This document shows, in pieces, positions 1-64,000 of a stretch of 64,000 nucleotides of DNA. The notes under the pieces are model-generated. The model saw nothing but the letters and a program-made list of their open reading frames with translations, made no database searches and was not told where the DNA came from. Position 1 is the stretch's first letter. Each line of letters opens with the position of its first letter. The position numbers and the translations under genes are program-made. This DNA is from Vulcanimicrobiota bacterium (GTDB lineage Bacteria > Vulcanimicrobiota > Vulcanimicrobiia > Vulcanimicrobiales > Vulcanimicrobiaceae): positions 124,001 through 188,000 of the forward strand of contig JAAXCW010000004.1 of NCBI GenBank assembly GCA_013036095.1, written 5' to 3'.

Positions 1-439
1 AGAGAAACGCTGTAAAAGCCAAGAATGAAACGGTCATCGCATTGGGTTTGCGTGCCGCAATAATCGTAGCCAACCCGATCCATATGAAGTCGGTCAGGAT
101 CTCGATCCAGTCGACCGGAATTTGCGGTGGGAATTTTGCCGTGAGACGAAGCGATAGCTCCCCGCCGCCGCGCCGGACGCGAACGGGAATCTGATAGCCA
201 TATGGCGCCGATCGCAGCCGGTAGCGCTGCAGATTCGAAAGGCTGCCGAGGTCTACCAAGTCGCCCCTGTGTAAAAGTGCGCCGGCGCGTGGCGTATCGG
301 CCGAGAACCATTGTCCGCCCGGAGTCGCAGGCGTCGCGGAAAGCCCAATGCCTGTCCCAAAAGTCGCCGGGTGCCAAAATCTGAAGATCACCATCGCCAT
401 GATCGCGAGGCCCAAGAGCACAATAAAGAATCGCCGCAT
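1..439 (-). CDS. Membrane protein with PDZ-like extracytoplasmic segment (partial)
   Basis: The frame is open from an ATG at 439 to the left edge (146 codons visible), so the C-terminus is missing. Residues about 5-20 are a hydrophobic anchor. Residues about 27-100 look PDZ-like: a GTGIGLSAT stretch, then a segment ending AGALLHRGDLVDL, which resembles the A-G-L-x-x-G-D-x-I motif, followed by basic beta-strand-like sequence. From about residue 103 further hydrophobic helices begin (WIEILTDFIWIGLATII). This order (anchor, PDZ-like domain, multi-helix membrane part) is seen in some membrane sensors, but no kinase or phosphatase domain is visible, so the function is open. Its start codon overlaps that of the divergent transporter gene. 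Confidence 0.72.
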   Translation of the reverse strand, partial: MRRFFIVLLGLAIMAMVIFRFWHPATFGTGIGLSATPATPGGQWFSADTPRAGALLHRGDLVDLGSLSNLQRYRLRSAPYGYQIPVRVRRGGGELSLRLTAKFPPQIPVDWIEILTDFIWIGLATIIAARKPNAMTVSFLAFTAFL

Positions 440-1379
440 GACAAAGCCTTCAGCGCTCTCCGAAGCAAGCCTTCGCCCATATCTTGTGCTGGTCGTGGCG
501 CAAATCGCCGTCGGGTCGGCCGCGATTTTTGCGCGCTTCGCGCTCAGCGGCGCCGGCCCGCTTGCGGTATCGGCGTCACGCCTGACGATCGCGGCGGTCG
601 CGCTGCTTGCGCTGGCCGCCATTCGCAGCCCCCGGGAACGCACCGCGCTCTCGCGCCGCGACCGTCTCATCTTCGCGCTCGCCGGGCTCGCGCTCGCGAT
701 TCATTTCGCCGCGTGGATCTGGTCGCTGCAATACACGAGCGTCGCGATCTCGACGTTGCTCGTCGCAACGACTCCCATTTGGACGGCAGCCTACGACGCG
801 CTGGCGCGCGGACTGCGGCTTTCAGCGCTCGCCTTTTTGAGTTTTGCGGTGGGCGCCGTTGGGCTCGTCATGGTCACCGGTTTTAGCATCGCCGCGCCCC
901 CGGTTTCCGGGCACGCCATTTTGGGAGCTGCGCTCGCGGCAGCCGGTGCGATCGGGATCGCGGCCTACTTCATTCTTATACGCGAGATTCGCGCGTCGTT
1001 CGGAACGCGCGCGATTGTGACGCAAACGTACACCTGGGCCGCGGTCGTGCTGATCGTCGCTTGCGTGGGGGCTCATCAGCCGCCGCCGCGTTTGAACGAC
1101 ACCGCCGCCTGGGGCGGCATCCTGGCGATGGCGCTGATCTCGCAGCTGCTGGGCCACACGGCCATGAACTCGGCGCTGCGCTGGTTCAGCGCAAGCGCGG
1201 TCGCGTTCACGACGCTGGTCGAACCGATCGTCGCCGCGTTGCTGGCGCTCGCAATCTTCGGCGAACGGCTGAGCGCGATCGCGGTCGCCGGAGGCTTGCT
1301 CGTTTTGGGCGCCATCGCTATTTTCATCCGCGAGGAGCGAAGGGGAGAGGCCCGCTATGAGGTGAAGGCGGCCCTATGA
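438..1379 (+). CDS. EamA/DMT-family transporter
   Basis: This protein of about 313 residues is almost entirely hydrophobic helices, about ten, in two similar halves, as expected for EamA drug/metabolite transporters in the inner membrane. Near-conserved features are the 'P-x-W-T-A' type turn in TTPIWTAAYDALARG and the C-terminal 'A-F-T-T-L-V-E-P-I-V-A' stretch typical of the family. The start at 438 places the first helix at about residue 13. Upstream in-frame codons to 348 would add a hydrophilic tail lying inside the opposite gene and are rejected. The stop overlaps the aceE start (ATGA), so the two are probably translationally coupled. The substrate cannot be read from sequence; metabolite or amino-acid export is usual. 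Confidence 0.88.
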   Translation: MTKPSALSEASLRPYLVLVVAQIAVGSAAIFARFALSGAGPLAVSASRLTIAAVALLALAAIRSPRERTALSRRDRLIFALAGLALAIHFAAWIWSLQYTSVAISTLLVATTPIWTAAYDALARGLRLSALAFLSFAVGAVGLVMVTGFSIAAPPVSGHAILGAALAAAGAIGIAAYFILIREIRASFGTRAIVTQTYTWAAVVLIVACVGAHQPPPRLNDTAAWGGILAMALISQLLGHTAMNSALRWFSASAVAFTTLVEPIVAALLALAIFGERLSAIAVAGGLLVLGAIAIFIREERRGEARYEVKAAL

Positions 1380-4078
1380 GTACAACGGCGGAGGATCAGG
1401 CTGCTCCGGCAGCTTTATCCGCGCAGCCCGATTTGGAAGAAACCCGCGAGTGGGTCGACGCGATCGAAGGCGTGATCGAACATGAGGGACCGGCGCGCGC
1501 CCAAGAGTTGATCGGCGCGATCGTCGAGGCCGCGCAGCGCGGGGGCGCCCACGTCTCGCTCGGGCTCTCGACGCCTTACATCAACACGATACCGACATCA
1601 GAGCAAGAACCGATGCCGGGGAACGACGAGCTCGAAACGCGCATCCGCCACTACGTGCGCTGGAACGCGATGGCCATGGTCGCGCGAGCGAACAAAGAAT
1701 CTTCGGAGCTGGGCGGCCACGTGGCAAGCTTCGCTTCGGCGGCCACGCTGTACGACGTCGGCTTCAATTATTTCTTCCGTGCGCCGTCGGACCAAACCGG
1801 CGGCGACCTCGTCTTCTTCCAGGGACACTCCGCGCCCGGTTTTTACGCGCGCGCTTTCATGGAAGGACGCATTACCGCCGAACAACTCGAAAACTTTCGG
1901 CGCGAAGTCGACGGCAAAGGTTTGTCGTCGTATCCGCATCCGTGGCTGATGCCGGACTTCTGGCAGTTCCCGACAGTTTCCATGGGACTGGGTCCCATCA
2001 TGTCCATCTATCAAGCGCGATTCATGCGGTACATGCACGATCGCGGAATCATCGACGCGGGCGATCGCAAAGTCTGGGCGTTCCTGGGCGACGGCGAGAT
2101 GGACGAGCCCGAATCGCTGGGCGCGATCGCCGTCGCCGCGCGAGAAAAGCTCGACAACCTCATCTGGGTGGTCAACTGCAATCTGCAGCGGCTCGACGGG
2201 CCCGTGCGCGGCAACGGCAAGATCATCCAAGAGCTCGAGACCGATTTCAAAGGCGCCGGCTGGAACGTCATCAAGGTCATCTGGGGCAGCAACTGGGATC
2301 CGCTGCTGGAGCGCGACGACAGCGGAAAACTCATCCAAGTGATGACCGAGTGCGTTGACGGTGACTATCAGACATTCAAGGCCAACAACGGGCGCTACGT
2401 GCGCGATAAATTTTTTGCGCGCTATCCCGAAACGGCCGAGCTCGTCGCGCACATGAGCGACGACGACATCTGGATGCTGCAGCGCGGCGGCCACGATCCG
2501 CGCAAAGTGTACGCCGCGTATGCGGCGGCCGTCAAACACACGGGTCAGCCGACCGTCATTCTGGCAAAAACCATTAAAGGCTACGGCATGGGCGTTTCGG
2601 GTGAAGCCCAGAATATTGCGCACCAGGCCAAGAAAATGAAAGTCGAATCGATGCGCGCATTCCGCGATCGTTTCCACTTGCCGATTCCCGACGATCAGGT
2701 CGAACAGTTGCCGTTTTTCCGGCCGGCCGATAACACGCCCGAGATGCAGTATCTGCGCGACCTCGTGAAGCGGCGCGGATATATTCCGTCACGCCGCGCG
2801 AAAGCCGAAGCGCTCGATGTGCCGCCGCTCTCCGCGTTTGACGCCCAGCTGAAAAGCACGGGCGACCGCGAGATTTCGACCACGATGGCGTTCGTGCGCA
2901 TTTTGAGCACGCTGATTAAAGACAAGAAGCTCGGACCGCGGCTGGTTCCAATCGTCGCCGACGAATCGCGCACCTTCGGCATGGAAGGCATGTTCCGCCA
3001 ACTCGGCATCTACTCGTCGGTCGGCCAGCTCTACCATCCCCAAGATGCCGATCAACTCATGTGGTACCGCGAGGACAAACAAGGACAGATTCTTCAGGAA
3101 GGCATCAACGAGGCCGGTGCGATCTCATCGTGGATTGCAGCGGGAACGTCGTACTCGACCTACGGCGTCCAGATGATTCCGTTCTACATTTTCTATTCGA
3201 TGTTCGGTTTCCAGCGCGTCGGCGATCTCGCATGGGCGGCCGCAGACTCACGCACGCGCGGTTTTCTGATCGGTGGAACGTCCGGCCGCACAACCCTCAA
3301 CGGCGAAGGTCTGCAACACGAAGACGGACATAGCCAAGTCTTCGCTTCGTTCATTCCGAACTGCGTCTCCTACGATCCCACCTACGGTTACGAGCTGGCG
3401 GTTATCATCCAGGATGGACTGCGGCGGATGCTGCACGATCAGGAAGACATCTATTACTACATCACGGTGATGAACGAAAATTATCATCATCCCGAGATGC
3501 CCAAAGGCGTCGAGCAAGGTATTTTACGCGGCATGTATCTGCTGCGGGAAGGCCCAGCGGGAAAGAACGGACGCGTCCAACTCTTGGGGTCGGGCGCGAT
3601 CTTGCGCGAGGTCGAAGCCGCCGCGCAACTGCTGGCCGATGACTTCGGCGTCGGCTCCGACGTGTGGAGCGTCACCAGTTTCAACGAACTGCGTCGCGAC
3701 GGCATCGATGCGGAACGCTGGAACTTGACGCATCCCGAAGAGAAGCCGCGCCAATCCTACGTGGAGCAGTGTTTGAACGGGCACGAAGGGCCCGCGATCG
3801 CATCGACCGATTACGTCCGCACGTTTGCCGATCATATCCGGCCTTACGTTGCGGGTTCGCAGCAAAACCGGCGCTACGTCACACTTGGCACCGACGGCTT
3901 CGGGCGGAGCGACCTGCGCAGCAAACTGCGTGAGTTCTTCGAAGTGAACCGCTATTACGTGGCGGTAGCAGCGCTCAAAGCGCTGGCCGACGATGGAAAA
4001 ATTAAACCGTCGGTCGTATCGGCGGCGATCAAAAAGTACGGGCTCAATCCCGAAAAACCCAATCCGGTGACCGTGTGA
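1376..4078 (+). CDS. aceE: Pyruvate dehydrogenase E1 component (homodimeric type)
   Basis: This 900-residue protein is colinear with the single-chain E1 of E. coli type (about 887 residues). It decarboxylates pyruvate with thiamine diphosphate and passes the acetyl group to E2. The ThDP-binding motif GDGEMDEPESLGAI is present at about residue 236, followed by the near-invariant INCNLQRLDGP-type stretch (VVNCNLQRLDGPVRG) and the VDGDYQTFK segment. The middle and C-terminal transketolase-like domains are complete (e.g. NGEGLQHEDGHSQV). It begins in the ATGA overlap with the DMT gene and ends in a GTGA overlap with aceF, so it is a coupled E1-E2 unit. No E3 (lipoamide dehydrogenase) gene lies next to it. 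Confidence 0.97.
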   Translation: MSTTAEDQAAPAALSAQPDLEETREWVDAIEGVIEHEGPARAQELIGAIVEAAQRGGAHVSLGLSTPYINTIPTSEQEPMPGNDELETRIRHYVRWNAMAMVARANKESSELGGHVASFASAATLYDVGFNYFFRAPSDQTGGDLVFFQGHSAPGFYARAFMEGRITAEQLENFRREVDGKGLSSYPHPWLMPDFWQFPTVSMGLGPIMSIYQARFMRYMHDRGIIDAGDRKVWAFLGDGEMDEPESLGAIAVAAREKLDNLIWVVNCNLQRLDGPVRGNGKIIQELETDFKGAGWNVIKVIWGSNWDPLLERDDSGKLIQVMTECVDGDYQTFKANNGRYVRDKFFARYPETAELVAHMSDDDIWMLQRGGHDPRKVYAAYAAAVKHTGQPTVILAKTIKGYGMGVSGEAQNIAHQAKKMKVESMRAFRDRFHLPIPDDQVEQLPFFRPADNTPEMQYLRDLVKRRGYIPSRRAKAEALDVPPLSAFDAQLKSTGDREISTTMAFVRILSTLIKDKKLGPRLVPIVADESRTFGMEGMFRQLGIYSSVGQLYHPQDADQLMWYREDKQGQILQEGINEAGAISSWIAAGTSYSTYGVQMIPFYIFYSMFGFQRVGDLAWAAADSRTRGFLIGGTSGRTTLNGEGLQHEDGHSQVFASFIPNCVSYDPTYGYELAVIIQDGLRRMLHDQEDIYYYITVMNENYHHPEMPKGVEQGILRGMYLLREGPAGKNGRVQLLGSGAILREVEAAAQLLADDFGVGSDVWSVTSFNELRRDGIDAERWNLTHPEEKPRQSYVEQCLNGHEGPAIASTDYVRTFADHIRPYVAGSQQNRRYVTLGTDGFGRSDLRSKLREFFEVNRYYVAVAALKALADDGKIKPSVVSAAIKKYGLNPEKPNPVTV

Positions 4079-5373
4079 TTGAGATTACCGTCCCCGACAT
4101 CGGCGACTTCAAGGATATTCCGGTCATTGAAGTCTTGGTCAAACCGGGCGACACGGTCAAGAAGAACGACTCGCTGATCACCCTGGAATCCGAAAAGGCC
4201 GCGATGGAAGTGCCGGCATCGGTTGACGGCGTGCTCAAAGACGTGCGCGTCAAAGTCGGCGACAAAGTCTCCAAAGGGTCCGTCATTGCCACGCTGGAGT
4301 CCGCGCAAGCCGAGGCGCCCGCGCCCAAGCCTGAAGCGGCCAAATCCGAATCGTCGCCAAGTTCGAACGGCGGATCGCGCAAAGCGCCCGCAGCAAGCCC
4401 GGAACCGCCGCCCGCTAAACCCAGCCCCGTCGCGGCGGAGCCGGCGGTTCGCACCGGCGGCGCGAACGGCGTCGTGCACGCTAGCCCGTCGATTCGCCGT
4501 TTTGCGCGCGAACTCGGCGTGGATTTGCACGCGGTCGAACCCAGCGGACCCAACGGCCGCGTCACCCGCGAAGACGTGCAAAGCTTCGTGAAAAGCGTCG
4601 TCCGCGGAGGCCCTTCTCCCACCGCCGGCGCCGGCTCGGGTTTTACCGTCGCACCGATGCCGAAGATCGACTTCGCGCAATTCGGGCCGGTCGAACGCAA
4701 ACCGCTCTCCCGCATCAAAAAAATATCGGGCCCGAATCTGCACCGCAATTGGGTGACCATTCCGCACGTCACTCAGGACGAAGACGCCGACGTGACCGAT
4801 CTGGAAGAGTTCCGCAAAGAACTCAACGCCGAGTTCGGAAAACGCGGCATCAAAGTGACGATGCTTGCGTTTCTCATCAAAGCCGCCGTGGCCGCGCTCA
4901 AGGAATTTCCCGACTTTAACAGCTCGCTCGACGGCGACGAACTGATCTACAAAAAGTATTACAACATCGGATTCGCGGCCGATACGCCGGGCGGTCTGAT
5001 GGTGCCGGTTATTAAGGAAGCGGACCGCAAGGGCATCGCCGACCTCGCCAAAGAGACGTCGGAGCTCGCATCAAAAGCGCGCGACGGCAAACTTACGCTC
5101 GCGGAGATGCAAGGCGGCACGTTTACGATCTCGAGCCTGGGCAGCATCGGTGGGACCTATTTCACGCCCATCATCAACGCGCCCGAAGTCGCGATCCTCG
5201 GAGCTTGCCGTGCCGCCATTCGCCCGGTGTGGGACGGCGAGCAGTTCGTTCCGCGCTTAATTCAGCCGCTTTCGCTTTCGTACGACCATCGCGTTATTGA
5301 CGGCGCTTCGGCCGCGCGCTTTGCGGCCTATCTGGCTACGGTGCTGGCCGATCTGCGGCGTGCGCTGGTATAG
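4075..5373 (+). CDS. aceF: Pyruvate dehydrogenase E2, dihydrolipoamide acetyltransferase
   Basis: This 432-residue E2 has one lipoyl domain (residues about 1-75, lipoylated Lys in ESEKAAME), a proline/alanine-rich linker, a peripheral-subunit-binding domain (about 140-180, SIRRFARELGVDL ... NGRVTREDV), a second linker, and the acetyltransferase core. The catalytic motif is SYDHRVIDGASAARF near the C-terminus, with the His and Asp present. Translation starts at GTG 4075, sharing GTGA with the aceE stop. A single lipoyl domain is fewer than the three of E. coli AceF. Its 3' end overlaps the convergent TMEM175-like gene by 38 bases. Confidence 0.96.
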   Translation: MIEITVPDIGDFKDIPVIEVLVKPGDTVKKNDSLITLESEKAAMEVPASVDGVLKDVRVKVGDKVSKGSVIATLESAQAEAPAPKPEAAKSESSPSSNGGSRKAPAASPEPPPAKPSPVAAEPAVRTGGANGVVHASPSIRRFARELGVDLHAVEPSGPNGRVTREDVQSFVKSVVRGGPSPTAGAGSGFTVAPMPKIDFAQFGPVERKPLSRIKKISGPNLHRNWVTIPHVTQDEDADVTDLEEFRKELNAEFGKRGIKVTMLAFLIKAAVAALKEFPDFNSSLDGDELIYKKYYNIGFAADTPGGLMVPVIKEADRKGIADLAKETSELASKARDGKLTLAEMQGGTFTISSLGSIGGTYFTPIINAPEVAILGACRAAIRPVWDGEQFVPRLIQPLSLSYDHRVIDGASAARFAAYLATVLADLRRALV

Positions 5374-6031
5374 TCTGCCGTTTTTCCAGATGGCGAAAAA
5401 GCAGCCGCAATGCGATTGCAAAGACGATCACGGCGTAGCTAAAGTACTGCAAACCGGCGGTTCTTAACCCATAGCGTAGCGTCAAAACGACGATGATTCC
5501 GCTGGCGACGGCCACACTTCCCAGCACCATGACCGATCGCAGCCCGTCGTACGCTACTTTGACCGGCAAAAGCTTGCGCCGAACCCGCCATCCGTAGAAA
5601 AACTGTACCGCCAGCAACCCGTACACGACGGCCAGCGACGAAAGATAGAAGGCAAAGTCGATCGAGGAATGTCCGGAAACCGGCTTCCGGCCCGGAGGCG
5701 CGGCGGGCGACACGTGCAGCATCAATTGCACGCTGTAGACGGCAAAGCTGACGCCGGCCAGCGTGATGAAGTTCAGAATCACCATGACCGGAACCGGCAC
5801 GAAGAAATGCACGAAGAGCTTGTGGTGCGCCCACCACATACTGCAGACCAGAGCGAACGTTATGATAAATGCGATCAAGGGCTCCGGATGTTCGAGCAAA
5901 CCCGCCGCGCCGTTCTTCGGAATCGCCAAACTGAGCGCCAACTGCGCTAAACTAAAGCCAATGATGATGTCGGAAAACGCTTCCAGCCGGTGGATCAGCC
6001 TCTGCTGAGTCTCGTCGCGCGTTTCGTTCAT
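5336..6031 (-). CDS. TMEM175-like (DUF1211) membrane protein, copy 2
   Basis: This 231-residue protein has about six hydrophobic helices. The first helix carries RLEAFSDIIIGFSLAQL, which matches the R-x-x-x-F-S-D signature of TMEM175/DUF1211 proteins, whose characterised members are potassium-selective channels. The start is ATG 6031, which gives an N-terminal MNETRDE followed directly by the signature; longer in-frame starts lie inside the upstream paralogue. It overlaps that paralogue by 4 bases (ATGA) and is the last gene of the rnd-acnA chain. The usual Gly after FSD is replaced by Ile, so ion selectivity is not assured. Family assignment is fairly sure; channel function is inferred. Confidence 0.78.
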   Translation of the reverse strand: MNETRDETQQRLIHRLEAFSDIIIGFSLAQLALSLAIPKNGAAGLLEHPEPLIAFIITFALVCSMWWAHHKLFVHFFVPVPVMVILNFITLAGVSFAVYSVQLMLHVSPAAPPGRKPVSGHSSIDFAFYLSSLAVVYGLLAVQFFYGWRVRRKLLPVKVAYDGLRSVMVLGSVAVASGIIVVLTLRYGLRTAGLQYFSYAVIVFAIALRLLFRHLEKRQTIPAHAADRPAP

Positions 6032-6666
6032 GTTCGAATTGGCCCCGTCTCTTGAGTTCTCGCGAAAACCCTTCTCAATATCCCTGAGAGAACGCCCGCA
6101 ACGGCGAAACCGATCGATAACAAAATGCCGTATACGAGTCCGGGCGCGACGTAGATCACGACGGCCAAAGACCACAGAAACGGGAGCGTCCAAAGTGACA
6201 TAAACGCCGCGAAGCGCAAGGCGCGGGCGCGCATCTCCGCATCGCCCCGCTCTTTTGCATAACGCGCGGCTATCAGGTTCTGAATTGCAAGCAGCGCATA
6301 CACGAGGGCGTAGCAGATAAAATATGCGCGGATGACGACCGGATTGCGGCTGTTCGCCGTGTACGCTTCCGCCGCGAAAACGAGCAAGACCACGATCGCC
6401 AGCCAGACGAAGTTCAGAATAACCGGCAGCGCCTTGGGAACGAAGGCCTGTGAAAAGAGCCGGTGATGAAAGAACCAGACCGAACAGATGATCGCAAAGG
6501 GGAAGAGAAATGCGATGATCTGTAGCGGATTGGTAAAAAATTGCGGCGCGTGACTCGCGGTCGCCAGATTCGCGCCCAGCTGCGCGAGGCTAAAGCCGAT
6601 AACGATATCCGAAAAGGCCTCGAGCCGCCTAGTAAATCGCTCCTCGCTCTCGTCCCGCCGTATCAC
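6028..6666 (-). CDS. TMEM175-like (DUF1211) membrane protein, copy 1
   Basis: This 212-residue paralogue of the next gene shares the R-L-E-A-F-S-D-I-V-I-G-F-S-L-A-Q-L helix-1 signature and about six hydrophobic helices. It starts at ATG 6666 in an ATGA overlap with the acnA stop and ends in an ATGA overlap with copy 2. Two adjacent copies suggest a duplication. TMEM175 channels need two FSD motifs per chain pair or more, so the two proteins may assemble together. That is inference; what the sequence shows is shared signature, topology and tight coupling. Confidence 0.78.
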   Translation of the reverse strand: MIRRDESEERFTRRLEAFSDIVIGFSLAQLGANLATASHAPQFFTNPLQIIAFLFPFAIICSVWFFHHRLFSQAFVPKALPVILNFVWLAIVVLLVFAAEAYTANSRNPVVIRAYFICYALVYALLAIQNLIAARYAKERGDAEMRARALRFAAFMSLWTLPFLWSLAVVIYVAPGLVYGILLSIGFAVAGVLSGILRRVFARTQETGPIRT

Positions 6667-9380
6667 TTAGCACGGAGCTGACGCAAGACGTACTGCAGAA
6701 CGCCGCCGTGGCGGAAATACTCGGCTTCGTTGGGCGTGTCGATTCGCAGCAGCACCTTGATATCCAGCGACCGATCGCGCGGTCCGGAGACGTGCACGTC
6801 GAGATGCATTCCGGGCGTGATACCGCCGGCATAGCCGGTGACGTCGTAGACTTCTTCACCCGTCAGCGCATACGTCAAACGATCGGCGCCGCCGATGAAC
6901 TCGAGCGGCAAGATGCCCATGCCGATGAGGTTGCTGCGGTGGATACGTTCGAACGATTCCGCCAGCACCGCTTTGATGCCCAGCAAATGCGGGCCCTTGG
7001 CGGCCCAATCGCGCGACGATCCCGAACCGTACTCTTTACCGGCCAGCACCAGCAACGGAACGTTTTCGGCTTTGTATTGCATGGCGGCGTCGTAGATCGA
7101 CATTTGGCCGCCCTGCGGGAGCAGGCGTGTGTATCCGCCTTCGACGCCGGGCACGAGCATATTGCGCAAGCGCACGTTCGCAAACGTGCCGCGCACCATC
7201 ACCTCGTGATTGCCGCGCCGCGCGCCGTAAGAATTGAAATCGGGCGGTTCGATTCCGTGCTCGACCAAATACTTTGCGGCCGGACTGTTGCGCGCGATGT
7301 TTCCGGCCGGCGAAATGTGATCGGTCGTCACGCTGTCGCCGACCATCACCAGAACGCGCGCACCGCGCACCTCGCGCAGCGGCGGCGCTCCGGCCGGCAT
7401 GTTCTCAAAATAAGGCGGCCGCTTGACGTACTCCGACTTCGGATCCCAAGCGTACCGTTCACCCGCCGGCACGTCGAGCTGCGCCCAGTTGGCATCGCCG
7501 GCAAAAACGTTACGGTAATTCGCCTGGAAAAGATCGCCGCTGATGGACTCGGCGACAACGCGGGAAATCTCGGAATCGTCGGGCCAAATGTCTTTCAGAT
7601 AGACGGGCGTCCCGGATTCGTCTGCGCCTAAGGGCTCGGTGGTGAGATCGATATCCATGCGTCCGGCGAGCGCGTACGCAACGACCAGCGGCGGCGATGC
7701 CAAATAGTTCGCGTGCACTTGCGGGTGAATGCGGCCTTCGAAATTGCGGTTGCCCGAAAGAACCGCGGCGACGATCGAACCTTGCTCGGCGATCGCTTCG
7801 GCGATCTCCGGCCGCAGGGGGCCGCTGTTGCCGATGCACGTGGTGCATCCATACCCGACCAAATAAAATCCGAGCCGGTCTAAAGATGTCGATAGGCCGG
7901 ATTTTTTCAGGTACTCGGTCACGACTTTGGAACCCGGCGCCAACGATGTCTTGACCCACGGTTTGGTTTTGAGTCCGCGCGCGAGCGCGTTGCGCGCCAG
8001 CAAACCTGCGCCGATAAGCACATTCGGGTTGCTCGTATTCGTGCAGCTGGTGATCGCGGCGATCACGACCGACCCGTCGGCAATCTCCGTTTTCGGCTCG
8101 ACCGCGACGGCGGTGCCTATGCCGCCTTCACTCTCCATGCTTGCGGCATTGCTCGCAGGCTTGGCGTCGCGCGCGGCTTGCCATTCGGCTAGCGCGACGT
8201 TGAATGTGCGCTTGACATCGTGCAGCGGCACGCGATCCTGCGGGCGCCGCGGTCCGGCCAAGCACGGTTCGACGGTGCCCAAATCGAGTTCGAGCGTATC
8301 GCTGAAGAGCGGATCGGGCGTCTCGTCGGTTCTGAACAGTCCTTGCGCTTTCGCATAGGCTTCGACCAGCGCGATGTGTTCGGCGCCGCGCCCGGTCAGC
8401 CGCAAATATTCCAGGGTCTGCGCGTCGACCGGAAAAATGGCGCACGTCGAACCGTATTCCGGCGACATATTCCCGATCGTCGTGCGATCGACGACGGAAA
8501 GATTTGAAAGTCCACGGCCGTAAAACTCGACGAACTTTCCAACGACGCCCTTCTTACGCAGCATCTGCGTCACGGTCAGCACCAAATCAGTTGCCGTTAC
8601 GCCGGGCCGAAGACTTCCGTTCAACTTGAAACCGACGACGTCGGGTATGAGCATTGTGATCGGCTGTCCGAGCATCGCGGCTTCGGCTTCGATTCCGCCG
8701 ACGCCCCACGCGAGCACGCCCAAGCCGTTGACCATCGTCGTATGCGAATCGGTCCCGACAACCGTATCGGGATAGGCCATCCCGTCGCCGTCCGCGCCAA
8801 ACACAACGCGCGCCAAAAACTCGATATTGACTTGATGAACGATTCCGGTGTCGGGAGGAACGGCGCGAAAGCCGCCGAGCGACTCCTGCCCCCACTTCAG
8901 AAAAGCGTACCGCTCGCGATTGCGATCGAACTCGAGCCGCGCGTTTTCCGCGAATGCGCCGCTCGAACCGAACGCATCGACTTGCACGGAGTGGTCGATG
9001 ACGAGTTCGACCGGCTGCAGCGGATTGATCGCTTTTGGATCGCCGCCCATGTCCGCCATCGCGTCGCGCATCGCCGCCAGATCGACGACGCAAGGAACGC
9101 CGGTGAAATCTTGCAGCAGTACGCGTGCGGGGCGAAACGCTATCTCGCGGTCGCTGCGTTTGCCCGGATGCCAGCGTGCCAACGCTTCGACGTCGGCCCG
9201 CTCGACCGAGACGCCGTCTTCAAAGCGCAGCAGGTTCTCGAGCAGGATCTTGAGCGAGAAAGGCAGCTGCGTGAGCTTCGCGATGCCGGCGTCCTCCAGC
9301 GCAGCCAGCCGAGCGTAAGAATAAGAACGCCCGCCGGCAGTGAAGGTATCGAGGGCATTGAAGCTCCCGGCGTACGTCAC
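6663..9380 (-). CDS. acnA: Aconitate hydratase A
   Basis: This 905-residue protein interconverts citrate and isocitrate in the TCA cycle using a [4Fe-4S] cluster. The three cluster cysteines sit in ITSCTNTSNP and GYGCTTCIGNSG. The substrate-binding arginine region and the C-terminal swivel domain (GKEYGSGSSRDWAAKG) are intact, and the length fits the AcnA/IRP family (about 890-900). The start is GTG 9380, in a GTGA overlap with rnd; the longer in-frame extension upstream is Arg-rich, lies inside rnd and does not look coding. It is followed by two TMEM175-like genes with ATGA overlaps. Confidence 0.97.
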   Translation of the reverse strand: MTYAGSFNALDTFTAGGRSYSYARLAALEDAGIAKLTQLPFSLKILLENLLRFEDGVSVERADVEALARWHPGKRSDREIAFRPARVLLQDFTGVPCVVDLAAMRDAMADMGGDPKAINPLQPVELVIDHSVQVDAFGSSGAFAENARLEFDRNRERYAFLKWGQESLGGFRAVPPDTGIVHQVNIEFLARVVFGADGDGMAYPDTVVGTDSHTTMVNGLGVLAWGVGGIEAEAAMLGQPITMLIPDVVGFKLNGSLRPGVTATDLVLTVTQMLRKKGVVGKFVEFYGRGLSNLSVVDRTTIGNMSPEYGSTCAIFPVDAQTLEYLRLTGRGAEHIALVEAYAKAQGLFRTDETPDPLFSDTLELDLGTVEPCLAGPRRPQDRVPLHDVKRTFNVALAEWQAARDAKPASNAASMESEGGIGTAVAVEPKTEIADGSVVIAAITSCTNTSNPNVLIGAGLLARNALARGLKTKPWVKTSLAPGSKVVTEYLKKSGLSTSLDRLGFYLVGYGCTTCIGNSGPLRPEIAEAIAEQGSIVAAVLSGNRNFEGRIHPQVHANYLASPPLVVAYALAGRMDIDLTTEPLGADESGTPVYLKDIWPDDSEISRVVAESISGDLFQANYRNVFAGDANWAQLDVPAGERYAWDPKSEYVKRPPYFENMPAGAPPLREVRGARVLVMVGDSVTTDHISPAGNIARNSPAAKYLVEHGIEPPDFNSYGARRGNHEVMVRGTFANVRLRNMLVPGVEGGYTRLLPQGGQMSIYDAAMQYKAENVPLLVLAGKEYGSGSSRDWAAKGPHLLGIKAVLAESFERIHRSNLIGMGILPLEFIGGADRLTYALTGEEVYDVTGYAGGITPGMHLDVHVSGPRDRSLDIKVLLRIDTPNEAEYFRHGGVLQYVLRQLRAK

Positions 9381-10552
9381 GATTGCAACAGGATTCGCGG
9401 ATCGCCGTCGGCATAGCCTTCGATGCGCATGGCTGCCTCGCCCGAAAGCAGCTGCCACAAGCGCTCGCCGACCAGGTGCATGCGCCACGACGAGAGCGCG
9501 AGCGACGCGGCAAAGGCGTCGCGATTGCCGGGCACGTCGCGTGCCACGCGTTCCAGCGACGCGCGCGGCGCCAGCAGGCTCGCCGGAATTTCGTTTTCGC
9601 GGGCGATTTCGCCGACCACGACGCTCATGAGCGCGACCAGCGTCTCACGCGCGTTGCCCAGCGACCGGTGGATGCGCGGCGGAAGCTCGGCTTCCGGCAG
9701 CGCTTCGGCCGTTTTGACGGCGTCTAGGATGGCCGGCCCCAGCGCGCGCCGGCCGCCGGCGTCGAAACGGCGCAGCTGCGCGAACTCTTCGAGACGGTGC
9801 GGACGCAGCGTCGCCAGTCCGGCGAGCACGTCGTCCGGCATGATGTATTTCAGCGGAACGTCACGCTCGCGCGCGAGCCGGTCACGCAGCCGCGCCAATT
9901 CGGAAAGAACCGCCAGTTCGCGGCGGTTCAGACGGTTCGCGCCCGGAATGCGCGCGTACAGTTTGCGCTCGTCGACGCGGTAACGGTCGAGGTCGGCGAG
10001 TTGCCGGCATTCCTCGCGCACCCACTCGTACCGGTTTTTTTCCTGAAGCCGGCGCGTCAGCACCGTTTGCATCTCCAGCAGATGCGCGACGTCCTCGATG
10101 AGATATTCCAACTGGCCCGCCGAGAGCGGACGTTTCGACCAGTCGCTGACCGTATGCAGCTTCTTCAAACGCACGCCTTGGAGATCGCGCACCAAATCGG
10201 CCAGCGAAATCGACAGCCCGTATCCCAGAAACGCCGCCGCGACTTGGCAATCGAAAACGTCGGGCGGCACGATGCCGAAGCGCTCCGCAAAGATCTTGAG
10301 ATCGCTGCCGAGCGCGTGGCCGACAACGGTCGGTTTGGAGAGGGCCGTAACCAACGGCGCCAAGTCGGGCAGCGCGAGCGGATCGACAATCGCAAAGCCG
10401 TCTTCAAAGGCAATCTGCACCACCATGAGTCGCGCCGTGTAACTGCGTTCATTATGAAATTCCGTATCGATCCCGACGCGCGGCGAACGCGCAAGCCGCT
10501 CGCAGAGCGCGCCGAGCGCCTGCGGCGTGTCGACGGTTTGAACGTTCGTCAT
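9377..10552 (-). CDS. rnd: Ribonuclease D
   Basis: This 391-residue protein is a 3'-5' exoribonuclease of the DEDDy class that trims tRNA and other stable RNA 3' ends. Exo I is GIDTEFHNE, Exo II lies in VVGHALGSDLK and Exo III in YLIEDVAHLLEM, where Tyr and Asp are present. After the nuclease domain come HRDC-like segments (about residues 205-290, LARERDVPLKYIMPDDVL). The start is ATG 10552 in an ATGA overlap with the upstream VTT-domain gene, and the stop is shared with the acnA GTG start. The co-transcription with aconitase is unusual but clear from the overlaps. Confidence 0.94.
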   Translation of the reverse strand: MTNVQTVDTPQALGALCERLARSPRVGIDTEFHNERSYTARLMVVQIAFEDGFAIVDPLALPDLAPLVTALSKPTVVGHALGSDLKIFAERFGIVPPDVFDCQVAAAFLGYGLSISLADLVRDLQGVRLKKLHTVSDWSKRPLSAGQLEYLIEDVAHLLEMQTVLTRRLQEKNRYEWVREECRQLADLDRYRVDERKLYARIPGANRLNRRELAVLSELARLRDRLARERDVPLKYIMPDDVLAGLATLRPHRLEEFAQLRRFDAGGRRALGPAILDAVKTAEALPEAELPPRIHRSLGNARETLVALMSVVVGEIARENEIPASLLAPRASLERVARDVPGNRDAFAASLALSSWRMHLVGERLWQLLSGEAAMRIEGYADGDPRILLQS

Positions 10553-11169
10553 TGCGTTGGGCCGGCGGGAACGTGCGGCAGGCGGTGGCGGAAATGCCAG
10601 TGCGGACGGTGATGCAAAATGTACATGTGCGCGCGTGCTTCGGCCCCGTGCACGAGCGTCGTCACCTGATCGCCGAAAAGTGTGAGAAGAACGCAAACGG
10701 GAATCGCCACGGCCGACATCGTCAGCACGTGAATCCATAACGGCACGCGCATCGCCGCCGCAGTTGCCGTTGCTACGGTTCCCCCAAATCCGGGAATAAC
10801 GCGCACCATAATGAGAAACATCGGCGAGCCGACGCGGAATTTTTTCACCCACCCCGGCAATCTGTCGAGCGCCTTGTGCAGATCGAGCAGGTGCGTCGCA
10901 TGCTGGTTGACCCAATAGCCGATAATGCCCGCAAAGATGATCCCGACGACGTCGATGACAGAGCCCCAAAACCGTCCGAAAACGACCCCGTTCATGATCG
11001 CGAGGGCATCGGTTACCGAGAACGGCGCCGAGGCGACCAACGCAAAAAGGACGGTCGCCAAGGGTATAGCGACTTTCGGGCCGATAGGCCGCAGAATATG
11101 ATGTTCGACGTAGGGCTGATAGCGAATGACCAGCGCCGCAAGAGCGAACGAAGCCAGCAGCAACCCCAA
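10549..11169 (-). CDS. VTT-domain (TVP38/TMEM64, DedA-related) membrane protein
   Basis: This 206-residue integral membrane protein has about five or six helices. The central VTT/SNARE-associated motif is seen in NGVVFGRFWGSVIDVVGIIFAG and in the re-entrant-like F-x-x-M-V-R-V-I-P-G-F-G-G stretch (FLIMVRVIPGFGG). Family members are thought to act in lipid scrambling or undecaprenyl-phosphate transport. The C-terminal tail is His-rich (HHRPHWHFRHRLPH). The best start I can see is TTG 11169; in-frame sequence continues upstream (basic, IKIRLAKLARRF) but offers no ATG, GTG or TTG. Its stop overlaps the rnd start. Confidence 0.85.
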   Translation of the reverse strand: MGLLLASFALAALVIRYQPYVEHHILRPIGPKVAIPLATVLFALVASAPFSVTDALAIMNGVVFGRFWGSVIDVVGIIFAGIIGYWVNQHATHLLDLHKALDRLPGWVKKFRVGSPMFLIMVRVIPGFGGTVATATAAAMRVPLWIHVLTMSAVAIPVCVLLTLFGDQVTTLVHGAEARAHMYILHHRPHWHFRHRLPHVPAGPTQ

Positions 11170-11211
11170 GCCCGCGAAGCGGCGGGCTAGCTTGGCGAGC
11201 CGAATTTTGAT

Positions 11212-11595
11212 ATGATGCTCCTGCGGGTCATTGTCTCGCTTTTATGCGCCGTGGGGTTTTACGCTTCCGTTTTCATGCTCCGGAAGAGCATTCGCGCCAA
11301 GCACGGCGAGGTCAAAGGGCCGAGCGTCGTCAAGTCGCCGCGTGCCAGACTCTTCGCCGGCCTGCCCAACGCGCTCTTCGGAATCATCTACTACGTCGCC
11401 GTCGTGGCGGTTACGTGGCTGGCCCACGCGCGGATCTTTTTCATCCTCACCGAGCTCGCGGCGTTGCTTGCGGCCGGTACCTCCGTCTATCTGGCATACA
11501 GCCTACTTTTTGTAACGAAGAAAATGTGCCCGTACTGTTGGACTGCGCATGCCGTCAACTGGTCGCTTGCTTTCGTTTTAGCGTGGCTTGTGTAG
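11212..11595 (+). CDS. Vitamin K epoxide reductase-like membrane protein
   Basis: This 127-residue protein has four hydrophobic helices and two VKOR-type signatures: PNALFGIIYY at residues 52-61 and the redox motif CPYCWTAHAVN with Cys106 and Cys109. Bacterial VKOR homologues reoxidise periplasmic thiol oxidoreductases and pass electrons to quinone. Here the loop between helices 1 and 2, which normally carries the shuttle cysteines, has none; the only other Cys is in helix 1. It therefore either acts without a shuttle pair or has a different role. The gene is divergent from the VTT gene, 42 bases apart. Confidence 0.8.
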   Translation: MMLLRVIVSLLCAVGFYASVFMLRKSIRAKHGEVKGPSVVKSPRARLFAGLPNALFGIIYYVAVVAVTWLAHARIFFILTELAALLAAGTSVYLAYSLLFVTKKMCPYCWTAHAVNWSLAFVLAWLV

Positions 11596-11616
11596 CGGAG
11601 CCGACATTGATATAAT
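11588..11616 (+). promoter_or_regulatory. Sigma70-type promoter reading into the 11.62-11.72 kb transcript
   Basis: A perfect TATAAT (11611-11616) is preceded, at 17 bases, by TTGTGT (11588-11593), which matches three of six -35 positions. It overlaps the end of the VKOR-like gene and points into a gene-free stretch that ends in an intrinsic terminator. Confidence 0.55.
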
Positions 11617-11621
11617 CCCCC

Positions 11622-11719
11622 TTGTCTCGAGAGTAATGCGGGATTCTGTACCGGAGTCCGGGAGCTGAGTCTACCGCCGGTGTAAATAAAAAAAGCCACG
11701 CGCAGCGTGGCTTTTTTTT
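11622..11719 (+). ncRNA. Candidate small RNA of about 100 nt
   Basis: There is no convincing gene between 11596 and 11733, yet this stretch has a consensus -10 box at 11611 and a strong terminator at 11691. The expected transcript is about 95-100 nt. It contains a possible stem closed by ACCGG (about 11650) and CCGGT (about 11677) with a small CCGG-AGT-CCGG hairpin inside, and an unstructured A-rich run before the terminator. It does not match SRP RNA, 6S, tmRNA or a riboswitch consensus that I know. A 10-codon reading frame (ATG 11634) is present, so a leader peptide is an alternative. Confidence 0.42.
11691..11719. terminator. Bidirectional intrinsic terminator
   Basis: An 11-bp stem (AAAAGCCACGC at 11691-11701 and GCGTGGCTTTT at 11705-11715) with a GCA loop is flanked by A-runs and T-runs. 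It can stop the plus-strand small transcript and the minus-strand secreted-protein gene that ends at 11734. Confidence 0.9.
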
Positions 11720-11733
11720 GTTGCTGTCAAGCC

Positions 11734-12345
11734 TTACAGCATGTACGCGGCTTTGAGATCGTGCATCGCCGTGGCAAGAATCGCGTGATAGTCGGCGTCT
11801 TTTGCGATCCCGTACTTCACATCGATGTCTTTCATGACTTGAAGATGGATCGGGTGCGAGACCGCGCGATCGAGCATGACTTCGACGCTCCATCCTCCCG
11901 GTATGACGCCCGCGTTCCAAAGGGCGGCGGCCAAAGCCTTACCGTTGCGCGGATCGGGCGACGGCTTGGAGGGAAGTTTCACTTTGGCAGCCGTGACGAT
12001 CTTGAGCGCATCGGCGACGACGAAATTAAAGACGGTGATAAAATTTCCGACCTTGGTTTTGCCATACTGTTTGGTGAGTTTGCCGACTTCGGCGTTGAAG
12101 TTTTTTCCGGCCAGCACTTTGAGCAGCGTCACCGTATCGAAATGCTGCGGGCCTCCGCCGGCTACGATCATCGAGAGCGTAACGGGGAGCGCCGGCGGAC
12201 CGGTGTAGACTCCGGGCCCCGAAAAGCGGGACGGTTCCATTTTGATCATCGAGTTCGCGGAGGCCATGCCCGAAGCGGCGGCCGCCGTAGGCGCCGCGAG
12301 CGCGCAAAGCGCAGCCGCAGCCATGATATGACGGATATTGAGCAC
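11734..12345 (-). CDS. Secreted protein of unknown function
   Basis: This 203-residue protein begins with a Sec signal peptide (MLNIRHIMAAAALCALAAP, probable cleavage near Ala-Ala-Ala-Ala-Ser at about residue 25). The mature part has no motif I recognise; it is mixed alpha/beta in character with no cysteine apart from one in the signal. The start is GTG 12345, preceded by a good ribosome site (AAAGGAG, 7 bases away). A bidirectional terminator lies just downstream. It is probably periplasmic or extracellular. Confidence 0.72.
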   Translation of the reverse strand: MLNIRHIMAAAALCALAAPTAAAASGMASANSMIKMEPSRFSGPGVYTGPPALPVTLSMIVAGGGPQHFDTVTLLKVLAGKNFNAEVGKLTKQYGKTKVGNFITVFNFVVADALKIVTAAKVKLPSKPSPDPRNGKALAAALWNAGVIPGGWSVEVMLDRAVSHPIHLQVMKDIDVKYGIAKDADYHAILATAMHDLKAAYML

Positions 12346-12396
12346 GTGAAGCTCCTTTCGCCCATAAGAACGGACCGGAGCCGGCTTTGGATTGGT

Positions 12397-12822
12397 CTAG
12401 GTTTGAGCGATCATGGCGCGATATTTGGGATCGGCCGTCGGCTGCGTGGTAAACCACGCGTCGAGAATCGCGCTCACTTCCGAGACGGGCGTATTGCGTA
12501 GGCTTAGCGCGAGCACGTTGGCATCGTTCCATTCGCGCGCCAGCGCCGCGGTTTCACCGTCGCCGCAAAGAGCCGCGCGCGCGCCCTCCACTTTGTTCGC
12601 GGCGATGCTTACGCCGGTCCCGGACCAGCAGCAGACCACGCCGTACTCGCATTCGTTCGAAGCAACACTTTCCGCGACGCGGCGTCCCACGGCAGGCCAC
12701 GCATCGTCTTCGCCCGGCGCGAGTGCTCCCAGTAAAACGAGGTCGTGACCGCGCGCCCGGAGATCGCTCTGCAGGGCGGCGGTCAGTTCCGTGGCTTGGT
12801 CACTTCCGAGTGCGATCCGCAT
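12397..12822 (-). CDS. RpiB/LacAB-family sugar-phosphate isomerase, variant active site
   Basis: This protein of about 141 residues has the RpiB fold signature: MRIALGSDQ at the start, CCWSGTGVSIAANKV in the middle and WNDANVLALSLR later. True RpiB (ribose/allose-phosphate isomerase) has His after the first GSD and His before NDxNV; here these are Gln and Trp. A cysteine is kept next to the GTG loop. This matches a recognised side branch of the family whose substrate I do not know, so pentose-phosphate isomerase activity should not be assumed. The start at 12822 fits the family; ATG 12855 would add 11 residues. Confidence 0.83.
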   Translation of the reverse strand: MRIALGSDQATELTAALQSDLRARGHDLVLLGALAPGEDDAWPAVGRRVAESVASNECEYGVVCCWSGTGVSIAANKVEGARAALCGDGETAALAREWNDANVLALSLRNTPVSEVSAILDAWFTTQPTADPKYRAMIAQT

Positions 12823-12906
12823 GCGAGCGGTTTCAGTGCGCGATGCTAAGTTCATGCGAGCCTATCATCAGGCGAACGATATGTACGGGCGAACCTGTCG
12901 CCGGAC

Positions 12907-12932
12907 GAGCGATTAACCATGCTCAAAGCGAG
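12907..12932 (+). repeat. Dispersed repeat, copy A
   Basis: This 26-base stretch between the RpiB-like gene and the next minus-strand gene matches 15003-15028 at 23 of 26 positions without gaps. It contains the CGATTAA-CATG core also seen at 16194 and, more degenerate, at 22613. Confidence 0.6.
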
Positions 12933-12950
12933 TCCGGTGACAGGTGAGTC

Positions 12951-13382
12951 TTAGTGGCCCTGTACGACGATCATATCCGCATTGAGCGAACCGTCCGATT
13001 GTGGCGTGCCGCGGATGTCGACCGTGTCGCCCTCGTGGATCGAATACCCGCGCGGGTTGATCACCGTACCGCGGTGCAAATGAATCGCGCGGTAGCGGTT
13101 GAGCTGCATCTTCAGCTGCATGTCGTAGCCGCGATAATAGGTAACGGTTCCCAGCGATTCGGTGTCGTTCCATCCGTATGCGGCTTTCACGATTCCGCCA
13201 AGCGCGTTAATGGCGTCATTGACAATGCCGCCCGGCAGGGTCGGCAGCGGATGGGGTGCTGCCGTCGCCGGCGGGGTAGGTGCAGGCGTGGCCGCAACGC
13301 TCGTGACGTCCGCGAAAGCGAGCGCGCTGGAGCCGAGCGCGAAAAGGGCGGCGGCAAGCCCGGAAACAAGTCGCGTATTCAT
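12951..13382 (-). CDS. Secreted protein with C-terminal OB-fold-like segment
   Basis: This 143-residue protein has a signal peptide (MNTRLVSGLAAALFALGSSALAFA), then a Pro/Ala-rich linker (residues about 30-52), a short helical part, and a C-terminal beta-rich part (YRAIHLHRGTVINPRGYSIHEGDTVDIRGTP ...) whose 'G-x-x-V-x-V-x-G' strand order resembles small OB-type or DUF5666-like domains found in secreted proteins. The function is unknown. It is divergent from the NUDIX gene, 36 bases apart. Confidence 0.72.
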   Translation of the reverse strand: MNTRLVSGLAAALFALGSSALAFADVTSVAATPAPTPPATAAPHPLPTLPGGIVNDAINALGGIVKAAYGWNDTESLGTVTYYRGYDMQLKMQLNRYRAIHLHRGTVINPRGYSIHEGDTVDIRGTPQSDGSLNADMIVVQGH

Positions 13383-13418
13383 ATACTTGAAACGACCCCC
13401 TTACCAACAGGGTTCCCA

Positions 13419-14168
13419 ATGCGTTTAGCCTCAACCGTGATGCTGGCGCGCCCGGCAGGCGCACGCTTCGAGCTCTTCATGCTGCGCCGGAGCCAGAGCA
13501 GCCATTTCGTGCCCGACGCCTACGTTTTTCCGGGCGGCACGCTCTCGGAGATTGACCTAAGCGAGCGTGCGCTCGCGCGAACGCGCTTCGCGCCGGACGA
13601 AGCCAAACTCCGCGCACGAGTCGCCCCGTCTTCGCCTGAGGTGCCACTGGCGTCGGATCGCGAGCTCGCGGCGCTTTCGTTCGCCGCGTTGCGCGAACTG
13701 TATGAGGAAGCCGGCGTTTTCTTGGCGTGTGACTCGCGCGGAGACGTGCCGGCGGAGACGCCCGATGGTTCGCGCGCTGATTTTCTGGAATCGCTCGAGC
13801 GTAACGATCTCTACGCGGACGCGCGGGAGCTCGCGCTATTTTCGCAGTGGCTCACGCCTCCGCAATTTCCAAAGCGCTATAACACGCACTTCTTTCTTGC
13901 ACCCGCACCCGAGGGTGCCACGGCCGCGGCCGACGCGCACGAAACACACGACGGCATATGGATCGCTCCCGCCGACGCGATCGCGCGCAATGAAGCCGGC
14001 GATTTGCATTTGGTCTATCCGACCATCAAACACCTCGAACGGCTTGCGCAGTTTGCCACGCTCGACGAACTCTTCACGTTCGCGCGCACGAAGCCGGTGC
14101 TGGCGCTCTCGCCGCAGACCGTGAACGACGGCTTCGCTTTACCTGCGGCGCTCGAAAACGCGTGGTAG
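13419..14168 (+). CDS. NUDIX hydrolase (NUDT19-like)
   Basis: This 249-residue protein opens with a beta-strand and YVFPGGTL, then after an insertion of about 60 residues carries the core of the Nudix box, ALRELYEEAGVFL (R-E-x-x-E-E-x-G). The large insertion between the Gly and the REUXEE part is typical of NUDT7/NUDT19-type enzymes that hydrolyse CoA esters, which suggests but does not prove that substrate. The start at ATG 13419 has a short AGGG upstream and gives the natural MRLASTVMLARP strand; in-frame sequence further upstream is antisense to the neighbouring gene and rejected. The stop overlaps the next gene by 7 bases. Confidence 0.88.
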   Translation: MRLASTVMLARPAGARFELFMLRRSQSSHFVPDAYVFPGGTLSEIDLSERALARTRFAPDEAKLRARVAPSSPEVPLASDRELAALSFAALRELYEEAGVFLACDSRGDVPAETPDGSRADFLESLERNDLYADARELALFSQWLTPPQFPKRYNTHFFLAPAPEGATAAADAHETHDGIWIAPADAIARNEAGDLHLVYPTIKHLERLAQFATLDELFTFARTKPVLALSPQTVNDGFALPAALENAW

Positions 14169-14983
14169 AGTCGCGCATCGCGCTCGTTCGCGCGCCCAAC
14201 CCGTCGCCGCTGACCCTCACCGGAACCAACTCCTACGTCATCGACTGCGGAAACGGCGAAGCGATCTGCATCGACCCTGGGCCGCCGATCGAAACGCACG
14301 TCGAAGCTTTGCTCGCGCATTGCGAAGGAATAGGTTGCGCGCTAACCTGGATCGCGCTGACGCACGGGCATCCCGATCATGCGCCGGCCGCTGCGCTTCT
14401 GCGCGAACGGACAGACGCGCGCATTGCCGCGCACGAAGGGAGCGTCGCGCATGATCGCACCTTGCGAGACGGCGACAGCATCGCCGCCGGCGACGTCGCG
14501 CTGCAAGTAGCATCGTCACCGGGTCATTCCGCCGATCATCTGGTTTTCTACGAACCGCGCGAGCGGGCGCTCTTCACGGGCGACACCGTTTTGGGCGAGG
14601 GCTACGTGCTGATCACGCCCCCCGACGGCGACATGCGCGCCTACGTGCAAACGCTGGCGCGTCTCGCGCGCGAGTTCGCACAAGCGCGCACGATTTTTGG
14701 TGGACACGGCGAGCCGGTGCGCGAGCCCGCTGCAAAGCTGCACGAGTATATCGAGCACCGCCGCATCCGGGAGCGCCAGATCCTCGACGCCTTGAAGGGC
14801 GCGCCAAAAACGGTATCCCAACTTGTCGAATCGATCTACGCGCAAACCGATCGCGCGTTGTGGCCGGCTGCATCGCAACAAGTGATCGCGTACCTCGATG
14901 CGCTCGAACGCGAAGGCCGGATTCGCTCACAGCGTTCCGAGGGCTCCGCACCCGTCTTCGCCCTCGCTGTTGATTCAAGCTGA
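14162..14983 (+). CDS. Metallo-beta-lactamase-fold hydrolase (LACTB2-like)
   Basis: This 273-residue protein has the MBL fold with the zinc motif THGHPDH (about residue 68), SSPGHSADH (about 120), a metal-binding Asp in FTGDTVLGEG and a later His in GGHGEPV. The C-terminal 60 residues form a winged-helix segment (EYIEHRRIRERQIL ... YLDALEREGRI), as in LACTB2-type enzymes, some of which are endoribonucleases. It starts at GTG 14162, overlapping the NUDIX stop, so the pair is coupled. The substrate is unknown. Confidence 0.88.
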   Translation: MVESRIALVRAPNPSPLTLTGTNSYVIDCGNGEAICIDPGPPIETHVEALLAHCEGIGCALTWIALTHGHPDHAPAAALLRERTDARIAAHEGSVAHDRTLRDGDSIAAGDVALQVASSPGHSADHLVFYEPRERALFTGDTVLGEGYVLITPPDGDMRAYVQTLARLAREFAQARTIFGGHGEPVREPAAKLHEYIEHRRIRERQILDALKGAPKTVSQLVESIYAQTDRALWPAASQQVIAYLDALEREGRIRSQRSEGSAPVFALAVDSS

Positions 14984-14984
14984 G

Positions 14985-15077
14985 GGCACCCTTGTGTGGT
15001 TCGAGCGATTAAACATGCCCTAAGCGAGGGCGACACGAGCCGGTCTTTTAGCGAGGACGGCATGAGCCGCCCTCGAT
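14985..15077. repeat. Intergenic repeat block between convergent genes
   Basis: This gene-free stretch contains copy B of the dispersed repeat (15003-15028), then two direct copies of a 22-base unit at 15021-15042 and 15048-15069 (18 of 22 identical). The second copy runs into GCCGCCCTC and can form a near-perfect hairpin (GAGGACGGC with GCCGCCCTC). It may work as a terminator for both converging genes, although it lacks a T-run, or be a degenerate mobile palindrome. Confidence 0.6.
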
Positions 15078-15079
15078 TA

Positions 15080-16075
15080 CTAAGGTATCCGCAAAACGAT
15101 TTTGCCGAATTGGAGTGCGCCGTCCATCCGCCGCATAGCGCTTTCGATTTCGTGTAATTCGTAAACACGGTCGATAACGGGTTTTAAGCGGTGCTTGGAA
15201 ACGAACGCGAGCATCGCGGCAAAATCGGCCGGGCTTCCCATCGACGTTCCGAGGATCGACAGCTGGTTCCAGAAGACGGGGAACATTTTTATGGTTGCAT
15301 CCCCGGTCGTTCCGCCGTACGTAACGGCGCGCCCACCAGGCCTGACTACTGAAAGCGCTTTTGCAAACGAGTCGCCTCCGGCCGAATCGATGGCTAAGTC
15401 AACGGCGCCGACCGCCGCGCGCACGGCTTTATGCCAGTCCGGCGTGGTTGCATAGTTGATCGCAACATCCGCGCCGAGCGCCTTCGCGCGTTCGAGTTTT
15501 CCGTCGCGGCTCGACGTGACGACGGCGCGCGCACCGATCGCTTTGGCATACAGCAACGCGAAGGTTTGGACACCGCCGCCGACCCCGGTGATCAGCACGG
15601 TTTCGCCGGATTGCAGGCCGCCGCACACAAAGGCCGCGCGATAGGCCGTCACGCCGCCTAACGGAAGCGCGGCAGCTTCCTCATCGGAGAGATGCTCCGG
15701 TTTGTCATGCACGTTTTCAGTCGGAACCGCGACGTGCTGCGCGAACGTACCGTCGGCCGGCATTCCCAAAATCGTGGCGTCCGGGCTCCAGACGCGCTCG
15801 TCGGCGCCCCAGCCGATGGTCGGATCGACGACAACCTCACGCCCCCCGGCTTCCCCGCAGCAGTCGGAGCCGAGGATCCGCGGCAGGGCGATGTTCGGAT
15901 AGAGCCCACGGGTGATGAAGACGTCGCGATGATTGAGCGCGGCCGCGCGCACGCTCACGACCGTCCGCCCCTCTCCGCCCTCGGGAATGGGCGCCTCCTC
16001 GATGCGGAGTTTCTCTGGGCCGCCGGTTTCATGTAAACGCGCTGCCTGCATGACGTTGGCTTGCGGTTTCAGCAC
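15080..16075 (-). CDS. Zinc-type MDR alcohol dehydrogenase/quinone oxidoreductase
   Basis: This 331-residue protein belongs to the medium-chain reductase family: an N-terminal GroES-like domain (RAAALNHRDVFITRGLY) and a Rossmann domain with the NADP-type loop ITGVGGGVQTFALLYAKAIG at about residue 165. The classical catalytic-zinc Cys/His pair is not obvious (SDCCGEAGG is present where a GHE segment often lies), so it may be a zinc-free quinone oxidoreductase. ATG 16075 has a strong site (GAGAGAGG) upstream and is preferred over ATG 16051. Its substrate is unknown. Confidence 0.88.
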   Translation of the reverse strand: MLKPQANVMQAARLHETGGPEKLRIEEAPIPEGGEGRTVVSVRAAALNHRDVFITRGLYPNIALPRILGSDCCGEAGGREVVVDPTIGWGADERVWSPDATILGMPADGTFAQHVAVPTENVHDKPEHLSDEEAAALPLGGVTAYRAAFVCGGLQSGETVLITGVGGGVQTFALLYAKAIGARAVVTSSRDGKLERAKALGADVAINYATTPDWHKAVRAAVGAVDLAIDSAGGDSFAKALSVVRPGGRAVTYGGTTGDATIKMFPVFWNQLSILGTSMGSPADFAAMLAFVSKHRLKPVIDRVYELHEIESAMRRMDGALQFGKIVLRIP

Positions 16076-16202
16076 GCATCGACCCTCTCTCGGCCTTATC
16101 CCATGTCTATCTTCATTTTGCTATGGGTTCAGCGCCTCGGTGAGCTTCCAATCGGGATGACGACAGGGAGTGCCGTATATCCATGGCAAAGTACGATTAA
16201 GC

Positions 16203-16718
16203 ATGGATGAGGCGGCCCCGCACGCTCTGGCCATTGCCTTTCTCAACGCAGAGGGCGCCTTTGATGACCCCGTTGCCGCCGCGCGCTGGTGGGCAGCGGC
16301 TCGGGAGAGCGCGCCGCATCTTTTTCTGTCCGAGCCCGGCAGCCCGAAGCCGCGCTTCGACGCGGGGCTTGCGGCCGAGATGCGCGCCCTCCATGGCGCC
16401 GCCCGAGCGGCGGCCGCTGCAGACGCGCCCCAATCGGCTGCGGCGGCGCTCGGTGCGGGGCTATCCCGGGGCTCGCTCCGCCTCGCGGGAACGCCCCTCT
16501 CGCTCATGTTCTCCGCCTCCGATGGGCCCGGCGCCGTCCTCTTTCCGCTGGCCCTTTCCGTCGCAACGCTGCTCGCCGCGGGCAAACGGCTGCGGCGCTG
16601 CGCCGCCCAGACGTGCGCAGCCTACTTCTGGGACGCCACGAAGAACGGCTCACGGCGGTGGTGCCGGCTCAGCTGCATGGAACGCGCGCGCGCGCCGCGG
16701 CGGCGACTTCAGCGATAG
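16203..16718 (+). CDS. CGNR zinc-finger protein
   Basis: This protein of about 171 residues ends with a CGNR-type zinc finger: R-C-A-A-Q-T-C-A-A-Y-F-W-D, then RRWCRLSCMERARAPRRR, where the usual CGNR box reads C-M-E-R. The four cysteines that should bind zinc are present. The N-terminal part has the ABATE-like organisation (FLNAEGAFDDP ... AARWWAAA). Members are presumed DNA-binding regulators. ATG 16203 is chosen because it opens the ABATE-like segment; GTG 16170 would add 11 residues. It is Ala/Arg-rich. Confidence 0.8.
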   Translation: MDEAAPHALAIAFLNAEGAFDDPVAAARWWAAARESAPHLFLSEPGSPKPRFDAGLAAEMRALHGAARAAAAADAPQSAAAALGAGLSRGSLRLAGTPLSLMFSASDGPGAVLFPLALSVATLLAAGKRLRRCAAQTCAAYFWDATKNGSRRWCRLSCMERARAPRRRLQR

Positions 16719-16753
16719 GCCCTTGGCGACAATCACCGTAGTATAAGGACTCC

Positions 16754-16993
16754 GTGAAACAAAAGAAATTCTTCAAAGGCGTCTCGCGCGTGACGCGCAC
16801 GTTCCGCATCGAAGCCGGCCCGTTTCGTGCGCAGGGCGCACCGGCGATCTTGGTCGCGCTGAGCGGCGTCTTCGTCGCCGCCGCGATCGCGCGCGTCATT
16901 ATCACCGGTTCCGATCGCTTGCCCGAAACGCTGCGCGAAGCGCGCGCGCTCGCGCAAGCTATGCGCCGCGACGCCCCGCGCCTGCAGCCGTGA
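16754..16993 (+). CDS. Small single-pass membrane protein
   Basis: This 79-residue protein has a basic N-terminus, one hydrophobic helix (about residues 29-49, APAILVALSGVFVAAAIARVII) and a charged C-terminal tail. It starts at GTG 16754 and its stop overlaps the BolA gene start (GTGA), so it heads the bolA-grx-sulfurtransferase set. I do not recognise a family. Confidence 0.65.
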   Translation: MKQKKFFKGVSRVTRTFRIEAGPFRAQGAPAILVALSGVFVAAAIARVIITGSDRLPETLREARALAQAMRRDAPRLQP

Positions 16994-17223
16994 TCGACGA
17001 CGCGTCGCTGACCGCATTGATCCGGACGGAGTTGCCGGACGCGAGCGTCGAGATCGTCGACCGCACGGGCACGATGGATCACTTCAACGTGACGGTCAAA
17101 TCTGGAGCGTTCGCCGGCAAGACGCTGATCGAGCAACATCAGATTATCTACGGCGCGCTCAAACCCGCGTTGAAAGACGGCCGCGTTCATGCCGTCGAAC
17201 TTAAAACGCTTCTGCCAGGATGA
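16990..17223 (+). CDS. bolA: BolA-family protein
   Basis: This 77-residue protein has the whole BolA domain: VEIVDRTGTMDHFNV at the first strands, GKTLIEQHQIIYGAL in the conserved helix, and the C-terminal VHAVELKTLLP with the conserved His. BolA proteins pair with monothiol glutaredoxins to handle [2Fe-2S] clusters, and the very next gene encodes such a glutaredoxin. It starts at GTG 16990 in a GTGA overlap. The absence of a Cys in the ligand loop puts it with the His-type BolAs. Confidence 0.92.
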   Translation: MIDDASLTALIRTELPDASVEIVDRTGTMDHFNVTVKSGAFAGKTLIEQHQIIYGALKPALKDGRVHAVELKTLLPG

Positions 17224-17230
17224 CACTATC

Positions 17231-17578
17231 ATGATAAAAGAAGACATCGAACGCGAAATAGCAGAGAATAAAATCCTCGTGTACGGCAAAGGCACCAAAA
17301 CGGTGCCGCGCTGCGGATTCACGCTCGAGACGATCCAGTTTTTCGACCGGCTCGGCTACCCGTTCGAAGTGGTCGACGTGCTCGAGGACATGCACAAGCG
17401 CGAAGAACTTTCAGAGATAACGAACTGGCCCACGCTGCCGAAGATTTTTATCAACGGCAAGTTCTACGGCGACACGGATATTTTGGGACCGATGGCCGAA
17501 AGCGGCGAGTTGCAAAAAATCTTGGAAGAGACCTTCGGGCAAGCCGTCCAGCCCAAAACGACCATCAATCTGCATTAG
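17231..17578 (+). CDS. grxD: Monothiol glutaredoxin (Grx4/GrxD type, CGFT motif)
   Basis: This protein of about 115 residues matches class II monothiol glutaredoxins that carry [2Fe-2S] clusters: GKGTKTVPRCGFTLETIQFF, then NWPTLPKIFINGKFYGDTDI, which holds the glutathione-binding TLP and GG-like segments. The usual active-site CGFS is CGFT here. ATG 17231 fits the family start; an in-frame ATG further up lies in bolA. The stop TAG shares its last base with the next gene's GTG start. With bolA it forms the classical BolA-Grx pair. Confidence 0.93.
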   Translation: MIKEDIEREIAENKILVYGKGTKTVPRCGFTLETIQFFDRLGYPFEVVDVLEDMHKREELSEITNWPTLPKIFINGKFYGDTDILGPMAESGELQKILEETFGQAVQPKTTINLH

Positions 17579-18417
17579 TGCACCGGACGCTCGTTTCCGT
17601 CGACGAACTCGCCGCGCGCGTGAACGATCCGCTCTGGGTCGTCGTTGACTGCAGGCACTCGCTGCAAGATCCGCAACTCGGTCCACGTTCCTACGCGCAG
17701 GGGCATATTCCCGGCGCATTTTTTGCCGCGGTAGAAGACGATCTCGCGGGGAAGAAAACCGGGACAAACGGGCGCCATCCGATGCCGGAGATCGAACACT
17801 TCGCCGCATTCTTGCGCGACCTAGGCGTCACCGAAAAAACGCAAATCGTGGCTTATGATGCGGGGGCGGATATGTTTGCCGCGCGCATGTGGTTTCTGTG
17901 CCGGCACGCCGGACACGAAGCGGTCGCGGTGCTCGACGGCGGATTTGCCGCGTGGAGCGCTGCCGGGAAACCTGTGAGTACGCACGTCCCGGCGCGCCCG
18001 GGCACAGGAACATTCGAGCCCAATCCGCGCCGCGAATTAACGGTCGACGCCGCAGCCGTACTGGCCTCGCTGGAAGACCGCGCGTTCTCCGTTCTCGACG
18101 CGCGCGCCGCCGATCGTTTCGCCGGTCAAAACGAAACGATCGATCCGGTCGCCGGTCACATCCCCGGCGCGCTCAACCGTCCCTTCAAACAGAACTTTGA
18201 CGCGCGCGGATTTTTCAAGCCGCCCGCGCAGCTGCGCGACGAGTTTACGCAATTCGGCGTGCATCCCAAACGGCTCGTTCATCAATGCGGCTCGGGCGTA
18301 TCCGCCGCGGTCAATTACCTCGCGATGGAGCATGCGGGCGTTGAAGGTTCGCGCATCTATCCGGGATCGTGGAGCGAATGGATCGCCGACCCGGCGCGCC
18401 CGGTCGCGACCGGCTAA
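17578..18417 (+). CDS. sseA: 3-mercaptopyruvate/thiosulfate sulfurtransferase
   Basis: This 279-residue protein has two rhodanese domains. The second contains the persulfide-forming loop CGSGVSAA, which matches the CGSGVTA of SseA-type mercaptopyruvate sulfurtransferases rather than the CRKGVT of thiosulfate types. The first domain has the family's WVVVDCRHSLQDP and YDAGADMFAARMWFL. It starts at GTG 17578, overlapping the grx stop by one base. Supplying sulfur next to a BolA-glutaredoxin pair fits a role in iron-sulfur or sulfur trafficking, which is inference from context. Confidence 0.93.
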   Translation: MHRTLVSVDELAARVNDPLWVVVDCRHSLQDPQLGPRSYAQGHIPGAFFAAVEDDLAGKKTGTNGRHPMPEIEHFAAFLRDLGVTEKTQIVAYDAGADMFAARMWFLCRHAGHEAVAVLDGGFAAWSAAGKPVSTHVPARPGTGTFEPNPRRELTVDAAAVLASLEDRAFSVLDARAADRFAGQNETIDPVAGHIPGALNRPFKQNFDARGFFKPPAQLRDEFTQFGVHPKRLVHQCGSGVSAAVNYLAMEHAGVEGSRIYPGSWSEWIADPARPVATG

Positions 18418-18908
18418 CTTCTGCGGGCCGGCGGCGGCACCGCAAACGGCTTAGCGATCTTTCCGGCGGGCGAAGCCTGCAAACGCGCGAGATCTTCCGC
18501 GCTCGGCTCCTGTGAAAAGTCACGCACCGCGCTGACGATGCAGTAGAATCCGAACGGCTCGCTGCCGCGGTTCACGAATTGGTGCACTTCGAGCGGCGCG
18601 ACATAGATCACGTCGTTGGCAGCGATCTCCGTGACGTCTTGCTCGATAACCGCATAGCCCAACCCGCGTTTGACGATCACGTAATGCTCGTGCTCGTGCT
18701 TTTCGAGCCGCGACACCGCGCCCGGCTGCAACTCGAAGTAGCGGACTTCGGTGCCGGGTCCCGGCGCCGCGGCCGACGCTTTGCGCCCGCCGACGATCGT
18801 GTGGCGTTCCACGCCGGTTGCCGCGCCCGGGCGGTACCCCTCGATCTCCACACCTTCCCAGCCCCGTTGGGTCGCGCGCGTCACGCGCTTCTGCGCCGAT
18901 TCGTCCAC
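18414..18908 (-). CDS. Cupin-domain protein
   Basis: This 164-residue protein has a single cupin barrel: RYFELQPGAVSRLEKHEHEHYVIVKRGLG (motif 1 with His-x-His-x-His and a later Glu replaced) and IYVAPLEVHQFVNRGSEPFGF (motif 2 His). It is probably a metal-binding sensor or small enzyme. It is convergent with the sulfurtransferase, the two stops overlapping by 4 bases, and divergent from the EVE gene by 40 bases. Confidence 0.85.
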   Translation of the reverse strand: MDESAQKRVTRATQRGWEGVEIEGYRPGAATGVERHTIVGGRKASAAAPGPGTEVRYFELQPGAVSRLEKHEHEHYVIVKRGLGYAVIEQDVTEIAANDVIYVAPLEVHQFVNRGSEPFGFYCIVSAVRDFSQEPSAEDLARLQASPAGKIAKPFAVPPPARRS

Positions 18909-18948
18909 CGCGTGGGTTTTCGAAGCGCGGGTACCGTACTCTTCCGGC

Positions 18949-19407
18949 GTGCCCCGCTATTGGCTCTTCAAGACCGAACCAAGCGCGTTCAGCTTCGAGC
19001 GTCTGAAGCAGGACGGCACAACGCCGTGGAGCGGCGTGCGCAACTTTCAAGCCCGCAACAATATGATCGAAATGCGTTTGGGCGATCTCGGCTTGTTCTA
19101 CCATTCGAGCATCGCCGAGCCGGCTGCCATGGGCGTCTGCAAAGTCGTAAAAGAGGCCTATCCGGACTTTACGGCCTTCGAGAAGGGCGGCGAGTATTAC
19201 GATCCGCGCAGCACGCCCGATAAACCAATGTGGAAAATGGTGGACGTCGGTTTTGTTGAGGAGTTCGCGCATCCCGTAACGCTCGCGCGCATGCGCGCGG
19301 AGCCGCGTCTGCTCGGTATGGATCTCTTGAAGCGCGGCTACCGGCTCTCCGTGCAGCCCGTCATGCCGCACGAATGGAACGTCGTGCTGGAACTTGCCAA
19401 GGAATAA
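18949..19407 (+). CDS. EVE-domain protein
   Basis: This 152-residue protein is essentially one EVE (PUA-like) domain: PRYWLFKTEPSAFSFERL at the start, WSGVRNFQARNNMIEMRLGDLGLFYHS, then YPDFTAFEKGGEYYDPRS and PRWKMVDVGF-type sequence. EVE proteins bind modified bases in DNA or RNA. The start is GTG 18949; earlier in-frame codons lie opposite the cupin gene and are not natural. A bidirectional terminator follows at once. No restriction genes are nearby. Confidence 0.92.
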   Translation: MPRYWLFKTEPSAFSFERLKQDGTTPWSGVRNFQARNNMIEMRLGDLGLFYHSSIAEPAAMGVCKVVKEAYPDFTAFEKGGEYYDPRSTPDKPMWKMVDVGFVEEFAHPVTLARMRAEPRLLGMDLLKRGYRLSVQPVMPHEWNVVLELAKE

Positions 19408-19436
19408 AAAAGGCCCGCCGAAACGGCGGGCCTTTT
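19408..19436. terminator. Bidirectional intrinsic terminator
   Basis: A 12-bp stem (AAAGGCCCGCCG and CGGCGGGCCTTT, loop AAA) lies exactly between the EVE stop and the end of the minus-strand TonB receptor, with T-runs available on both strands. Confidence 0.93.
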
Positions 19437-19456
19437 CCTTTACGTTCGCGTGAACG

Positions 19457-22400
19457 TTACGGGTTGTTTCCGGCTCCGAAGCGTTTGATCAGCGAGAACT
19501 GAAATCTCGCCGGGCCAAACACCTGCGCCTGCGTTGCTGCGAACAGCTTCGTGGGCGCCGGCGAACCGTTTGGAAAGGCCGCGCATCCAGTGTTTGTCGC
19601 ACTGGGCGTGCAGCTGACCGGCGGCGCTCCCGCTATCGGGATCGGAACGCCACCGCCGAACGACGGCCAGACTCCGGAGTACGCGTTGGTCAGGTTAAAC
19701 CCGTTGACTTGCACGGAGAAACCGTTGTGTAACGGTATCGTCGCTCCGGCGCTCATCAGCCAGAACGGCGGAAGAGCTTCGGAGTTATTTTTCCCGGTAA
19801 ACTGGTCTCCGATGTACGCCGAGGCTCCGCCGGGGAACTGGTAATTCAATTCCACGTAACCTTGCGAATAAGGAATTGCCTGGTTACTGAAACCGTTGCA
19901 GCCGCACGCGTAGCTGGGTCCAGGCCCTGTGCCGGCCGGGAAGCATCCCGTTGTCGAGACGTTGCAACTTGCCGAAATGCCGTTACCGGTGAAGTTCTGC
20001 CCAGGAATGATTGCGAGGTTCGTATTGAACTTCGTGCAATCCAGCGCGCCGTTGACGATGGTCGTGCTGTAGAAGCATGCGGGCAAGTTATATGCATACC
20101 CGCGCTGCAGTGATCCCTGAACGACATACCCGAATCCGACCAGCGGACGGCGCTTCAGGGAAAGCTCGAGGCCTTCCATGCGGGCGTTCGCGAGGTTGCG
20201 GTTCGAGGTAAAGAACAGTTCCTTGCCGGCGCAATTCGGCGGGGTCGGCGCTCCGGAGACCGGATCGATCGCCGGGCACGTCGTGCCGCTGTCGTACATG
20301 TAGCTCAAGAAGTGGTTTCGCAGATTCGTGAGATACACGTCGCCGGAGAGGGTGGTGATGCCGTCGCGGAAGCGGTAATCGCCGCCCGCATCATAGCCAA
20401 AGGCCGTTTCGGGCAACAGGTTGCCGGTGTTGATGCGCTGTGTCGCCAGACCGGTTCCCGCATTGAATGCGATCGTGCCGGCGAGGCCCGACAGCAGCTG
20501 GAGATATGGCGGCGCGATGGCCGAGCCGGCTGAGAAACGCAGCGCCAAGTTCGCGTTGGGGCGGTACTCGAATGCCGCGCGTCCATCGTAGTGGTTCGTG
20601 ATCGAGCTTGAGAACACGCAGTTTGCGCCATTGAATTGGCACGCGTTTGCGCCGGTGCCGCCGTTAACCGACTGCGTCGGGTACGTGCTGTTGTAGATGT
20701 TGTAATAGCCGGCGAAAGACGCGTTCCATTTCGGGCTCAGCTGCCAGGAATACCGCGCCATCGCGGTCGTGAAGAGCTGAGCTGCTCCCTTGGGAATCGT
20801 CAGACTGAACGACGGGCTGACGCACGCCGTATTGAAACCGTGGTTACAGGTCGCGCCGGACGTAGAGATCGCCGCCGAAACGCTGTAGCTGACGGTTGTG
20901 GATGCCGTTTGGTCGACGGCGAACGTCAGCGCGCTGGTCGCGCTGAACGGATGGTTCCATTCCGCCGACCAGCCGTGAAGAACGTCGTCTTCGGTCTGGT
21001 TGAAGTAGTTATAGAGGTCAACCGGCACGGTCTGCCCATTGAACGTCTGTCCGGTTGCGGTGTCGTTTCCGTTGAGTTGAAGACCCATCACCTCGGGGAT
21101 AAAAGGCGAAGTACCGCCTTGGAAGAGCAACCGGTGAATACCGGCCGAGTAATAACGGGCAAGTAACGTGTCGTTGCCCGACGAGGTGCGGATGTCTCCC
21201 ATCACGATCGGTTCGTTTTGCACTTCCCGATCGGTTCCCGGATGGAGAAAGATCTCGTTGATTCCGGAGTTATTGGGAATCGTTCCCGCGTAGGTGCCGC
21301 TGGTCGTCGAAAAGAGGCCGCCGGCCGTCAGGTCTCCGGTGTTTCCGTTCTGCTCGGCATAGCTTTGCGAGCCGAGATACGTGAAGGTCACCGACGTGAC
21401 GGGCGACGTATGGTAACGCAGTTTCGTGAGATACGCCTTCTGCTGATACAAATCGCGGATGACGTCGCAGCACGCGACCAGGTTGAAGTTCGTGAAATTC
21501 GTGGAAGTCGTGCCGGGTATTTGCGTCGCGCTATCGTTGAATCCAAGCGCGGTACCCGTCGTCCCGTTGAAGTTCACAATCCCGCCGGACGGCGAGAAAA
21601 TCGATTGATAGCCTTCGAGGGCGCTGCCAATGTTGTTGTTGGACAGCGCAAACACGTACCCTAATCTGCCGGTGGTGCCGGTAAAATCAAGGTTGATCAG
21701 CGTGCCGCCACGGCTGTCAAAGCCCATCCATAAGCTGCCCTGCGGCGTGTAGGTGGGCTCTTTCGTCGTGTAGTTCACCGTGCCGCCGATGGCATAGTTC
21801 ACGTTGGGTGACTCTACGCCGGGGCCCTTAATGACTTCGATGGCTCCGAGCATAAACGCAGGCACGAAGGTCGAGACGTAGTCGCCGAAGCTGCCGACCG
21901 AAACCGGATGGCCATCTACCAGCGAAGCTGTCTCAAACGAGAGCGCGCCGCGAATGTTGGGGAAGGTAATCGATCCCGGCGCCGCGCCGTTCGCGCTCGA
22001 GGACGGGAAGTTGGCGACGATGCCCGGTGTTTGGTTGAGCACCTGCATGACCTGCACTTGCCCCTGCTGTTGTAGGGTCTGTGCCGTCACCACGCCGATC
22101 GCTGCCGGCGTGACGTTAAACGTCCCGCGGCCCGTCGAGCGCACCGATGCAATCGTGCGCAGCGTCGTGAACGTGATCGGCTGCATTTGCCCGCTGATGT
22201 TGGGCGCGGCCCCCGCCAGCACGACGAGCGTGCTCTCGGTCAGCGGATTGTACCCGGCTTTGGCGATCGAAACGGAGTAGATGCCGGGCGAAACGTTGTT
22301 GACTTGGAAGCTGCCGGAAGCGTCGGTCGTCGTCGTGTACGTGGACGGCCCCCTCAGCGAAACTGTTGCATTGACGACCGGGCCGCCGGTTGAAGAATCG

Positions 22401-22537
22401 GTGATTCTGCCGGTAACCGAGGCCGATTGTGCCTGAGCGATGAGCGTCGTGCCGCTTGTGACCGTCGCCGCGCTTACGGGTCCGACGGTAACAATGGCGA
22501 GAGCTAACACGCACAGGATGCGGATATATTTGCTCAC
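19457..22537 (-). CDS. TonB-dependent receptor with N-terminal carboxypeptidase-regulatory domain
   Basis: This 1026-residue protein is an outer-membrane active transporter. It has a signal peptide (hydrophobic stretch after VSKYIRI), a CarboxypepD_reg-like beta domain (about residues 40-115, TGRITDSSTGGPVVNATVSL), a plug (GALSFETASLVDGHPVSVGSF ... VIKGPGVESPNVNYAIGGTVNYTTK) and a large barrel. The start GTG 22537 is preceded by AGGAGG 6 bases away; ATG 22606 would add 23 residues without that site. The C-terminus ends in FSLIKRFGAGNNP, not in a terminal Phe. The substrate is unknown; siderophore, oligosaccharide and peptide are all possible. Confidence 0.92.
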   Translation of the reverse strand: MSKYIRILCVLALAIVTVGPVSAATVTSGTTLIAQAQSASVTGRITDSSTGGPVVNATVSLRGPSTYTTTTDASGSFQVNNVSPGIYSVSIAKAGYNPLTESTLVVLAGAAPNISGQMQPITFTTLRTIASVRSTGRGTFNVTPAAIGVVTAQTLQQQGQVQVMQVLNQTPGIVANFPSSSANGAAPGSITFPNIRGALSFETASLVDGHPVSVGSFGDYVSTFVPAFMLGAIEVIKGPGVESPNVNYAIGGTVNYTTKEPTYTPQGSLWMGFDSRGGTLINLDFTGTTGRLGYVFALSNNNIGSALEGYQSIFSPSGGIVNFNGTTGTALGFNDSATQIPGTTSTNFTNFNLVACCDVIRDLYQQKAYLTKLRYHTSPVTSVTFTYLGSQSYAEQNGNTGDLTAGGLFSTTSGTYAGTIPNNSGINEIFLHPGTDREVQNEPIVMGDIRTSSGNDTLLARYYSAGIHRLLFQGGTSPFIPEVMGLQLNGNDTATGQTFNGQTVPVDLYNYFNQTEDDVLHGWSAEWNHPFSATSALTFAVDQTASTTVSYSVSAAISTSGATCNHGFNTACVSPSFSLTIPKGAAQLFTTAMARYSWQLSPKWNASFAGYYNIYNSTYPTQSVNGGTGANACQFNGANCVFSSSITNHYDGRAAFEYRPNANLALRFSAGSAIAPPYLQLLSGLAGTIAFNAGTGLATQRINTGNLLPETAFGYDAGGDYRFRDGITTLSGDVYLTNLRNHFLSYMYDSGTTCPAIDPVSGAPTPPNCAGKELFFTSNRNLANARMEGLELSLKRRPLVGFGYVVQGSLQRGYAYNLPACFYSTTIVNGALDCTKFNTNLAIIPGQNFTGNGISASCNVSTTGCFPAGTGPGPSYACGCNGFSNQAIPYSQGYVELNYQFPGGASAYIGDQFTGKNNSEALPPFWLMSAGATIPLHNGFSVQVNGFNLTNAYSGVWPSFGGGVPIPIAGAPPVSCTPSATNTGCAAFPNGSPAPTKLFAATQAQVFGPARFQFSLIKRFGAGNNP

Positions 22538-22644
22538 GCGTCCTCCTATATGGAAGAGTGGCCGCGGCGATACCGCCACAGCTTTGCGTCGGCTAAACCA
22601 TTTCATAATGTTCGATTAAGAATGGATTAGACGCGACCGGGAAT

Positions 22645-22670
22645 CCCTTCGACCTCAGAGGGCTCGGGCC
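22645..22670. repeat. Degenerate palindromic-type repeat at the 3' end of ppk
   Basis: The minus-strand version reads in the style of the dispersed 'CTGAG ... GTCGAAGGG' palindromes common in GC-rich genomes, and resembles the insert inside prfC. It contains the ppk stop codon, so the last residues of ppk (about QARAL) may come from it. Confidence 0.4.
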
Positions 22671-24760
22671 TGCCCCAAAAAGACCTGTTGCGCGTCAACG
22701 GGCGCGTCCGCTTGGGCTTGCAGCCTGCGGTAGGAACCGTCCGCTTGCAGCTCGCGGCTTTTGACATTGTCGGCGAAGAGCACGCTGAGAATTCTTCCGT
22801 AAATTTTCTCGGCCAGGAACGGGTCGAGCACCGGCACGATCGTCTCGACGCGACGATCGAGATTGCGTCCCATCCAATCGGCCGATCCGATGAACGTCGC
22901 GCGATCGCCCGCATTTTCAAAAACGAAAAGGCGCGAATGTTCCAAAAATCTTCCGACGATGCTGCGCACGCGGACCGTCTCGCTAACGCCCGGCACGCCC
23001 GGCCGCACCACGCACATGCCGCGTACGAGCAAGTCGATCGGAACGCCCGCTTGCGAAGCGCGATACAACGCACGCGTTAACTCGCCGTCGGTGATCGCGT
23101 TCAGCTTCGCCCGGATGCCGGCCGGCCGGCCCGCCCGGGCGTGCTCGGCTTCGCGATCGATCAGGCCGGTGAGTTCGCGCCGCATGTTGACGGGCGCCAC
23201 CAGCAGCTCCTCGTAGTCGGTGACCTTCGAGAAGCCGGTCAGCGCATTGAAAAGTTCGCTCGCATCGGTGCCCAGTTCGGCCCGGCACGTGAAGAGGCTC
23301 ATGTCGGTGTAGAAGCGCGCGGTCTTCTCGTTATAGTTACCGGTTCCAAAATGCATGTAGCGGCGGATGCCGTCATCGTCTTGCCGCACGACAAGCGTCA
23401 CTTTCGCATGGGTCTTGAGTCCCGCGAATCCGTAGACGACGTGAACGCCGGCGCGTTCGAGCCGCCGCGCCCACTCGATGTTGTTCTCTTCGTCGAAGCG
23501 CGCTTTCAATTCGATCAGCACGGCGACTTGCTTGCCGTTCTCGGCGGCGTCGAGCAGGGCGCGCACGATCGGCGAGTCTTTGCCCGACGTCCGGTAGAGC
23601 GTCATCTTGATCGCCAGAACGTTCGGGTCTTCGGCTGCCTGCCGCACGAACTGCAGCACCGGGTCGAACGATTCGTACGGATGATGCAGCAGAATGTCGC
23701 TCTCACGAATAGCCGCAAAAAGATCCGCGGCTCCCACCAGACGCTTGGGAATCGCCGGTGTAAACGGCGGGTCGTGCAGCTGCGCGTGTCCCGGCAAATT
23801 CACGAGCGCGAGCAAATCGCCCAAGCCGATGATGCCTTCAACTTCATAGTAATCGCTTGCCGATAGGTCGAGCGCTTCGAGCAGCAGATCGCGAATGTAC
23901 TCAGGCATACCGCGCTCGACTTCAAGCCGCACGGCTTCGCCGAAGCGACGCCGCTGCAGTTCCGATTCGATCGCCGCGAGCAGATCATCGGCCTCGTCTT
24001 CCTGAACGTCGAGATCCGCGTCGCGCGTTACCCGGAACAGGTAGGAGTCGCGTACTTGCATACCCGGGAAAAGCGCGGGCAGATGCTGCGCGATCAGATC
24101 CTCGAGCAGCACGAAGTGCTGTTCGCCTTCGGGCGAATCGAGCGGCACGAAACGCGTCAGCGTTTGCGGAATCTTCACGCGCGCGAAGTGCAGCTCGACA
24201 CCGTCGGCCGTGACCTCTTCGAGTTCGACCGCCAGCGAAAGCGTGAGATTCGATATGTACGGAAACGGATGGCCGGCGTCGACGCCCAACGGCGTCAGCA
24301 CGGGAAAGACGCGTTCGTCGAACATCCGATCCACTTGTGCGCGTCGCTCTTCATCGAGTTCGCCGACGCGCAGAATACGAATCCCGTGTCCGTCGATCGC
24401 CGGCAGCAGCGTTTCGTTCAGCAGCCGCATTTGGCGCGCGAGCGAGACTCGCAGCCGCTCGGAGATCGCCAGCAGATGCTCCGTCGGAGATCGCCCGTCT
24501 TCGGAACGTTTGTGCACTTGCGCTTCGATCTGCTGTTTGATCGCGGCGATGCGGATCATGAAGAATTCGTCGAGATTGGTTCCGTAGATCGAAACGAACC
24601 GCAGCCGTTCGAGTAGCGGCGTTCCTTCGTCGAGCGCCTCTTCGAGCACGCGCTCGTTGAACTCCAGCCACGAGAGCTCGCGGCTGAAATACAGCGAAGG
24701 ATCGTCCAGAGGCCGGATGACGGATTCGGCCGCCGGCTGCGGTCTAGGGTGCGAAAGCAT
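22655..24760 (-). CDS. ppk: Polyphosphate kinase 1
   Basis: This 701-residue enzyme makes polyphosphate from ATP at the membrane. The N-terminal domain starts with YFSRELSWLEFNERVLEEA and NLDEFFMIRIAA; the two phospholipase-D-like catalytic domains include KMTLYRTSGKDSPIVRALL and GLKTHAKVTLVVRQD with the phosphorylated His, and FGTGNYNEKTARFYTD. The length fits the family (about 690). The extreme C-terminus overlaps a repeat-like sequence. The gene is divergent from the ABC transporter genes, 46 bases apart. Confidence 0.97.
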   Translation of the reverse strand: MLSHPRPQPAAESVIRPLDDPSLYFSRELSWLEFNERVLEEALDEGTPLLERLRFVSIYGTNLDEFFMIRIAAIKQQIEAQVHKRSEDGRSPTEHLLAISERLRVSLARQMRLLNETLLPAIDGHGIRILRVGELDEERRAQVDRMFDERVFPVLTPLGVDAGHPFPYISNLTLSLAVELEEVTADGVELHFARVKIPQTLTRFVPLDSPEGEQHFVLLEDLIAQHLPALFPGMQVRDSYLFRVTRDADLDVQEDEADDLLAAIESELQRRRFGEAVRLEVERGMPEYIRDLLLEALDLSASDYYEVEGIIGLGDLLALVNLPGHAQLHDPPFTPAIPKRLVGAADLFAAIRESDILLHHPYESFDPVLQFVRQAAEDPNVLAIKMTLYRTSGKDSPIVRALLDAAENGKQVAVLIELKARFDEENNIEWARRLERAGVHVVYGFAGLKTHAKVTLVVRQDDDGIRRYMHFGTGNYNEKTARFYTDMSLFTCRAELGTDASELFNALTGFSKVTDYEELLVAPVNMRRELTGLIDREAEHARAGRPAGIRAKLNAITDGELTRALYRASQAGVPIDLLVRGMCVVRPGVPGVSETVRVRSIVGRFLEHSRLFVFENAGDRATFIGSADWMGRNLDRRVETIVPVLDPFLAEKIYGRILSVLFADNVKSRELQADGSYRRLQAQADAPVDAQQVFLGQARAL

Positions 24761-24806
24761 CGGAAGACCTGGGATTCGCCGCGCCGCGCGGAATCACTCG
24801 GAGACG

Positions 24807-25409
24807 ATGAACTGGCCTGATTTCGCGCAGCACGCCGTCTCCTATCTCGAGCTCGCCGCGGCCGCGCTCGCCGCCGGCGCCGCCGCCGGAATTCCCTTGG
24901 GTATCGTGGCGTCTCATTTCGCCTTTGCGCGCTCCCCTTTGCTGTTAGCCGCCAACGTCGGACGCGTGATCCCGAGCCTGGCGGTGCTTACCTTTATGCT
25001 TCCCCTCTTCGGCGTTGGATTCGCGCCCGCGCTGGCGGCGCTCGCACTGCTGGCCATCCCGCCGATCGTCATCAACACCGATCTCGGATTTCGCACCGTC
25101 CCCGCCGCCGCCGTTGATTCGGCGCGCGGCCTGGGCATGACGGGCGGCCAGATTTTGCGGCGCGTCGAATGGCCGCTCGCATTTCCGATTCTTTTCGCCG
25201 GCGTGCGCACGGCGGCCATCGAGGTGATCGCGAGCGCCGTGCTCGCGGCGTTCATCGGCGCGGGCGGCCTTGGCGAATATATTACTGAAGGTTTGCAAGC
25301 CAACGAACCGCGCTTGCTGTTTCTGGGAGCGGGAACGATTGCCGCCATCGCGCTGGCGGTGGAGTTCGGGCTCGGTTTCGCACAACGTCGCCTGGAGGTG
25401 AACACATGA
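24807..25409 (+). CDS. Osmoprotectant-type ABC permease
   Basis: This 200-residue membrane protein has about six helices and the ABC-permease coupling loop (GLGMTGGQILRRVEWPLAFPILFAGVRTA, the EAA motif), then IGAGGLGEYITEGL, the standard end of OpuCB/OpuCD-type permeases. It starts at ATG 24807 and overlaps the binding-protein gene by 4 bases. It is one of two permeases in the cluster. Confidence 0.92.
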   Translation: MNWPDFAQHAVSYLELAAAALAAGAAAGIPLGIVASHFAFARSPLLLAANVGRVIPSLAVLTFMLPLFGVGFAPALAALALLAIPPIVINTDLGFRTVPAAAVDSARGLGMTGGQILRRVEWPLAFPILFAGVRTAAIEVIASAVLAAFIGAGGLGEYITEGLQANEPRLLFLGAGTIAAIALAVEFGLGFAQRRLEVNT

Positions 25410-26275
25410 AGCTCTCTCGCGCGCGCGCAATCGCACTCGTCGGTTCCGCGCTCGTTCTGCCGCAATGCGCAAAAAGCAACGCGCTTCGCATCGGATCGAA
25501 GAACTTCAGCGAGAACATCACGGTCGCCGAAATTTACGCCGGCGCATTGGAGAACGCCCAATTCAAAGTCGAGCGGCACTTGAATTTGGGCAGCACGCAG
25601 ATCGCGATGGCGGCGATTCTGCGCGGCGATATTCAGCTCTATCCGGAGTACACGGGAACGGCGCTCATCGACGTCCTTCATATGGCGCCGATCCGCGACC
25701 CGAAACTGCTGTATGACACCGTTAAACGTGAATACGAAAAGCGATTTGGGCTTACGATTTTGGACCCGTCTCCGGGCAGCGATTCGCAAGGCTTGGCGGT
25801 CACGCGCGCGGTCGCGCAAAAGTACAACGTGCGCACGCTCTCGCAATGCGCGCGGGCGGCTTCGCAATTGCGGCTGGCAGCCGTCCCGGAATTCGTCGCG
25901 CGCGCCGACGCCCTGCCGGGCCTGCAGAAATTTTACGGCGGCTTCGCATTCAGAAGCGTGCGAACGTTCGACATCGGCCTGCAGTACGACGCGCTCGCGC
26001 ACGGCGACGCCGACGTGGCGACGGCTTTTACGACCGACGCTCGGATCGCCGCCGACGATCTGTACGTCCTGCAAGACGACCGGAAATTTTGGCCGGCCTA
26101 CAACGTCGTTCCGGTCATCCGTATCGACGTGCTCAACACGCAGCGCTCAAATATCTCGGGGACGTTGAACCGCCTTACCGATCAGCTCACTGACGTCGCA
26201 CTGCGCCGTCTCAACGTCGAAGTGGATATCAAGAAGCGCGACCCCTCGGAAGTGGCATCGGAGTTCATCTATTAG
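25406..26275 (+). CDS. Osmoprotectant ABC transporter substrate-binding protein (OpuCC/ProX-like)
   Basis: This 289-residue protein starts with a signal peptide followed by a Cys (LVLPQCAKS), a loose lipobox, so it may be a lipoprotein. It has the quaternary-amine binding-protein signatures IGSKNFSENITVAEIYAGALE and GDIQLYPEYTGTALIDVL, as in OpuCC/OsmF. It likely binds glycine betaine, choline or a similar compound. The start overlaps the permease stop (ATGA) and the stop overlaps the ATPase start. Confidence 0.92.
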   Translation: MKLSRARAIALVGSALVLPQCAKSNALRIGSKNFSENITVAEIYAGALENAQFKVERHLNLGSTQIAMAAILRGDIQLYPEYTGTALIDVLHMAPIRDPKLLYDTVKREYEKRFGLTILDPSPGSDSQGLAVTRAVAQKYNVRTLSQCARAASQLRLAAVPEFVARADALPGLQKFYGGFAFRSVRTFDIGLQYDALAHGDADVATAFTTDARIAADDLYVLQDDRKFWPAYNVVPVIRIDVLNTQRSNISGTLNRLTDQLTDVALRRLNVEVDIKKRDPSEVASEFIY

Positions 26276-27056
26276 CGTAAGCGTCGGCTTCGACTCGGTC
26301 GTCGCGCGTTATCCGCAAGCCGACCGCAATGCGGTCGACGGCGTCTCTTTCGAAATTCCGGCGGGGAGTTTTACGGTTCTGCTCGGGCCGTCGGGCTGCG
26401 GAAAGAGCACCCTGATGCGCACCGTCAACCGATTGGTGACGCCGGCGAGCGGAACGGTGACCGTCGGCGGCCGCGACGTCGCTTCGATCGAGCCGACCCA
26501 GCTGCGCCGTGCAACCGGCTACGTGATCCAGGCCGTCGGGCTCTTCGCGCACATGACCGTGGCGCAAAACATCGCCGTCGTTCCCGAGCTTCTGCATTGG
26601 GGTCGCGAGCGCATCGCGCGGCGCGCGGACGAACTGCTCGAACTGGTCCAACTCGATCCGCAGCGTTACCGCTCGCGCTTTCCCCGCGAGCTTTCCGGCG
26701 GCGAGCAGCAGCGCGTAGGCGTCGCCCGCGCGATTGCCGCGGAACCGCAGGTGCTGCTCATGGACGAGCCGTTCGGCGCGGTTGACGCAATCGCGCGCCG
26801 GTCGCTGCAAGAGGAAATGCTGCGGATCGTGCGCACGCTGCAAACGACGGTGCTCTTCGTCACGCACGACGTAGAGGAAGCGCTGCGCCTGGCCGACCGC
26901 ATCGCCGTGATGCGCGACGGCAAACTGCTGCAATACGCAGCGCCGGATGAGATGCTGCGCGCGCCCGCTAACCCGTACATCGCGCAACTCTTCGCCGTAA
27001 ACGCGGATCTGCGGCGGTACGATACGCTGCGAAACGCTCTGGGCCAAGAACGTTGA
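26271..27056 (+). CDS. Osmoprotectant ABC transporter ATP-binding protein (probable ATT start)
   Basis: This 261-residue ATPase drives the transporter. Walker A is GPSGCGKST, the signature is LSGGEQQRVGVARAIA, Walker B is VLLMDEPFGAVD, and the switch His is in FVTHDVEEA. The first ATG (26415) lies just after Walker A and cannot be the real start. The frame opens naturally as I-S-V-S-V-G-F-D-S-V-V-A-R-Y-P from ATT 26271; no ATG, GTG or TTG exists in frame upstream for at least 45 bases. GGAG sits 7 bases before ATT. The ATT overlaps the preceding stop. A sequencing error is the alternative explanation. Confidence 0.93.
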   Translation: MSVSVGFDSVVARYPQADRNAVDGVSFEIPAGSFTVLLGPSGCGKSTLMRTVNRLVTPASGTVTVGGRDVASIEPTQLRRATGYVIQAVGLFAHMTVAQNIAVVPELLHWGRERIARRADELLELVQLDPQRYRSRFPRELSGGEQQRVGVARAIAAEPQVLLMDEPFGAVDAIARRSLQEEMLRIVRTLQTTVLFVTHDVEEALRLADRIAVMRDGKLLQYAAPDEMLRAPANPYIAQLFAVNADLRRYDTLRNALGQER

Positions 27057-27676
27057 GTTACCTCTTCTCGCACTGGCGCCTTATCGGCGTGCTGACGCTT
27101 CAGCACCTCGGGCTCGTCTTTGCGGCGCTCGCCATCGCGCTCGTTATCGCGCTTCCGCTGGGAATCTTCGCTGCGCGCGTGCCGCGCGTTTCGGCGCTGC
27201 TCTTGGGTTTGCTCGGGGCGGTCTACGCCATTCCGTCGCTGGCGCTGCTCGCCGTCTTCGTGCGGTACTTCGGATTAGGCGCGGCGCCCGTTATCATCGT
27301 GCTCGCGGCCTACGCGCAGTTCATTCTCGTACGCAACATCGCCGCGGCGCTGCGCGCCGTGCCCCGCGCGCAACTCGATGCAGCGCGCGGCATCGGCATG
27401 TCCAGCCGGCAGCGTTTTTGGCGCGTCGAGCTGCCGCTCGCATCGCCGGTGATGATCGGCGGCCTGCGCCTGGCGACCGTGGCGCTGATCGCAATTGCGA
27501 CGCTGGGCGGATACGTCGGCGCCGGCGGCTTAGGCAACGAAATATTTTTTGGGCTGCAGCGCCGCTATCTGGAGCAGACCCTCGCGGGAAGCATTCCCGC
27601 CGCGCTGCTCGCGATTGCCGCCGACGCCGCCTTTCGCGCGCTGGAACGCGCGGCGACGCGGCGCACCGCGGGGTAG
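27053..27676 (+). CDS. Osmoprotectant-type ABC permease, second copy
   Basis: This 207-residue membrane protein has about six helices with the coupling loop GIGMSSRQRFWRVELPLASPVMIGG and the end motif YVGAGGLGNEIFFGLQ. It starts at TTG 27053, sharing TTGA with the ATPase stop. With the first permease it would form the OpuCB/OpuCD-type heterodimer. The gene order permease, binding protein, ATPase, permease is complete. Confidence 0.92.
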   Translation: MSYLFSHWRLIGVLTLQHLGLVFAALAIALVIALPLGIFAARVPRVSALLLGLLGAVYAIPSLALLAVFVRYFGLGAAPVIIVLAAYAQFILVRNIAAALRAVPRAQLDAARGIGMSSRQRFWRVELPLASPVMIGGLRLATVALIAIATLGGYVGAGGLGNEIFFGLQRRYLEQTLAGSIPAALLAIAADAAFRALERAATRRTAG

Positions 27677-27735
27677 GCAGCATGACACTTCCGCACGTAC
27701 TCGAAACTCCTGTCTTATAAAGGAGGCTCTTTATC

Positions 27736-28395
27736 ATGATAGAGCGTTCGCAATTTGACGTATTGTCCGCGCGCATCGAGGGTTTGGAACGGCAGTCGAA
27801 AGTTCTCAAACGGCTGCTGATGTGTTCGTTCGCGGGCTTTTTGGCACTCTTTGCCGGCGGTGCGACGATCGCGCAACAGAAGCAGATTGTCTTCTCCAAT
27901 GCGAACGGGAGCGTCCGCATCGGGAGTGCGGGATTCGGTCTCTACGACAAGTCGGGTAACCGCAGACTCATGCTCGGCTGGAACGGCGCGAATCAACCCG
28001 GAATCTATTTGGTCGACGGCAGCGGCGTTTACCGGGCGGGCGTTTACCTTTCCGATCAAGCGATGCCGGTCGTGCGCCTGTACGACCGCACGGGGGCCGT
28101 TAGCGCAAGCTTTGCCGAGAGTACGGCGGGAAGCCCGCTGCTCGATTTTTACGATTCAAACCACGTGGAACGCGAAGTTCTCGGAATAGATTCCAGCAAC
28201 GAACCCACGATGAAGCTCTTCGACGCAAGCCATACCGAACGCGGAATCTTCGCGCAGTCTACCGCCGACAATCCGGTTCTGAAGCTCTTCGACTCTTCCG
28301 GTACGCTGCGCGCATACTCCGGCGCGTACACCTCAGGCAGCTATGGGTTCTACGTTAACGACTCTTCCGGAACGACGACGTGGCAGTCGCAATAA
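27736..28395 (+). CDS. Membrane-anchored protein with tandem beta-type repeats
   Basis: This 219-residue protein has a short cytoplasmic coil (IERSQFDVLSARIEGLERQ), one transmembrane helix (about residues 30-46) and an outer part made of about five or more repeats of 23-24 residues. Each repeat follows P-x-x-x-x-[LF]-[YF]-D-x-[ST/N]-x-x-x-R, seen in VVRLYDRTGAVSASF, LLDFYDSNHVEREVL, TMKLFDASHTERGIF and VLKLFDSSGTLRAY. AAAGGAGG stands 9 bases before ATG. The repeats suggest a beta-helix or blade. I do not know the family. Confidence 0.72.
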   Translation: MIERSQFDVLSARIEGLERQSKVLKRLLMCSFAGFLALFAGGATIAQQKQIVFSNANGSVRIGSAGFGLYDKSGNRRLMLGWNGANQPGIYLVDGSGVYRAGVYLSDQAMPVVRLYDRTGAVSASFAESTAGSPLLDFYDSNHVEREVLGIDSSNEPTMKLFDASHTERGIFAQSTADNPVLKLFDSSGTLRAYSGAYTSGSYGFYVNDSSGTTTWQSQ

Positions 28396-28404
28396 ACGGC
28401 ATCG

Positions 28405-30474
28405 CTAGGGACGTAAGTAGCGCGCAAACCACTGCGCGAGTATATGCAAGCGCTCGACGCGGTGGATCGGCGAACCGGTGCGCGAGAGATCGTGGTTCTC
28501 GCCGGGAAAGACGACGTATTCGATCGGGCGGCCCAAGATCTTCGCCGCGTTGAACCATTGCAGGGTCTGATCGATCGGCGTGCGCGTATCTTCCTCTGAA
28601 TGGAGGATCAGCAGCGGCGTCACCGCGTTGGCGACGTACGAGATCGGCGACTGCTGCATGTACTGGTTGCCCGCCTGCCACGGCAGTCCCCACGAGTAGC
28701 GGCCCCCAAGCGCGTTGTCCGAGGCGAGATCCGCCGCGAGCTGTTCGGTCGCTACATTGCTGACGACGCGTTCGGCGATCGCCGCTTTGTAGCGATGCGT
28801 GTGACCGACGACCCAAAGCGTCGCGTATCCGCCGTAGCTTCCGCCTGCAACGCCGAGGCGGTTTGCGTCGACGTCCGGACGTTTCACGGCCGCGTCCATG
28901 ACGCGCTGCACGTCGTCGAACATCGCCGCTCCCCAATGTTTGGCGAGCGCCTCTTCAAAAGGATAGCCGAAGCCGACGCTTCCGCGCGGGTCGCTGAAGA
29001 CGACGTTGTATCCCTGTCCCGCCCAGAATTGCAGCTCGTGAAAAAAGGTCTCGCCGAACTGCGTTTGGGGACCGCCGTGAATATTCAGAATCGTCGGCCG
29101 GCGCCCACCCGCTTTTGGGCCAACGGCCGGCATGAACCACGCATGCACGGTGAAGCCTGCATCGTCGACCACCGTAAACGGCTGCGGTACCGAGAGTTGG
29201 AGCTGCGCGACGAGCGCATCGTTCATGCTCGTGATGCGCCGGCTCTCACCGGTCGAGAGATCCAAGATGTACACTTCGCGCGGGTGCGTGAAATCTGAAA
29301 GCGTGTAAGCGGCATAGCGTCCCGCCGCGTCCATGGAACAATCCGACGCTTCTCCGCTCGTCGTCAGCTTTTGTATCGCGCCGGTATTCGGATCGAGTTT
29401 CACTAGTGCGCTGTAGGCGGGCGCCTCGATGTTCGCGAGTACGAAGCCCCGGTTCGGGGCGAAATACGGTCCGCATAATCCGCCGGGCTCTCCCATGTCG
29501 GCCAGCACTGAATCGCCGAAATCGACCGTGTTCCCCGCGACGATCGTCTTGCGATCCGAACCGTCGGGGCGCGACTGCACGAGCGCGGGAAACTCCGCCG
29601 GATCGCGCACGCCGCCGCTGAAGAACCACAGATCGCCGCCGCGATCGAAATCGAGTAAATTGTTGGAAGGCTGATTCGAGACGAGCTTGCGTATCGCGCC
29701 GCCCGCGGCCGGAATCGTATAGACGTCGTTCGGACCGAGGCTTGGCGAACTGTAGCGCAGCGAGTCGAACGCGATCGTCTTATCGTCCGGCGACCAGCGC
29801 GGGTTGCCTTCGGCCCAGACTCCGCTCGTCAGCGCGCGCGCGCCGCTGCCGTCGGCGTTCATAACCCAAATGTGCGGATGGCGGTCGTAGGTATATCCGG
29901 CGCCGTTTGCTTCGAAATGCATCCGGTCGATCACGCGCACGTCGCTCTTGGCCTGGTCTTTTTTGGCCGTAAAGCCGGCGGCGGCGAAATTGATGTGCGC
30001 CGCAGGAGCCGGGTCGATCGAAACAACTCTAAAGGCGATGTGTTTTCCGTCATGCGAAAAAACCGCGCCGCTTGCGCCTTGCTTAATGCGGGTGAGCTGG
30101 CGCACGCTGCCGCTCGCGACGTCGTACACGAAGAGCTGGGCGCGTTCGCCTTTTTTCGCCGCACCGCGCGTGAACACGACCTCGCGGCTGTCGGGCGACC
30201 ACACCGGTCCGCCGTCGCGTCCGGTCGTTCCGAGCGCTTTGGGCGTGCCGCCGGACGAGGGAATGAGGTACAGATTCGTGTCGTACGTTTCTTTGGGGCC
30301 GTTGAGGCGCGTCGCCGAAAAAATGACGCGCGTACCATCGGGCGAGATCTGCGGTCCGGTAATGAACGTGAACTTGAAAAGATCCTCGGGCTGCACGGGA
30401 CGGGGCGCGGCCATCGCGGTCGCCGAAAGCGAGAATACCGCTGCGGCAAAGAGCGCGACGATTCGCGCGATCAT
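28405..30474 (-). CDS. Secreted S9-family (prolyl oligopeptidase-like) peptidase
   Basis: This 689-residue protein has a signal peptide (MIARIVALFAAAVFSLSATAMAA), a seven-bladed WD40-like beta-propeller (residues about 25-400) and an alpha/beta-hydrolase domain. The catalytic triad is Ser in GVAGGSYGGYATLW, Asp in SEEDTRTP and His in PGENHDLSRTG. It resembles dipeptidyl/acylaminoacyl peptidases and should act on peptides outside the inner membrane. ATG 30474 overlaps the egtD stop (ATGA). Confidence 0.92.
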   Translation of the reverse strand: MIARIVALFAAAVFSLSATAMAAPRPVQPEDLFKFTFITGPQISPDGTRVIFSATRLNGPKETYDTNLYLIPSSGGTPKALGTTGRDGGPVWSPDSREVVFTRGAAKKGERAQLFVYDVASGSVRQLTRIKQGASGAVFSHDGKHIAFRVVSIDPAPAAHINFAAAGFTAKKDQAKSDVRVIDRMHFEANGAGYTYDRHPHIWVMNADGSGARALTSGVWAEGNPRWSPDDKTIAFDSLRYSSPSLGPNDVYTIPAAGGAIRKLVSNQPSNNLLDFDRGGDLWFFSGGVRDPAEFPALVQSRPDGSDRKTIVAGNTVDFGDSVLADMGEPGGLCGPYFAPNRGFVLANIEAPAYSALVKLDPNTGAIQKLTTSGEASDCSMDAAGRYAAYTLSDFTHPREVYILDLSTGESRRITSMNDALVAQLQLSVPQPFTVVDDAGFTVHAWFMPAVGPKAGGRRPTILNIHGGPQTQFGETFFHELQFWAGQGYNVVFSDPRGSVGFGYPFEEALAKHWGAAMFDDVQRVMDAAVKRPDVDANRLGVAGGSYGGYATLWVVGHTHRYKAAIAERVVSNVATEQLAADLASDNALGGRYSWGLPWQAGNQYMQQSPISYVANAVTPLLILHSEEDTRTPIDQTLQWFNAAKILGRPIEYVVFPGENHDLSRTGSPIHRVERLHILAQWFARYLRP

Positions 30475-31478
30475 GATGCGAGCACCAAGAGGTTGACGCT
30501 GAAACGGCGCGCCTCGTCTTGCCACGTTCGCGCGACGTTCATGCCCGACGCGCGCGCCATCTCGCCGATGCCGTCGAGCGAATACTTGTAAGCCGACTCG
30601 GTGTGAATGCGTTCGCCTTTCTCAAAATGAATCTGCGCCCCGGTGTGCGCAAGCGCAACGTCTTGAGCGCTGTCCGCTTGCAGATACGAATGTAACCCGC
30701 CGGATTTCTCGTCATACTCCACGACGTGTTCGAAGCGCCCCGCATCAAAATTCGCGCCGAGCTCGCGGTTGATGCGCACTAAGAGGTTCTTGTTGAAAGC
30801 GGCGGTGACGCCGGCCGCGTCGTCGTAGGCGAGCCGAAGGTCACGTTCGTCTTTCTTGAGATCGGCGCCCAGCAGCAGACCGTCTCCGGGCTTGAGGAGC
30901 GCTGCGATGCGCGCCAGCAGCGCGGCAGCTTCTTTCGGTTCGTAATTCCCGATGTTGGATCCCATGAACATGAAGAGCACTTTCTGATCGCTGCGCCGCA
31001 AGTGCGGCGTATCGAGGATGGAAAAATAATCGGCGGCGTAACCGCAGACGCGCAACTCCGGATAACTTTCAACCAGTGAACCCGCTGACGCGAGCAACGC
31101 GTCCGCGGAGATATCGATCGGCGAATAACGCAGCGCGCGTTGAACGCGCAGCGTCTCTTCGATCAGAATACGCGTCTTGGCCGCGCTGCCGCTTCCGAGC
31201 TCGATGAACTCAACGGGATTGCCCAGGGCTCGCACGATCTCCCAACCCCACTCGCGCAAGATCGCCGTCTCCGCACGGGTTAAGTAGTACTCGGGCAGCT
31301 GTGTGATCGCATCGAAGAGCGCCGAACCGACCGCATCGTAGAAGTACTTGGAGTTCAGCCGCTTCGGGCTTGAGCCCAGACCGGCGGCGACGTCTTCGGC
31401 AAAGCTGGGCAGCCGCTCGGGCTGCGGCACAGTGACAATCTGAAGCCGGTCCATAGGAGCCGTTGTAGCCGCGGGCAT
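30471..31478 (-). CDS. egtD: L-histidine N-alpha-methyltransferase (EgtD)
   Basis: This 335-residue SAM-dependent enzyme makes hercynine (histidine betaine), the first step in ergothioneine synthesis. Family features are NSKYFYDAVGSALFDAITQLPEYYLTRAE-type N-terminal sequence (quoted in part: FDAITQLPEYYLTRAE), the SAM loop IELGSGSAAKT, YSPIDISADAL and FMFMGSNIGNYEP. The start at 31478 is preceded by GGGAGG 9 bases away; ATG 31454 is a second choice. No egtB or egtE lies nearby. The stop overlaps the S9 peptidase start. Confidence 0.93.
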   Translation of the reverse strand: MPAATTAPMDRLQIVTVPQPERLPSFAEDVAAGLGSSPKRLNSKYFYDAVGSALFDAITQLPEYYLTRAETAILREWGWEIVRALGNPVEFIELGSGSAAKTRILIEETLRVQRALRYSPIDISADALLASAGSLVESYPELRVCGYAADYFSILDTPHLRRSDQKVLFMFMGSNIGNYEPKEAAALLARIAALLKPGDGLLLGADLKKDERDLRLAYDDAAGVTAAFNKNLLVRINRELGANFDAGRFEHVVEYDEKSGGLHSYLQADSAQDVALAHTGAQIHFEKGERIHTESAYKYSLDGIGEMARASGMNVARTWQDEARRFSVNLLVLAS

Positions 31479-31509
31479 AAGTGAAAGCCTCCCGGGGAAG
31501 AGGAGAGCG

Positions 31510-32286
31510 ATGATAAGTCAGGCTGTGAATATTTCTGTCGACGGGTCGGAGATGGATTCCTATCTTGCGCGGCCTCCGTCCGGTTCCGGACCTCACCCGG
31601 CAGTCATCGTGTTGCAAGAGGTCTTCGGCGTGAACGCCGAGATGCGCCGCGTGACCGACATGCTGGCCGCGGCCGGATACGTCGGGCTTGCGATCAACTA
31701 TTACCACCGCACGCATCCAAACTTGGATCTCGCGTACGAAGAATCGTCGATGCAGACGGCGATGGAAGCGCGCAAGAGCGTCACGCGCGCGACGCTCTAT
31801 GCCGACTTGAACGCCGCGACCGCGTGGCTGAATCAACAGGATTTCGTGCGCGACGGCAAGATCGCGACCTGGGGATTCTGCATGGGCGGTTCGGTCGCGT
31901 TCCTGAGCGCTACGCTGCCCGGTATCGACGGCGCCATCTGCTTTTACGGCGGTTCGATCGCGAAGCCGTTTGGCAGCGGCGAACCGGGCGCGCTGGACGA
32001 GATCGAGAAGATTCGCGCGCCGTTGCTGTTATGCTTCGGGGCCGAAGACGGCGGAATTTCGCGCGACGATATCGATCGCATTCGCACGGCGCTCGACGCG
32101 CACGGTGTCACGTACCGTCTCGAAGTGTATCCCGGCGTCGGGCATGCATTTTTCCGGCAAGGCACCCCGCGCGCGGTCGCCGGTCAGGAACAGTACTCCG
32201 ACGAAGCGATCGCCAACGCCGTCGCCGACTCATGGAATATGGTACAGGCGTTCTTAGCGGACTGCTTCGAAAGCGTTACGTCTTAG
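31510..32286 (+). CDS. Dienelactone hydrolase family protein
   Basis: This 258-residue alpha/beta hydrolase has the DLH triad: Cys in GFCMGGSVAF, Asp in FGAEDGGI and His in PGVGHAFF. The Glu of the QEVFG motif (VLQEVFGVNAEMRR) that activates the Cys is also present. AGGAG precedes ATG 31510. The substrate is not evident; chlorocatechol genes are absent, so a general esterase role is likely. The 3' end overlaps the convergent lipoprotein gene by 11 bases. Confidence 0.93.
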   Translation: MISQAVNISVDGSEMDSYLARPPSGSGPHPAVIVLQEVFGVNAEMRRVTDMLAAAGYVGLAINYYHRTHPNLDLAYEESSMQTAMEARKSVTRATLYADLNAATAWLNQQDFVRDGKIATWGFCMGGSVAFLSATLPGIDGAICFYGGSIAKPFGSGEPGALDEIEKIRAPLLLCFGAEDGGISRDDIDRIRTALDAHGVTYRLEVYPGVGHAFFRQGTPRAVAGQEQYSDEAIANAVADSWNMVQAFLADCFESVTS

Positions 32287-32743
32287 CGGCGCAGAGAGAC
32301 CGGATGGCCGCTTCCGCTTCCGGATCGGGCCGATCGGATTGCGGTCGAAGATACATCGCTACGAAGCCGTCCTGACCCACCGTCGCGGAAACCATCTCCA
32401 TCGTTTGTTTTTGCCCGCTATGACCCGAACCGGTACCGCTGGCGAATTGCGCCTTCTGGTTTCCGCAGATCGTAATGGTCGACTGTTTCGTCATCGTCAT
32501 CGCATTTGAGCCGACTTGCGGAATGGTCCGGAGATCGATGTTCGCATTCGATCCGCGAACGAGCATGACCATCTGGTCTTGTTTGTTGTCGGCGGCCTTC
32601 TTGGTCCACATCTGCATCCGTCCCAGAATTGACGGCGTGGCGGCCCAGCCGGCCGGCGCTTTGAAATCGACGCCTGCCGTAACGCTGCCGCATCCGGCGA
32701 GCGCGGCAGATGCAAGAAGAACCGCTGCTAGAGCACGTTTCAT
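32276..32743 (-). CDS. Lipoprotein of unknown function
   Basis: This 155-residue protein has a lipoprotein signal (MKRALAAVLLASAALAGC, lipobox L-A-G-C). The mature part has no recognised domain; it contains two further Cys (TITICGNQ, IRSLCAAK) that may form a disulfide. The start ATG 32743 overlaps the lytic transglycosylase stop (ATGA). It probably sits on the outer or inner membrane facing the periplasm. Confidence 0.78.
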   Translation of the reverse strand: MKRALAAVLLASAALAGCGSVTAGVDFKAPAGWAATPSILGRMQMWTKKAADNKQDQMVMLVRGSNANIDLRTIPQVGSNAMTMTKQSTITICGNQKAQFASGTGSGHSGQKQTMEMVSATVGQDGFVAMYLRPQSDRPDPEAEAAIRSLCAAKT

Positions 32744-33423
32744 ACGTTCCGTATTGGCGTTTCGTACCCGGTAATCTTTGCCCAACGGTCGACGACGTCG
32801 TTAATATACTCGCGCGTTTCGGCGAACGGCGGGACGCCATGGTAGGCGCTCACCGCGCCGGGGCCGGCGTTGTATGCGGCCAGCGCCGCCGCAAACGGAT
32901 TGGCGTAGGTGGAATCGTAAAAGCGTTCGTACGATCCGAGCAGCGCCGCCGCGCCCGCAATCGCGGCGAACGGATCGCGCGGATCGATGCCCGCATCGGC
33001 GGCGGTCTCGGGCATGAACTGCGCAATGCCGATCGCACCCGCTGAAGAGATCGCGCGCGGATCGAATGCCGACTCTTGCAGCAGCGTTGCGGCCAGAAAC
33101 TCCGGCGGCAGGCCTTGCGCGCGCGCCGCGCGGACGGCCCAGCCCGCTAACAAGAGCGCGTCGACCGGCGCGATGTGCGTATTCGTGTGCAGGACGGCGC
33201 GCGCGATCGCGAGCGTTGCGCTGCGCGTGCGCGGCCCGTCTTGCAGGGGCCGCAATCCGTACAAAGCGTTCGCGTAGACGGGGGTGTGCCAAGACAGCGC
33301 GGCCTCGCTGACGGCGGGTATGAAGACTTCCGTGTTGGCCGCGGCGTTGCGGGCGGGTCCCGCGCACGCACAGATCGCCAAGCAAATTCCCGCGGCAACG
33401 CGAAGGCGGATCGTCGATGGCAT
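32740..33423 (-). CDS. Lytic transglycosylase (SLT domain)
   Basis: This 227-residue protein has a signal-like N-terminus (MPSTIRLRVAAGICLAICACA) and a Slt70-type catalytic domain. The catalytic Glu is in ATLLQESAFDP, followed by the family motifs SSAGAIGIAQFMPETA and AALAAYNAGPGAV. It cleaves peptidoglycan glycan strands. ATG 33423 fits the signal peptide; longer in-frame sequence lies within the opposite gene. Its 5' end overlaps the start of the divergent hydroxylase-like gene by 7 bases. Confidence 0.92.
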   Translation of the reverse strand: MPSTIRLRVAAGICLAICACAGPARNAAANTEVFIPAVSEAALSWHTPVYANALYGLRPLQDGPRTRSATLAIARAVLHTNTHIAPVDALLLAGWAVRAARAQGLPPEFLAATLLQESAFDPRAISSAGAIGIAQFMPETAADAGIDPRDPFAAIAGAAALLGSYERFYDSTYANPFAAALAAYNAGPGAVSAYHGVPPFAETREYINDVVDRWAKITGYETPIRNV

Positions 33424-33920
33424 TTCTGGTAGCGCTCGCAGTCCTGGGAGCCGGTGATTTTGGATCGACGTTCTTCTACCATGTGCCGCAGCACCTATGG
33501 TTTGCGCTTCACCTGCGCACGCATCACGATCGCCGGCGGTCGTACTGGGATCATGCGGTGCTGGCAACCGATCCCGCGGTGCTGCTCGACGGGTTTCTCG
33601 GAGCGCTCCCCTATCTGGCCGCGGCCGCACTCCTGTGGCACGTCTCCTGGACGGGGGCGCTGACCGGCCTGGCGCTGGGCCAACTGCACGTCTGGTGGCG
33701 GCATACCCGCGACCTCGGCTGGCGGACGCCGCCCTTCGTGCGCGCAGGCTGTGGGCTGCTTGGCATCGTCGTTCCCGAGGACCACGACGGCCATCACCGA
33801 AATCCAGCAACAGAGTTCGGCGACATTTTTCGCTTTTACGACGCCCCTGCGCGGGCGCTTTTGGCCGCACTCGCTCCCACTCGACGGCGCCGCGCCGCGC
33901 CCCCAGGAGTCAAAGTTTGA
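33417..33920 (+). CDS. Fatty acid hydroxylase-superfamily-like membrane protein
   Basis: This 167-residue protein has about four hydrophobic helices and histidine clusters like those of the di-iron hydroxylase/desaturase superfamily: ALHLRTHHDRR (H-x-x-x-H-H), QLHVWWRHTRD and PEDHDGHHRNPATEFGDIFRF (H-x-x-H-H near the end). The superfamily modifies lipids or carotenoids. Assignment rests on these motifs only. It starts at ATG 33417 and shares TTGA with the downstream glycosyltransferase, suggesting a joint lipid role. Confidence 0.7.
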   Translation: MAFLVALAVLGAGDFGSTFFYHVPQHLWFALHLRTHHDRRRSYWDHAVLATDPAVLLDGFLGALPYLAAAALLWHVSWTGALTGLALGQLHVWWRHTRDLGWRTPPFVRAGCGLLGIVVPEDHDGHHRNPATEFGDIFRFYDAPARALLAALAPTRRRRAAPPGVKV

Positions 33921-35104
33921 CCGAACGCGCCCTCTTTCTGATCTCCGACACGGGAGGCGGCCATCGCAGCGCCGCCAACGCGATTACGGTCGCGCTCGAC
34001 GAGCTGCGCGCGCCGGCGTTCGAGCACCGCATCGAGGACGTTGCCGCGCACTGTTCGTTCCCGCTCACGCAACTCGGATGGGGCTATTCGGCCGCGCTGC
34101 GTTACGCGCCGCCGGTTTACGGCGCTTTGTACTACGCAACCAATGGCCGCCGGCGCTACAAAGCACTGGTCCGTTTTTGCGAACCGCTGTATCGCGAAAG
34201 GCTGCGCGATCTTTTCCTCGATTACAAACCTAACGTCATCGTTTCGATCCATCCGCTGCTCAATCACGCGGCGCTCCGCGCGCGGGCGGACGCGGACATG
34301 CAGCACATTCCCATCGTGACCGTTATTACGGACCTCGGAAAAGTGCACGAGTCTTGGCTGACGCCGGAAGCCGACGCCATCGTCGTTCCGGCACGCGAAG
34401 TCTACGAACGCGCGCTTTCGCGCGGCGTCGATCCGAGCCGCCTGCGCATGCTCGGCCAGCCCATTCATCCGAAGTTCGACGACGTCACCGGCGGTAAAAC
34501 GCAGTTGCGCGCACAGCTGGGCCTGCCCAAAGACGCATTCATCACGCTGCTGATGGCCGGCGGCGAAGGCGGGGGGAAATTATTGCAGGCCGCGCTGCGG
34601 CTGGCCAAGGCGCGCATCCCGATGCATTTGGTCGTCGTCTGCGGACGTAACGAGACGATGCGCGCAAAGATCGAAGAGATGTCGCACAAACTTCCTACGC
34701 CGATGACGGTGATGGGATTTACCGATAAAATCCCGGAGTTGATGCGCGCCGCCGATCTGCTCGTCACGAAAGCCGGGCCGGGAACGCTGGCCGAGGCAAA
34801 CGCCGCGCAGCTACCGGTCGTCGTCTACGACTACGTTCCGGGGCAAGAACGAGGCAACGTGGATTTCGTGCGCGACAACGGCATCGGCATCGTCGCCATC
34901 AACAGCATTGCGGAGATCGTCCGTGCGGTTGACGGCCTGGTGCGCAACCCGCGCCGTTTGGAAGCGATGCAGCGCAATCAAGAACTGATCGCTCCCAAAC
35001 GCAGTTCGCGGCGCATCGCCGCGCTGATCGCGCAAGTAGCTTTGCGCGGCACGATTCCGTCCGATGACGAATACGTGCCGCTGCGCGAAGCCGCCGTCGT
35101 TTAA
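33917..35104 (+). CDS. MGDG-synthase/UgtP-like glycosyltransferase
   Basis: This 395-residue protein has the two-domain GT28 architecture. Its N-terminus reads LISDTGGGHRSAANAI, the signature of monogalactosyl-diacylglycerol synthases and UgtP, and the C-terminal half has MGFTDKIPELMRAADLLVTKAGPGTLAEA, the sugar-nucleotide site. It should glycosylate diacylglycerol. It starts at TTG 33917, coupled to the hydroxylase-like gene. The acceptor and sugar are inferred from family only. Confidence 0.9.
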   Translation: MTERALFLISDTGGGHRSAANAITVALDELRAPAFEHRIEDVAAHCSFPLTQLGWGYSAALRYAPPVYGALYYATNGRRRYKALVRFCEPLYRERLRDLFLDYKPNVIVSIHPLLNHAALRARADADMQHIPIVTVITDLGKVHESWLTPEADAIVVPAREVYERALSRGVDPSRLRMLGQPIHPKFDDVTGGKTQLRAQLGLPKDAFITLLMAGGEGGGKLLQAALRLAKARIPMHLVVVCGRNETMRAKIEEMSHKLPTPMTVMGFTDKIPELMRAADLLVTKAGPGTLAEANAAQLPVVVYDYVPGQERGNVDFVRDNGIGIVAINSIAEIVRAVDGLVRNPRRLEAMQRNQELIAPKRSSRRIAALIAQVALRGTIPSDDEYVPLREAAVV

Positions 35105-35105
35105 C

Positions 35106-35639
35106 CTACATCAAATAGGGCGGGCGTTGGCCCGACGTATTACCGCAGAACGTCATGTGCGCGCCGTGCGGAATGTACCACGCGTGAATGTCGTAGTGCG
35201 GAATCGTGTAGCCGGGATGTCCGTGTGATTCGTACCAAATGTCAACGTGATCGATCTTGTAACCGGGCAGCGGCCGCAGGACGTTATCCCAGTTACCGCC
35301 CCGGTCAAATTGTTTTTTATCAATCATCACTTCGGTGAACGTCGCTTTTCCGTTGTAATAGCCATAGATCGGGCCGCCCGGGAAATTTCCCGGCTTGGCA
35401 TAGTGATAACCCATGGTCGGGATGCATCCGGAAACGGGCACGGTGCCGGGCGGCATGACGGATGGAACCGGCCCTTTGGGCAGCGTCATCATCATCTGAA
35501 AGACAGCAGGCGTCATGCCGGGCGGGAGTTTACCCATCGGCGGCGCCTTGGAAGGCGGCGTTGCCGCCATCAGGCCTGCGGCGAACGCGACGGAAAGACA
35601 TGAAGAAATAAGTCGTCTTATCAAAGTTGCAACCTCCAT
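35106..35639 (-). CDS. Secreted TTHB210-like protein, copy 1
   Basis: This 177-residue protein has a signal peptide (ending near GLMAATPP) and a C-terminal beta-rich domain: GCIPTMGYHYAKP, GYYNGKATFTEVMIDKK, IDHVDIWYESHGHPGYTIPHYDIHAWYIPH and HMTFCGN. The His-rich PHYDIHxW string resembles the DUF5602/TTHB210 family seen in other secreted proteins, with Cys at both ends probably disulfide-bonded. It is a paralogue of the next gene. The role is unknown; a metal site is possible. Confidence 0.72.
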   Translation of the reverse strand: MEVATLIRRLISSCLSVAFAAGLMAATPPSKAPPMGKLPPGMTPAVFQMMMTLPKGPVPSVMPPGTVPVSGCIPTMGYHYAKPGNFPGGPIYGYYNGKATFTEVMIDKKQFDRGGNWDNVLRPLPGYKIDHVDIWYESHGHPGYTIPHYDIHAWYIPHGAHMTFCGNTSGQRPPYLM

Positions 35640-35678
35640 TGCGAGCGATTCATTCGTCAGGACGCCGGCCGCTTGCCT

Positions 35679-36137
35679 CTATAAGTAGGGCGGACGCTTG
35701 CCCGAGACATTTCCGCAGAACTTCATGTGTACGTCGTGCGGCACGTACCACGCGTGCAGATCGTAGTGCGGAATGCGATAACCGGGATGGCCGAAGGGCT
35801 CGAACCAGATGTCGACGTGATCGATCTTGTAGCCCGGCAGCGGCTTGAGCAGGCCGTCCCAGCTGCGTCCGCGTTGGAAATCTTTTTTCTCGATCATCAC
35901 TTCGGTGAATACGGCCTTGCCGTTGTAATAACCGTAGAACGGTCCGAACGGAACATCTTGCGGCCGCGCGTAGTGGTAGCCCATTGCCGGCACGCAGCCT
36001 TCGAACGGGACGGTACCGGCGGGCATTGCCGCGGGATGGCCCTTGAGCGGCGTCATGATCGTCTTGACCGCTTCAGGCGTCAATCCGAACGGCATTTTTA
36101 TCGCGAGCGCGATCGCGAACGCGTGCCACGCGTTCAA
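35679..36137 (-). CDS. TTHB210-like protein, copy 2
   Basis: This 152-residue paralogue repeats the copy 1 domain nearly motif for motif (FEGCVPAMGYHYARP, GKAVFTEVMIEKK, IDHVDIWFEPFGHPGYRIPHYDLHAWYVPH, MKFCGNVSGKRPPYL). The start is taken as TTG 36137, which shares TTGA with the ROK kinase stop; the resulting N-terminus (NAWHAFAIALAIK) is a weak hydrophobic segment, so export is less clear than for copy 1. ATG 36095 is an alternative. Both copies lie in tandem with a 39-base gap. Confidence 0.72.
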   Translation of the reverse strand: MNAWHAFAIALAIKMPFGLTPEAVKTIMTPLKGHPAAMPAGTVPFEGCVPAMGYHYARPQDVPFGPFYGYYNGKAVFTEVMIEKKDFQRGRSWDGLLKPLPGYKIDHVDIWFEPFGHPGYRIPHYDLHAWYVPHDVHMKFCGNVSGKRPPYL

Positions 36138-37096
36138 TTCGGCGAAAGGCCGCCCTGAAACGCCATTGTGGCAGCGCCGACTTGCCCGGCGTCGTTGCCG
36201 AGCTTGGCGATGACGATCTGCGTCGAGCCGCGCGGGACCATCGTCGTGAGCTCTTCGACGCGATCGCGCACCGCCTCCAGCATGAAATCGCCCGCGCTGC
36301 TCACGCCGCCGCCCAAAGCGATCATCTCCGGGTTGACGAAGGCGATGATGTTGGCCAGGCCGATTGCGAGATCGGAGGCAAAATTTTTCCACGCGGCCAG
36401 CCCGTGCGCGTCGCCGGCTTGCGCGGCGCGTCTGATCATCTTCGAGCCGAGCTTGTCGCGATCGCGGTCGAGCAGTTTGCTGCGCGGAAAAGACGGCGCC
36501 ACCGCAAACGCGTGCCGCAAGAGTCCGGTTCCGGAGGCCTGCGCTTCGAAACAGCCGCGCTTTCCGCACCCGCAGATGAAGCCGTCGGACGGTCTGATCT
36601 GGTGGTGACCGATTTCGCCGGCGCCGGCGCGGTTGCCGATGAGGAGCTTGCCGCCGGACACGATACCGCCGCCGATGCCCGTGCCGATCGTCAGCAGCAC
36701 GAAATTCTGCGTGCCGGCTCCAATGCCGAAGGTATGCTCGCCGAGCGTCGCGCAGCGCGCGTCGTTGGCGACGAAAATCGGCAGGTCGTAGAGCTTACGA
36801 AGGCGATCGCCCAGCGGCACGCCGGTCCACATGAAGTTGGGCGAGTACAGAATCGCGCCGTTTTTCGGGTCGACGTTTCCCGGCGCTCCGATGCCGATCG
36901 CGGCCGCGTCTTTTGCCTTGCCGTCTTTGAGCGCGCTGTCGACGACGCTCTTGACCGCGCCTATGACCGCGTCGAAGGACCGGTCCTCGATGTCCTGCTC
37001 GTATTGGCCCAAGATCGAGCCGTCGTCACCGACGATTCCGGCCGTGACGTGCGAGCCTCCGAGGTCAACGCCGATTGCTTTACGCACTGCTCTCAT
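36134..37096 (-). CDS. ROK-family sugar kinase (glucokinase-like)
   Basis: This 320-residue protein has the N-terminal phosphate loop AIGVDLGGSHVTAGI, the second phosphate motif TIGTGIGGGIV and the ROK zinc motif GEIGHHQI ... CGCGKRGCFEAQASG (Cys-x-Cys-x-x-x-x-Cys). The signature points to a glucokinase or N-acylhexosamine kinase. No sugar transporter is beside it, so the exact substrate is open. Its stop overlaps the TTHB210-like gene. Confidence 0.92.
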   Translation of the reverse strand: MRAVRKAIGVDLGGSHVTAGIVGDDGSILGQYEQDIEDRSFDAVIGAVKSVVDSALKDGKAKDAAAIGIGAPGNVDPKNGAILYSPNFMWTGVPLGDRLRKLYDLPIFVANDARCATLGEHTFGIGAGTQNFVLLTIGTGIGGGIVSGGKLLIGNRAGAGEIGHHQIRPSDGFICGCGKRGCFEAQASGTGLLRHAFAVAPSFPRSKLLDRDRDKLGSKMIRRAAQAGDAHGLAAWKNFASDLAIGLANIIAFVNPEMIALGGGVSSAGDFMLEAVRDRVEELTTMVPRGSTQIVIAKLGNDAGQVGAATMAFQGGLSPN

Positions 37097-37145
37097 GCTT
37101 CTCTCGCCGGGGCCTTAAAAAACCTCCGTCGAATAACGCGGCGCT

Positions 37146-37820
37146 ATGACCACTATCGATTTAACCGCCCTGCGCGCATTCACGCTCGACACCGGACAGC
37201 CGACGCATCCCGAGATGCTCGATACGGTGCCGATGGAGCACGTCCAAGACATCGAGATCGATCAAGAGCACATTACGATAACCTACAACCAAGCAATCAA
37301 CCACTACTACAACACGAGCGAAAACATCGAACGCGAATGGATTTATAAATACAACGAAGATCCTGAATTTGTCGCGGCAGTCGCCAAAGTTATCGATTTG
37401 GCGCGCAAGCATCTGCACGATCTCCCCGAGAACATCTCCTGCCCGCCGGGCTGCGCGGAGTGCTGCAGCGGTTACGAGCCCTTCGTGAGCCGCAGCGATG
37501 TGGAACGCATCGCCGCACACTTGCACCTCACGCCGCAGGAAGTGCTCGACGAGTACATCGTCAAGCGCAATTCCGCCGACGGATACCATCTGGGATACGT
37601 CAGAAAAGTTACCGACGACATCGCCGATCAGTGCGTCTTCTTGAAAGAAGCGCGTCCGGGCAAATTCTACTGCGGCATCTACGAGGGCCGTCCGGCCGAC
37701 TGCCGCGACTTCTCGCCGATCGGCTGCGACGATGTCAACACGGATCTTCCGCGCGACAAAGCGCTGAAGATCGGCGCGCCGTTCCAGCCCAAGCAACGCA
37801 AGAACTCGCGCCGCAGATGA
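37146..37820 (+). CDS. YkgJ-family cysteine-cluster protein
   Basis: This 224-residue protein has the zinc/iron-chelating YkgJ pattern: C-P-P-G-C-A-E-C-C (about residue 99-107), then C-V-F-L (about 163), F-Y-C-G-I-Y (about 175) and R-P-A-D-C-R (about 186). The extra N-terminal 90 residues are mostly helical and unrecognised. Its stop overlaps the next gene's ATG (ATGA). Function within the family is unknown. Confidence 0.85.
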   Translation: MTTIDLTALRAFTLDTGQPTHPEMLDTVPMEHVQDIEIDQEHITITYNQAINHYYNTSENIEREWIYKYNEDPEFVAAVAKVIDLARKHLHDLPENISCPPGCAECCSGYEPFVSRSDVERIAAHLHLTPQEVLDEYIVKRNSADGYHLGYVRKVTDDIADQCVFLKEARPGKFYCGIYEGRPADCRDFSPIGCDDVNTDLPRDKALKIGAPFQPKQRKNSRRR

Positions 37821-40780
37821 TCCGGACCGCCCTGATGACCGCGGCGCTGGCGATCGCAACTGCCGCTCCCGCCTTCGCGCAAACGATTCCGGCGCAATAC
37901 TACAACGCGATCCAGTGGCGGATGATCGGACCGTTCCGCGGCGGGCGAACCGTCGCTGTCTCCGGCGTACCGTCGCAGCGCGGCGTGTACTACATGGCCG
38001 CCACCGACGGCGGTATTTGGAAGAGCACCGATTACGGGCGCACGTGGGATCCGATCTTCGACGGACAGGATACGGGCTCGATCGGCGCGCTCGCGGTTGC
38101 ACCGAGCGATCCCAACATCTTATACGCGGGTTCGGGCGAAGGCTTGCGCCGGCCCGATCTTTCGGTCGGCGACGGCGTGTACAAGTCGACCGACGCCGGC
38201 ACGACATGGACGCATCTGGGCCTGCGCGACGGCATGCAGATCGGCGCCATCGCGATCGATCCGCGCAATCCGGATCGCGTTTTCGCCGCGGTGCTCGGCC
38301 ATCCGTATGGATCGAATCCGGAGCGCGGATTGTACCGCAGCACCGACGGCGGACAGTCGTGGCAAAAAGTTCTGGGCCCGAACGACGGAGACACGGGCGC
38401 CGAAACCGTGGTGATCGATCCGCGCAATCCGAATACGGTGTACGCGGCGCTGTGGGCTTCCCGCAATCCGCCGTGGCGGCTGCGTGACGTTTTGCAGCTC
38501 TTTCAAAACGGCGGTTTGTACAAATCGGTGGACGGCGGAACGACCTGGACGCAGCTGCGCAGCGGGCTGCCGCCGAATATCGGGCGCATCGGTTTGGCGA
38601 TTGCGCCGGGAGACTCGCAGCGGATCTACGCGTGGGTCAACGACGACAAGGGCTGCGGCATTTACCGTTCCAGCGATGCGGGGGCGAGTTGGAGCGAGGT
38701 CAACTCCGAACCGCGCGTCTGCAGCCGCGGCGATGATTTTTCAGGAATTGCGGTCGACCCATCGGATCGCGACGTCGTCTTTGCGGCGAATACGCAAACC
38801 TACCGTTCGGCCGATGGCGGCAAGACGTGGACGGGATTCAAAGGCGCTCCCGGCGGCGACGACTACCACACCGTTTGGATCGATCCGGGCGACCGTAATA
38901 TCATTTTCCTGGGAGCCGATCAAGGCGCGACGCTTTCGGTCAATTACGGGCGCACGTGGAGCTCGTGGTACAACCAGCCGACGGCGCAGTTCTATCACGT
39001 GATTACCGACGATCGTTTCCCTTACCGCGTCTTCGGCGGCCAACAGGAAAGCGGTAGCGCGGAGGTGCTGAGCCGCAGCGACGACGGCTCGATTTGGATC
39101 CGCTATTTTCATCCGGTCGGCGCGTCGGAGTACGGCTATGTCGCGCCCGATCCGCTGCATCCGACCATCATCTATGGCGCCGGCAGCGGCACGGTCTCGC
39201 GCTACGACGAGACGCTGGCGCAAACGCAAGACATCTCGCCGAGTTTCGAGCGCGGCAAGTACCGTTACAATCGCACCACTCCACTGATCTTCAGCCGCGC
39301 CGACAACCGCACGCTCTATCTCGCCTGGAACGTCGTCTTCGCGACCACCGACGGCGGCCGGCACTGGCGGATCATCAGTCCCGACCTCACGCGCCCAAAT
39401 CCCGGCGTCCCGGAAAACCTCGGCCCATTCGCGCAAACTTCGCTGGCTAAAGGCCTCCATCGCGGCGTCGTCTACAGCTTGGCGCCGTCGTATATCGACA
39501 AGAACCTATTGTGGGCCGGAACCGACGACGGCTTGATTTGGCTGACGCGCGACGGCGGAAAACATTGGAGCAACGTCTCGCCGCCGGGATTGGCTGCGGC
39601 CTCCGGTTCGTGGTCGAAGATATCGCAGATCGACTCATCGCATTTCGATCGCGGCACGGCGTACGTCGCCGTCACACGCCTGCGGTTGGACGACATGCAC
39701 CCGTATATCTACGCGACCCACGACTTCGGCGCGCACTGGCAAGTGCTGAACGCAGGCTTGCCGGAGAACGCGCCCGTCGACACGGTGCGCGAAGATCCGA
39801 AGCAGCGCCGCCTGCTTTTCGCCGGAACCGAAAATACCGTCTACTTTTCGGCTGACGCCGGCGCGAACTGGCAATCGCTGCAGCTGAACTTGCCCTCAAC
39901 CTCGATTCGCGATCTCGTGGTGCATGGTGACGATCTCGTCGCTGGAACGCACGGCCGCTCGTTCTGGGTCCTCGACGACATCTCGCCGCTGCGCTCGCTC
40001 GCGCAAGTAACGCAAAGCGCCGCCGCGAGCCGTCCCTACCTCTACCCGGTCGCCGCCGCGATTCGCGTGCGCCGCGACACGTGGACGGACACGCCGCTTC
40101 CGCCCGAAGAACCCGCCGCGAAAAATCCGCCCGACGGCGCGATCATCGACTACTACTCTTCAACAAACGCGCAGGGACCGTTAACGATCGCGATTTATGA
40201 TTCCGCGGGCAATCTCGTGCGCCGTTGGTCGAGCGCCGGCCCGACCGAACCTGTGGTTCCCACCTCTGAATTGCACGTGCCCGCGTATTGGGTGCGGCCA
40301 CCGCTGGTGCTGCCGGCAGGCGCCGGTATGCACAGAATCACTTGGGATTACCGCTATACGGCACCGCCCGCGGAGTCGTACGACTTTCCCATCTCGGCAA
40401 TCGTGCATGATACCCCAGCCGCTCCTCAAGGTGCGCTGGCGCTGCCGGGAACCTACACTGTCGCCCTGACCGTTGACGGCGTCACGCAAAAACAACCGCT
40501 TCAGATGAAAATGGATCCTCGCGTTACCGTCGGCATAGAGGCTTTGCGCGCTCAGTTTGCGCTCGCGATGCGAATAACGAAACTGATGGCCGAGAGCTAT
40601 GCCCAGATGAAACAGGCCGAGTCGGCCAAGAACACCGCTCAGGCGCAGCGCTACAGCGGCATCAACAGCCAGCTCGTTTCGCTGCTCGACATTGTCGAAT
40701 CGGCTGACGCAGCGCCGACGCCGCAAACGATCGAAGCCGTCAACGCCACCGACAAATTACTCCACGGCCCGCGTGGCTAA
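37817..40780 (+). CDS. Secreted Asp-box (BNR/sortilin-like) propeller protein
   Basis: This 987-residue protein has a signal peptide (MIRTALMTAALAIATAAPAFA) and at least eleven Asp-box turns of the form S-x-D-x-G-x-x-W (STDYGRTW, STDAGTTW, STDGGQSW, SVDGGTTW, SSDAGASW, SADGGKTW, SVNYGRTW, TTDGGRHW, TRDGGKHW, THDFGAHW, SADAGANW). These build two stacked beta-propellers as in sortilin/VPS10 or xyloglucanase-type proteins. The C-terminal 200 residues contain the FN3-like and helical tail common in the large bacterial proteins of this type. Catalytic acids are not evident, so a binding or glycosidase role is undecided. Confidence 0.88.
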   Translation: MIRTALMTAALAIATAAPAFAQTIPAQYYNAIQWRMIGPFRGGRTVAVSGVPSQRGVYYMAATDGGIWKSTDYGRTWDPIFDGQDTGSIGALAVAPSDPNILYAGSGEGLRRPDLSVGDGVYKSTDAGTTWTHLGLRDGMQIGAIAIDPRNPDRVFAAVLGHPYGSNPERGLYRSTDGGQSWQKVLGPNDGDTGAETVVIDPRNPNTVYAALWASRNPPWRLRDVLQLFQNGGLYKSVDGGTTWTQLRSGLPPNIGRIGLAIAPGDSQRIYAWVNDDKGCGIYRSSDAGASWSEVNSEPRVCSRGDDFSGIAVDPSDRDVVFAANTQTYRSADGGKTWTGFKGAPGGDDYHTVWIDPGDRNIIFLGADQGATLSVNYGRTWSSWYNQPTAQFYHVITDDRFPYRVFGGQQESGSAEVLSRSDDGSIWIRYFHPVGASEYGYVAPDPLHPTIIYGAGSGTVSRYDETLAQTQDISPSFERGKYRYNRTTPLIFSRADNRTLYLAWNVVFATTDGGRHWRIISPDLTRPNPGVPENLGPFAQTSLAKGLHRGVVYSLAPSYIDKNLLWAGTDDGLIWLTRDGGKHWSNVSPPGLAAASGSWSKISQIDSSHFDRGTAYVAVTRLRLDDMHPYIYATHDFGAHWQVLNAGLPENAPVDTVREDPKQRRLLFAGTENTVYFSADAGANWQSLQLNLPSTSIRDLVVHGDDLVAGTHGRSFWVLDDISPLRSLAQVTQSAAASRPYLYPVAAAIRVRRDTWTDTPLPPEEPAAKNPPDGAIIDYYSSTNAQGPLTIAIYDSAGNLVRRWSSAGPTEPVVPTSELHVPAYWVRPPLVLPAGAGMHRITWDYRYTAPPAESYDFPISAIVHDTPAAPQGALALPGTYTVALTVDGVTQKQPLQMKMDPRVTVGIEALRAQFALAMRITKLMAESYAQMKQAESAKNTAQAQRYSGINSQLVSLLDIVESADAAPTPQTIEAVNATDKLLHGPRG

Positions 40781-41339
40781 CCCGGTCTCGCGTTTCGGCG
40801 AACCTCGCGAAAGCGATCTGCCGGGCGACATAGCAGACATTTACGCGAAGAATCGCGAGAAACTCGGGTTCGTTCCAAACGTGTTTCGCGCATATGCGCG
40901 GCGTCCCGAACATTTTCGCGCGTTCATGAACTATCACGACGTCCTGATGAAAGGCCCCGGCAACCTGAGCCGCGTCGAACGTGAAGCGATCGTCGTCGCC
41001 GTTTCGTCGGAAAACCGCTGTCAGTACTGCATGGTCGCGCACGGCGCCGCACTGCGCGTTTTAAGCAAAGATCCGATTCTCGCCGAGCAGATCGCCAACA
41101 ACTGGCGCACCGCAAATCTTCCATCGAGGATGCGGGCAATGCTCGAATTCGCCTCGCGCGTCAACGAGCCGGGATTCGCCGCGACCGAACACGAGATCGA
41201 CGAAATGCATCGGGCCGGCTTCGGCGATGACGACATCTGGGACATCGCCGCCATCGCGGCGTTCTTCGGTTTTTCCAACCGCATGGCCGGGCTCATGGAT
41301 ATGCGCCCAAACGACGAATTTTACTCGATGGGCCGCTAA
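40773..41339 (+). CDS. AhpD-like (carboxymuconolactone decarboxylase-type) peroxidase-related protein
   Basis: This 188-residue protein has the AhpD signature NRCQYCMVAHGAALRV: Cys-x-x-Cys followed three residues later by His. Upstream lie REAIVVAVS and LGFVPNVF, typical of the uncharacterised peroxidase-related subgroup. It begins at GTG 40773, overlapping the Asp-box gene by 8 bases. Such proteins reduce peroxides using their disulfide and an external donor; the donor is not visible here. Confidence 0.88.
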   Translation: MANPVSRFGEPRESDLPGDIADIYAKNREKLGFVPNVFRAYARRPEHFRAFMNYHDVLMKGPGNLSRVEREAIVVAVSSENRCQYCMVAHGAALRVLSKDPILAEQIANNWRTANLPSRMRAMLEFASRVNEPGFAATEHEIDEMHRAGFGDDDIWDIAAIAAFFGFSNRMAGLMDMRPNDEFYSMGR

Positions 41340-41360
41340 TCTCGCGCCGCTCAGCAAGCG

Positions 41361-42317
41361 CTAAGCAGTAAGTTCACAGAATCGCGCGGCATCGACGTTG
41401 CCGCCGCTGATGATAATGCCCGTGCGTTTTCCGCGGGCCGGAATCTTGCCCAGCATGAGTGCTGCAAGCGCCGCGGCTCCGCTTGGCTCGATGACGATCT
41501 TCATGCGTTCGAACGCAAAACGCATCGCGTCGCGGAGATCATCGTCGGTCACGGTGACGATGGCGCGCACGTGTTCGCGCACGATGGCAAAAGTGAGTGC
41601 GCCCGGCGCTTGCGTCTGTAAGCCATCCGCGATCGTTATTGGCACCGCCGTCTGCACGATCTCTCCGCGTTCAAGCGACTGCTGAAAATCATTTCCCGCT
41701 TCGGGCTCGACGCCGTACAACTCGATCGCGCTATTTACTCCATGCGCCGCCAGAGCTGAACCTGAAAGGAGCCCGCCGCCGCCGACCGGCGTTGCGATGA
41801 TCGCGAGATCGGGAACGTCTTCGAGCAACTCCAGCGCGGCCGTTCCGGCGCCCGCAATAATTTCGGCATCGTCGAACGGCGCTATGAGCGTTGCGTTGCG
41901 TTCCGCACAGAGTTGTTGGGCAATTTCGGCGCGGTGCGATTTGTGCCGGTCGTAAAAAATGACTTCAGCGCCGTATTCGCGCGTTGCGGCGATCTTGGAA
42001 GCGGGCGCATCCGACGGCATGACGATCGTGGCCGGAACGCCCAACAGTCTGCTCGCCAGCGCGACCCCTTGCGCGTGATTTCCGCTGGAAAACGCGACGA
42101 CGCCGCGCGCGCGCGCTTGCGGATCGAGTTGCACGATGCGGTTGTACGCGCCGCGAAACTTGAAGGCGCCCATCCGCTGCAGATTCTCGCACTTGAGAAA
42201 CACCGGACCGCCTGCGATCTCGTCGAGCGTGCGCGATGTGAGGACGGGCGTCCGGTGCACGATGCCGCGCAGCCGTTCGGCCGCGGTGCGAACCGAGTTA
42301 AACGCCGGTGCCGGCAC
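41361..42317 (-). CDS. Threonine/serine dehydratase (PLP fold type II)
   Basis: This 318-residue enzyme has the PLP-binding Lys in MGAFKFRGAYN, the substrate loop SSGNHAQG and the phosphate cup VGGGGLLSG. No regulatory ACT domain is present, so it matches the short catabolic form or serine racemase type. GTG 42317 gives the usual length; it overlaps the end of prfC by 20 bases. ATG 42386, further in, would add an unrelated stretch inside prfC. Confidence 0.88.
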   Translation of the reverse strand: MPAPAFNSVRTAAERLRGIVHRTPVLTSRTLDEIAGGPVFLKCENLQRMGAFKFRGAYNRIVQLDPQARARGVVAFSSGNHAQGVALASRLLGVPATIVMPSDAPASKIAATREYGAEVIFYDRHKSHRAEIAQQLCAERNATLIAPFDDAEIIAGAGTAALELLEDVPDLAIIATPVGGGGLLSGSALAAHGVNSAIELYGVEPEAGNDFQQSLERGEIVQTAVPITIADGLQTQAPGALTFAIVREHVRAIVTVTDDDLRDAMRFAFERMKIVIEPSGAAALAALMLGKIPARGKRTGIIISGGNVDAARFCELTA

Positions 42318-43959
42318 CGGCAAACTCCGTAAAGCGCAGCTGCGGATTCCACTCCTCCGCCAGCCGTACGCTCCAATCCGATTCAAAGAGCGCGACGGGC
42401 GCGCCGTCCCAGTCTTCGAGCAACTTCGCGCTCGAGGGCAGCTGCGCGCCCGGCAAGGCCTCGGGAGGGCCTTCGACGCGGCGCGCGGTTGAGAACGGCA
42501 ACGTCGTAAAAATCGTCTTCACGTTGTACTCCGATTCCAGACGGTGTTTTACGACTTCGAACTGCAGCTGTCCGACGGCGGCGAGCACGGGTTCGGTGCG
42601 CATCGATCCGAGCGGATACATCACTTGGATCGCGCCCTCTTCACGGAGCTGCGCGATGCCCTTGCCGAACGATTTGTAACCCGCCGTGTCCACGCTTCGC
42701 ACTTGCGCGAAATGTTCGGGAGCAAATGTGGGAAACCGCTCGAACTGCACGGGCGCACCGTCGCTCAGCGAATCGCCGATGGCAAACACGCCCGGATTGG
42801 CCAAGCCGACCACATCGCCGGCATAGGCCGCTTCGACCGATTCGCGCTCGCTCGCGAAAAGTTTCATCGCGCGCGAGAGCCGCACGTCTTTTCCGCTGCG
42901 CGCGTTGCGCACGGTCATGTCGCGCTCGAAGCGACCCGAACAGATCCGCACAAACGCCACGCGGTCGCGGTGGCGCGGGTCCATGTTCGCCTGGATCTTA
43001 AAAACGAAGCCGGTGAATTGGTCGCTCGCCGGATCGATCGTCCCCTCGACTGGCTCGCCTTCGGCTCGCTGCTCGGGGTCCTTCGAGAAGCTCAGGATGA
43101 CATCGTTTGTGATAACCCGGCGAGGCGTGGGTGATGGCGCCAGCTTTAAAAAGTCGTCCAAAAATAGTTGCACGCCGAAATTGGTGACGGCGCTGCCGAA
43201 GAATACCGGCGAAACGTCGCCGCGCAGCATCGCATCGCGATCGAACTCTGAGCCCGCGCCTTCGAGCAACTCGATTTCGTCGATGAATTGCTTGTACGAC
43301 CGGTCGTCGAGCAGTTCGCGAATCTGCGGATCGTCAACGCCCGTGACTTCCACGTTGGCGCGTTTCGCGCCGTGTACGACACGCTCGAACAGATGAAGGC
43401 GCCGCGTCGCGCGGTCGAAGACGCCTTTGAACGACGGACCGTTGCCCAGCGGCCAGTTCAACGGAAAGACGCCGATACCTAAGATGCTCTCCAACTCGTC
43501 GAGCAGTTCCAGCGGATCGCGGCTCGGGCGATCCATCTTGTTGATGAACGTGAAGAGCGGAATGCGCCGCGCGCGGCAAATCGCGAAAAGCTTTTTGGTC
43601 TGCGGTTCGACGCCCTTCGCCGCGTCGATCAGCATGACGGCGCTGTCCGCCGCGAGCAGCGTGCGGTAGGTATCTTCGCCGAAATCTTGGTGCCCGGGCG
43701 TATCGAGCAGATTGACCGTGCAGCCGCCGTACTCGAATTGCAGCACGGTCGACGTGATCGAGATCCCGCGCTGCTTTTCGAGTTCCATCCAATCGCTGGT
43801 GGCCGCGCGCTGCGCGCGGCGCGCCGAAACTTGGCCGGCTGTTTGAATGGCGCCGCCATAAAGCAGCAGCTTTTCCGTCAGCGTCGTTTTGCCGGCGTCG
43901 GGATGAGAAATGATCGCGAACGTGCGCCGCTTGCGCACTTCGCTTGCGACGGCGGACAC
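42298..43959 (-). CDS. prfC: Peptide chain release factor 3
   Basis: This 553-residue GTPase recycles RF1 and RF2 after termination. G1 is SHPDAGKTTLTEKLL, G3 DTPGHQDFGEDTY, G4 NKMD, and the rest is colinear with E. coli RF3 (529 residues; e.g. FTGFVFKIQANMDPRHRDRVAF). The extra length is one insert at about residues 285-307 (DNA 43039-43103), between the segment ending APSPTPR and FTGF, in frame and repeat-like. It starts at GTG 43959, one base overlapping the preceding stop. Confidence 0.96.
   Translation of the reverse strand: MSAVASEVRKRRTFAIISHPDAGKTTLTEKLLLYGGAIQTAGQVSARRAQRAATSDWMELEKQRGISITSTVLQFEYGGCTVNLLDTPGHQDFGEDTYRTLLAADSAVMLIDAAKGVEPQTKKLFAICRARRIPLFTFINKMDRPSRDPLELLDELESILGIGVFPLNWPLGNGPSFKGVFDRATRRLHLFERVVHGAKRANVEVTGVDDPQIRELLDDRSYKQFIDEIELLEGAGSEFDRDAMLRGDVSPVFFGSAVTNFGVQLFLDDFLKLAPSPTPRRVITNDVILSFSKDPEQRAEGEPVEGTIDPASDQFTGFVFKIQANMDPRHRDRVAFVRICSGRFERDMTVRNARSGKDVRLSRAMKLFASERESVEAAYAGDVVGLANPGVFAIGDSLSDGAPVQFERFPTFAPEHFAQVRSVDTAGYKSFGKGIAQLREEGAIQVMYPLGSMRTEPVLAAVGQLQFEVVKHRLESEYNVKTIFTTLPFSTARRVEGPPEALPGAQLPSSAKLLEDWDGAPVALFESDWSVRLAEEWNPQLRFTEFAGAGTGV
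43039..43103. repeat. In-frame palindromic-type repeat inside prfC
   Basis: About 65 bases with 'CATCCTGAGCTTCTCGAAGG' start on the minus strand and a GTCGAGGGG end form a copy of the type of dispersed repeat that is usually intergenic in GC-rich genomes. Here it is translated as DVILSFSKDPEQRAEGEPV and interrupts the gene without a frameshift. Confidence 0.65.
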
Positions 43960-44447
43960 TACAACCCCGGCGGCGCCGGTTCGTAAATGCGCAGAATCGC
44001 GCGCGCGCCCGCTTCGTGCATCAGCGCGATCGACGATGCGCGTTTGAAAAGCTGCGAAGGCGGCGGAACATAATACTTGTCGGCGCCGCGCCGAACGAGC
44101 ACGCCGCCGGCGTCCACCGCAAGATTGCAGTCGGCAAACCGCAGCTGCGTTCCCGCGGGCTGCGGCACATAGCCCGGCGGAAGTTTGGAAGCCACGTAGG
44201 CGCGGCCGCCGGCCGCTTCAAATGTCTGACGCAAACATTCCGGCAGCGCGGAAAGCACCCACGGCGCAGCGATCCCTAAAGCGCGTTCGCGCCGCCGCGC
44301 GAGAGCGTCGGCTTGCGCGGCCTTGGGTGGAACCGGTGCGGTGACCGAAGCGACCTTCAGGTTCAAGCGATCGCGATTGGCGTACCCGGCGATGATCAGC
44401 GCAGCCGTAAAAACGATTGCTGCCGAGATCGCATAAAACCTAAGCAG
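43959..44447 (-). CDS. Single-pass membrane protein of unknown function
   Basis: This protein has an N-terminal transmembrane helix (RFYAISAAIVFTAALIIAGYA), a Pro/Ala/Lys-rich linker (VTAPVPPKAAQAD) and an extracytoplasmic part with two Cys (ECLRQTF, FADCNLA) that may pair. The only in-frame ATG upstream (44603) would lie deep in the GH130 gene and give an Arg-rich tail; the natural start by content is CTG 44447, so the start is uncertain. The stop shares a base with the prfC GTG. Confidence 0.6.
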   Translation of the reverse strand: MLRFYAISAAIVFTAALIIAGYANRDRLNLKVASVTAPVPPKAAQADALARRRERALGIAAPWVLSALPECLRQTFEAAGGRAYVASKLPPGYVPQPAGTQLRFADCNLAVDAGGVLVRRGADKYYVPPPSQLFKRASSIALMHEAGARAILRIYEPAPPGL

Positions 44448-45540
44448 CGCTTTCGGCGGGCTCGCGCTGTGTGCCGGGCCCTCCCCCGAGCGTAAGACGG
44501 GCCGCTCCGATCGACCAGTCCGCCATTCCGTAATAGAAGTCGAACACGCGCGGGCCGAGGTCCGGACGCGGATCGATGCCGGTCGGAAACACGACGTTGT
44601 CAACGATGCCGTGCAACTCCGATTCGTTTTCGGGCGTGATGATCGGCTGCGCCGACCGGTAGATGATCTTCCGCAAGTCCTGCGCGTCGTGCACGACTAT
44701 GCCCGCGCTGTAGCGCATCTTCGGCTTCGTGTCTTCGCCGATGACGTCGACGCCGTGGAAAATCGACATCCAGCCTTCATCGATTCGTACCGGCGGCGTG
44801 CCGCAGCCGACTTTGAGCGATCCCCAGTGGCCGTCGGGCGCCAGCACTAGTTCGCTTTCGCACACGTCGAGCAACTTTTCGCGATCCTTGAGCGCCGGCT
44901 CCAACGGAATGAAACCGATGCGGATCGATTCGCGATCGCGGTACGGCATGCGTTCGATGATGGGGATCGACGCACGGCCGTCGACCGCGGAGAGATGCAG
45001 CATGGGACGATGATAAAAGGCCAGCGACATAACGCCGCCCGGCGACCGCACCGGCTCGGGAAAGAAAGCCGCGTCCTTGTCGTCGCCGATGTGCATGCCC
45101 GGCTTGTCGAAAACCAGCTTTCCGACACGCTCGAATGTGTAGCCGTCTTTGGAGAGCGCAATCGCAATGCGCGGGCCTTGCGGACCGAACGCCGTGTACG
45201 ACAACACGTACGCGTCGATCGCTTCAATGAAGGTGACGCGCGGATCTTCGCATCCGTATCCCGGCGTGCTCCGAAGCTCGTACACGGCGCTGGGTTCGAG
45301 CACGAACCCGTCGCGCTCGAATAAAAAACGATCGCCGCTGGCGACCGCCTTCACCCGTCCGACCCGTGAAATGTTTCCGTGCGCGACGTCGCGCGGATAG
45401 AGCATCAGCTGGTTGTCCCGCGTGCGCGCGCATGCCGGATTGAGCGTACCTTCGGCCTCGGTCGGATCGCCATTGGGCTCGATCGCTAACCCGAGCCGCT
45501 GAACCTGAACGTCGAGTTCGTCCGAAGCGCGTGCCTGCAT
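44440..45540 (-). CDS. GH130-family glycoside phosphorylase/hydrolase
   Basis: This 366-residue protein is a five-bladed beta-propeller of GH130, whose members phosphorolyse beta-mannosides such as mannosyl-glucose or mannosyl-GlcNAc. The catalytic Asp lies in GCEDPRVTFIEAIDAYVLSYTAF-type sequence (EDPR), with downstream PGMHIGDDKDAAFFPE and WMSIFHGVD typical of the family. ATG 45540 shares ATGA with the alanine racemase stop. The specific mannoside is not known. Confidence 0.87.
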   Translation of the reverse strand: MQARASDELDVQVQRLGLAIEPNGDPTEAEGTLNPACARTRDNQLMLYPRDVAHGNISRVGRVKAVASGDRFLFERDGFVLEPSAVYELRSTPGYGCEDPRVTFIEAIDAYVLSYTAFGPQGPRIAIALSKDGYTFERVGKLVFDKPGMHIGDDKDAAFFPEPVRSPGGVMSLAFYHRPMLHLSAVDGRASIPIIERMPYRDRESIRIGFIPLEPALKDREKLLDVCESELVLAPDGHWGSLKVGCGTPPVRIDEGWMSIFHGVDVIGEDTKPKMRYSAGIVVHDAQDLRKIIYRSAQPIITPENESELHGIVDNVVFPTGIDPRPDLGPRVFDFYYGMADWSIGAARLTLGGGPGTQREPAESAA

Positions 45541-46532
45541 CACGCCGTTTCTTCTAACCGAGCCGCTCGGGCACAGCTTCCAAGATGCGTGACGATCTCG
45601 TGGACCGGCCGTGCGGCCGCGCGCGCGAACTCGTCCAGATCGGCTTGGCGATCGAGCCAAACATACTCACGCGCATCCGCGGGCAGCGCGTCGGCGCGCA
45701 CCGCGGAGTACTGCATACCCGCCATCAGCACGCCGTTTTTGCCTTCCATGCTCGCTGGCAATCCGTCGCCGAAACCGCACCGGAGCATTGCGACCGTGCA
45801 ATCCATCCCGAGCATGGTACCCCCATACCCTATCCGTGTCCCCGCCGAATGTCGCTCGACGCGAAGAACCGGTGCGCTGAACCGAAGCGCACATGCAACG
45901 CCCGGAACCGCAGGCCCTCCGGTCGCCCCAAATAACCCCACGCCGATCCGCACCGACGAACCCCGCCGGATTCCGCGGGCCAGGGGAAAGGTGCTGCAGA
46001 TATCGGTATCGCTCACGCGCACGCCGGCTCGCGAAAGCTCTTCCAAAGCTTTTTCGAAAAGTTCGAGCTGCCGCTCGGAGTCGTCCAAGTCGGTGATGTG
46101 CGTCCACGCTTCGACTTCGGCCGACGCTGCGCGCAGCTCAGGGGCGAAACGCGCAACGTCCCGCGGATCCAGGCCACTCCAGGCCGCGGACATTCTCAGG
46201 CCTACGCGCACGCGCAGCGGCTTGGAATGCGCGCGAAACCATTGCGCTGCGGCCGCGAGCTCTTGCACGTTGGAAACCGAAGGCTGCCCGTCCGCGTCGA
46301 GCACCTCGCCGAAACGCGCGAGCGGCACGGTTCCGAATACGATGACCGGCGCGTTCGTATACGCGCGTAACGCGCGCAATTCGTCCGCATCGGCTACGCA
46401 GTAACTCTGCACCGTGCTCTCCAGTGCACGCACCATCGTCTCCAAACCCCAGCCGTAGCCGTCGGATTTCACCACCGCACGCACGGGAACGCGCGCAAAG
46501 TCGCGCCACGCTTTTGCGTTTGCCGCGAGCAC
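45540..46532 (-). CDS. alr: Alanine racemase-like PLP enzyme
   Basis: This protein has the fold III alanine racemase pattern: PLP Lys in VVKSDGYGWG, the Arg/His-type residues of the barrel, and Tyr in RIGYGGTML that corresponds to the catalytic Tyr. The second conserved Tyr (GYADG in classical enzymes) is Phe here (GFGDG). The only canonical start is GTG 46532, but the family's first strand (R-P-x-x-x-x-D) is present in frame upstream as LRPALSLDPN, so translation probably begins further up, perhaps at CTG 46562. It should make D-alanine for peptidoglycan. Confidence 0.83.
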   Translation of the reverse strand: MLAANAKAWRDFARVPVRAVVKSDGYGWGLETMVRALESTVQSYCVADADELRALRAYTNAPVIVFGTVPLARFGEVLDADGQPSVSNVQELAAAAQWFRAHSKPLRVRVGLRMSAAWSGLDPRDVARFAPELRAASAEVEAWTHITDLDDSERQLELFEKALEELSRAGVRVSDTDICSTFPLARGIRRGSSVRIGVGLFGATGGPAVPGVACALRFSAPVLRVERHSAGTRIGYGGTMLGMDCTVAMLRCGFGDGLPASMEGKNGVLMAGMQYSAVRADALPADAREYVWLDRQADLDEFARAAARPVHEIVTHLGSCARAARLEETA

Positions 46533-46579
46533 GTTCGGATCGAGGGAAAGGGCCGGACGCAGTGCGCTTGCCTTGCTGT

Positions 46580-47011
46580 TTAAGGCAGGTCCGTCGATGT
46601 GATCGGTTCGTCGGCCGGCGTCACGACCTCAACGCGTACGCCGCGCCGGTACGCGGAGTTTGGAACGATCCACAATGTAAAGGTTCGGTATCGGCCCGAC
46701 GGCTGACCGCCGTCAGCAGGCGGTGCTTCGAAGGCGACCACCCGGAAACGATCGGCGCGCGAACGGATCGATTCAATGATCTGCTTGTAGCCGGAACGAT
46801 CGTGCGGTCCCATCAGCAGCACGACGCCGAACTCGGCCCGGAAGCGCACGGGTGCGTGAATACCGAGGCGCTCGAGCGAAGGGGCATCCCGCACGACCAC
46901 CAGTTCGTTGCCCCCAAGTACAGCGGTCTCGCCCTGTCGAAGAGTCTGGACTCGCACGTCCCGGCAGCCGGCCAAGACCAAAAGGGCGGCCAAAGCCCAC
47001 AGGCGCTTCAC
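46580..47011 (-). CDS. Small lipoprotein of unknown function
   Basis: This 143-residue protein has a lipoprotein signal starting at GTG 47011 (KRLWALAALLVLAGC, lipobox L-A-G-C). The mature protein has no domain I recognise; sequence such as GGNELVVVRDAPSLERLGI and WIVPNSAYRRGVRVEVV suggests a small beta-sandwich. It lies just upstream of alr, within the same minus-strand run. Upstream in-frame codons belong to the opposite secreted-protein gene. Confidence 0.72.
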   Translation of the reverse strand: MKRLWALAALLVLAGCRDVRVQTLRQGETAVLGGNELVVVRDAPSLERLGIHAPVRFRAEFGVVLLMGPHDRSGYKQIIESIRSRADRFRVVAFEAPPADGGQPSGRYRTFTLWIVPNSAYRRGVRVEVVTPADEPITSTDLP

Positions 47012-47078
47012 GCGCAGGGCGTTCGAGGTATTGTCACGCGGCGCCCTGCGGGTGCATTCTATAGGAGAGAGGTTACCG

Positions 47079-47873
47079 ATGCTGTACAGACTCGCCGTCA
47101 TCGCCGCTTCCGCCGCGCTCTTGAGCCCGGGCGCAAGTTTCGCCGCCGCTCCTCCGCCGGTCGTTTCGGCTGCGCCCGCTCCCGCGCTCAAAGTTATTGC
47201 GAACGTCCGATCGACGTCGCGTTGCGCGGAGATCGTCACACACGCGAACAGCGCGATCGGCAGCGCGCTCAACAACGACGTGCAGCTGCAGCAACTGATC
47301 ACGCGGCTGCGCGCGGTGAACCTCGACGACGGAAATCCCATTCACCGCCGCAACGGCCTCGACGCGCTGGGTGAATTCGCAAAGACGCTGACCAAACAAT
47401 CGCTTTCGGCCGAGGACGAAGTGAAACGCTTGCGCGCGCTGGCGGAAAAATCCACCGATCCCCAAGAGCAGAAAGAACTCAAAGCATTTGCCGATGCGCT
47501 CGGCGGTGCATTATGGCGCCAGCAGAAAGTCGCCCGCGATCTGAACGGTTATCTCGCCGCGGTAGATTTTCAAGACATGGCCACGTTCACCGAAGGCCAG
47601 CAGCAGGCAAACCGCGCCGTCTTCGGCGTTCCCGATCCGTACATCTCGACCGTAGCGGACACCAAGCCCAACCCGGGAGTCGACCGCAACCGCTCCACGA
47701 TCGATCCGTCTACCGGCATGCGCCCCCCGCCGCTCGGCCACGACATCAACCAGGCGACGGCTACGCAGGAAGCCACGGCGGCGGCCAAAGACTTCGAATC
47801 GCGCCTGCCCGACATCACGTCGGATGAAAACGGCGCCGCCGCACATGTGACGGCCGCCTTAGCGCGCTGCTGA
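47079..47873 (+). CDS. Secreted helical protein of unknown function
   Basis: This 264-residue protein has a signal peptide (MLYRLAVIAASAALLSPGASFAA), then a mostly helical body rich in Ala, Gln and charged residues (LNNDVQLQQLITRLR, AEDEVKRLRALAEK) and a looser C-terminal third (GVDRNRSTIDPSTGMRPPPLG). ATAGGAGAG stands about 8 bases before ATG 47079. No family is recognised. Confidence 0.75.
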   Translation: MLYRLAVIAASAALLSPGASFAAAPPPVVSAAPAPALKVIANVRSTSRCAEIVTHANSAIGSALNNDVQLQQLITRLRAVNLDDGNPIHRRNGLDALGEFAKTLTKQSLSAEDEVKRLRALAEKSTDPQEQKELKAFADALGGALWRQQKVARDLNGYLAAVDFQDMATFTEGQQQANRAVFGVPDPYISTVADTKPNPGVDRNRSTIDPSTGMRPPPLGHDINQATATQEATAAAKDFESRLPDITSDENGAAAHVTAALARC

Positions 47874-47932
47874 TACACGACCCACACTGGTCGTTGTAGG
47901 GTCCTCGGCCTCGGGGCTAAACTGAAGGCCTA

Positions 47933-48832
47933 GTGATAAGCTTGGCGCGACTGAGCTGGTGCGCCGTCGCGGTCGCCTTCGGCGAAGTGCTGCTCGGAAG
48001 TTGGACGCGGATCAACGGCGCCGGCATGACGTGCCCCGACTATCCGCTGTGCCGCGGGCGGATCGTGCCCGCATTTGACGGCGGCGTGATTTGGGAATGG
48101 ACGCACCGGTTTGCGGCACTCGCACTTGGCGTCCTCGTCCTGGTGGTACTGGTGCGCGCGTTCTACGGACGCAACAACGCGCCCGGCGTGCGTCCGGCCG
48201 GGAGTATCGTCTGGATTCTCTTTATGTTCCAGTCGTTTCTGGGCGCCGCGACGGTCAAGCTGTCGAATTCACCGGTCTCCGTTGTTTGGCACTGGGGAAC
48301 CGCGATGGCGCTGATCGCGTCGCTGGCCGCGCTTGCGATCTTTGCGGGCGCCCGACGTTCGGAACGCCGGAGCGGGAACGCGTGGGCGGTGGCCGGCGTC
48401 CTTGCGCTTGCCGCAAGCATCGCGTTCGCTACGATGTGCATCGGCGCGTACGTCAGCTCGAGCGGCGCCGGCTTAGCGTGCGTGACGATTCCCGGCTGCG
48501 CGGGCAACGTCATCGTCTTCGGCAACGGCCAATACGTTCAAATGTTGCACCGCATGGCCGCGGCTGCTTCGCTCTTGGCGGCCGTCGGCGCGTTCGCATT
48601 TACGTGGATCCGGCACGCGAGCGCGCGCGTGCGCTTGTGGACGGGCGTGGCGCTGGCGCTGGTCTTCGTGCAAATCGTATTAGGTTTGCTCAACGTCGCT
48701 TTGCGGCTTCCGATCGATTTGCGTGAAGCGCACGCGGCGAATGCCGCGCTCGTCTTTCTCACGTTCGCCTGCGCGACCACGTTGGCCGTCGTCGACGCTT
48801 CGCCCGCGCGCGAACCCGTGCAGGCCGTATGA
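47933..48832 (+). CDS. ctaA: Heme A synthase
   Basis: This 299-residue, eight-helix protein oxidises heme O to heme A for the cytochrome c oxidase encoded nearby. It has the heme-binding His residues in WEWTHRFAAL, VWHWGTAM, MLHRMAAA and REAHAAN. The two loop Cys pairs (TCPDYPLC and ACVTIPGC) are both present. It starts at GTG 47933 and its stop overlaps ctaB (ATGA). Confidence 0.95.
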   Translation: MISLARLSWCAVAVAFGEVLLGSWTRINGAGMTCPDYPLCRGRIVPAFDGGVIWEWTHRFAALALGVLVLVVLVRAFYGRNNAPGVRPAGSIVWILFMFQSFLGAATVKLSNSPVSVVWHWGTAMALIASLAALAIFAGARRSERRSGNAWAVAGVLALAASIAFATMCIGAYVSSSGAGLACVTIPGCAGNVIVFGNGQYVQMLHRMAAAASLLAAVGAFAFTWIRHASARVRLWTGVALALVFVQIVLGLLNVALRLPIDLREAHAANAALVFLTFACATTLAVVDASPAREPVQAV

Positions 48833-49740
48833 GCGTTTCCGTCCGTTCCGAACGCATCGCGCAATCGCGCATCGCCGCGCTCACGTCGCGGCTCTCCGAT
48901 TACTACGATCTCGGCAAACCGCGGATCATGTATCTGCTGCTGATCACCACGGCTGCCGCGATGTTGATGGCCGCAAAAGGCATGCCGCAGCTCGCGCTTT
49001 TCGGGTGGACGATGCTCGGCGGCGCGCTCGCGGCAATGTCGGCCGGTACGCTGAACTGCGTCTACGACGCCGACATCGACCGGCTGATGCGCCGCACGCA
49101 GTCGCGGCCGGTTCCGGCGCAGCGCATCTCCATTTTCGCCGCGACGACTCACGCCGTTGTGATGGGCGTGCTCTCGTTCTGCATCTTTTATTTTCGCGTC
49201 AATCCGTTGGCGGCATGGCTTTCGCTGGCAGGCAACGTCTATTACGTCGTCATCTATACGATGTGGCTCAAGCGCCGGACGCCGCAGAACATCGTGATCG
49301 GCGGCGCTGCGGGCGCCATTCCGCCGCTCGTCGGATGGGCAGCGGTCACCCACGCAATCGGCGGTCCCGCGATCGGACTTTTCGCCATCATCTTCTTGTG
49401 GACGCCGCCCCACTTTTGGGCGCTCGCGCTCAACAGCGAAAACGATTACGAGAAAGCGGCGATTCCGATGCTTCCAAACGTGGCCGGCGAACGCCGCACC
49501 AAGCGCGCTATTCTGACCTACACGTGGACGCTCGTCCTGGTAACGCTCGCGCTGTTCCCGCTGCACGTGATGGGCGCGATCTATTTCGCGGGATCCGCGG
49601 TGCTCGGCGCGGGGTTCATCGCCTACGCGATGCGGCTGCAGCGTGACGGCGAAGCCGCGGCGCGAACGCTCTTCCGCTTCTCGCTGATCTATCTCGCGCT
49701 GATCTGCGCCTTCATGGTGATCGACCGGATCGTTTTGTGA
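48829..49740 (+). CDS. ctaB: Protoheme IX farnesyltransferase (heme O synthase)
   Basis: This 303-residue polytopic prenyltransferase attaches farnesyl to heme B. The substrate motif [21 protein letters not shown] carries the conserved N-x-x-x-D-x-x-x-D and M-x-R-T elements, and [18 protein letters not shown] is also typical. It starts at ATG 48829 and ends in a GTGA overlap with the MFS gene. With ctaA it makes the heme of coxA. Confidence 0.96.
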
Positions 49741-51089
49741 ACGCGGATCTGCGCAACGATCCCGATCTGCGCGCCGCGCTTCCGCTGCTTCTCACCCTCG
49801 GGTTAGGCGTTTTTCTCGGTGCGCTCGATTTGAGCGTGCTTGCCCCGGCGCTGCCGGCGCTCGGGAACGAATTCGCCGCGGCCAACGGCGATCTGTCGTG
49901 GGTTTTCACGCTCTATCTCTTGATGAACGTCGTCAGCATCGCCGTCATGAGCACGCTCGCCGACCGTTACGGACGCAAGCCGATCTACATTCTCTGCATT
50001 CTGATCTTTCTGGCGGGCAGCGCGTTGGCCATCGTCGCGCAAGATTACACCGCGTTCTTGATCGCGCGCGCGATCCAAGCGCTGGGCGCGGGCGGAATAT
50101 TTCCGGTCGCGACGGCCGCCGTGGGCGACCGCGTGCCGCGCGCGCGGCGCGGAGCGGCGCTCGGATTGATCGCGGCCACGTGGGGTTTGGCGGCGATCAT
50201 CGGACCGCTCTACGGCGGATTGATCACGCACTTCGTTTCGTGGCGCTGGATCTTCGTGCCGAACTTTGCGATCGGCGGCGCAGTGATCGTCTTCGCGCTG
50301 CGCGAGCTCGCGTCCGAGGCACCTGCCAAACGCAAGGGCCCGCTCGACGTCTTGGGTTTGCTGTTGTTGGCAACCGGACTGCTTTTTCTCATGTACGGGA
50401 TCACGGGCACGCACGCCGTTCCTATCGTCATCGGAGGACTCTTGCTGGCCGGCTTCTGGCTGCGTCAGCGCGCGATTGAGTTTCCCATACTGCCGCCCGG
50501 CTTGTTGCGCAATCCTCAGTTGGTGAAGACGTATTTTCTGGAGCTCATCATCGGGATGCTCGAAGGGTCGCTCTTCTTCGTGCCGGTCGTTTTGGTGGGC
50601 GCCGAGCATCTCTCTTACGCAGCCGCGGGCGCAATCGCGGCGATTGGCGCGCTCGCGTTCGTCGTCGTCATCCCGCTTTCGGGACGCGCTCTCGATCGGA
50701 TCGGCAGCCGCAACGTCCTGCTCGCGGGGACGTTCTTCACCGAACTGGGCCTGGCGATTTTCGCGCTGGGCTTTCACTCGCTGGCGCTTGCCGTGCTGGC
50801 GATGATCGTAGCGGGCGTCGGCTTTGGCGCGCTGCTTGGCGCGCCGACCCGCTACATCGTCACCAACGAAGCGCCGGCCGGCTCGCGCGCGACCGCGCTC
50901 GGTCTCCTGAGCCAATTTCTCATCGTAGGGCAAATACTCGGCGGCTCGATTGCCGGGGGCATCATGACGGCGGCGGTCTCGGACGATTCGTCTTACCGCT
51001 GGACCTATCTCACGTTCGCGGCGCTGGCGCTGCTGGCGCTCATTCTGTCGCTTTTTCTTGCGCCGCGTAGAGCCGAACTCGCGTCATGA
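49737..51089 (+). CDS. MFS transporter (DHA2-like)
   Basis: This 450-residue protein has 12 to 14 helices. The motif between helices 2 and 3 is LADRYGRKP (motif A), helix 1 contains [15 protein letters not shown] (motif D1 type of drug exporters), and helix 5 has AIIGPLYGG (motif C type). Multidrug or metabolite export is the usual role. It starts at GTG 49737 with a GTGA overlap and shares ATGA with the next gene. Confidence 0.9.
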
Positions 51090-51661
51090 AACCTGCCGGA
51101 GTGAGCCTCGGGCGGCATTTGGCTGCAAGGCCATGGACCGAACGCGAGCGCGAAATCGTATGGCGCGGGCTGACCGGCCGATTCGCCATCGCGATCGAAC
51201 CGCTGCTCGGGACGGTTTTCTTTGCGCTGATGACGTGGGGCATCGTCTGGCGCGCGCGCGTCGCTAAGCCGCACGATCTCTGGATCCTCGCTCCCGTTTT
51301 CGCCATTATGGCCGTCGGGTTTGCGATCTATTTGGTCGCGCTGCTCGTCGCGCCGTTTATCGCCTACGCGCAAACGTTCAAACCGATCTACATCCTCGAC
51401 GGCTACGTGCGTTATCGCGGCCCCGACGATTTCTCCGAGCCCCAGGCGACCGGTTACGTCGCCGTGCTTTTCCAGGATTCAAAGCTTTGCTGTGAATGGG
51501 AGTGCTTCGGAAAGCACCGCATCCCCAATGCGACGATTCCCGCGCACGTCGAATTCTCCGAGTACGGGGGCATTCACAAAGTGGACGGTAAGTCTACCGG
51601 CGTCTTGCCGGACGAACTTCCGCCGCTCGCGATCGGAATTTCGCAGAAGATGCGGCGCTAG
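51086..51661 (+). CDS. Two-helix membrane protein of unknown function
   Basis: This 191-residue protein has two transmembrane helices (about residues 38-56 and 68-92) and a C-terminal soluble part with the cysteine-containing stretch [16 protein letters not shown]. It starts at ATG 51086 in an ATGA overlap and its stop overlaps the convergent small membrane protein gene by 4 bases. I do not recognise it. Confidence 0.7.
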
Positions 51662-51939
51662 CGGTACGTCTTCGGGTGCGCCGGACGCGACTGGCGAGGC
51701 GGACCTGGAATTCTTACCGGGGCGCGCCGGCCGTATGGGCTGACAACTTTGTAACTCGCTGAGCTCAGCGGAATCCGCATCGCTTTCTGATCGGGCCACC
51801 AGTGGCCATATCCGGCGAGCATAACGACTGAAGCGCCGACTCCGAAAATGCACAGAATACCGATGATCGTCGCGATGCGCACCACCATCGGCGTGCCGCG
51901 GCTCACGGGCACTCCGCGTTCGTCTAACGGATCGTACAT
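51658..51939 (-). CDS. Small membrane protein at end of cox operon
   Basis: This 93-residue protein has one hydrophobic helix (about residues 19-43, MVVRIATIIGILCIFGVGASVVMLAG) with short flanking tails; the C-terminal tail is Arg/Pro-rich. It starts one base into the preceding stop (TAATG). Its position as the last gene after coxB-coxA-coxC suggests an oxidase accessory subunit, by context only. Confidence 0.7.
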   Translation of the reverse strand: MYDPLDERGVPVSRGTPMVVRIATIIGILCIFGVGASVVMLAGYGHWWPDQKAMRIPLSSASYKVVSPYGRRAPVRIPGPPRQSRPAHPKTYR

Positions 51940-52151
51940 TAGGCGACCCCTTTGCCGATCAGCACGCCGAGCGCCGCAAGGATACCCAGAATCGCGCCGA
52001 GCGCGAGCAGGCCGAGCATGATCTTGAAGACTTGGTTCTCGATGCCTTCGCTCTTCCAGTCGTTTCGCAGCGCAATAACGGCCACAAGAAAGACGACGAT
52101 GCCGAAGACAATCGCTAAGATGCGTTCGATGTGTGCGACGGTAGCTTCCAT
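51939..52151 (-). CDS. Small cox-operon membrane protein (subunit IV-like position)
   Basis: This 70-residue protein has two hydrophobic helices (about residues 9-27 and 44-66). It sits 7 bases after coxC, where many bacteria carry subunit IV of aa3-type oxidases. Sequence similarity to a known subunit IV cannot be shown by eye. ATG 52151 is chosen as the start because upstream in-frame sequence is inside coxC. Confidence 0.72.
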   Translation of the reverse strand: MEATVAHIERILAIVFGIVVFLVAVIALRNDWKSEGIENQVFKIMLGLLALGAILGILAALGVLIGKGVA

Positions 52152-52158
52152 CAGCGCC

Positions 52159-52767
52159 TCACAGTAGGTAGAAGATCGAGAACAGCACGACCCAGATGAC
52201 GTCAACGAAATGCCAGTAAAGCGTTCCGAGCGTCAAACCGGTGTACTTGGTGAATGTGTACTTGCCTTGCGCCGCCTGCAGCAGCAGCACCGTCAGGTAA
52301 ATGATTCCCGCAAAGACGTGCAGGCCGTGCATGCCGGTCAGCGTGTAGAATGACGCACCGAAGATGCCGCTGCTCCATCGCGCGCCGATGTGCATGTACT
52401 CCAGCACTTGGCCGGTCAAGAAGCCCGCGCCCAGGATGATCGTCATGACAATCCAGTTTGCGAACTTTGTAAAATTGCGGTGCTTCCAGTTTTCAAGCGC
52501 GAAGTGCATCGTGGCGCCCGATCCGAAGAGCACGATCGAGTTGACCGAAGCCAGTGCGATATCGAGTTTGGGGCCGCCCGCCGGCCAGCCTTGACCGCTA
52601 TTCCGTAAGTACAGATAAGCGAAGATGAACGACGAGAACAGCACTAAGTCGCTGACCATGAAGAGCAGAAACCCTTGGATGCGCAGCTCGCGCGTCTCGA
52701 TGTAGAGCTGATCCGGCTCCTCGTTCATCGCGCCGGCATAGCCGTGGGAAACGCTTGCGACGGCCAT
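52159..52767 (-). CDS. coxC: Cytochrome c oxidase subunit III
   Basis: This 202-residue protein has five helices, fitting the short form of subunit III. Signatures are GMHGLHVFAGIIYL, HFALENWKHRNF and the C-terminal YWHFVDVIWVVLFSIFYL. ATG 52767 overlaps the coxA stop by one base (TGATG). It stabilises the catalytic core in the inner membrane. Confidence 0.95.
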   Translation of the reverse strand: MAVASVSHGYAGAMNEEPDQLYIETRELRIQGFLLFMVSDLVLFSSFIFAYLYLRNSGQGWPAGGPKLDIALASVNSIVLFGSGATMHFALENWKHRNFTKFANWIVMTIILGAGFLTGQVLEYMHIGARWSSGIFGASFYTLTGMHGLHVFAGIIYLTVLLLQAAQGKYTFTKYTGLTLGTLYWHFVDVIWVVLFSIFYLL

Positions 52768-54413
52768 CAGTGCAATTCTTCTTCTAAACCGCGATACGGG
52801 AGCGGTTCGGCGAAGTCGTACGGCGCCGCAAAGACCGACGGCACGTGCTTGAAGTTGTAGTACGGCATCGGCGAGGGAATCTGCCATTCGAGCGTGCGCG
52901 CGTTCCACGGATTGGGGCCCGAGCGTTTTCCGTTACGCATCGACCACAGGGCGTTGATGAGGATCAGGATCAGCGCGGCGGTCATCACGAACGAAAAATA
53001 GGAACACACTTGATTCCAGGCTTGGAACTGCGGATCGTACATCGCAACGCGGCGCGGCTGTCCCCACATGCCCAGCCAGTGCATCGGCAAGAACGTGCCG
53101 TTGAACCCGATGAAGAACAGCCAGAACGCCCACTTACCGAGTTTCTCGTTCATTAGCCGGCCGCTCATCTTGGGATACCAGTAGAACAGCCCGGCGAGAA
53201 TGCCCATCAGACTGCCGCCGACCAGCACGTAGTGCAAGTGCGCCACGATGAAGTACGTGCCGTGAGCGTGCAGATCGAACGGGACCGCCGCCAGGAACAC
53301 GCCGGTGATTCCGCCGAGTGTGAACGTCGCGAGGAAACCGATCGCAAAGAGCATTGCGGTCGTCATGTGGATGACGCCGCCCCACAACGTGGTGACCCAC
53401 GAGAAGATCTTGACGCCCGTCGGGATCGCGATCAGCATCGTCAGCACCATGAACGGCAGCTGCAGCGCGGGGGCCATACCCGACGTGAACATGTGGTGGG
53501 CCCAGACCATGAACCCGAGAATCGCGATCGCGCACGACGAGAACGCGATCATCTTGTAACCGAAGATCGGCTTACGCGAAAACGTCGGGAGAATCTCGGA
53601 GATCATGCCGAAAGCCGGCAAGATCATGATGTAGACGGCGGGATGAGAGTAAAACCAGAACATGTGCTGCCACAGCAGCGGACTGCCGCCCTTGGTCGGA
53701 TCGAAGAACGCAACGCCGAACTGGCGCTGAATGAAGAGCGCTGCGAGCGCCGCACCCAGCGCGGTCGTGGCGATCATCAACAGCGGCGCGGTAACAAACT
53801 GTCCCCACACAAAGAGCGGCATGCGCGTGTAGGTCATCCCCGGAGCGCGCATCTTCAGAATCGTGACCAGGAAGTTTATGCCGGTCATCGTCGAGCTGAC
53901 GCCGATCAAAAAGATCGCCGCGGCCCACATCGAGGTTCCCGGAGCGCCCTGCAGCGACATGGGCGGATATTCCGTCCAGCCGGCGGTCGGGGCGCCCATC
54001 AGGAACGACGCGTACAGCATTAAGCCGGCCGGCGGGAAGAGCCAGAAGCTCAGCATGTTCAGCCACGGAAAGGCGACGTCGCGCGCGCCGATCTGCACCG
54101 GAAAGATCAGGTTGCCGAATCCGCCGGTAAGCAGCGGAATGATCACCAGCCACACCATCGTTGACCCGTGAACCGAGTAGACTTCGTTGTACGTATCGGG
54201 CGTCATGAGCCCGCCGCTGGCTTTCATGAGTTGAATGCGGATGAGTTCGGCCAGCATGCCGCCCAAAATCATGAACAGGAAGGCCGTGATCATGTACTGG
54301 ATCCCGATGATCTTGTGATCGATCGAAAAGACGTACTTCCGGATGAACCCTTGCGGCTCCGGATGAATGTGGTCGGCCAGTCCTCCGCCTGCGTGCGCTG
54401 CTACAGCTGTCAT
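52767..54413 (-). CDS. coxA: Cytochrome c oxidase subunit I (A2-type)
   Basis: This 548-residue, 12-helix protein holds low-spin heme, the high-spin heme and CuB. The binuclear-centre motif is YSHPAVYIMILPAFG: the Glu of A1 oxidases (HPEVY) is absent and the preceding Tyr-Ser pair marks an A2-type enzyme. CuB His residues are in WAHHMFTSG; the K-channel Lys is in PTGVKIFSW; HLHYVLVGG binds the hemes. It starts at ATG 54413, 11 bases after coxB, and reduces O2 to water while pumping protons. Confidence 0.97.
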   Translation of the reverse strand: MTAVAAHAGGGLADHIHPEPQGFIRKYVFSIDHKIIGIQYMITAFLFMILGGMLAELIRIQLMKASGGLMTPDTYNEVYSVHGSTMVWLVIIPLLTGGFGNLIFPVQIGARDVAFPWLNMLSFWLFPPAGLMLYASFLMGAPTAGWTEYPPMSLQGAPGTSMWAAAIFLIGVSSTMTGINFLVTILKMRAPGMTYTRMPLFVWGQFVTAPLLMIATTALGAALAALFIQRQFGVAFFDPTKGGSPLLWQHMFWFYSHPAVYIMILPAFGMISEILPTFSRKPIFGYKMIAFSSCAIAILGFMVWAHHMFTSGMAPALQLPFMVLTMLIAIPTGVKIFSWVTTLWGGVIHMTTAMLFAIGFLATFTLGGITGVFLAAVPFDLHAHGTYFIVAHLHYVLVGGSLMGILAGLFYWYPKMSGRLMNEKLGKWAFWLFFIGFNGTFLPMHWLGMWGQPRRVAMYDPQFQAWNQVCSYFSFVMTAALILILINALWSMRNGKRSGPNPWNARTLEWQIPSPMPYYNFKHVPSVFAAPYDFAEPLPYRGLEEELH

Positions 54414-54424
54414 CTTGCTCCGAG

Positions 54425-55534
54425 TTATTTCAGTGTTTTCAAGTAAGCCACGAGGTTCACGATGTCTTTGTCGCTGAGCCCGTTAGCTGTTTGATTGGGC
54501 ATCTGTCCCATACTGCCCTTATAACCGTTTTGCAGAATCTTGGCGACGTTTTCCGGCGTGGCTTTGTCGCCGTCAACGAGTTGCGGGTGAGCCGGGTCGT
54601 TAAAAATGCCCCGCAGCCCCGGCCCGACGATGCGCTGATCGAACGGCCCGGCCGCGTGGCACGCCGAGCACTTGGCCGCGAAGAGTTTCGCGCCATCTCT
54701 TGGTTCGCCGCCATTCAGTTTGAGTTCGCTCGTGCTAGGCGCCTCAATCGCGTTGCTCGCGTGAATCTGCTCGCGCTCGGTGCGCGCATACCACGCCGCG
54801 TAACGCGCCGGCTGATCGATGTAGACGTAGGCCGGATTTTGATCGGTGCCGCTGTGCATTTCGCCGTGCAGCGTTCCGCAAAACTCCGTACAGATGATTT
54901 CGTACCGTCCCGGCCGCGTGGGCGTAAACTCGAATGTGTTGATCAGGCCGGGAACCATGTCGGCTTTTAGCCGCATGGCCGGAATCCAAAAGGAGTGAAT
55001 GACGTCGCTCGAGGTGACGTGCAGCGTGACCGCTTGGTTGAGCGGCAAGTGCATCTCTTTGACTTCACCGTTCACGTTGGGATAGCGGAACGTGTAGTAC
55101 CACTGATGGCCGATCGCCTCAACGACCAGCGTGTTGTTCGGTGCGATTTCAATCCCGTACCAAATGCGCAGACTGAAGATCGCCATGATGACGACGAAGA
55201 CGGTCGGGACGATCGTCCACCACATCTCGAGCTTGTTGTTGTCGTGAATCTGAATGCCGACGGCATTCTCGGGCGTACCGGCGTGGCGGCGGAACGCGAG
55301 CGAAAAATAGACGATGTATCCGCAGACAAAGATGAAGAGCGCGGTACCCGATGCGGCCAGGAAGCGGAACAGCGCGTCGATCTGCTGCGCCTTGTCAACC
55401 GCTTCGGGCATGATGCTCGTGATCGGCGCCCAAACCCACCACAGTATTGACATGAGCGCCAGCACGCCCAGAACGGCCGTGACGATCCAGAACTGGCGGT
55501 CGAGATGGACGACCGGGTCTCTATTTTCTGGCAA
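54425..55534 (-). CDS. coxB: Cytochrome c oxidase subunit II with fused cytochrome c domain
   Basis: This 369-residue protein has two N-terminal helices, the CuA cupredoxin domain (HSFWIPAMR, CTEFCGTLHGEMH with the two Cys, His and Met ligands) and a C-terminal cytochrome c domain (KCSACHAAGPF, heme-binding C-x-x-C-H, distal Met in MGQMPNQ). This is a caa3-type arrangement. The preceding TATAAT on this strand (55576-55581) may be its promoter. It is the first gene of the cox operon. Confidence 0.96.
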   Translation of the reverse strand: MPENRDPVVHLDRQFWIVTAVLGVLALMSILWWVWAPITSIMPEAVDKAQQIDALFRFLAASGTALFIFVCGYIVYFSLAFRRHAGTPENAVGIQIHDNNKLEMWWTIVPTVFVVIMAIFSLRIWYGIEIAPNNTLVVEAIGHQWYYTFRYPNVNGEVKEMHLPLNQAVTLHVTSSDVIHSFWIPAMRLKADMVPGLINTFEFTPTRPGRYEIICTEFCGTLHGEMHSGTDQNPAYVYIDQPARYAAWYARTEREQIHASNAIEAPSTSELKLNGGEPRDGAKLFAAKCSACHAAGPFDQRIVGPGLRGIFNDPAHPQLVDGDKATPENVAKILQNGYKGSMGQMPNQTANGLSDKDIVNLVAYLKTLK

Positions 55535-55575
55535 AGGTTATGCGATCTCCAAAAGCAGCCGGTTAGGCCTATTAG

Positions 55576-55581
55576 ATTATA
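55576..55581 (-). promoter_or_regulatory. Possible -10 box of the cox operon
   Basis: On the minus strand a perfect TATAAT lies about 42 bases before the coxB start, in the only non-coding gap before it. No clear -35 box is found at the right spacing, so it may need an activator or be fortuitous. Confidence 0.4.
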
Positions 55582-55593
55582 GGAAAGCGCGTC

Positions 55594-56289
55594 CTACGCA
55601 GGCGACGACCTTTGAAGGGCCGCGGCATATTCCCGGGTGAGCCACTCTACATTTGTAATGGCCGTCCCGACCACGACGGCGGCGGCGCCCGCCGCCAGCG
55701 CGGCGGCTCCCTGGGCGGGCGAATGGATTCCACCCTCGCAAATCACGAAGGCGTCCAATTCGGCAAACGCGTGGACGAGGTCGAGGGCCGGAAGCGCGCA
55801 GCCGGCCGTTTCCTTCGTATAGCCGCAGAGGGTGGTCGCGACGATATCCGCTCCCGCAGCCTGCGCGGCGACTCCGTCGGCGGCCAGGGCACAGTCGGCC
55901 ATCGCAAGCGCGCCGCCGTTTTGAATTTCGCCGACGATCTGTGCCACGGTGGCTCCGCCCGGACGCGGACGTCCGGTCGCATCGAACGCAACGATTTCTA
56001 CACCTACGCTCAATAGCTCGCGGACCTCGCGCAGCGTCGGCGTGATGTACGGCTCGAATCCGGAGTACTCGCGTTTCACGATGCCGATCACGGGCAGATC
56101 GACGCGCTTGCGAACGGCGGCAATGTTCTCTTGGCCCTGGAGCCGGAGTCCGGCGGCGCCCGCCGCTTTCGCGGCGCCGGCCATCGCAGCCAAGACGAGC
56201 GGATCGTCGAGCGCCGATCCCGGCGAAGCTTGCACCGAGACGATCAGCCCACCGCGCAGCCGCTCCAGCAGCTCGTGCTTTCCGCTCAT
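55594..56289 (-). CDS. nanE: N-acylglucosamine/ManNAc-6-phosphate 2-epimerase
   Basis: This 231-residue TIM-barrel protein matches NanE: LRGGLIVSVQASPGSALDDP, AGLRLQGQENIAAVRK, IGIVKREYSGFEPYITPT, CGYTKET and VICEGGIHSPAQGAAALAAGA. It turns N-acetylmannosamine-6-phosphate into GlcNAc-6-phosphate. ATG 56289 shares ATGA with the BadF-type kinase stop, so the two act together in amino-sugar catabolism. Confidence 0.94.
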   Translation of the reverse strand: MSGKHELLERLRGGLIVSVQASPGSALDDPLVLAAMAGAAKAAGAAGLRLQGQENIAAVRKRVDLPVIGIVKREYSGFEPYITPTLREVRELLSVGVEIVAFDATGRPRPGGATVAQIVGEIQNGGALAMADCALAADGVAAQAAGADIVATTLCGYTKETAGCALPALDLVHAFAELDAFVICEGGIHSPAQGAAALAAGAAAVVVGTAITNVEWLTREYAAALQRSSPA

Positions 56290-57152
56290 CGCGTCCGCGC
56301 CAAGAACAGCGCTCCGGTAACCGCATCGCCTGCCGGTTCGATCAGTTTGGCATGCGGGGCGGCTTCTTCCACAGCGCTCGCGATTGCGGCTTTCATTGCC
56401 GCGCTCTTCGTCATTCCGCCCAAGAATGCGAGCGGCCCCGCAGGCAAACGGGCGCGCGCCATCGTTCGGACGGCCAGATCGGCCAGCGCCTGCGCGCATT
56501 GCTGTGCGTATCGCTCGCCGCCCGGTTCTTTAGCGAGTTCGGCTAACGTCGTTCGCGTGATCTCTCCCGCATAAAACGAGCGCACGAGCGCGTGCAACGA
56601 TGCGCTGCCGAAATGATTCAGCAGCGCCTGCGCAAACGGACTTTTTTTGCCGGCATCTTCATCGCGGATGGCATCCTCGATCGCCCGGCGCGCGAACCAA
56701 AACGCGCTTCCCTCGTCGCCGAAAAGGTAGCCCCACCCGCCGACCGTCACGCTTTCACCGCGTCCGTTCGCGCCATACGCAACCGAACCGGTGCCGGCGA
56801 TGACGGCGACGCCCGCCGCGCCTTGGAATGCGCCCGCGTGCGCGATCACCGCGTCGTGCACGAACACCAACTCGCCGCACGGTAATTCCGGAGCGCGGCC
56901 GTATACGCGACCTTCGTATCCACTGATACCCGCGACGATGCGCTCGCAGTGCGCGTCCGCCGGTAATTGCGCCGCTGCAGCTGCTTTGTCGAAAGCCGCA
57001 CGCAGCGCGTCGCGCAAGCGCGTGGAGTTCGCATCTTGTCCGATCTCGTCGGCCGGGCCGGCTTCGCCCCGTCCGAGTTCGCGGCCGGTTTCATCCGCGA
57101 TTGCAGCGACGGTCCGGCTTTGCCCCGCGTCAATTCCGCCGTAGAGTTTCAC
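56286..57152 (-). CDS. BadF/BcrA-type ATPase, probable N-acetylglucosamine kinase
   Basis: This 288-residue protein has the actin-like ATPase motifs GGIDAGQSRTVAAIAD and AVIAGTGSVAYGANG, then GWGYLFGDEGSAFW, characteristic of N-acetylhexosamine kinases related to human NAGK. With NanE next to it, phosphorylation of GlcNAc or ManNAc is the likely job. Kinase type is known from family, substrate is inferred. Confidence 0.87.
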   Translation of the reverse strand: MKLYGGIDAGQSRTVAAIADETGRELGRGEAGPADEIGQDANSTRLRDALRAAFDKAAAAAQLPADAHCERIVAGISGYEGRVYGRAPELPCGELVFVHDAVIAHAGAFQGAAGVAVIAGTGSVAYGANGRGESVTVGGWGYLFGDEGSAFWFARRAIEDAIRDEDAGKKSPFAQALLNHFGSASLHALVRSFYAGEITRTTLAELAKEPGGERYAQQCAQALADLAVRTMARARLPAGPLAFLGGMTKSAAMKAAIASAVEEAAPHAKLIEPAGDAVTGALFLARTR

Positions 57153-57158
57153 GTTATG

Positions 57159-57407
57159 TCACCCTGAGTAGCGCGCGGCCGCGTCTTCGCGTGCCGCGCG
57201 ATCCGCGATGACCGGGAGCTCGCCGCAGTGTTCCATATGATGGTAGAGCTCGTGCGCGATGGCGCGCTTCACGAAATCCGCGCGCTCCTCCGGCGAAAGT
57301 TTGTCGGCGACGCGCGAGTTAATGCGGATAACGGGGCCTTGCGGATCGTATTCGGAGCGCAGCTCGGCATCGCCCCAATCGCCGAGATCGGCAAACTCGA
57401 TCTTCAT
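57159..57407 (-). CDS. Mini protein with HExxH motif
   Basis: This 82-residue protein contains AIAHELYHHMEH, a His-Glu-x-x-His zinc-peptidase motif, preceded by a strand RINSRVADKLSPEE, as in the ImmA/IrrE-like fold, but far shorter than known members. It starts in an ATGA overlap with the FAD gene's stop. The last codons (Tyr-Ser-Gly-stop) fall in a TGTCACCCTGAG repeat-type sequence, so its C-terminus may be acquired. Whether it is an active protease is unknown. Confidence 0.65.
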   Translation of the reverse strand: MKIEFADLGDWGDAELRSEYDPQGPVIRINSRVADKLSPEERADFVKRAIAHELYHHMEHCGELPVIADRAAREDAAARYSG

Positions 57408-58741
57408 AAGATCACGCCATCGGCCTTAAGCGCGGCGCGCAACTTCGACGCATCGACATTCCGCACGCTCACCTTTTCTTGGCCAGCGAGGGCCGCGGCC
57501 GTGCCGGCGGCTTGTCCCAGCGTCATCACCGTCGGCGTTAAGCGCGTCGAGGCCAAGGCTTCGTGGGTCGTGGAGATGCAGCGCCCGGCAACGAGCAGCC
57601 GTTCCACTTTCGCCGGCACCAAACAGCGGTACGGAATTTCGTAACTCTCGCCGGCGCGCAGCCGGTGCGTTTGCGTGCCCGTGCCCGAGGGATTGTGAAT
57701 ATCAATCGGATAGGCGCTGCGCGCCACCGCATCGTCGAAATGCTTGCCTTGCAGCACGTCGTCGCGCGTTAGCGTGTATTCACCGACGATGCGGCGCGAT
57801 TCGCGGATGCCGGCCTGGGTTGCCGTTGCCGCGATCCGTGAATTCTCGAAGCCGGGCACCCGCTTGCGGAAAAAATCGAAGAGCTGCATTGCCTGGCCGC
57901 GCGCTTCAACTTCGGCGCGGGTCAAGTCGTCCGGATCGAGCGGATCGATATCCACGACGCGCGTCATGTTTACCGTCACTTCGTCCGGATATGGGGATAT
58001 GAAAAACGAGACGACCTCGCGCGGAATGGTGACGTCGCCTTGAGCTTGTGCCTTATGCCACAATTCGTACAGGCCGGCGACGGCCGTCAACGCCGGCGCG
58101 GTGCGTTCATGCGTTTTGAGCGACGTCCGCATTTGATCGGGATGCATGCGAACGTATGCAGCGGTCTTCGCTAGATCGACGTGACTTAAGCGAAAGATCA
58201 GCGTTGCGGGCTGCACGCGGCCGCGCTCGTCGCCTTGCTGCGTCTCGACGCCGGCCGATGCGGCGACGTAGGCGTCCGCGGTCGCATCGATCGTAACGCG
58301 CGCGCGGTATTCCCGCTCACCCGCAACGGTGGCAAAAATCGCCCCCGCGACGGCATCACCGTCCATCACCGCTCGCAGAAAGTACGCGTGCACCAGCAGA
58401 TGCACGCCCGACTCTTTCATCAAATCGAAGAGCAGCGCTTTATGAATCTCCGGATCGAACGGCGTGATGGTCGGAACGTAGTCGGAAGAGTCGTGCAGAT
58501 GCCCCGGCGATCCGCCCATCGCTTGCAGCCGCGTGACGATCTCTTGCGCGATGCCGCCGACGATGCGCTTCTCGCCCGAGTGGAACGTCATCCACGGTCC
58601 GACCATAGCCGCCGTCGCCGTCCCACCCAAAAAACCGTAGCGCTCGACGAGCATCGTGCTCGCTCCATGACGAGCCGCTGCGATCGCGGCGGCGCATCCG
58701 GCATTTCCGCCGCCGACGACCAGGACGTCGTACTCTTTCAC
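57404..58741 (-). CDS. FAD-dependent oxidoreductase (FAD_oxidored family)
   Basis: This 445-residue protein has the N-terminal Rossmann loop VVGGGNAGCAAAIAAARHG, a later C-terminal FAD motif (LLVAGRCISTTHEALASTR, TVMTLGQAAGTAAALA) and a middle domain like the pfam12831 group. The start is GTG 58741, which opens directly into the first strand; longer in-frame sequence is Arg-rich and unconvincing. The substrate is unknown; some relatives act on sugars or cofactors. It heads the small minus-strand run leading to nanE. Confidence 0.88.
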   Translation of the reverse strand: MKEYDVLVVGGGNAGCAAAIAAARHGASTMLVERYGFLGGTATAAMVGPWMTFHSGEKRIVGGIAQEIVTRLQAMGGSPGHLHDSSDYVPTITPFDPEIHKALLFDLMKESGVHLLVHAYFLRAVMDGDAVAGAIFATVAGEREYRARVTIDATADAYVAASAGVETQQGDERGRVQPATLIFRLSHVDLAKTAAYVRMHPDQMRTSLKTHERTAPALTAVAGLYELWHKAQAQGDVTIPREVVSFFISPYPDEVTVNMTRVVDIDPLDPDDLTRAEVEARGQAMQLFDFFRKRVPGFENSRIAATATQAGIRESRRIVGEYTLTRDDVLQGKHFDDAVARSAYPIDIHNPSGTGTQTHRLRAGESYEIPYRCLVPAKVERLLVAGRCISTTHEALASTRLTPTVMTLGQAAGTAAALAGQEKVSVRNVDASKLRAALKADGVIL

Positions 58742-58815
58742 CGCTCCCGGCCTTCGACGCGCGCGCACCGCCTCCGGCGACAGGGAGGAGCGAGGCAAGG
58801 GGTAAACGGCTCCGC

Positions 58816-60309
58816 ATGCTATCACGCGTTAAGCCTCTTGCGACCATTCTCGCCGAAGGCGCAAATCAAGATTCAGGCCTAAGACGTTCGCTGGGACCGT
58901 GGGCGCTCACCGCCATGGGCATCGGCGCGATCATCGGTACGGGCATTTTCGTGCTCACAGGAGTCGCCTCAGCGACGCGCGCGGGCCCATCACTCACCGT
59001 TTCGTTCGTTGTTGCCGGCATAGTCAGCGCGCTTGCGGCGCTCTGTTACGCAGAAGTGTCGAGTAAAGTTCCGATTTCAGGAAGCGCGTACACATACACG
59101 TACGCAACGCTCGGCGAGTTTCTCGCGTGGATCATCGGCTGGAGTTTGGTGCTTGAGTACGCGCTCGGCGCTTCGACGGTAAGCGTCGGATGGTCGGGAT
59201 ACTTCACGTACATTCTCCACACGCTGCACATTTGGGATATCCCGCAAGCGTGGCAGCATAGCCATTGGGATCCGACTCCGGGAATAGCTAATCTGCCCGC
59301 AGCCATAATCATCTTGTTGATAACGGCGCTGCTCGTTCGAGGCACAAAAGAATCGGGGACGGTCAACGCGTGGATCGTCGCGATCAAAGTGCTGATCGTG
59401 CTGTTCTTCATCGCCATCGGCGTCGGCCACATCAATCCGGCTAACTACCATCTTCCGGCCGGTCCAACGACGGGCTTGGGCGGATACTTCCCGTTCGGCT
59501 GGGGCGGTATGTTAGGCGGAGCCGCGTTCATCTTCTTTGCGTACATCGGATTCGATGCCGTTTCGACGACCGCCGAAGAAGCGAAGAATCCGGGCAAAGA
59601 TCTACCGTTCGGCATTCTGATGAGCTTGGCGATCTGCACCATTCTTTACATCATCGTTGTCGCTATCTTGAACGGCATGGTTCCGTTCAATTCGCTCAAC
59701 GTTGCCTATCCGGTGGCATTCGCGCTCAATAGCGTAGGGTTGGCTTGGGCCGGCGTCATCATCTCGTTCGGAGCGATCGCCGGATTAACGACGGTGCTTC
59801 TCGTGATGATGTACGGCCAAACGCGCATCTTCTACGCGATGTCGCGCGACGGACTCATTCCGCCCAGTTTCGTGAAACTGCATCCGACATGGCGCACGCC
59901 GATGTTCTCGCAGATATTCTTCGGCATCCTGATCGCCGCCGCAGGCGCGTTCTTCCCGATTGGCATCCTCGGATCGCTTACGAACATGGGAACGCTGATC
60001 GCGTTCGTGCTCGTCTCGCTCTCGGTGCCCATCCTGCGCAAGCGTCATCCCGAACTGATCGGATCGTTCACGCTTCCGTTCGGACCGTACATCATTCCGA
60101 TACTCTCCGCGGTAACAGCACTCGGACTGATCTATTTCCTGCGATACGGTAACCCGATCGTCTGGGGAATTCCGCTGGTCTGGCTGGGCTTCATCATATG
60201 GCTCATTCTCGGACTCGCGTTCTACGGACTGTACGGGCGCAACAAGAGCACCGTCGCCCTGCAAGAAGCCGAAGGCGGTCTGGCTCCGCGTCAACCTCGC
60301 GTTAACTAG
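58816..60309 (+). CDS. APC-family amino-acid permease
   Basis: This 497-residue inner-membrane protein has about 12 to 14 helices. Helix 1 carries GIGAIIGTGIFVLTG, the APC substrate-binding signature, and helix 6 FFAYIGFDAVSTTAEEAKNP matches the cationic amino-acid transporter branch (CAT/YfnA-like). It starts at ATG 58816, divergent from the FAD gene by 74 bases, and ends next to a convergent small protein. Confidence 0.93.
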   Translation: MLSRVKPLATILAEGANQDSGLRRSLGPWALTAMGIGAIIGTGIFVLTGVASATRAGPSLTVSFVVAGIVSALAALCYAEVSSKVPISGSAYTYTYATLGEFLAWIIGWSLVLEYALGASTVSVGWSGYFTYILHTLHIWDIPQAWQHSHWDPTPGIANLPAAIIILLITALLVRGTKESGTVNAWIVAIKVLIVLFFIAIGVGHINPANYHLPAGPTTGLGGYFPFGWGGMLGGAAFIFFAYIGFDAVSTTAEEAKNPGKDLPFGILMSLAICTILYIIVVAILNGMVPFNSLNVAYPVAFALNSVGLAWAGVIISFGAIAGLTTVLLVMMYGQTRIFYAMSRDGLIPPSFVKLHPTWRTPMFSQIFFGILIAAAGAFFPIGILGSLTNMGTLIAFVLVSLSVPILRKRHPELIGSFTLPFGPYIIPILSAVTALGLIYFLRYGNPIVWGIPLVWLGFIIWLILGLAFYGLYGRNKSTVALQEAEGGLAPRQPRVN

Positions 60310-60666
60310 TCATCTGCCAATCCGGCGATTGATCTCGGCCGCAATGCGGTCGGGATCTCCGTCGGGTTGGATAATTATACTCTTATACGTCTCGTGCTCG
60401 GTCTCAAGCACGACGCAACTTCGACCGGTTCCAAAATCCAAGAACGCCAGGCCGCCGTTTGCAAAAAACGTCCCGGCCGTTTTTAAGCCGGGCGCGGATG
60501 TTCCGGCGATCTTGCGCCACCAATAATCCCAGCCGTTCTCGTCTTCAACCCTTGCCGACGTGATGTGCGCGAGCGGAATTTTCAAGCCCCCGTGGACCGC
60601 CCAGATTTTGTCCATCGTCGAAAGTTCGATGATGACGGTATTATTTTCAACGGTTACGTGCGCCAT
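60310..60666 (-). CDS. Small protein of unknown function
   Basis: This 118-residue soluble protein has a mainly beta pattern with one terminal helix (DPDRIAAEINRRIG), reminiscent of bacterial PH-like domains: ENNTVIIELSTMDKIWAVHGGLKIP then SCVVLETEHETYKSIIIQP. No catalytic motif is seen. It follows the permease tail to tail with no gap. Confidence 0.7.
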   Translation of the reverse strand: MAHVTVENNTVIIELSTMDKIWAVHGGLKIPLAHITSARVEDENGWDYWWRKIAGTSAPGLKTAGTFFANGGLAFLDFGTGRSCVVLETEHETYKSIIIQPDGDPDRIAAEINRRIGR

Positions 60667-60698
60667 ACGATCTCTTTATCGTCCTTCCGGACGCGAAG

Positions 60699-62795
60699 TT
60701 ACGCCGGGCGGCGTGAGGTTATGATGAGAACCGGGGCGTCGGGCTCGCGCCCGCCGAGCTCTTCCTCGGCGAGCGCCACCGCTTGCTCGGCCGAGAGCAG
60801 CCCGCTGTAGTCGGCGATGCGCGCGCCGTGCAAGACATACAAGTTGGGCATCGCCCGGCCGACGTCGCCAAAGGCTGTGGCGTCCTCGATCGCGGTGCGT
60901 AAATCTTCGGCGGCGCATCCCGCCGCCGTAACCCGGACCGTGCCGTCGCGCAGCGTCAGCCGGCCGACGCCGCCGCGATCGAGCACGCGCAGCATGGCTC
61001 CGGACTCGTACACCGTCAGACCCGGAGTCCGCGCGACCGCCCGAACGTCCGCAACTGCCGCGCGCATCAAACGCGCCGCCGCAGCGAGGCGCGCATCCTC
61101 ATCAAGCGTTCCGTGCGCGGCAGTCTCCGCAAGTTCGGTTGCGCCCGAAGCCGTGGCGCGCACGATGTTGCGCTGCGTGTCGATCTCGACCACCGTCTCC
61201 ACGCCTTCAGGGGAAGCGCCGGCGGCGACGACGGCGTCTTGCGCCTCGCGCCGGATGCGCAGAATATCGTCCGGAGACGGATCAACAAGAGTGCGCTCCA
61301 CGACTTCACGCACGAGCGCCAAGGCGACGCCAATCGGCGAGATCACTTCGGCGTCGCGCGCGAGCCGGAAATCGAGCCCGGTCTTTTTCGCGGCATAAGG
61401 AATGAGCGCGGCCGCGCCGCCGCCTCCGCCGACCACGACAACCGCATGCCGATCGAGTTCGTAATCCGCGATCAACTCTTCAATCGTTGCGATAACTTTG
61501 GCCGATGCGATGTCCAGCATCTCGCGCGCGACCGTTTCGGCGCTCGTGCCGAAATGCGCGCCGAGTATCGCGAGCGCTTTGCCGGCCGACTCCGAATTAC
61601 CGTATGCGAACGCCGACGCGGGGACGTAGCCCAAAAAATTCGCCGCGCACGTCGGCGTGACGGCGATGTGCGTTCCGTCGCCGCCGCGCAGTGCCACGTA
61701 GTCGCCGGAGTCGTGCGCGCTTGGACGAAACGCCTCAAATTGCGCCCCGTCGATCGCGGACGGATCGAGAAAACATGCGTAGCTCAAGCCGGCGATATGT
61801 GCGGAGCGCGGGCCAACGTCGACGATCTTCCCGTCGTTTGCGCGCATCAGGCTGCCGCCGGCAATTCCGAGCGTTCGCACGTCGAGCGTGCGCAACATCG
61901 TACGGTGTCCGCCGACGCGCGCGGGACGCATCTGCGGCATGCCCGCACGTATCGCGGAGCAATCTGAACTGGTTCCCCCGACTTCGATGAAGATGCCGTC
62001 GGTAACGTTTTCGTGCAGCAGCGCACCCGCAACGCCCGCCGCCGGGCCGGAAAGCAGCGTGAGAATCGGCCGCCGTTCCATTTCGCGCGCGTCCATCACG
62101 CCGCCGTCGCTGCGCATCACCATGAGCGGCGAATCGATTGCGGCTTCGCGCACTGCGCCGGCCGTCATGCGTGCGGTGCGCACCATTTTCGGAAGAATCG
62201 CCGCGTTGATCGCGGCCGTCCGCGTGCGCGCGCGCAAGCCGTACATCGTGCTCACGTCGTGGCCGCTGGTCGCGAACAGTCCGGCCTGCGATGCGATCGC
62301 CACCGCATCGTTCTCGCCTTGGGGTCGATCGACCGAGAAAGCTTCGGTCGCGGCCAGAACCTCGGTTCCGCTTTGTTTGAGCGCGCCGACTGCCGTCTCG
62401 ATGCTCTTGCGATCACGTACCGATGCGAACGCAAATTTGGGCTCGAACGGAAGTCCCGGCGCCAGCTGCAATCGTCCAAAACGCATCTGCATGCGCGCGA
62501 GCGGTCCGAGCCCGTTCAGTAAACCCAGGACGCCGACTTGCGCGACGTCGCCTTCGAGCAGCGCGTTGGTGGCTTGCGTCGTGGAATGCGCGATGAACGA
62601 AACCTCGGCTGGATCGATTGTTCCGTCGGAAAAGAGCCGCGCAATTCCGTCAACGATGCCGGCGGCGACGCCTGCCGCCGCAGCATGCGTCGTCGGCACT
62701 TTTACTCGCGCCACAACTTCCCGGCTCTGGGCATCTATCGCAACAACGTCGGTGAACGTTCCCCCAACGTCCACACCGAGGCGCAATTTACGCAT
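60699..62795 (-). CDS. Hydantoinase/oxoprolinase A-type ATPase
   Basis: This 698-residue protein matches HyuA/oxoprolinase A subunits: RLGVDVGGTFTDVVAID, AHSTTQATNALLEGDV, FIEVGGTSSDCSAI and VVVVGGGGGAAALIPYAAKK. These enzymes use ATP to open cyclic amides such as 5-oxoproline or hydantoins. The B subunit (HyuB) is not nearby, so activity may rely on a partner elsewhere. ATG 62795 overlaps the methyltransferase stop by 8 bases. Confidence 0.92.
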   Translation of the reverse strand: MRKLRLGVDVGGTFTDVVAIDAQSREVVARVKVPTTHAAAAGVAAGIVDGIARLFSDGTIDPAEVSFIAHSTTQATNALLEGDVAQVGVLGLLNGLGPLARMQMRFGRLQLAPGLPFEPKFAFASVRDRKSIETAVGALKQSGTEVLAATEAFSVDRPQGENDAVAIASQAGLFATSGHDVSTMYGLRARTRTAAINAAILPKMVRTARMTAGAVREAAIDSPLMVMRSDGGVMDAREMERRPILTLLSGPAAGVAGALLHENVTDGIFIEVGGTSSDCSAIRAGMPQMRPARVGGHRTMLRTLDVRTLGIAGGSLMRANDGKIVDVGPRSAHIAGLSYACFLDPSAIDGAQFEAFRPSAHDSGDYVALRGGDGTHIAVTPTCAANFLGYVPASAFAYGNSESAGKALAILGAHFGTSAETVAREMLDIASAKVIATIEELIADYELDRHAVVVVGGGGGAAALIPYAAKKTGLDFRLARDAEVISPIGVALALVREVVERTLVDPSPDDILRIRREAQDAVVAAGASPEGVETVVEIDTQRNIVRATASGATELAETAAHGTLDEDARLAAAARLMRAAVADVRAVARTPGLTVYESGAMLRVLDRGGVGRLTLRDGTVRVTAAGCAAEDLRTAIEDATAFGDVGRAMPNLYVLHGARIADYSGLLSAEQAVALAEEELGGREPDAPVLIITSRRPA

Positions 62796-63519
62796 CGGCA
62801 CGCAGTACGTAGCAGACCATGGCGAGCGAAACGCGTCCGCCTTGCGCGAACCGATCGAACAACGCCGAAGCTTCGCCGCGCAGCTCGTCCGCTCGCGCTC
62901 CATCGCGCGGCAGATACGACGTCGATGCCATGCGACCGAGCATCTCCGCACGGTGCAAACTTTGCGCGTAAGCATGCTCGCTACGCGTGCAGTTCAGTCC
63001 CGCAAGCCGCGCAAAGCTCGTCAGCGCTTCGGCGCGTCTCTTTTCGATAGGCTCTGTTGAATAACGGCGCACGAGGTCGCCATAGGCCGCCGCGAACGGG
63101 TCGCTTTCGTTGCGCTCGTATTGCAGCACGGCGATGCGCCGGCGGCTGATGCGTTTGAACTCCGCGATCGCCGCTTGCGGCTCGAACCAGTGGAAGGCCT
63201 GAAACGCCGCGGCAATATCAACGGAGCGATCGGGCAAGCGCGTATCTTCACCCGTTCCGTCAATCCACTCGATGCGCGGATCGGGCTCGGCTTGTTCGGC
63301 CATCGAATGATTCGGCTCGACTGCAATGACGGTCGCGCCGCGCTCCGCGAGCAATCGCGATGCGATGCCCGTGCCCGCGCCGATGTCGGCGATCGTCAGT
63401 TTTTCGGGCGGTCCCATTCCGTCGAGCAGCGCGTCGAGCGCTTCTGCCGGATACCCGGGACGGTTCTTCGCGTAGGCCGCCGCGCGGGACGAGAAGCGTT
63501 CCGACGGGCGATCGATCAC
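62788..63519 (-). CDS. Class I SAM-dependent methyltransferase
   Basis: This 243-residue protein has a classic SAM loop IADIGAGTGIASRLLAERG at about residue 43, an acidic end of strand 2 (VIAVEPN) and the IDGTGEDTRLPDRSVDIAAAFQAFHWF segment typical of the small-molecule UbiE-like group. The substrate cannot be told. It starts at GTG 63519 in a GTGA overlap with the next gene and overlaps the hydantoinase gene by 8 bases. Confidence 0.9.
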   Translation of the reverse strand: MIDRPSERFSSRAAAYAKNRPGYPAEALDALLDGMGPPEKLTIADIGAGTGIASRLLAERGATVIAVEPNHSMAEQAEPDPRIEWIDGTGEDTRLPDRSVDIAAAFQAFHWFEPQAAIAEFKRISRRRIAVLQYERNESDPFAAAYGDLVRRYSTEPIEKRRAEALTSFARLAGLNCTRSEHAYAQSLHRAEMLGRMASTSYLPRDGARADELRGEASALFDRFAQGGRVSLAMVCYVLRADA

Positions 63520-64000
63520 GACGCAAACGGGGCGCCGAGTTGCACGGCAATCGTCGACCCGGCGCGTTCGAGCTGAAACGAATGTGGTTTTCCGTCATAC
63601 GCACGCGCTTGCGTTTGGTAGGTGCCGTACATCCACCAATCGAGTCCGTCCAACTTGTCTACGATATCGTCGGTGCGCATGCCCGCGGCATACGCCGGGC
63701 CGCCTGCGCGCACGTACGCGCGCATATTTCCGTCCACGGTTTTGTAGAGCGCGTAATAATAGGAAGGCGGATCGCCCGGCGCAAACGCCAGACCGCGCTG
63801 CTGCAGATTGCTCCAGCGCTGCGGGTTGCTCTGCGCCCAGCCCAGCAAACGGTCCACGCCCTGGCGCGCCAGCTGCGCGGCGTCCGCCGCCGAAGGTTGC
63901 GCGAAAATGGCATGATCGTGCCACTCCGTCACTTCCCAGCCGCCGCAATCAAAAAGCTGGACGCCGATATCTACGTCGGTTCCTTCGATTAACGTGAAAC
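63516..64000 (-). CDS. PDZ-domain protein (partial)
   Basis: The frame is open from its stop at 63516 to the right edge (161 codons visible), so the N-terminus is missing; GTG 63932 is only an internal codon in the natural frame, as coding sequence (FTLIEGTDVDIGVQLFDCGGW) continues upstream. The visible part ends with a PDZ-type domain (YYYALYKTVDGNMRAYVRAGGPAYAAGMRTDDIVDKLDG). Such domains sit in proteases and membrane adaptors; no protease motif is visible in this part. Confidence 0.78.
   Translation of the reverse strand, partial: FTLIEGTDVDIGVQLFDCGGWEVTEWHDHAIFAQPSAADAAQLARQGVDRLLGWAQSNPQRWSNLQQRGLAFAPGDPPSYYYALYKTVDGNMRAYVRAGGPAYAAGMRTDDIVDKLDGLDWWMYGTYQTQARAYDGKPHSFQLERAGSTIAVQLGAPFAS

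Follow-up and report, generated by a model that had tools for sequence, protein, structure and literature searches.

In Salmonella and Vibrio cholerae, the small RNAs DapZ and MicX have promoters that lie in the end or the body of the upstream gene, as set out in the available text of a published account (PMC9438474). The locus analysed here resembles both, as they appear in that text, in that its promoter overlaps the end of the upstream gene and the RNA lies at the 3' end of that gene. It was found in the window, the whole stretch of 64,000 nucleotides of DNA that was analysed, which comes from a metagenome-assembled genome of an uncultured soil bacterium. Sequence comparison indicates that it is probably an independent gene for a non-coding small RNA whose family Rfam does not describe and which occurs in one family of Candidatus Eremiobacterota. 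The preliminary description had read it as a small-RNA gene of an unmatched family with its own promoter and terminator. Recurrence in 12 genera, conservation of the RNA body and the state of the locus in one relative, G092, support this reading.

The upstream gene (11212-11595, + strand) belongs to the VKOR family of vitamin K epoxide reductase homologues (PF07884, E 6.7e-17) and is present in 67 of the 99 family genomes. Facing it is a convergent gene (11734-12345, - strand) for a predicted secreted protein, for which searches of Pfam and NCBIfam returned zero matches. Together they bear out the placement of the RNA between a VKOR-like gene and a secreted-protein gene. Relatives of the convergent protein were found in 86 of the 99 family genomes; some of these genomes carry two or three copies.

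The predicted promoter occupies 11588-11616 on the + strand. Its -10 box, TATAAT at 11611-11616, is perfect and is preceded by TG at 11608-11609, giving an extended -10 of TG-A-TATAAT (11608-11616). The -35, TTGTGT at 11588-11593, is weak: it matches three of the six consensus bases, at a spacing of 17 nt. It overlaps the last VKOR codons and the stop codon TAG (11593-11595), and the -10 lies 16-21 nt 3' of that stop. The earlier claim of a perfect -10 with a partial -35 thus holds. A perfect -10 within the 33 bases at the RNA start has a probability of 0.004 in shuffled sequences, and TATAAT is unchanged in all seven genomes of the genus (g1). Among 41 loci cut out downstream of VKOR, which are related and therefore do not give independent counts, the -10 matches at least four of six bases in all 41 and at least five of six in 35. 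A TTG at a spacing of 17-18 nt is found in 39 of them and a TG before the -10 in 31. A simple consensus scanner listed neither the promoter, because it falls below the scanner's 9-of-12 rule, nor the terminator, probably because the T run was counted as stem. The case therefore cannot rest on consensus matching.

The predicted RNA runs from 11623 to 11719 on the + strand, about 97 nt, with its start placed from the -10. It ends in an intrinsic terminator (11688-11719, either strand), which consists of an A tract (11688-11694), the stem GCCACGC/GCGTGGC (11695-11701/11705-11711) and eight T (11712-11719). These elements and the predicted fold agree with the strong terminator first described. It is symmetric and appears positioned to end the convergent gene as well. 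Within the genus, the terminator sequence turns over while the body stays. G006 has another terminator sequence but an intact body, and a search of this genome for the convergent protein gave no match. A terminator kept alone for the convergent gene had been named at the outset as an outcome that would speak against an RNA gene; G006 presents the reverse. In four g33 genomes (L046, L048, L050, L073), an element of about 110 nt starting TTTTTCTTTTCG, with one base different in L073, directly follows the small-RNA terminator. It has an apparent matching inverted end and might represent a repeat or else a further RNA.

The body, taken from the end of the -10 to the end of hairpin P2, is the most conserved non-coding part of the locus in the genus. 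A DNA search recovered the locus in all six other genus genomes. Averaged over all pairs of the seven genomes, the body is 90% identical, the VKOR coding sequence 84%, its third codon positions 68% and the spacer between stop codon and promoter 60%. The 60 bases after P2 average 59% in the six genomes other than G006. No conserved open reading frame was found in the small RNA. The longest one with a stop in the window's transcript has 10 codons and its ATG is missing in the relatives, in line with the original view of the body as gene-free.

Known RNA families gave no assignment. None of 4227 Rfam 15 families reached its gathering threshold anywhere in the window. At a relaxed threshold, the best sub-threshold matches of the window's RNA include the terminator, for example Leu_leader at 25.1 bits against a cut-off of 50. 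The RNAs of 15 relatives likewise stayed below the gathering threshold. The initial failure to match a known family is thus borne out by Rfam 15. The plasmid collection searched also gave no match.

Similar loci are widespread in the family. We located 69 VKOR places in 67 of the 99 genomes and extracted 65, leaving out four partial ones (G078, G062, the second of G048, and G044). In 44 of the 65, which represent 12 genera, a promoter comes after the stop codon, and then hairpins and a terminator. A pattern cut out 41 of these; the remaining three (G046, G055 and the second copy of G024) were identified visually or with R1, a covariance model built on the g33 body. The other places comprise 18 without such an RNA, two doubtful ones (G011, G017) and one cut by a contig end (G075).

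The preliminary description had proposed a covariance-model search of related genomes. R1 gave one strong match per g33 genome, beside VKOR, and weaker matches in g10 and g13, but missed the window's RNA. Homology across genera is therefore argued from location, promoter, layout and loop motif, and is partly judged by eye. An RNA matched by R1 in G062 lies outside the counts given above. R1 found no match outside the family at E 0.01 in 117 genomes of the class. G042 has a weak match (E 0.004) on a contig other than that of its VKOR. When R1 was run on 18 places after a homologue of the convergent protein, mostly without VKOR there, G092 scored E 8.9e-5 and the other 17 at least 0.011. Among the 99 genomes searched, 13 contain the g1-like motif GNAGCTGAGNCTNCCGC, which is common to four genera; in 10 of them it is located next to VKOR. 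The remaining three occurrences look like chance on inspection, and a reversed control pattern scatters similarly. In two genera, L057 and L083 (G086, G011) have a common hairpin, GTGGAGGGCGG..CCGCAAGATCCACCTGGG, after VKOR, which resembles P1 of g19.

RNAalifold on the seven genus sequences predicts two hairpins in the body. P1 (11624-11644, +) has the consensus GUCUCG/CGGGAU, with GU, GC or AU as its first pair. P2 (11649-11682, +), also backed by pairing across genera, has an outside stem UACCGG/CCGGUG, inside pairs CGG/CCG and AG/CU, and the loop CUGAGU; its terminal motif AG-CUGAGU-CU is at 11663-11672. The internal stem of the preliminary description is present in the predicted fold of the window RNA with its terminator (z -1.84), but without the terminator bodies of the genus fold no better than shuffles (z +0.33 for the window's body, +1.18 and +0.95). 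For G076 and G100 the end pattern truncated the body, and their fold z-scores are unusable. The internal stem is supported by relatives and not by stability.

Outside this genus P1 is longer in most cases, whereas P2 retains the loop AGC..AG..CU while its outer stem is replaced; P2 of g19 differs. MAFFT across all genera misaligned the P2 registers, and P2 was therefore aligned by hand between genera, with g33 represented by a genome other than G052. In the register read by eye, which the alignment uses for g7, the outer stems of G052 and G012 each form five of five pairs. In 12 representatives all 60 pairs of the P2 outer stem form within their own arms, a count favoured because the arms were chosen by eye for pairing. 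Arms swapped between representatives form 3.0 of 5 pairs per stem, and none of 20000 permutations reaches the observed total. A less biased test, which compared the best stem around the loop with shuffled flanks, gave p < 0.05 in four of 11 genera (Fisher combined 7e-4). Compensatory changes had been suggested as a check. In a tool-made alignment of seven sequences from four genera, two P2 pairs are changed on both sides and six of 500 shuffles reach the covariation score, but covariation counts in the g33 alignment equal those of shuffles. RNAalifold on a mixed g33/g10/g13 alignment found P2 alone, because the length of P1 varies.

It is conceivable, though somewhat doubtful, that these loci derive from an ancient, family-wide two-hairpin RNA. 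From genus to genus its stems, and even the length of P1, would have changed freely, with retention of the promoter, the AGC..AG..CU loop and the chromosomal location. Function would then lie in the loop, through binding of either a dedicated protein or one shared set of mRNAs.

A mechanism can be proposed from these features. A housekeeping-type promoter, with its extended -10 and a -35 in the last VKOR codons, would give an RNA of about 97 nt, counted from the predicted start. This RNA, with two short hairpins in its body, would end at the intrinsic terminator that it shares with VKOR read-through and the convergent gene. The A-rich linker and U tail could bind Hfq, and exposed conserved bases, either at the 5' end, which is rich in U and C, or in the P2 loop CUGAGU, could pair with mRNAs. 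Action in trans, assisted by Hfq, is the most likely mechanism and is put forward tentatively, as plausible rather than probable. Hfq is encoded in G000 (PF17209, E 1.2e-27) and in 27 of 31 relatives searched; it was not found in G018, which has the RNA. Hfq-bound RNAs typically have an A-rich linker and a U-rich end. The genus RNA, G006 excepted, shows both features, with the linker in front of the terminator and an end rich in T. Duplex scores of the body were mixed for VKOR start regions and null for those of the convergent gene. A search for complementary 13-mers in the genus gave about as many matches in total as a reversed control. One of them, CTCCCGAGACAAG, is complementary at 12 of 13 positions to the 5' region of the small RNA; the site does not covary with the changed RNA of G003. 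It lies in an orthologous 3' untranslated region, before a terminator, in five of the seven genus genomes (L185, L176, L179, L180, L181).

The main rival to this mechanism also accepts an independent small-RNA gene, but has it act through protein binding at the conserved loop, for instance by CsrA or another regulator, and not through base pairing. The retention of one loop motif across genera while the stems change fits such a role. CsrA is encoded in G000 and in 25 of 31 genomes searched, and the genus body contains several GGA triplets. However, the usual CsrA site is a GGA in a hairpin loop, and the genus consensus fold has none there. By inspection the GGAs lie in stems or at a bulge, and repeated GGA in hairpin loops, as in RNAs that sequester CsrA, was not found. 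We consider protein binding unlikely as the mode of action.

Other alternatives concern the existence of the gene itself. The RNA might be no more than the end of the VKOR transcript: a structured 3' untranslated region with a terminator, in which TATAAT occurs by chance and which is perhaps processed into a 3'-end RNA. It directly follows VKOR in every extracted place that has it, and one terminator is common to both. Duplex scores between VKOR start regions and the body are weak, with p from 0.04 to 0.53 over seven genomes. A chance TATAAT is hard to reconcile with a -10 that matches at least four of six bases in all 41 loci, and the spacer between stop codon and promoter drifts (60% identity) whereas the RNA does not. 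Most telling is G092, of g47. There, an internal deletion that reaches as far as the small-RNA promoter has left an N-terminal remnant of VKOR (L144, G092:C32:57080-58080, by alignment to L055). Alignment of G092 with its relative G094 picks up again immediately ahead of the -35, with promoter, RNA and terminator all intact. This genome is the best single argument, as read from its sequence, that the RNA gene is a unit of its own, and an origin as a mere VKOR tail is improbable.

Still less probable is a regulatory element for the convergent gene, acting as an antisense RNA or as a terminator only. In its favour, the symmetric terminator is suitably positioned for either gene. The RNA, however, stops short of the convergent stop codon, with no overlap, and the duplex signal with the convergent start region is null. 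In addition, G006 keeps the body without a match to the convergent protein, and in g33 genomes such as G048, G050 and G059 relatives of that protein are encoded far from VKOR.

A divergent 6S RNA, which the locus resembles as a small non-coding RNA gene and which is undetected in six of the seven genus genomes, was rejected: three relatives (G018, G015, G011) carry a 6S candidate (RF00013) at a locus other than the VKOR place, RF00013 is not among the matches of the window RNA even at E up to 10, and the layout here is two short hairpins, not the one long hairpin with a central bubble of 6S RNA. A search of G000 for RF00013 gave no match. 6S was detected in 24 of 34 other relatives searched but in only one of the seven g1 genomes, at E 0.005; in this genus it is divergent or lost.

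An independent small-RNA gene thus remains the preferred reading; the RNA is new as a family, ordinary as a kind, and lineage-specific. Eremiobacterota is an almost wholly uncultured phylum, and to our knowledge almost nothing is known of its RNA regulation. No small RNA was reported for it in the titles and abstract openings covered by our literature search, made in a collection that includes few subscription journals. If the family-wide structured RNA is real, no small RNA of Eremiobacterota would have been described before it, as far as searches of this coverage show. With its place, promoter and loop motif defined, a conserved small-RNA gene of this kind would offer a concrete entry point to RNA regulation in this phylum, and metatranscriptomes of soil and peat would allow tests of it without culture.

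The comparison with DapZ and MicX can now be drawn more closely. The organism studied here encodes Hfq. The promoter of the RNA, whose -35 runs over the VKOR stop codon, is conserved at 41 loci, and an intrinsic terminator is present at the end of the predicted transcript. As with DapZ in the available text of PMC9438474, the promoter is conserved and adjoins the stop codon. The phylum is a different one, the upstream gene is VKOR and Rfam has no match. Unlike DapZ and MicX, the candidate is known from sequence alone; its independence from the upstream gene is read from G092, in which the RNA gene survives the loss of that gene.
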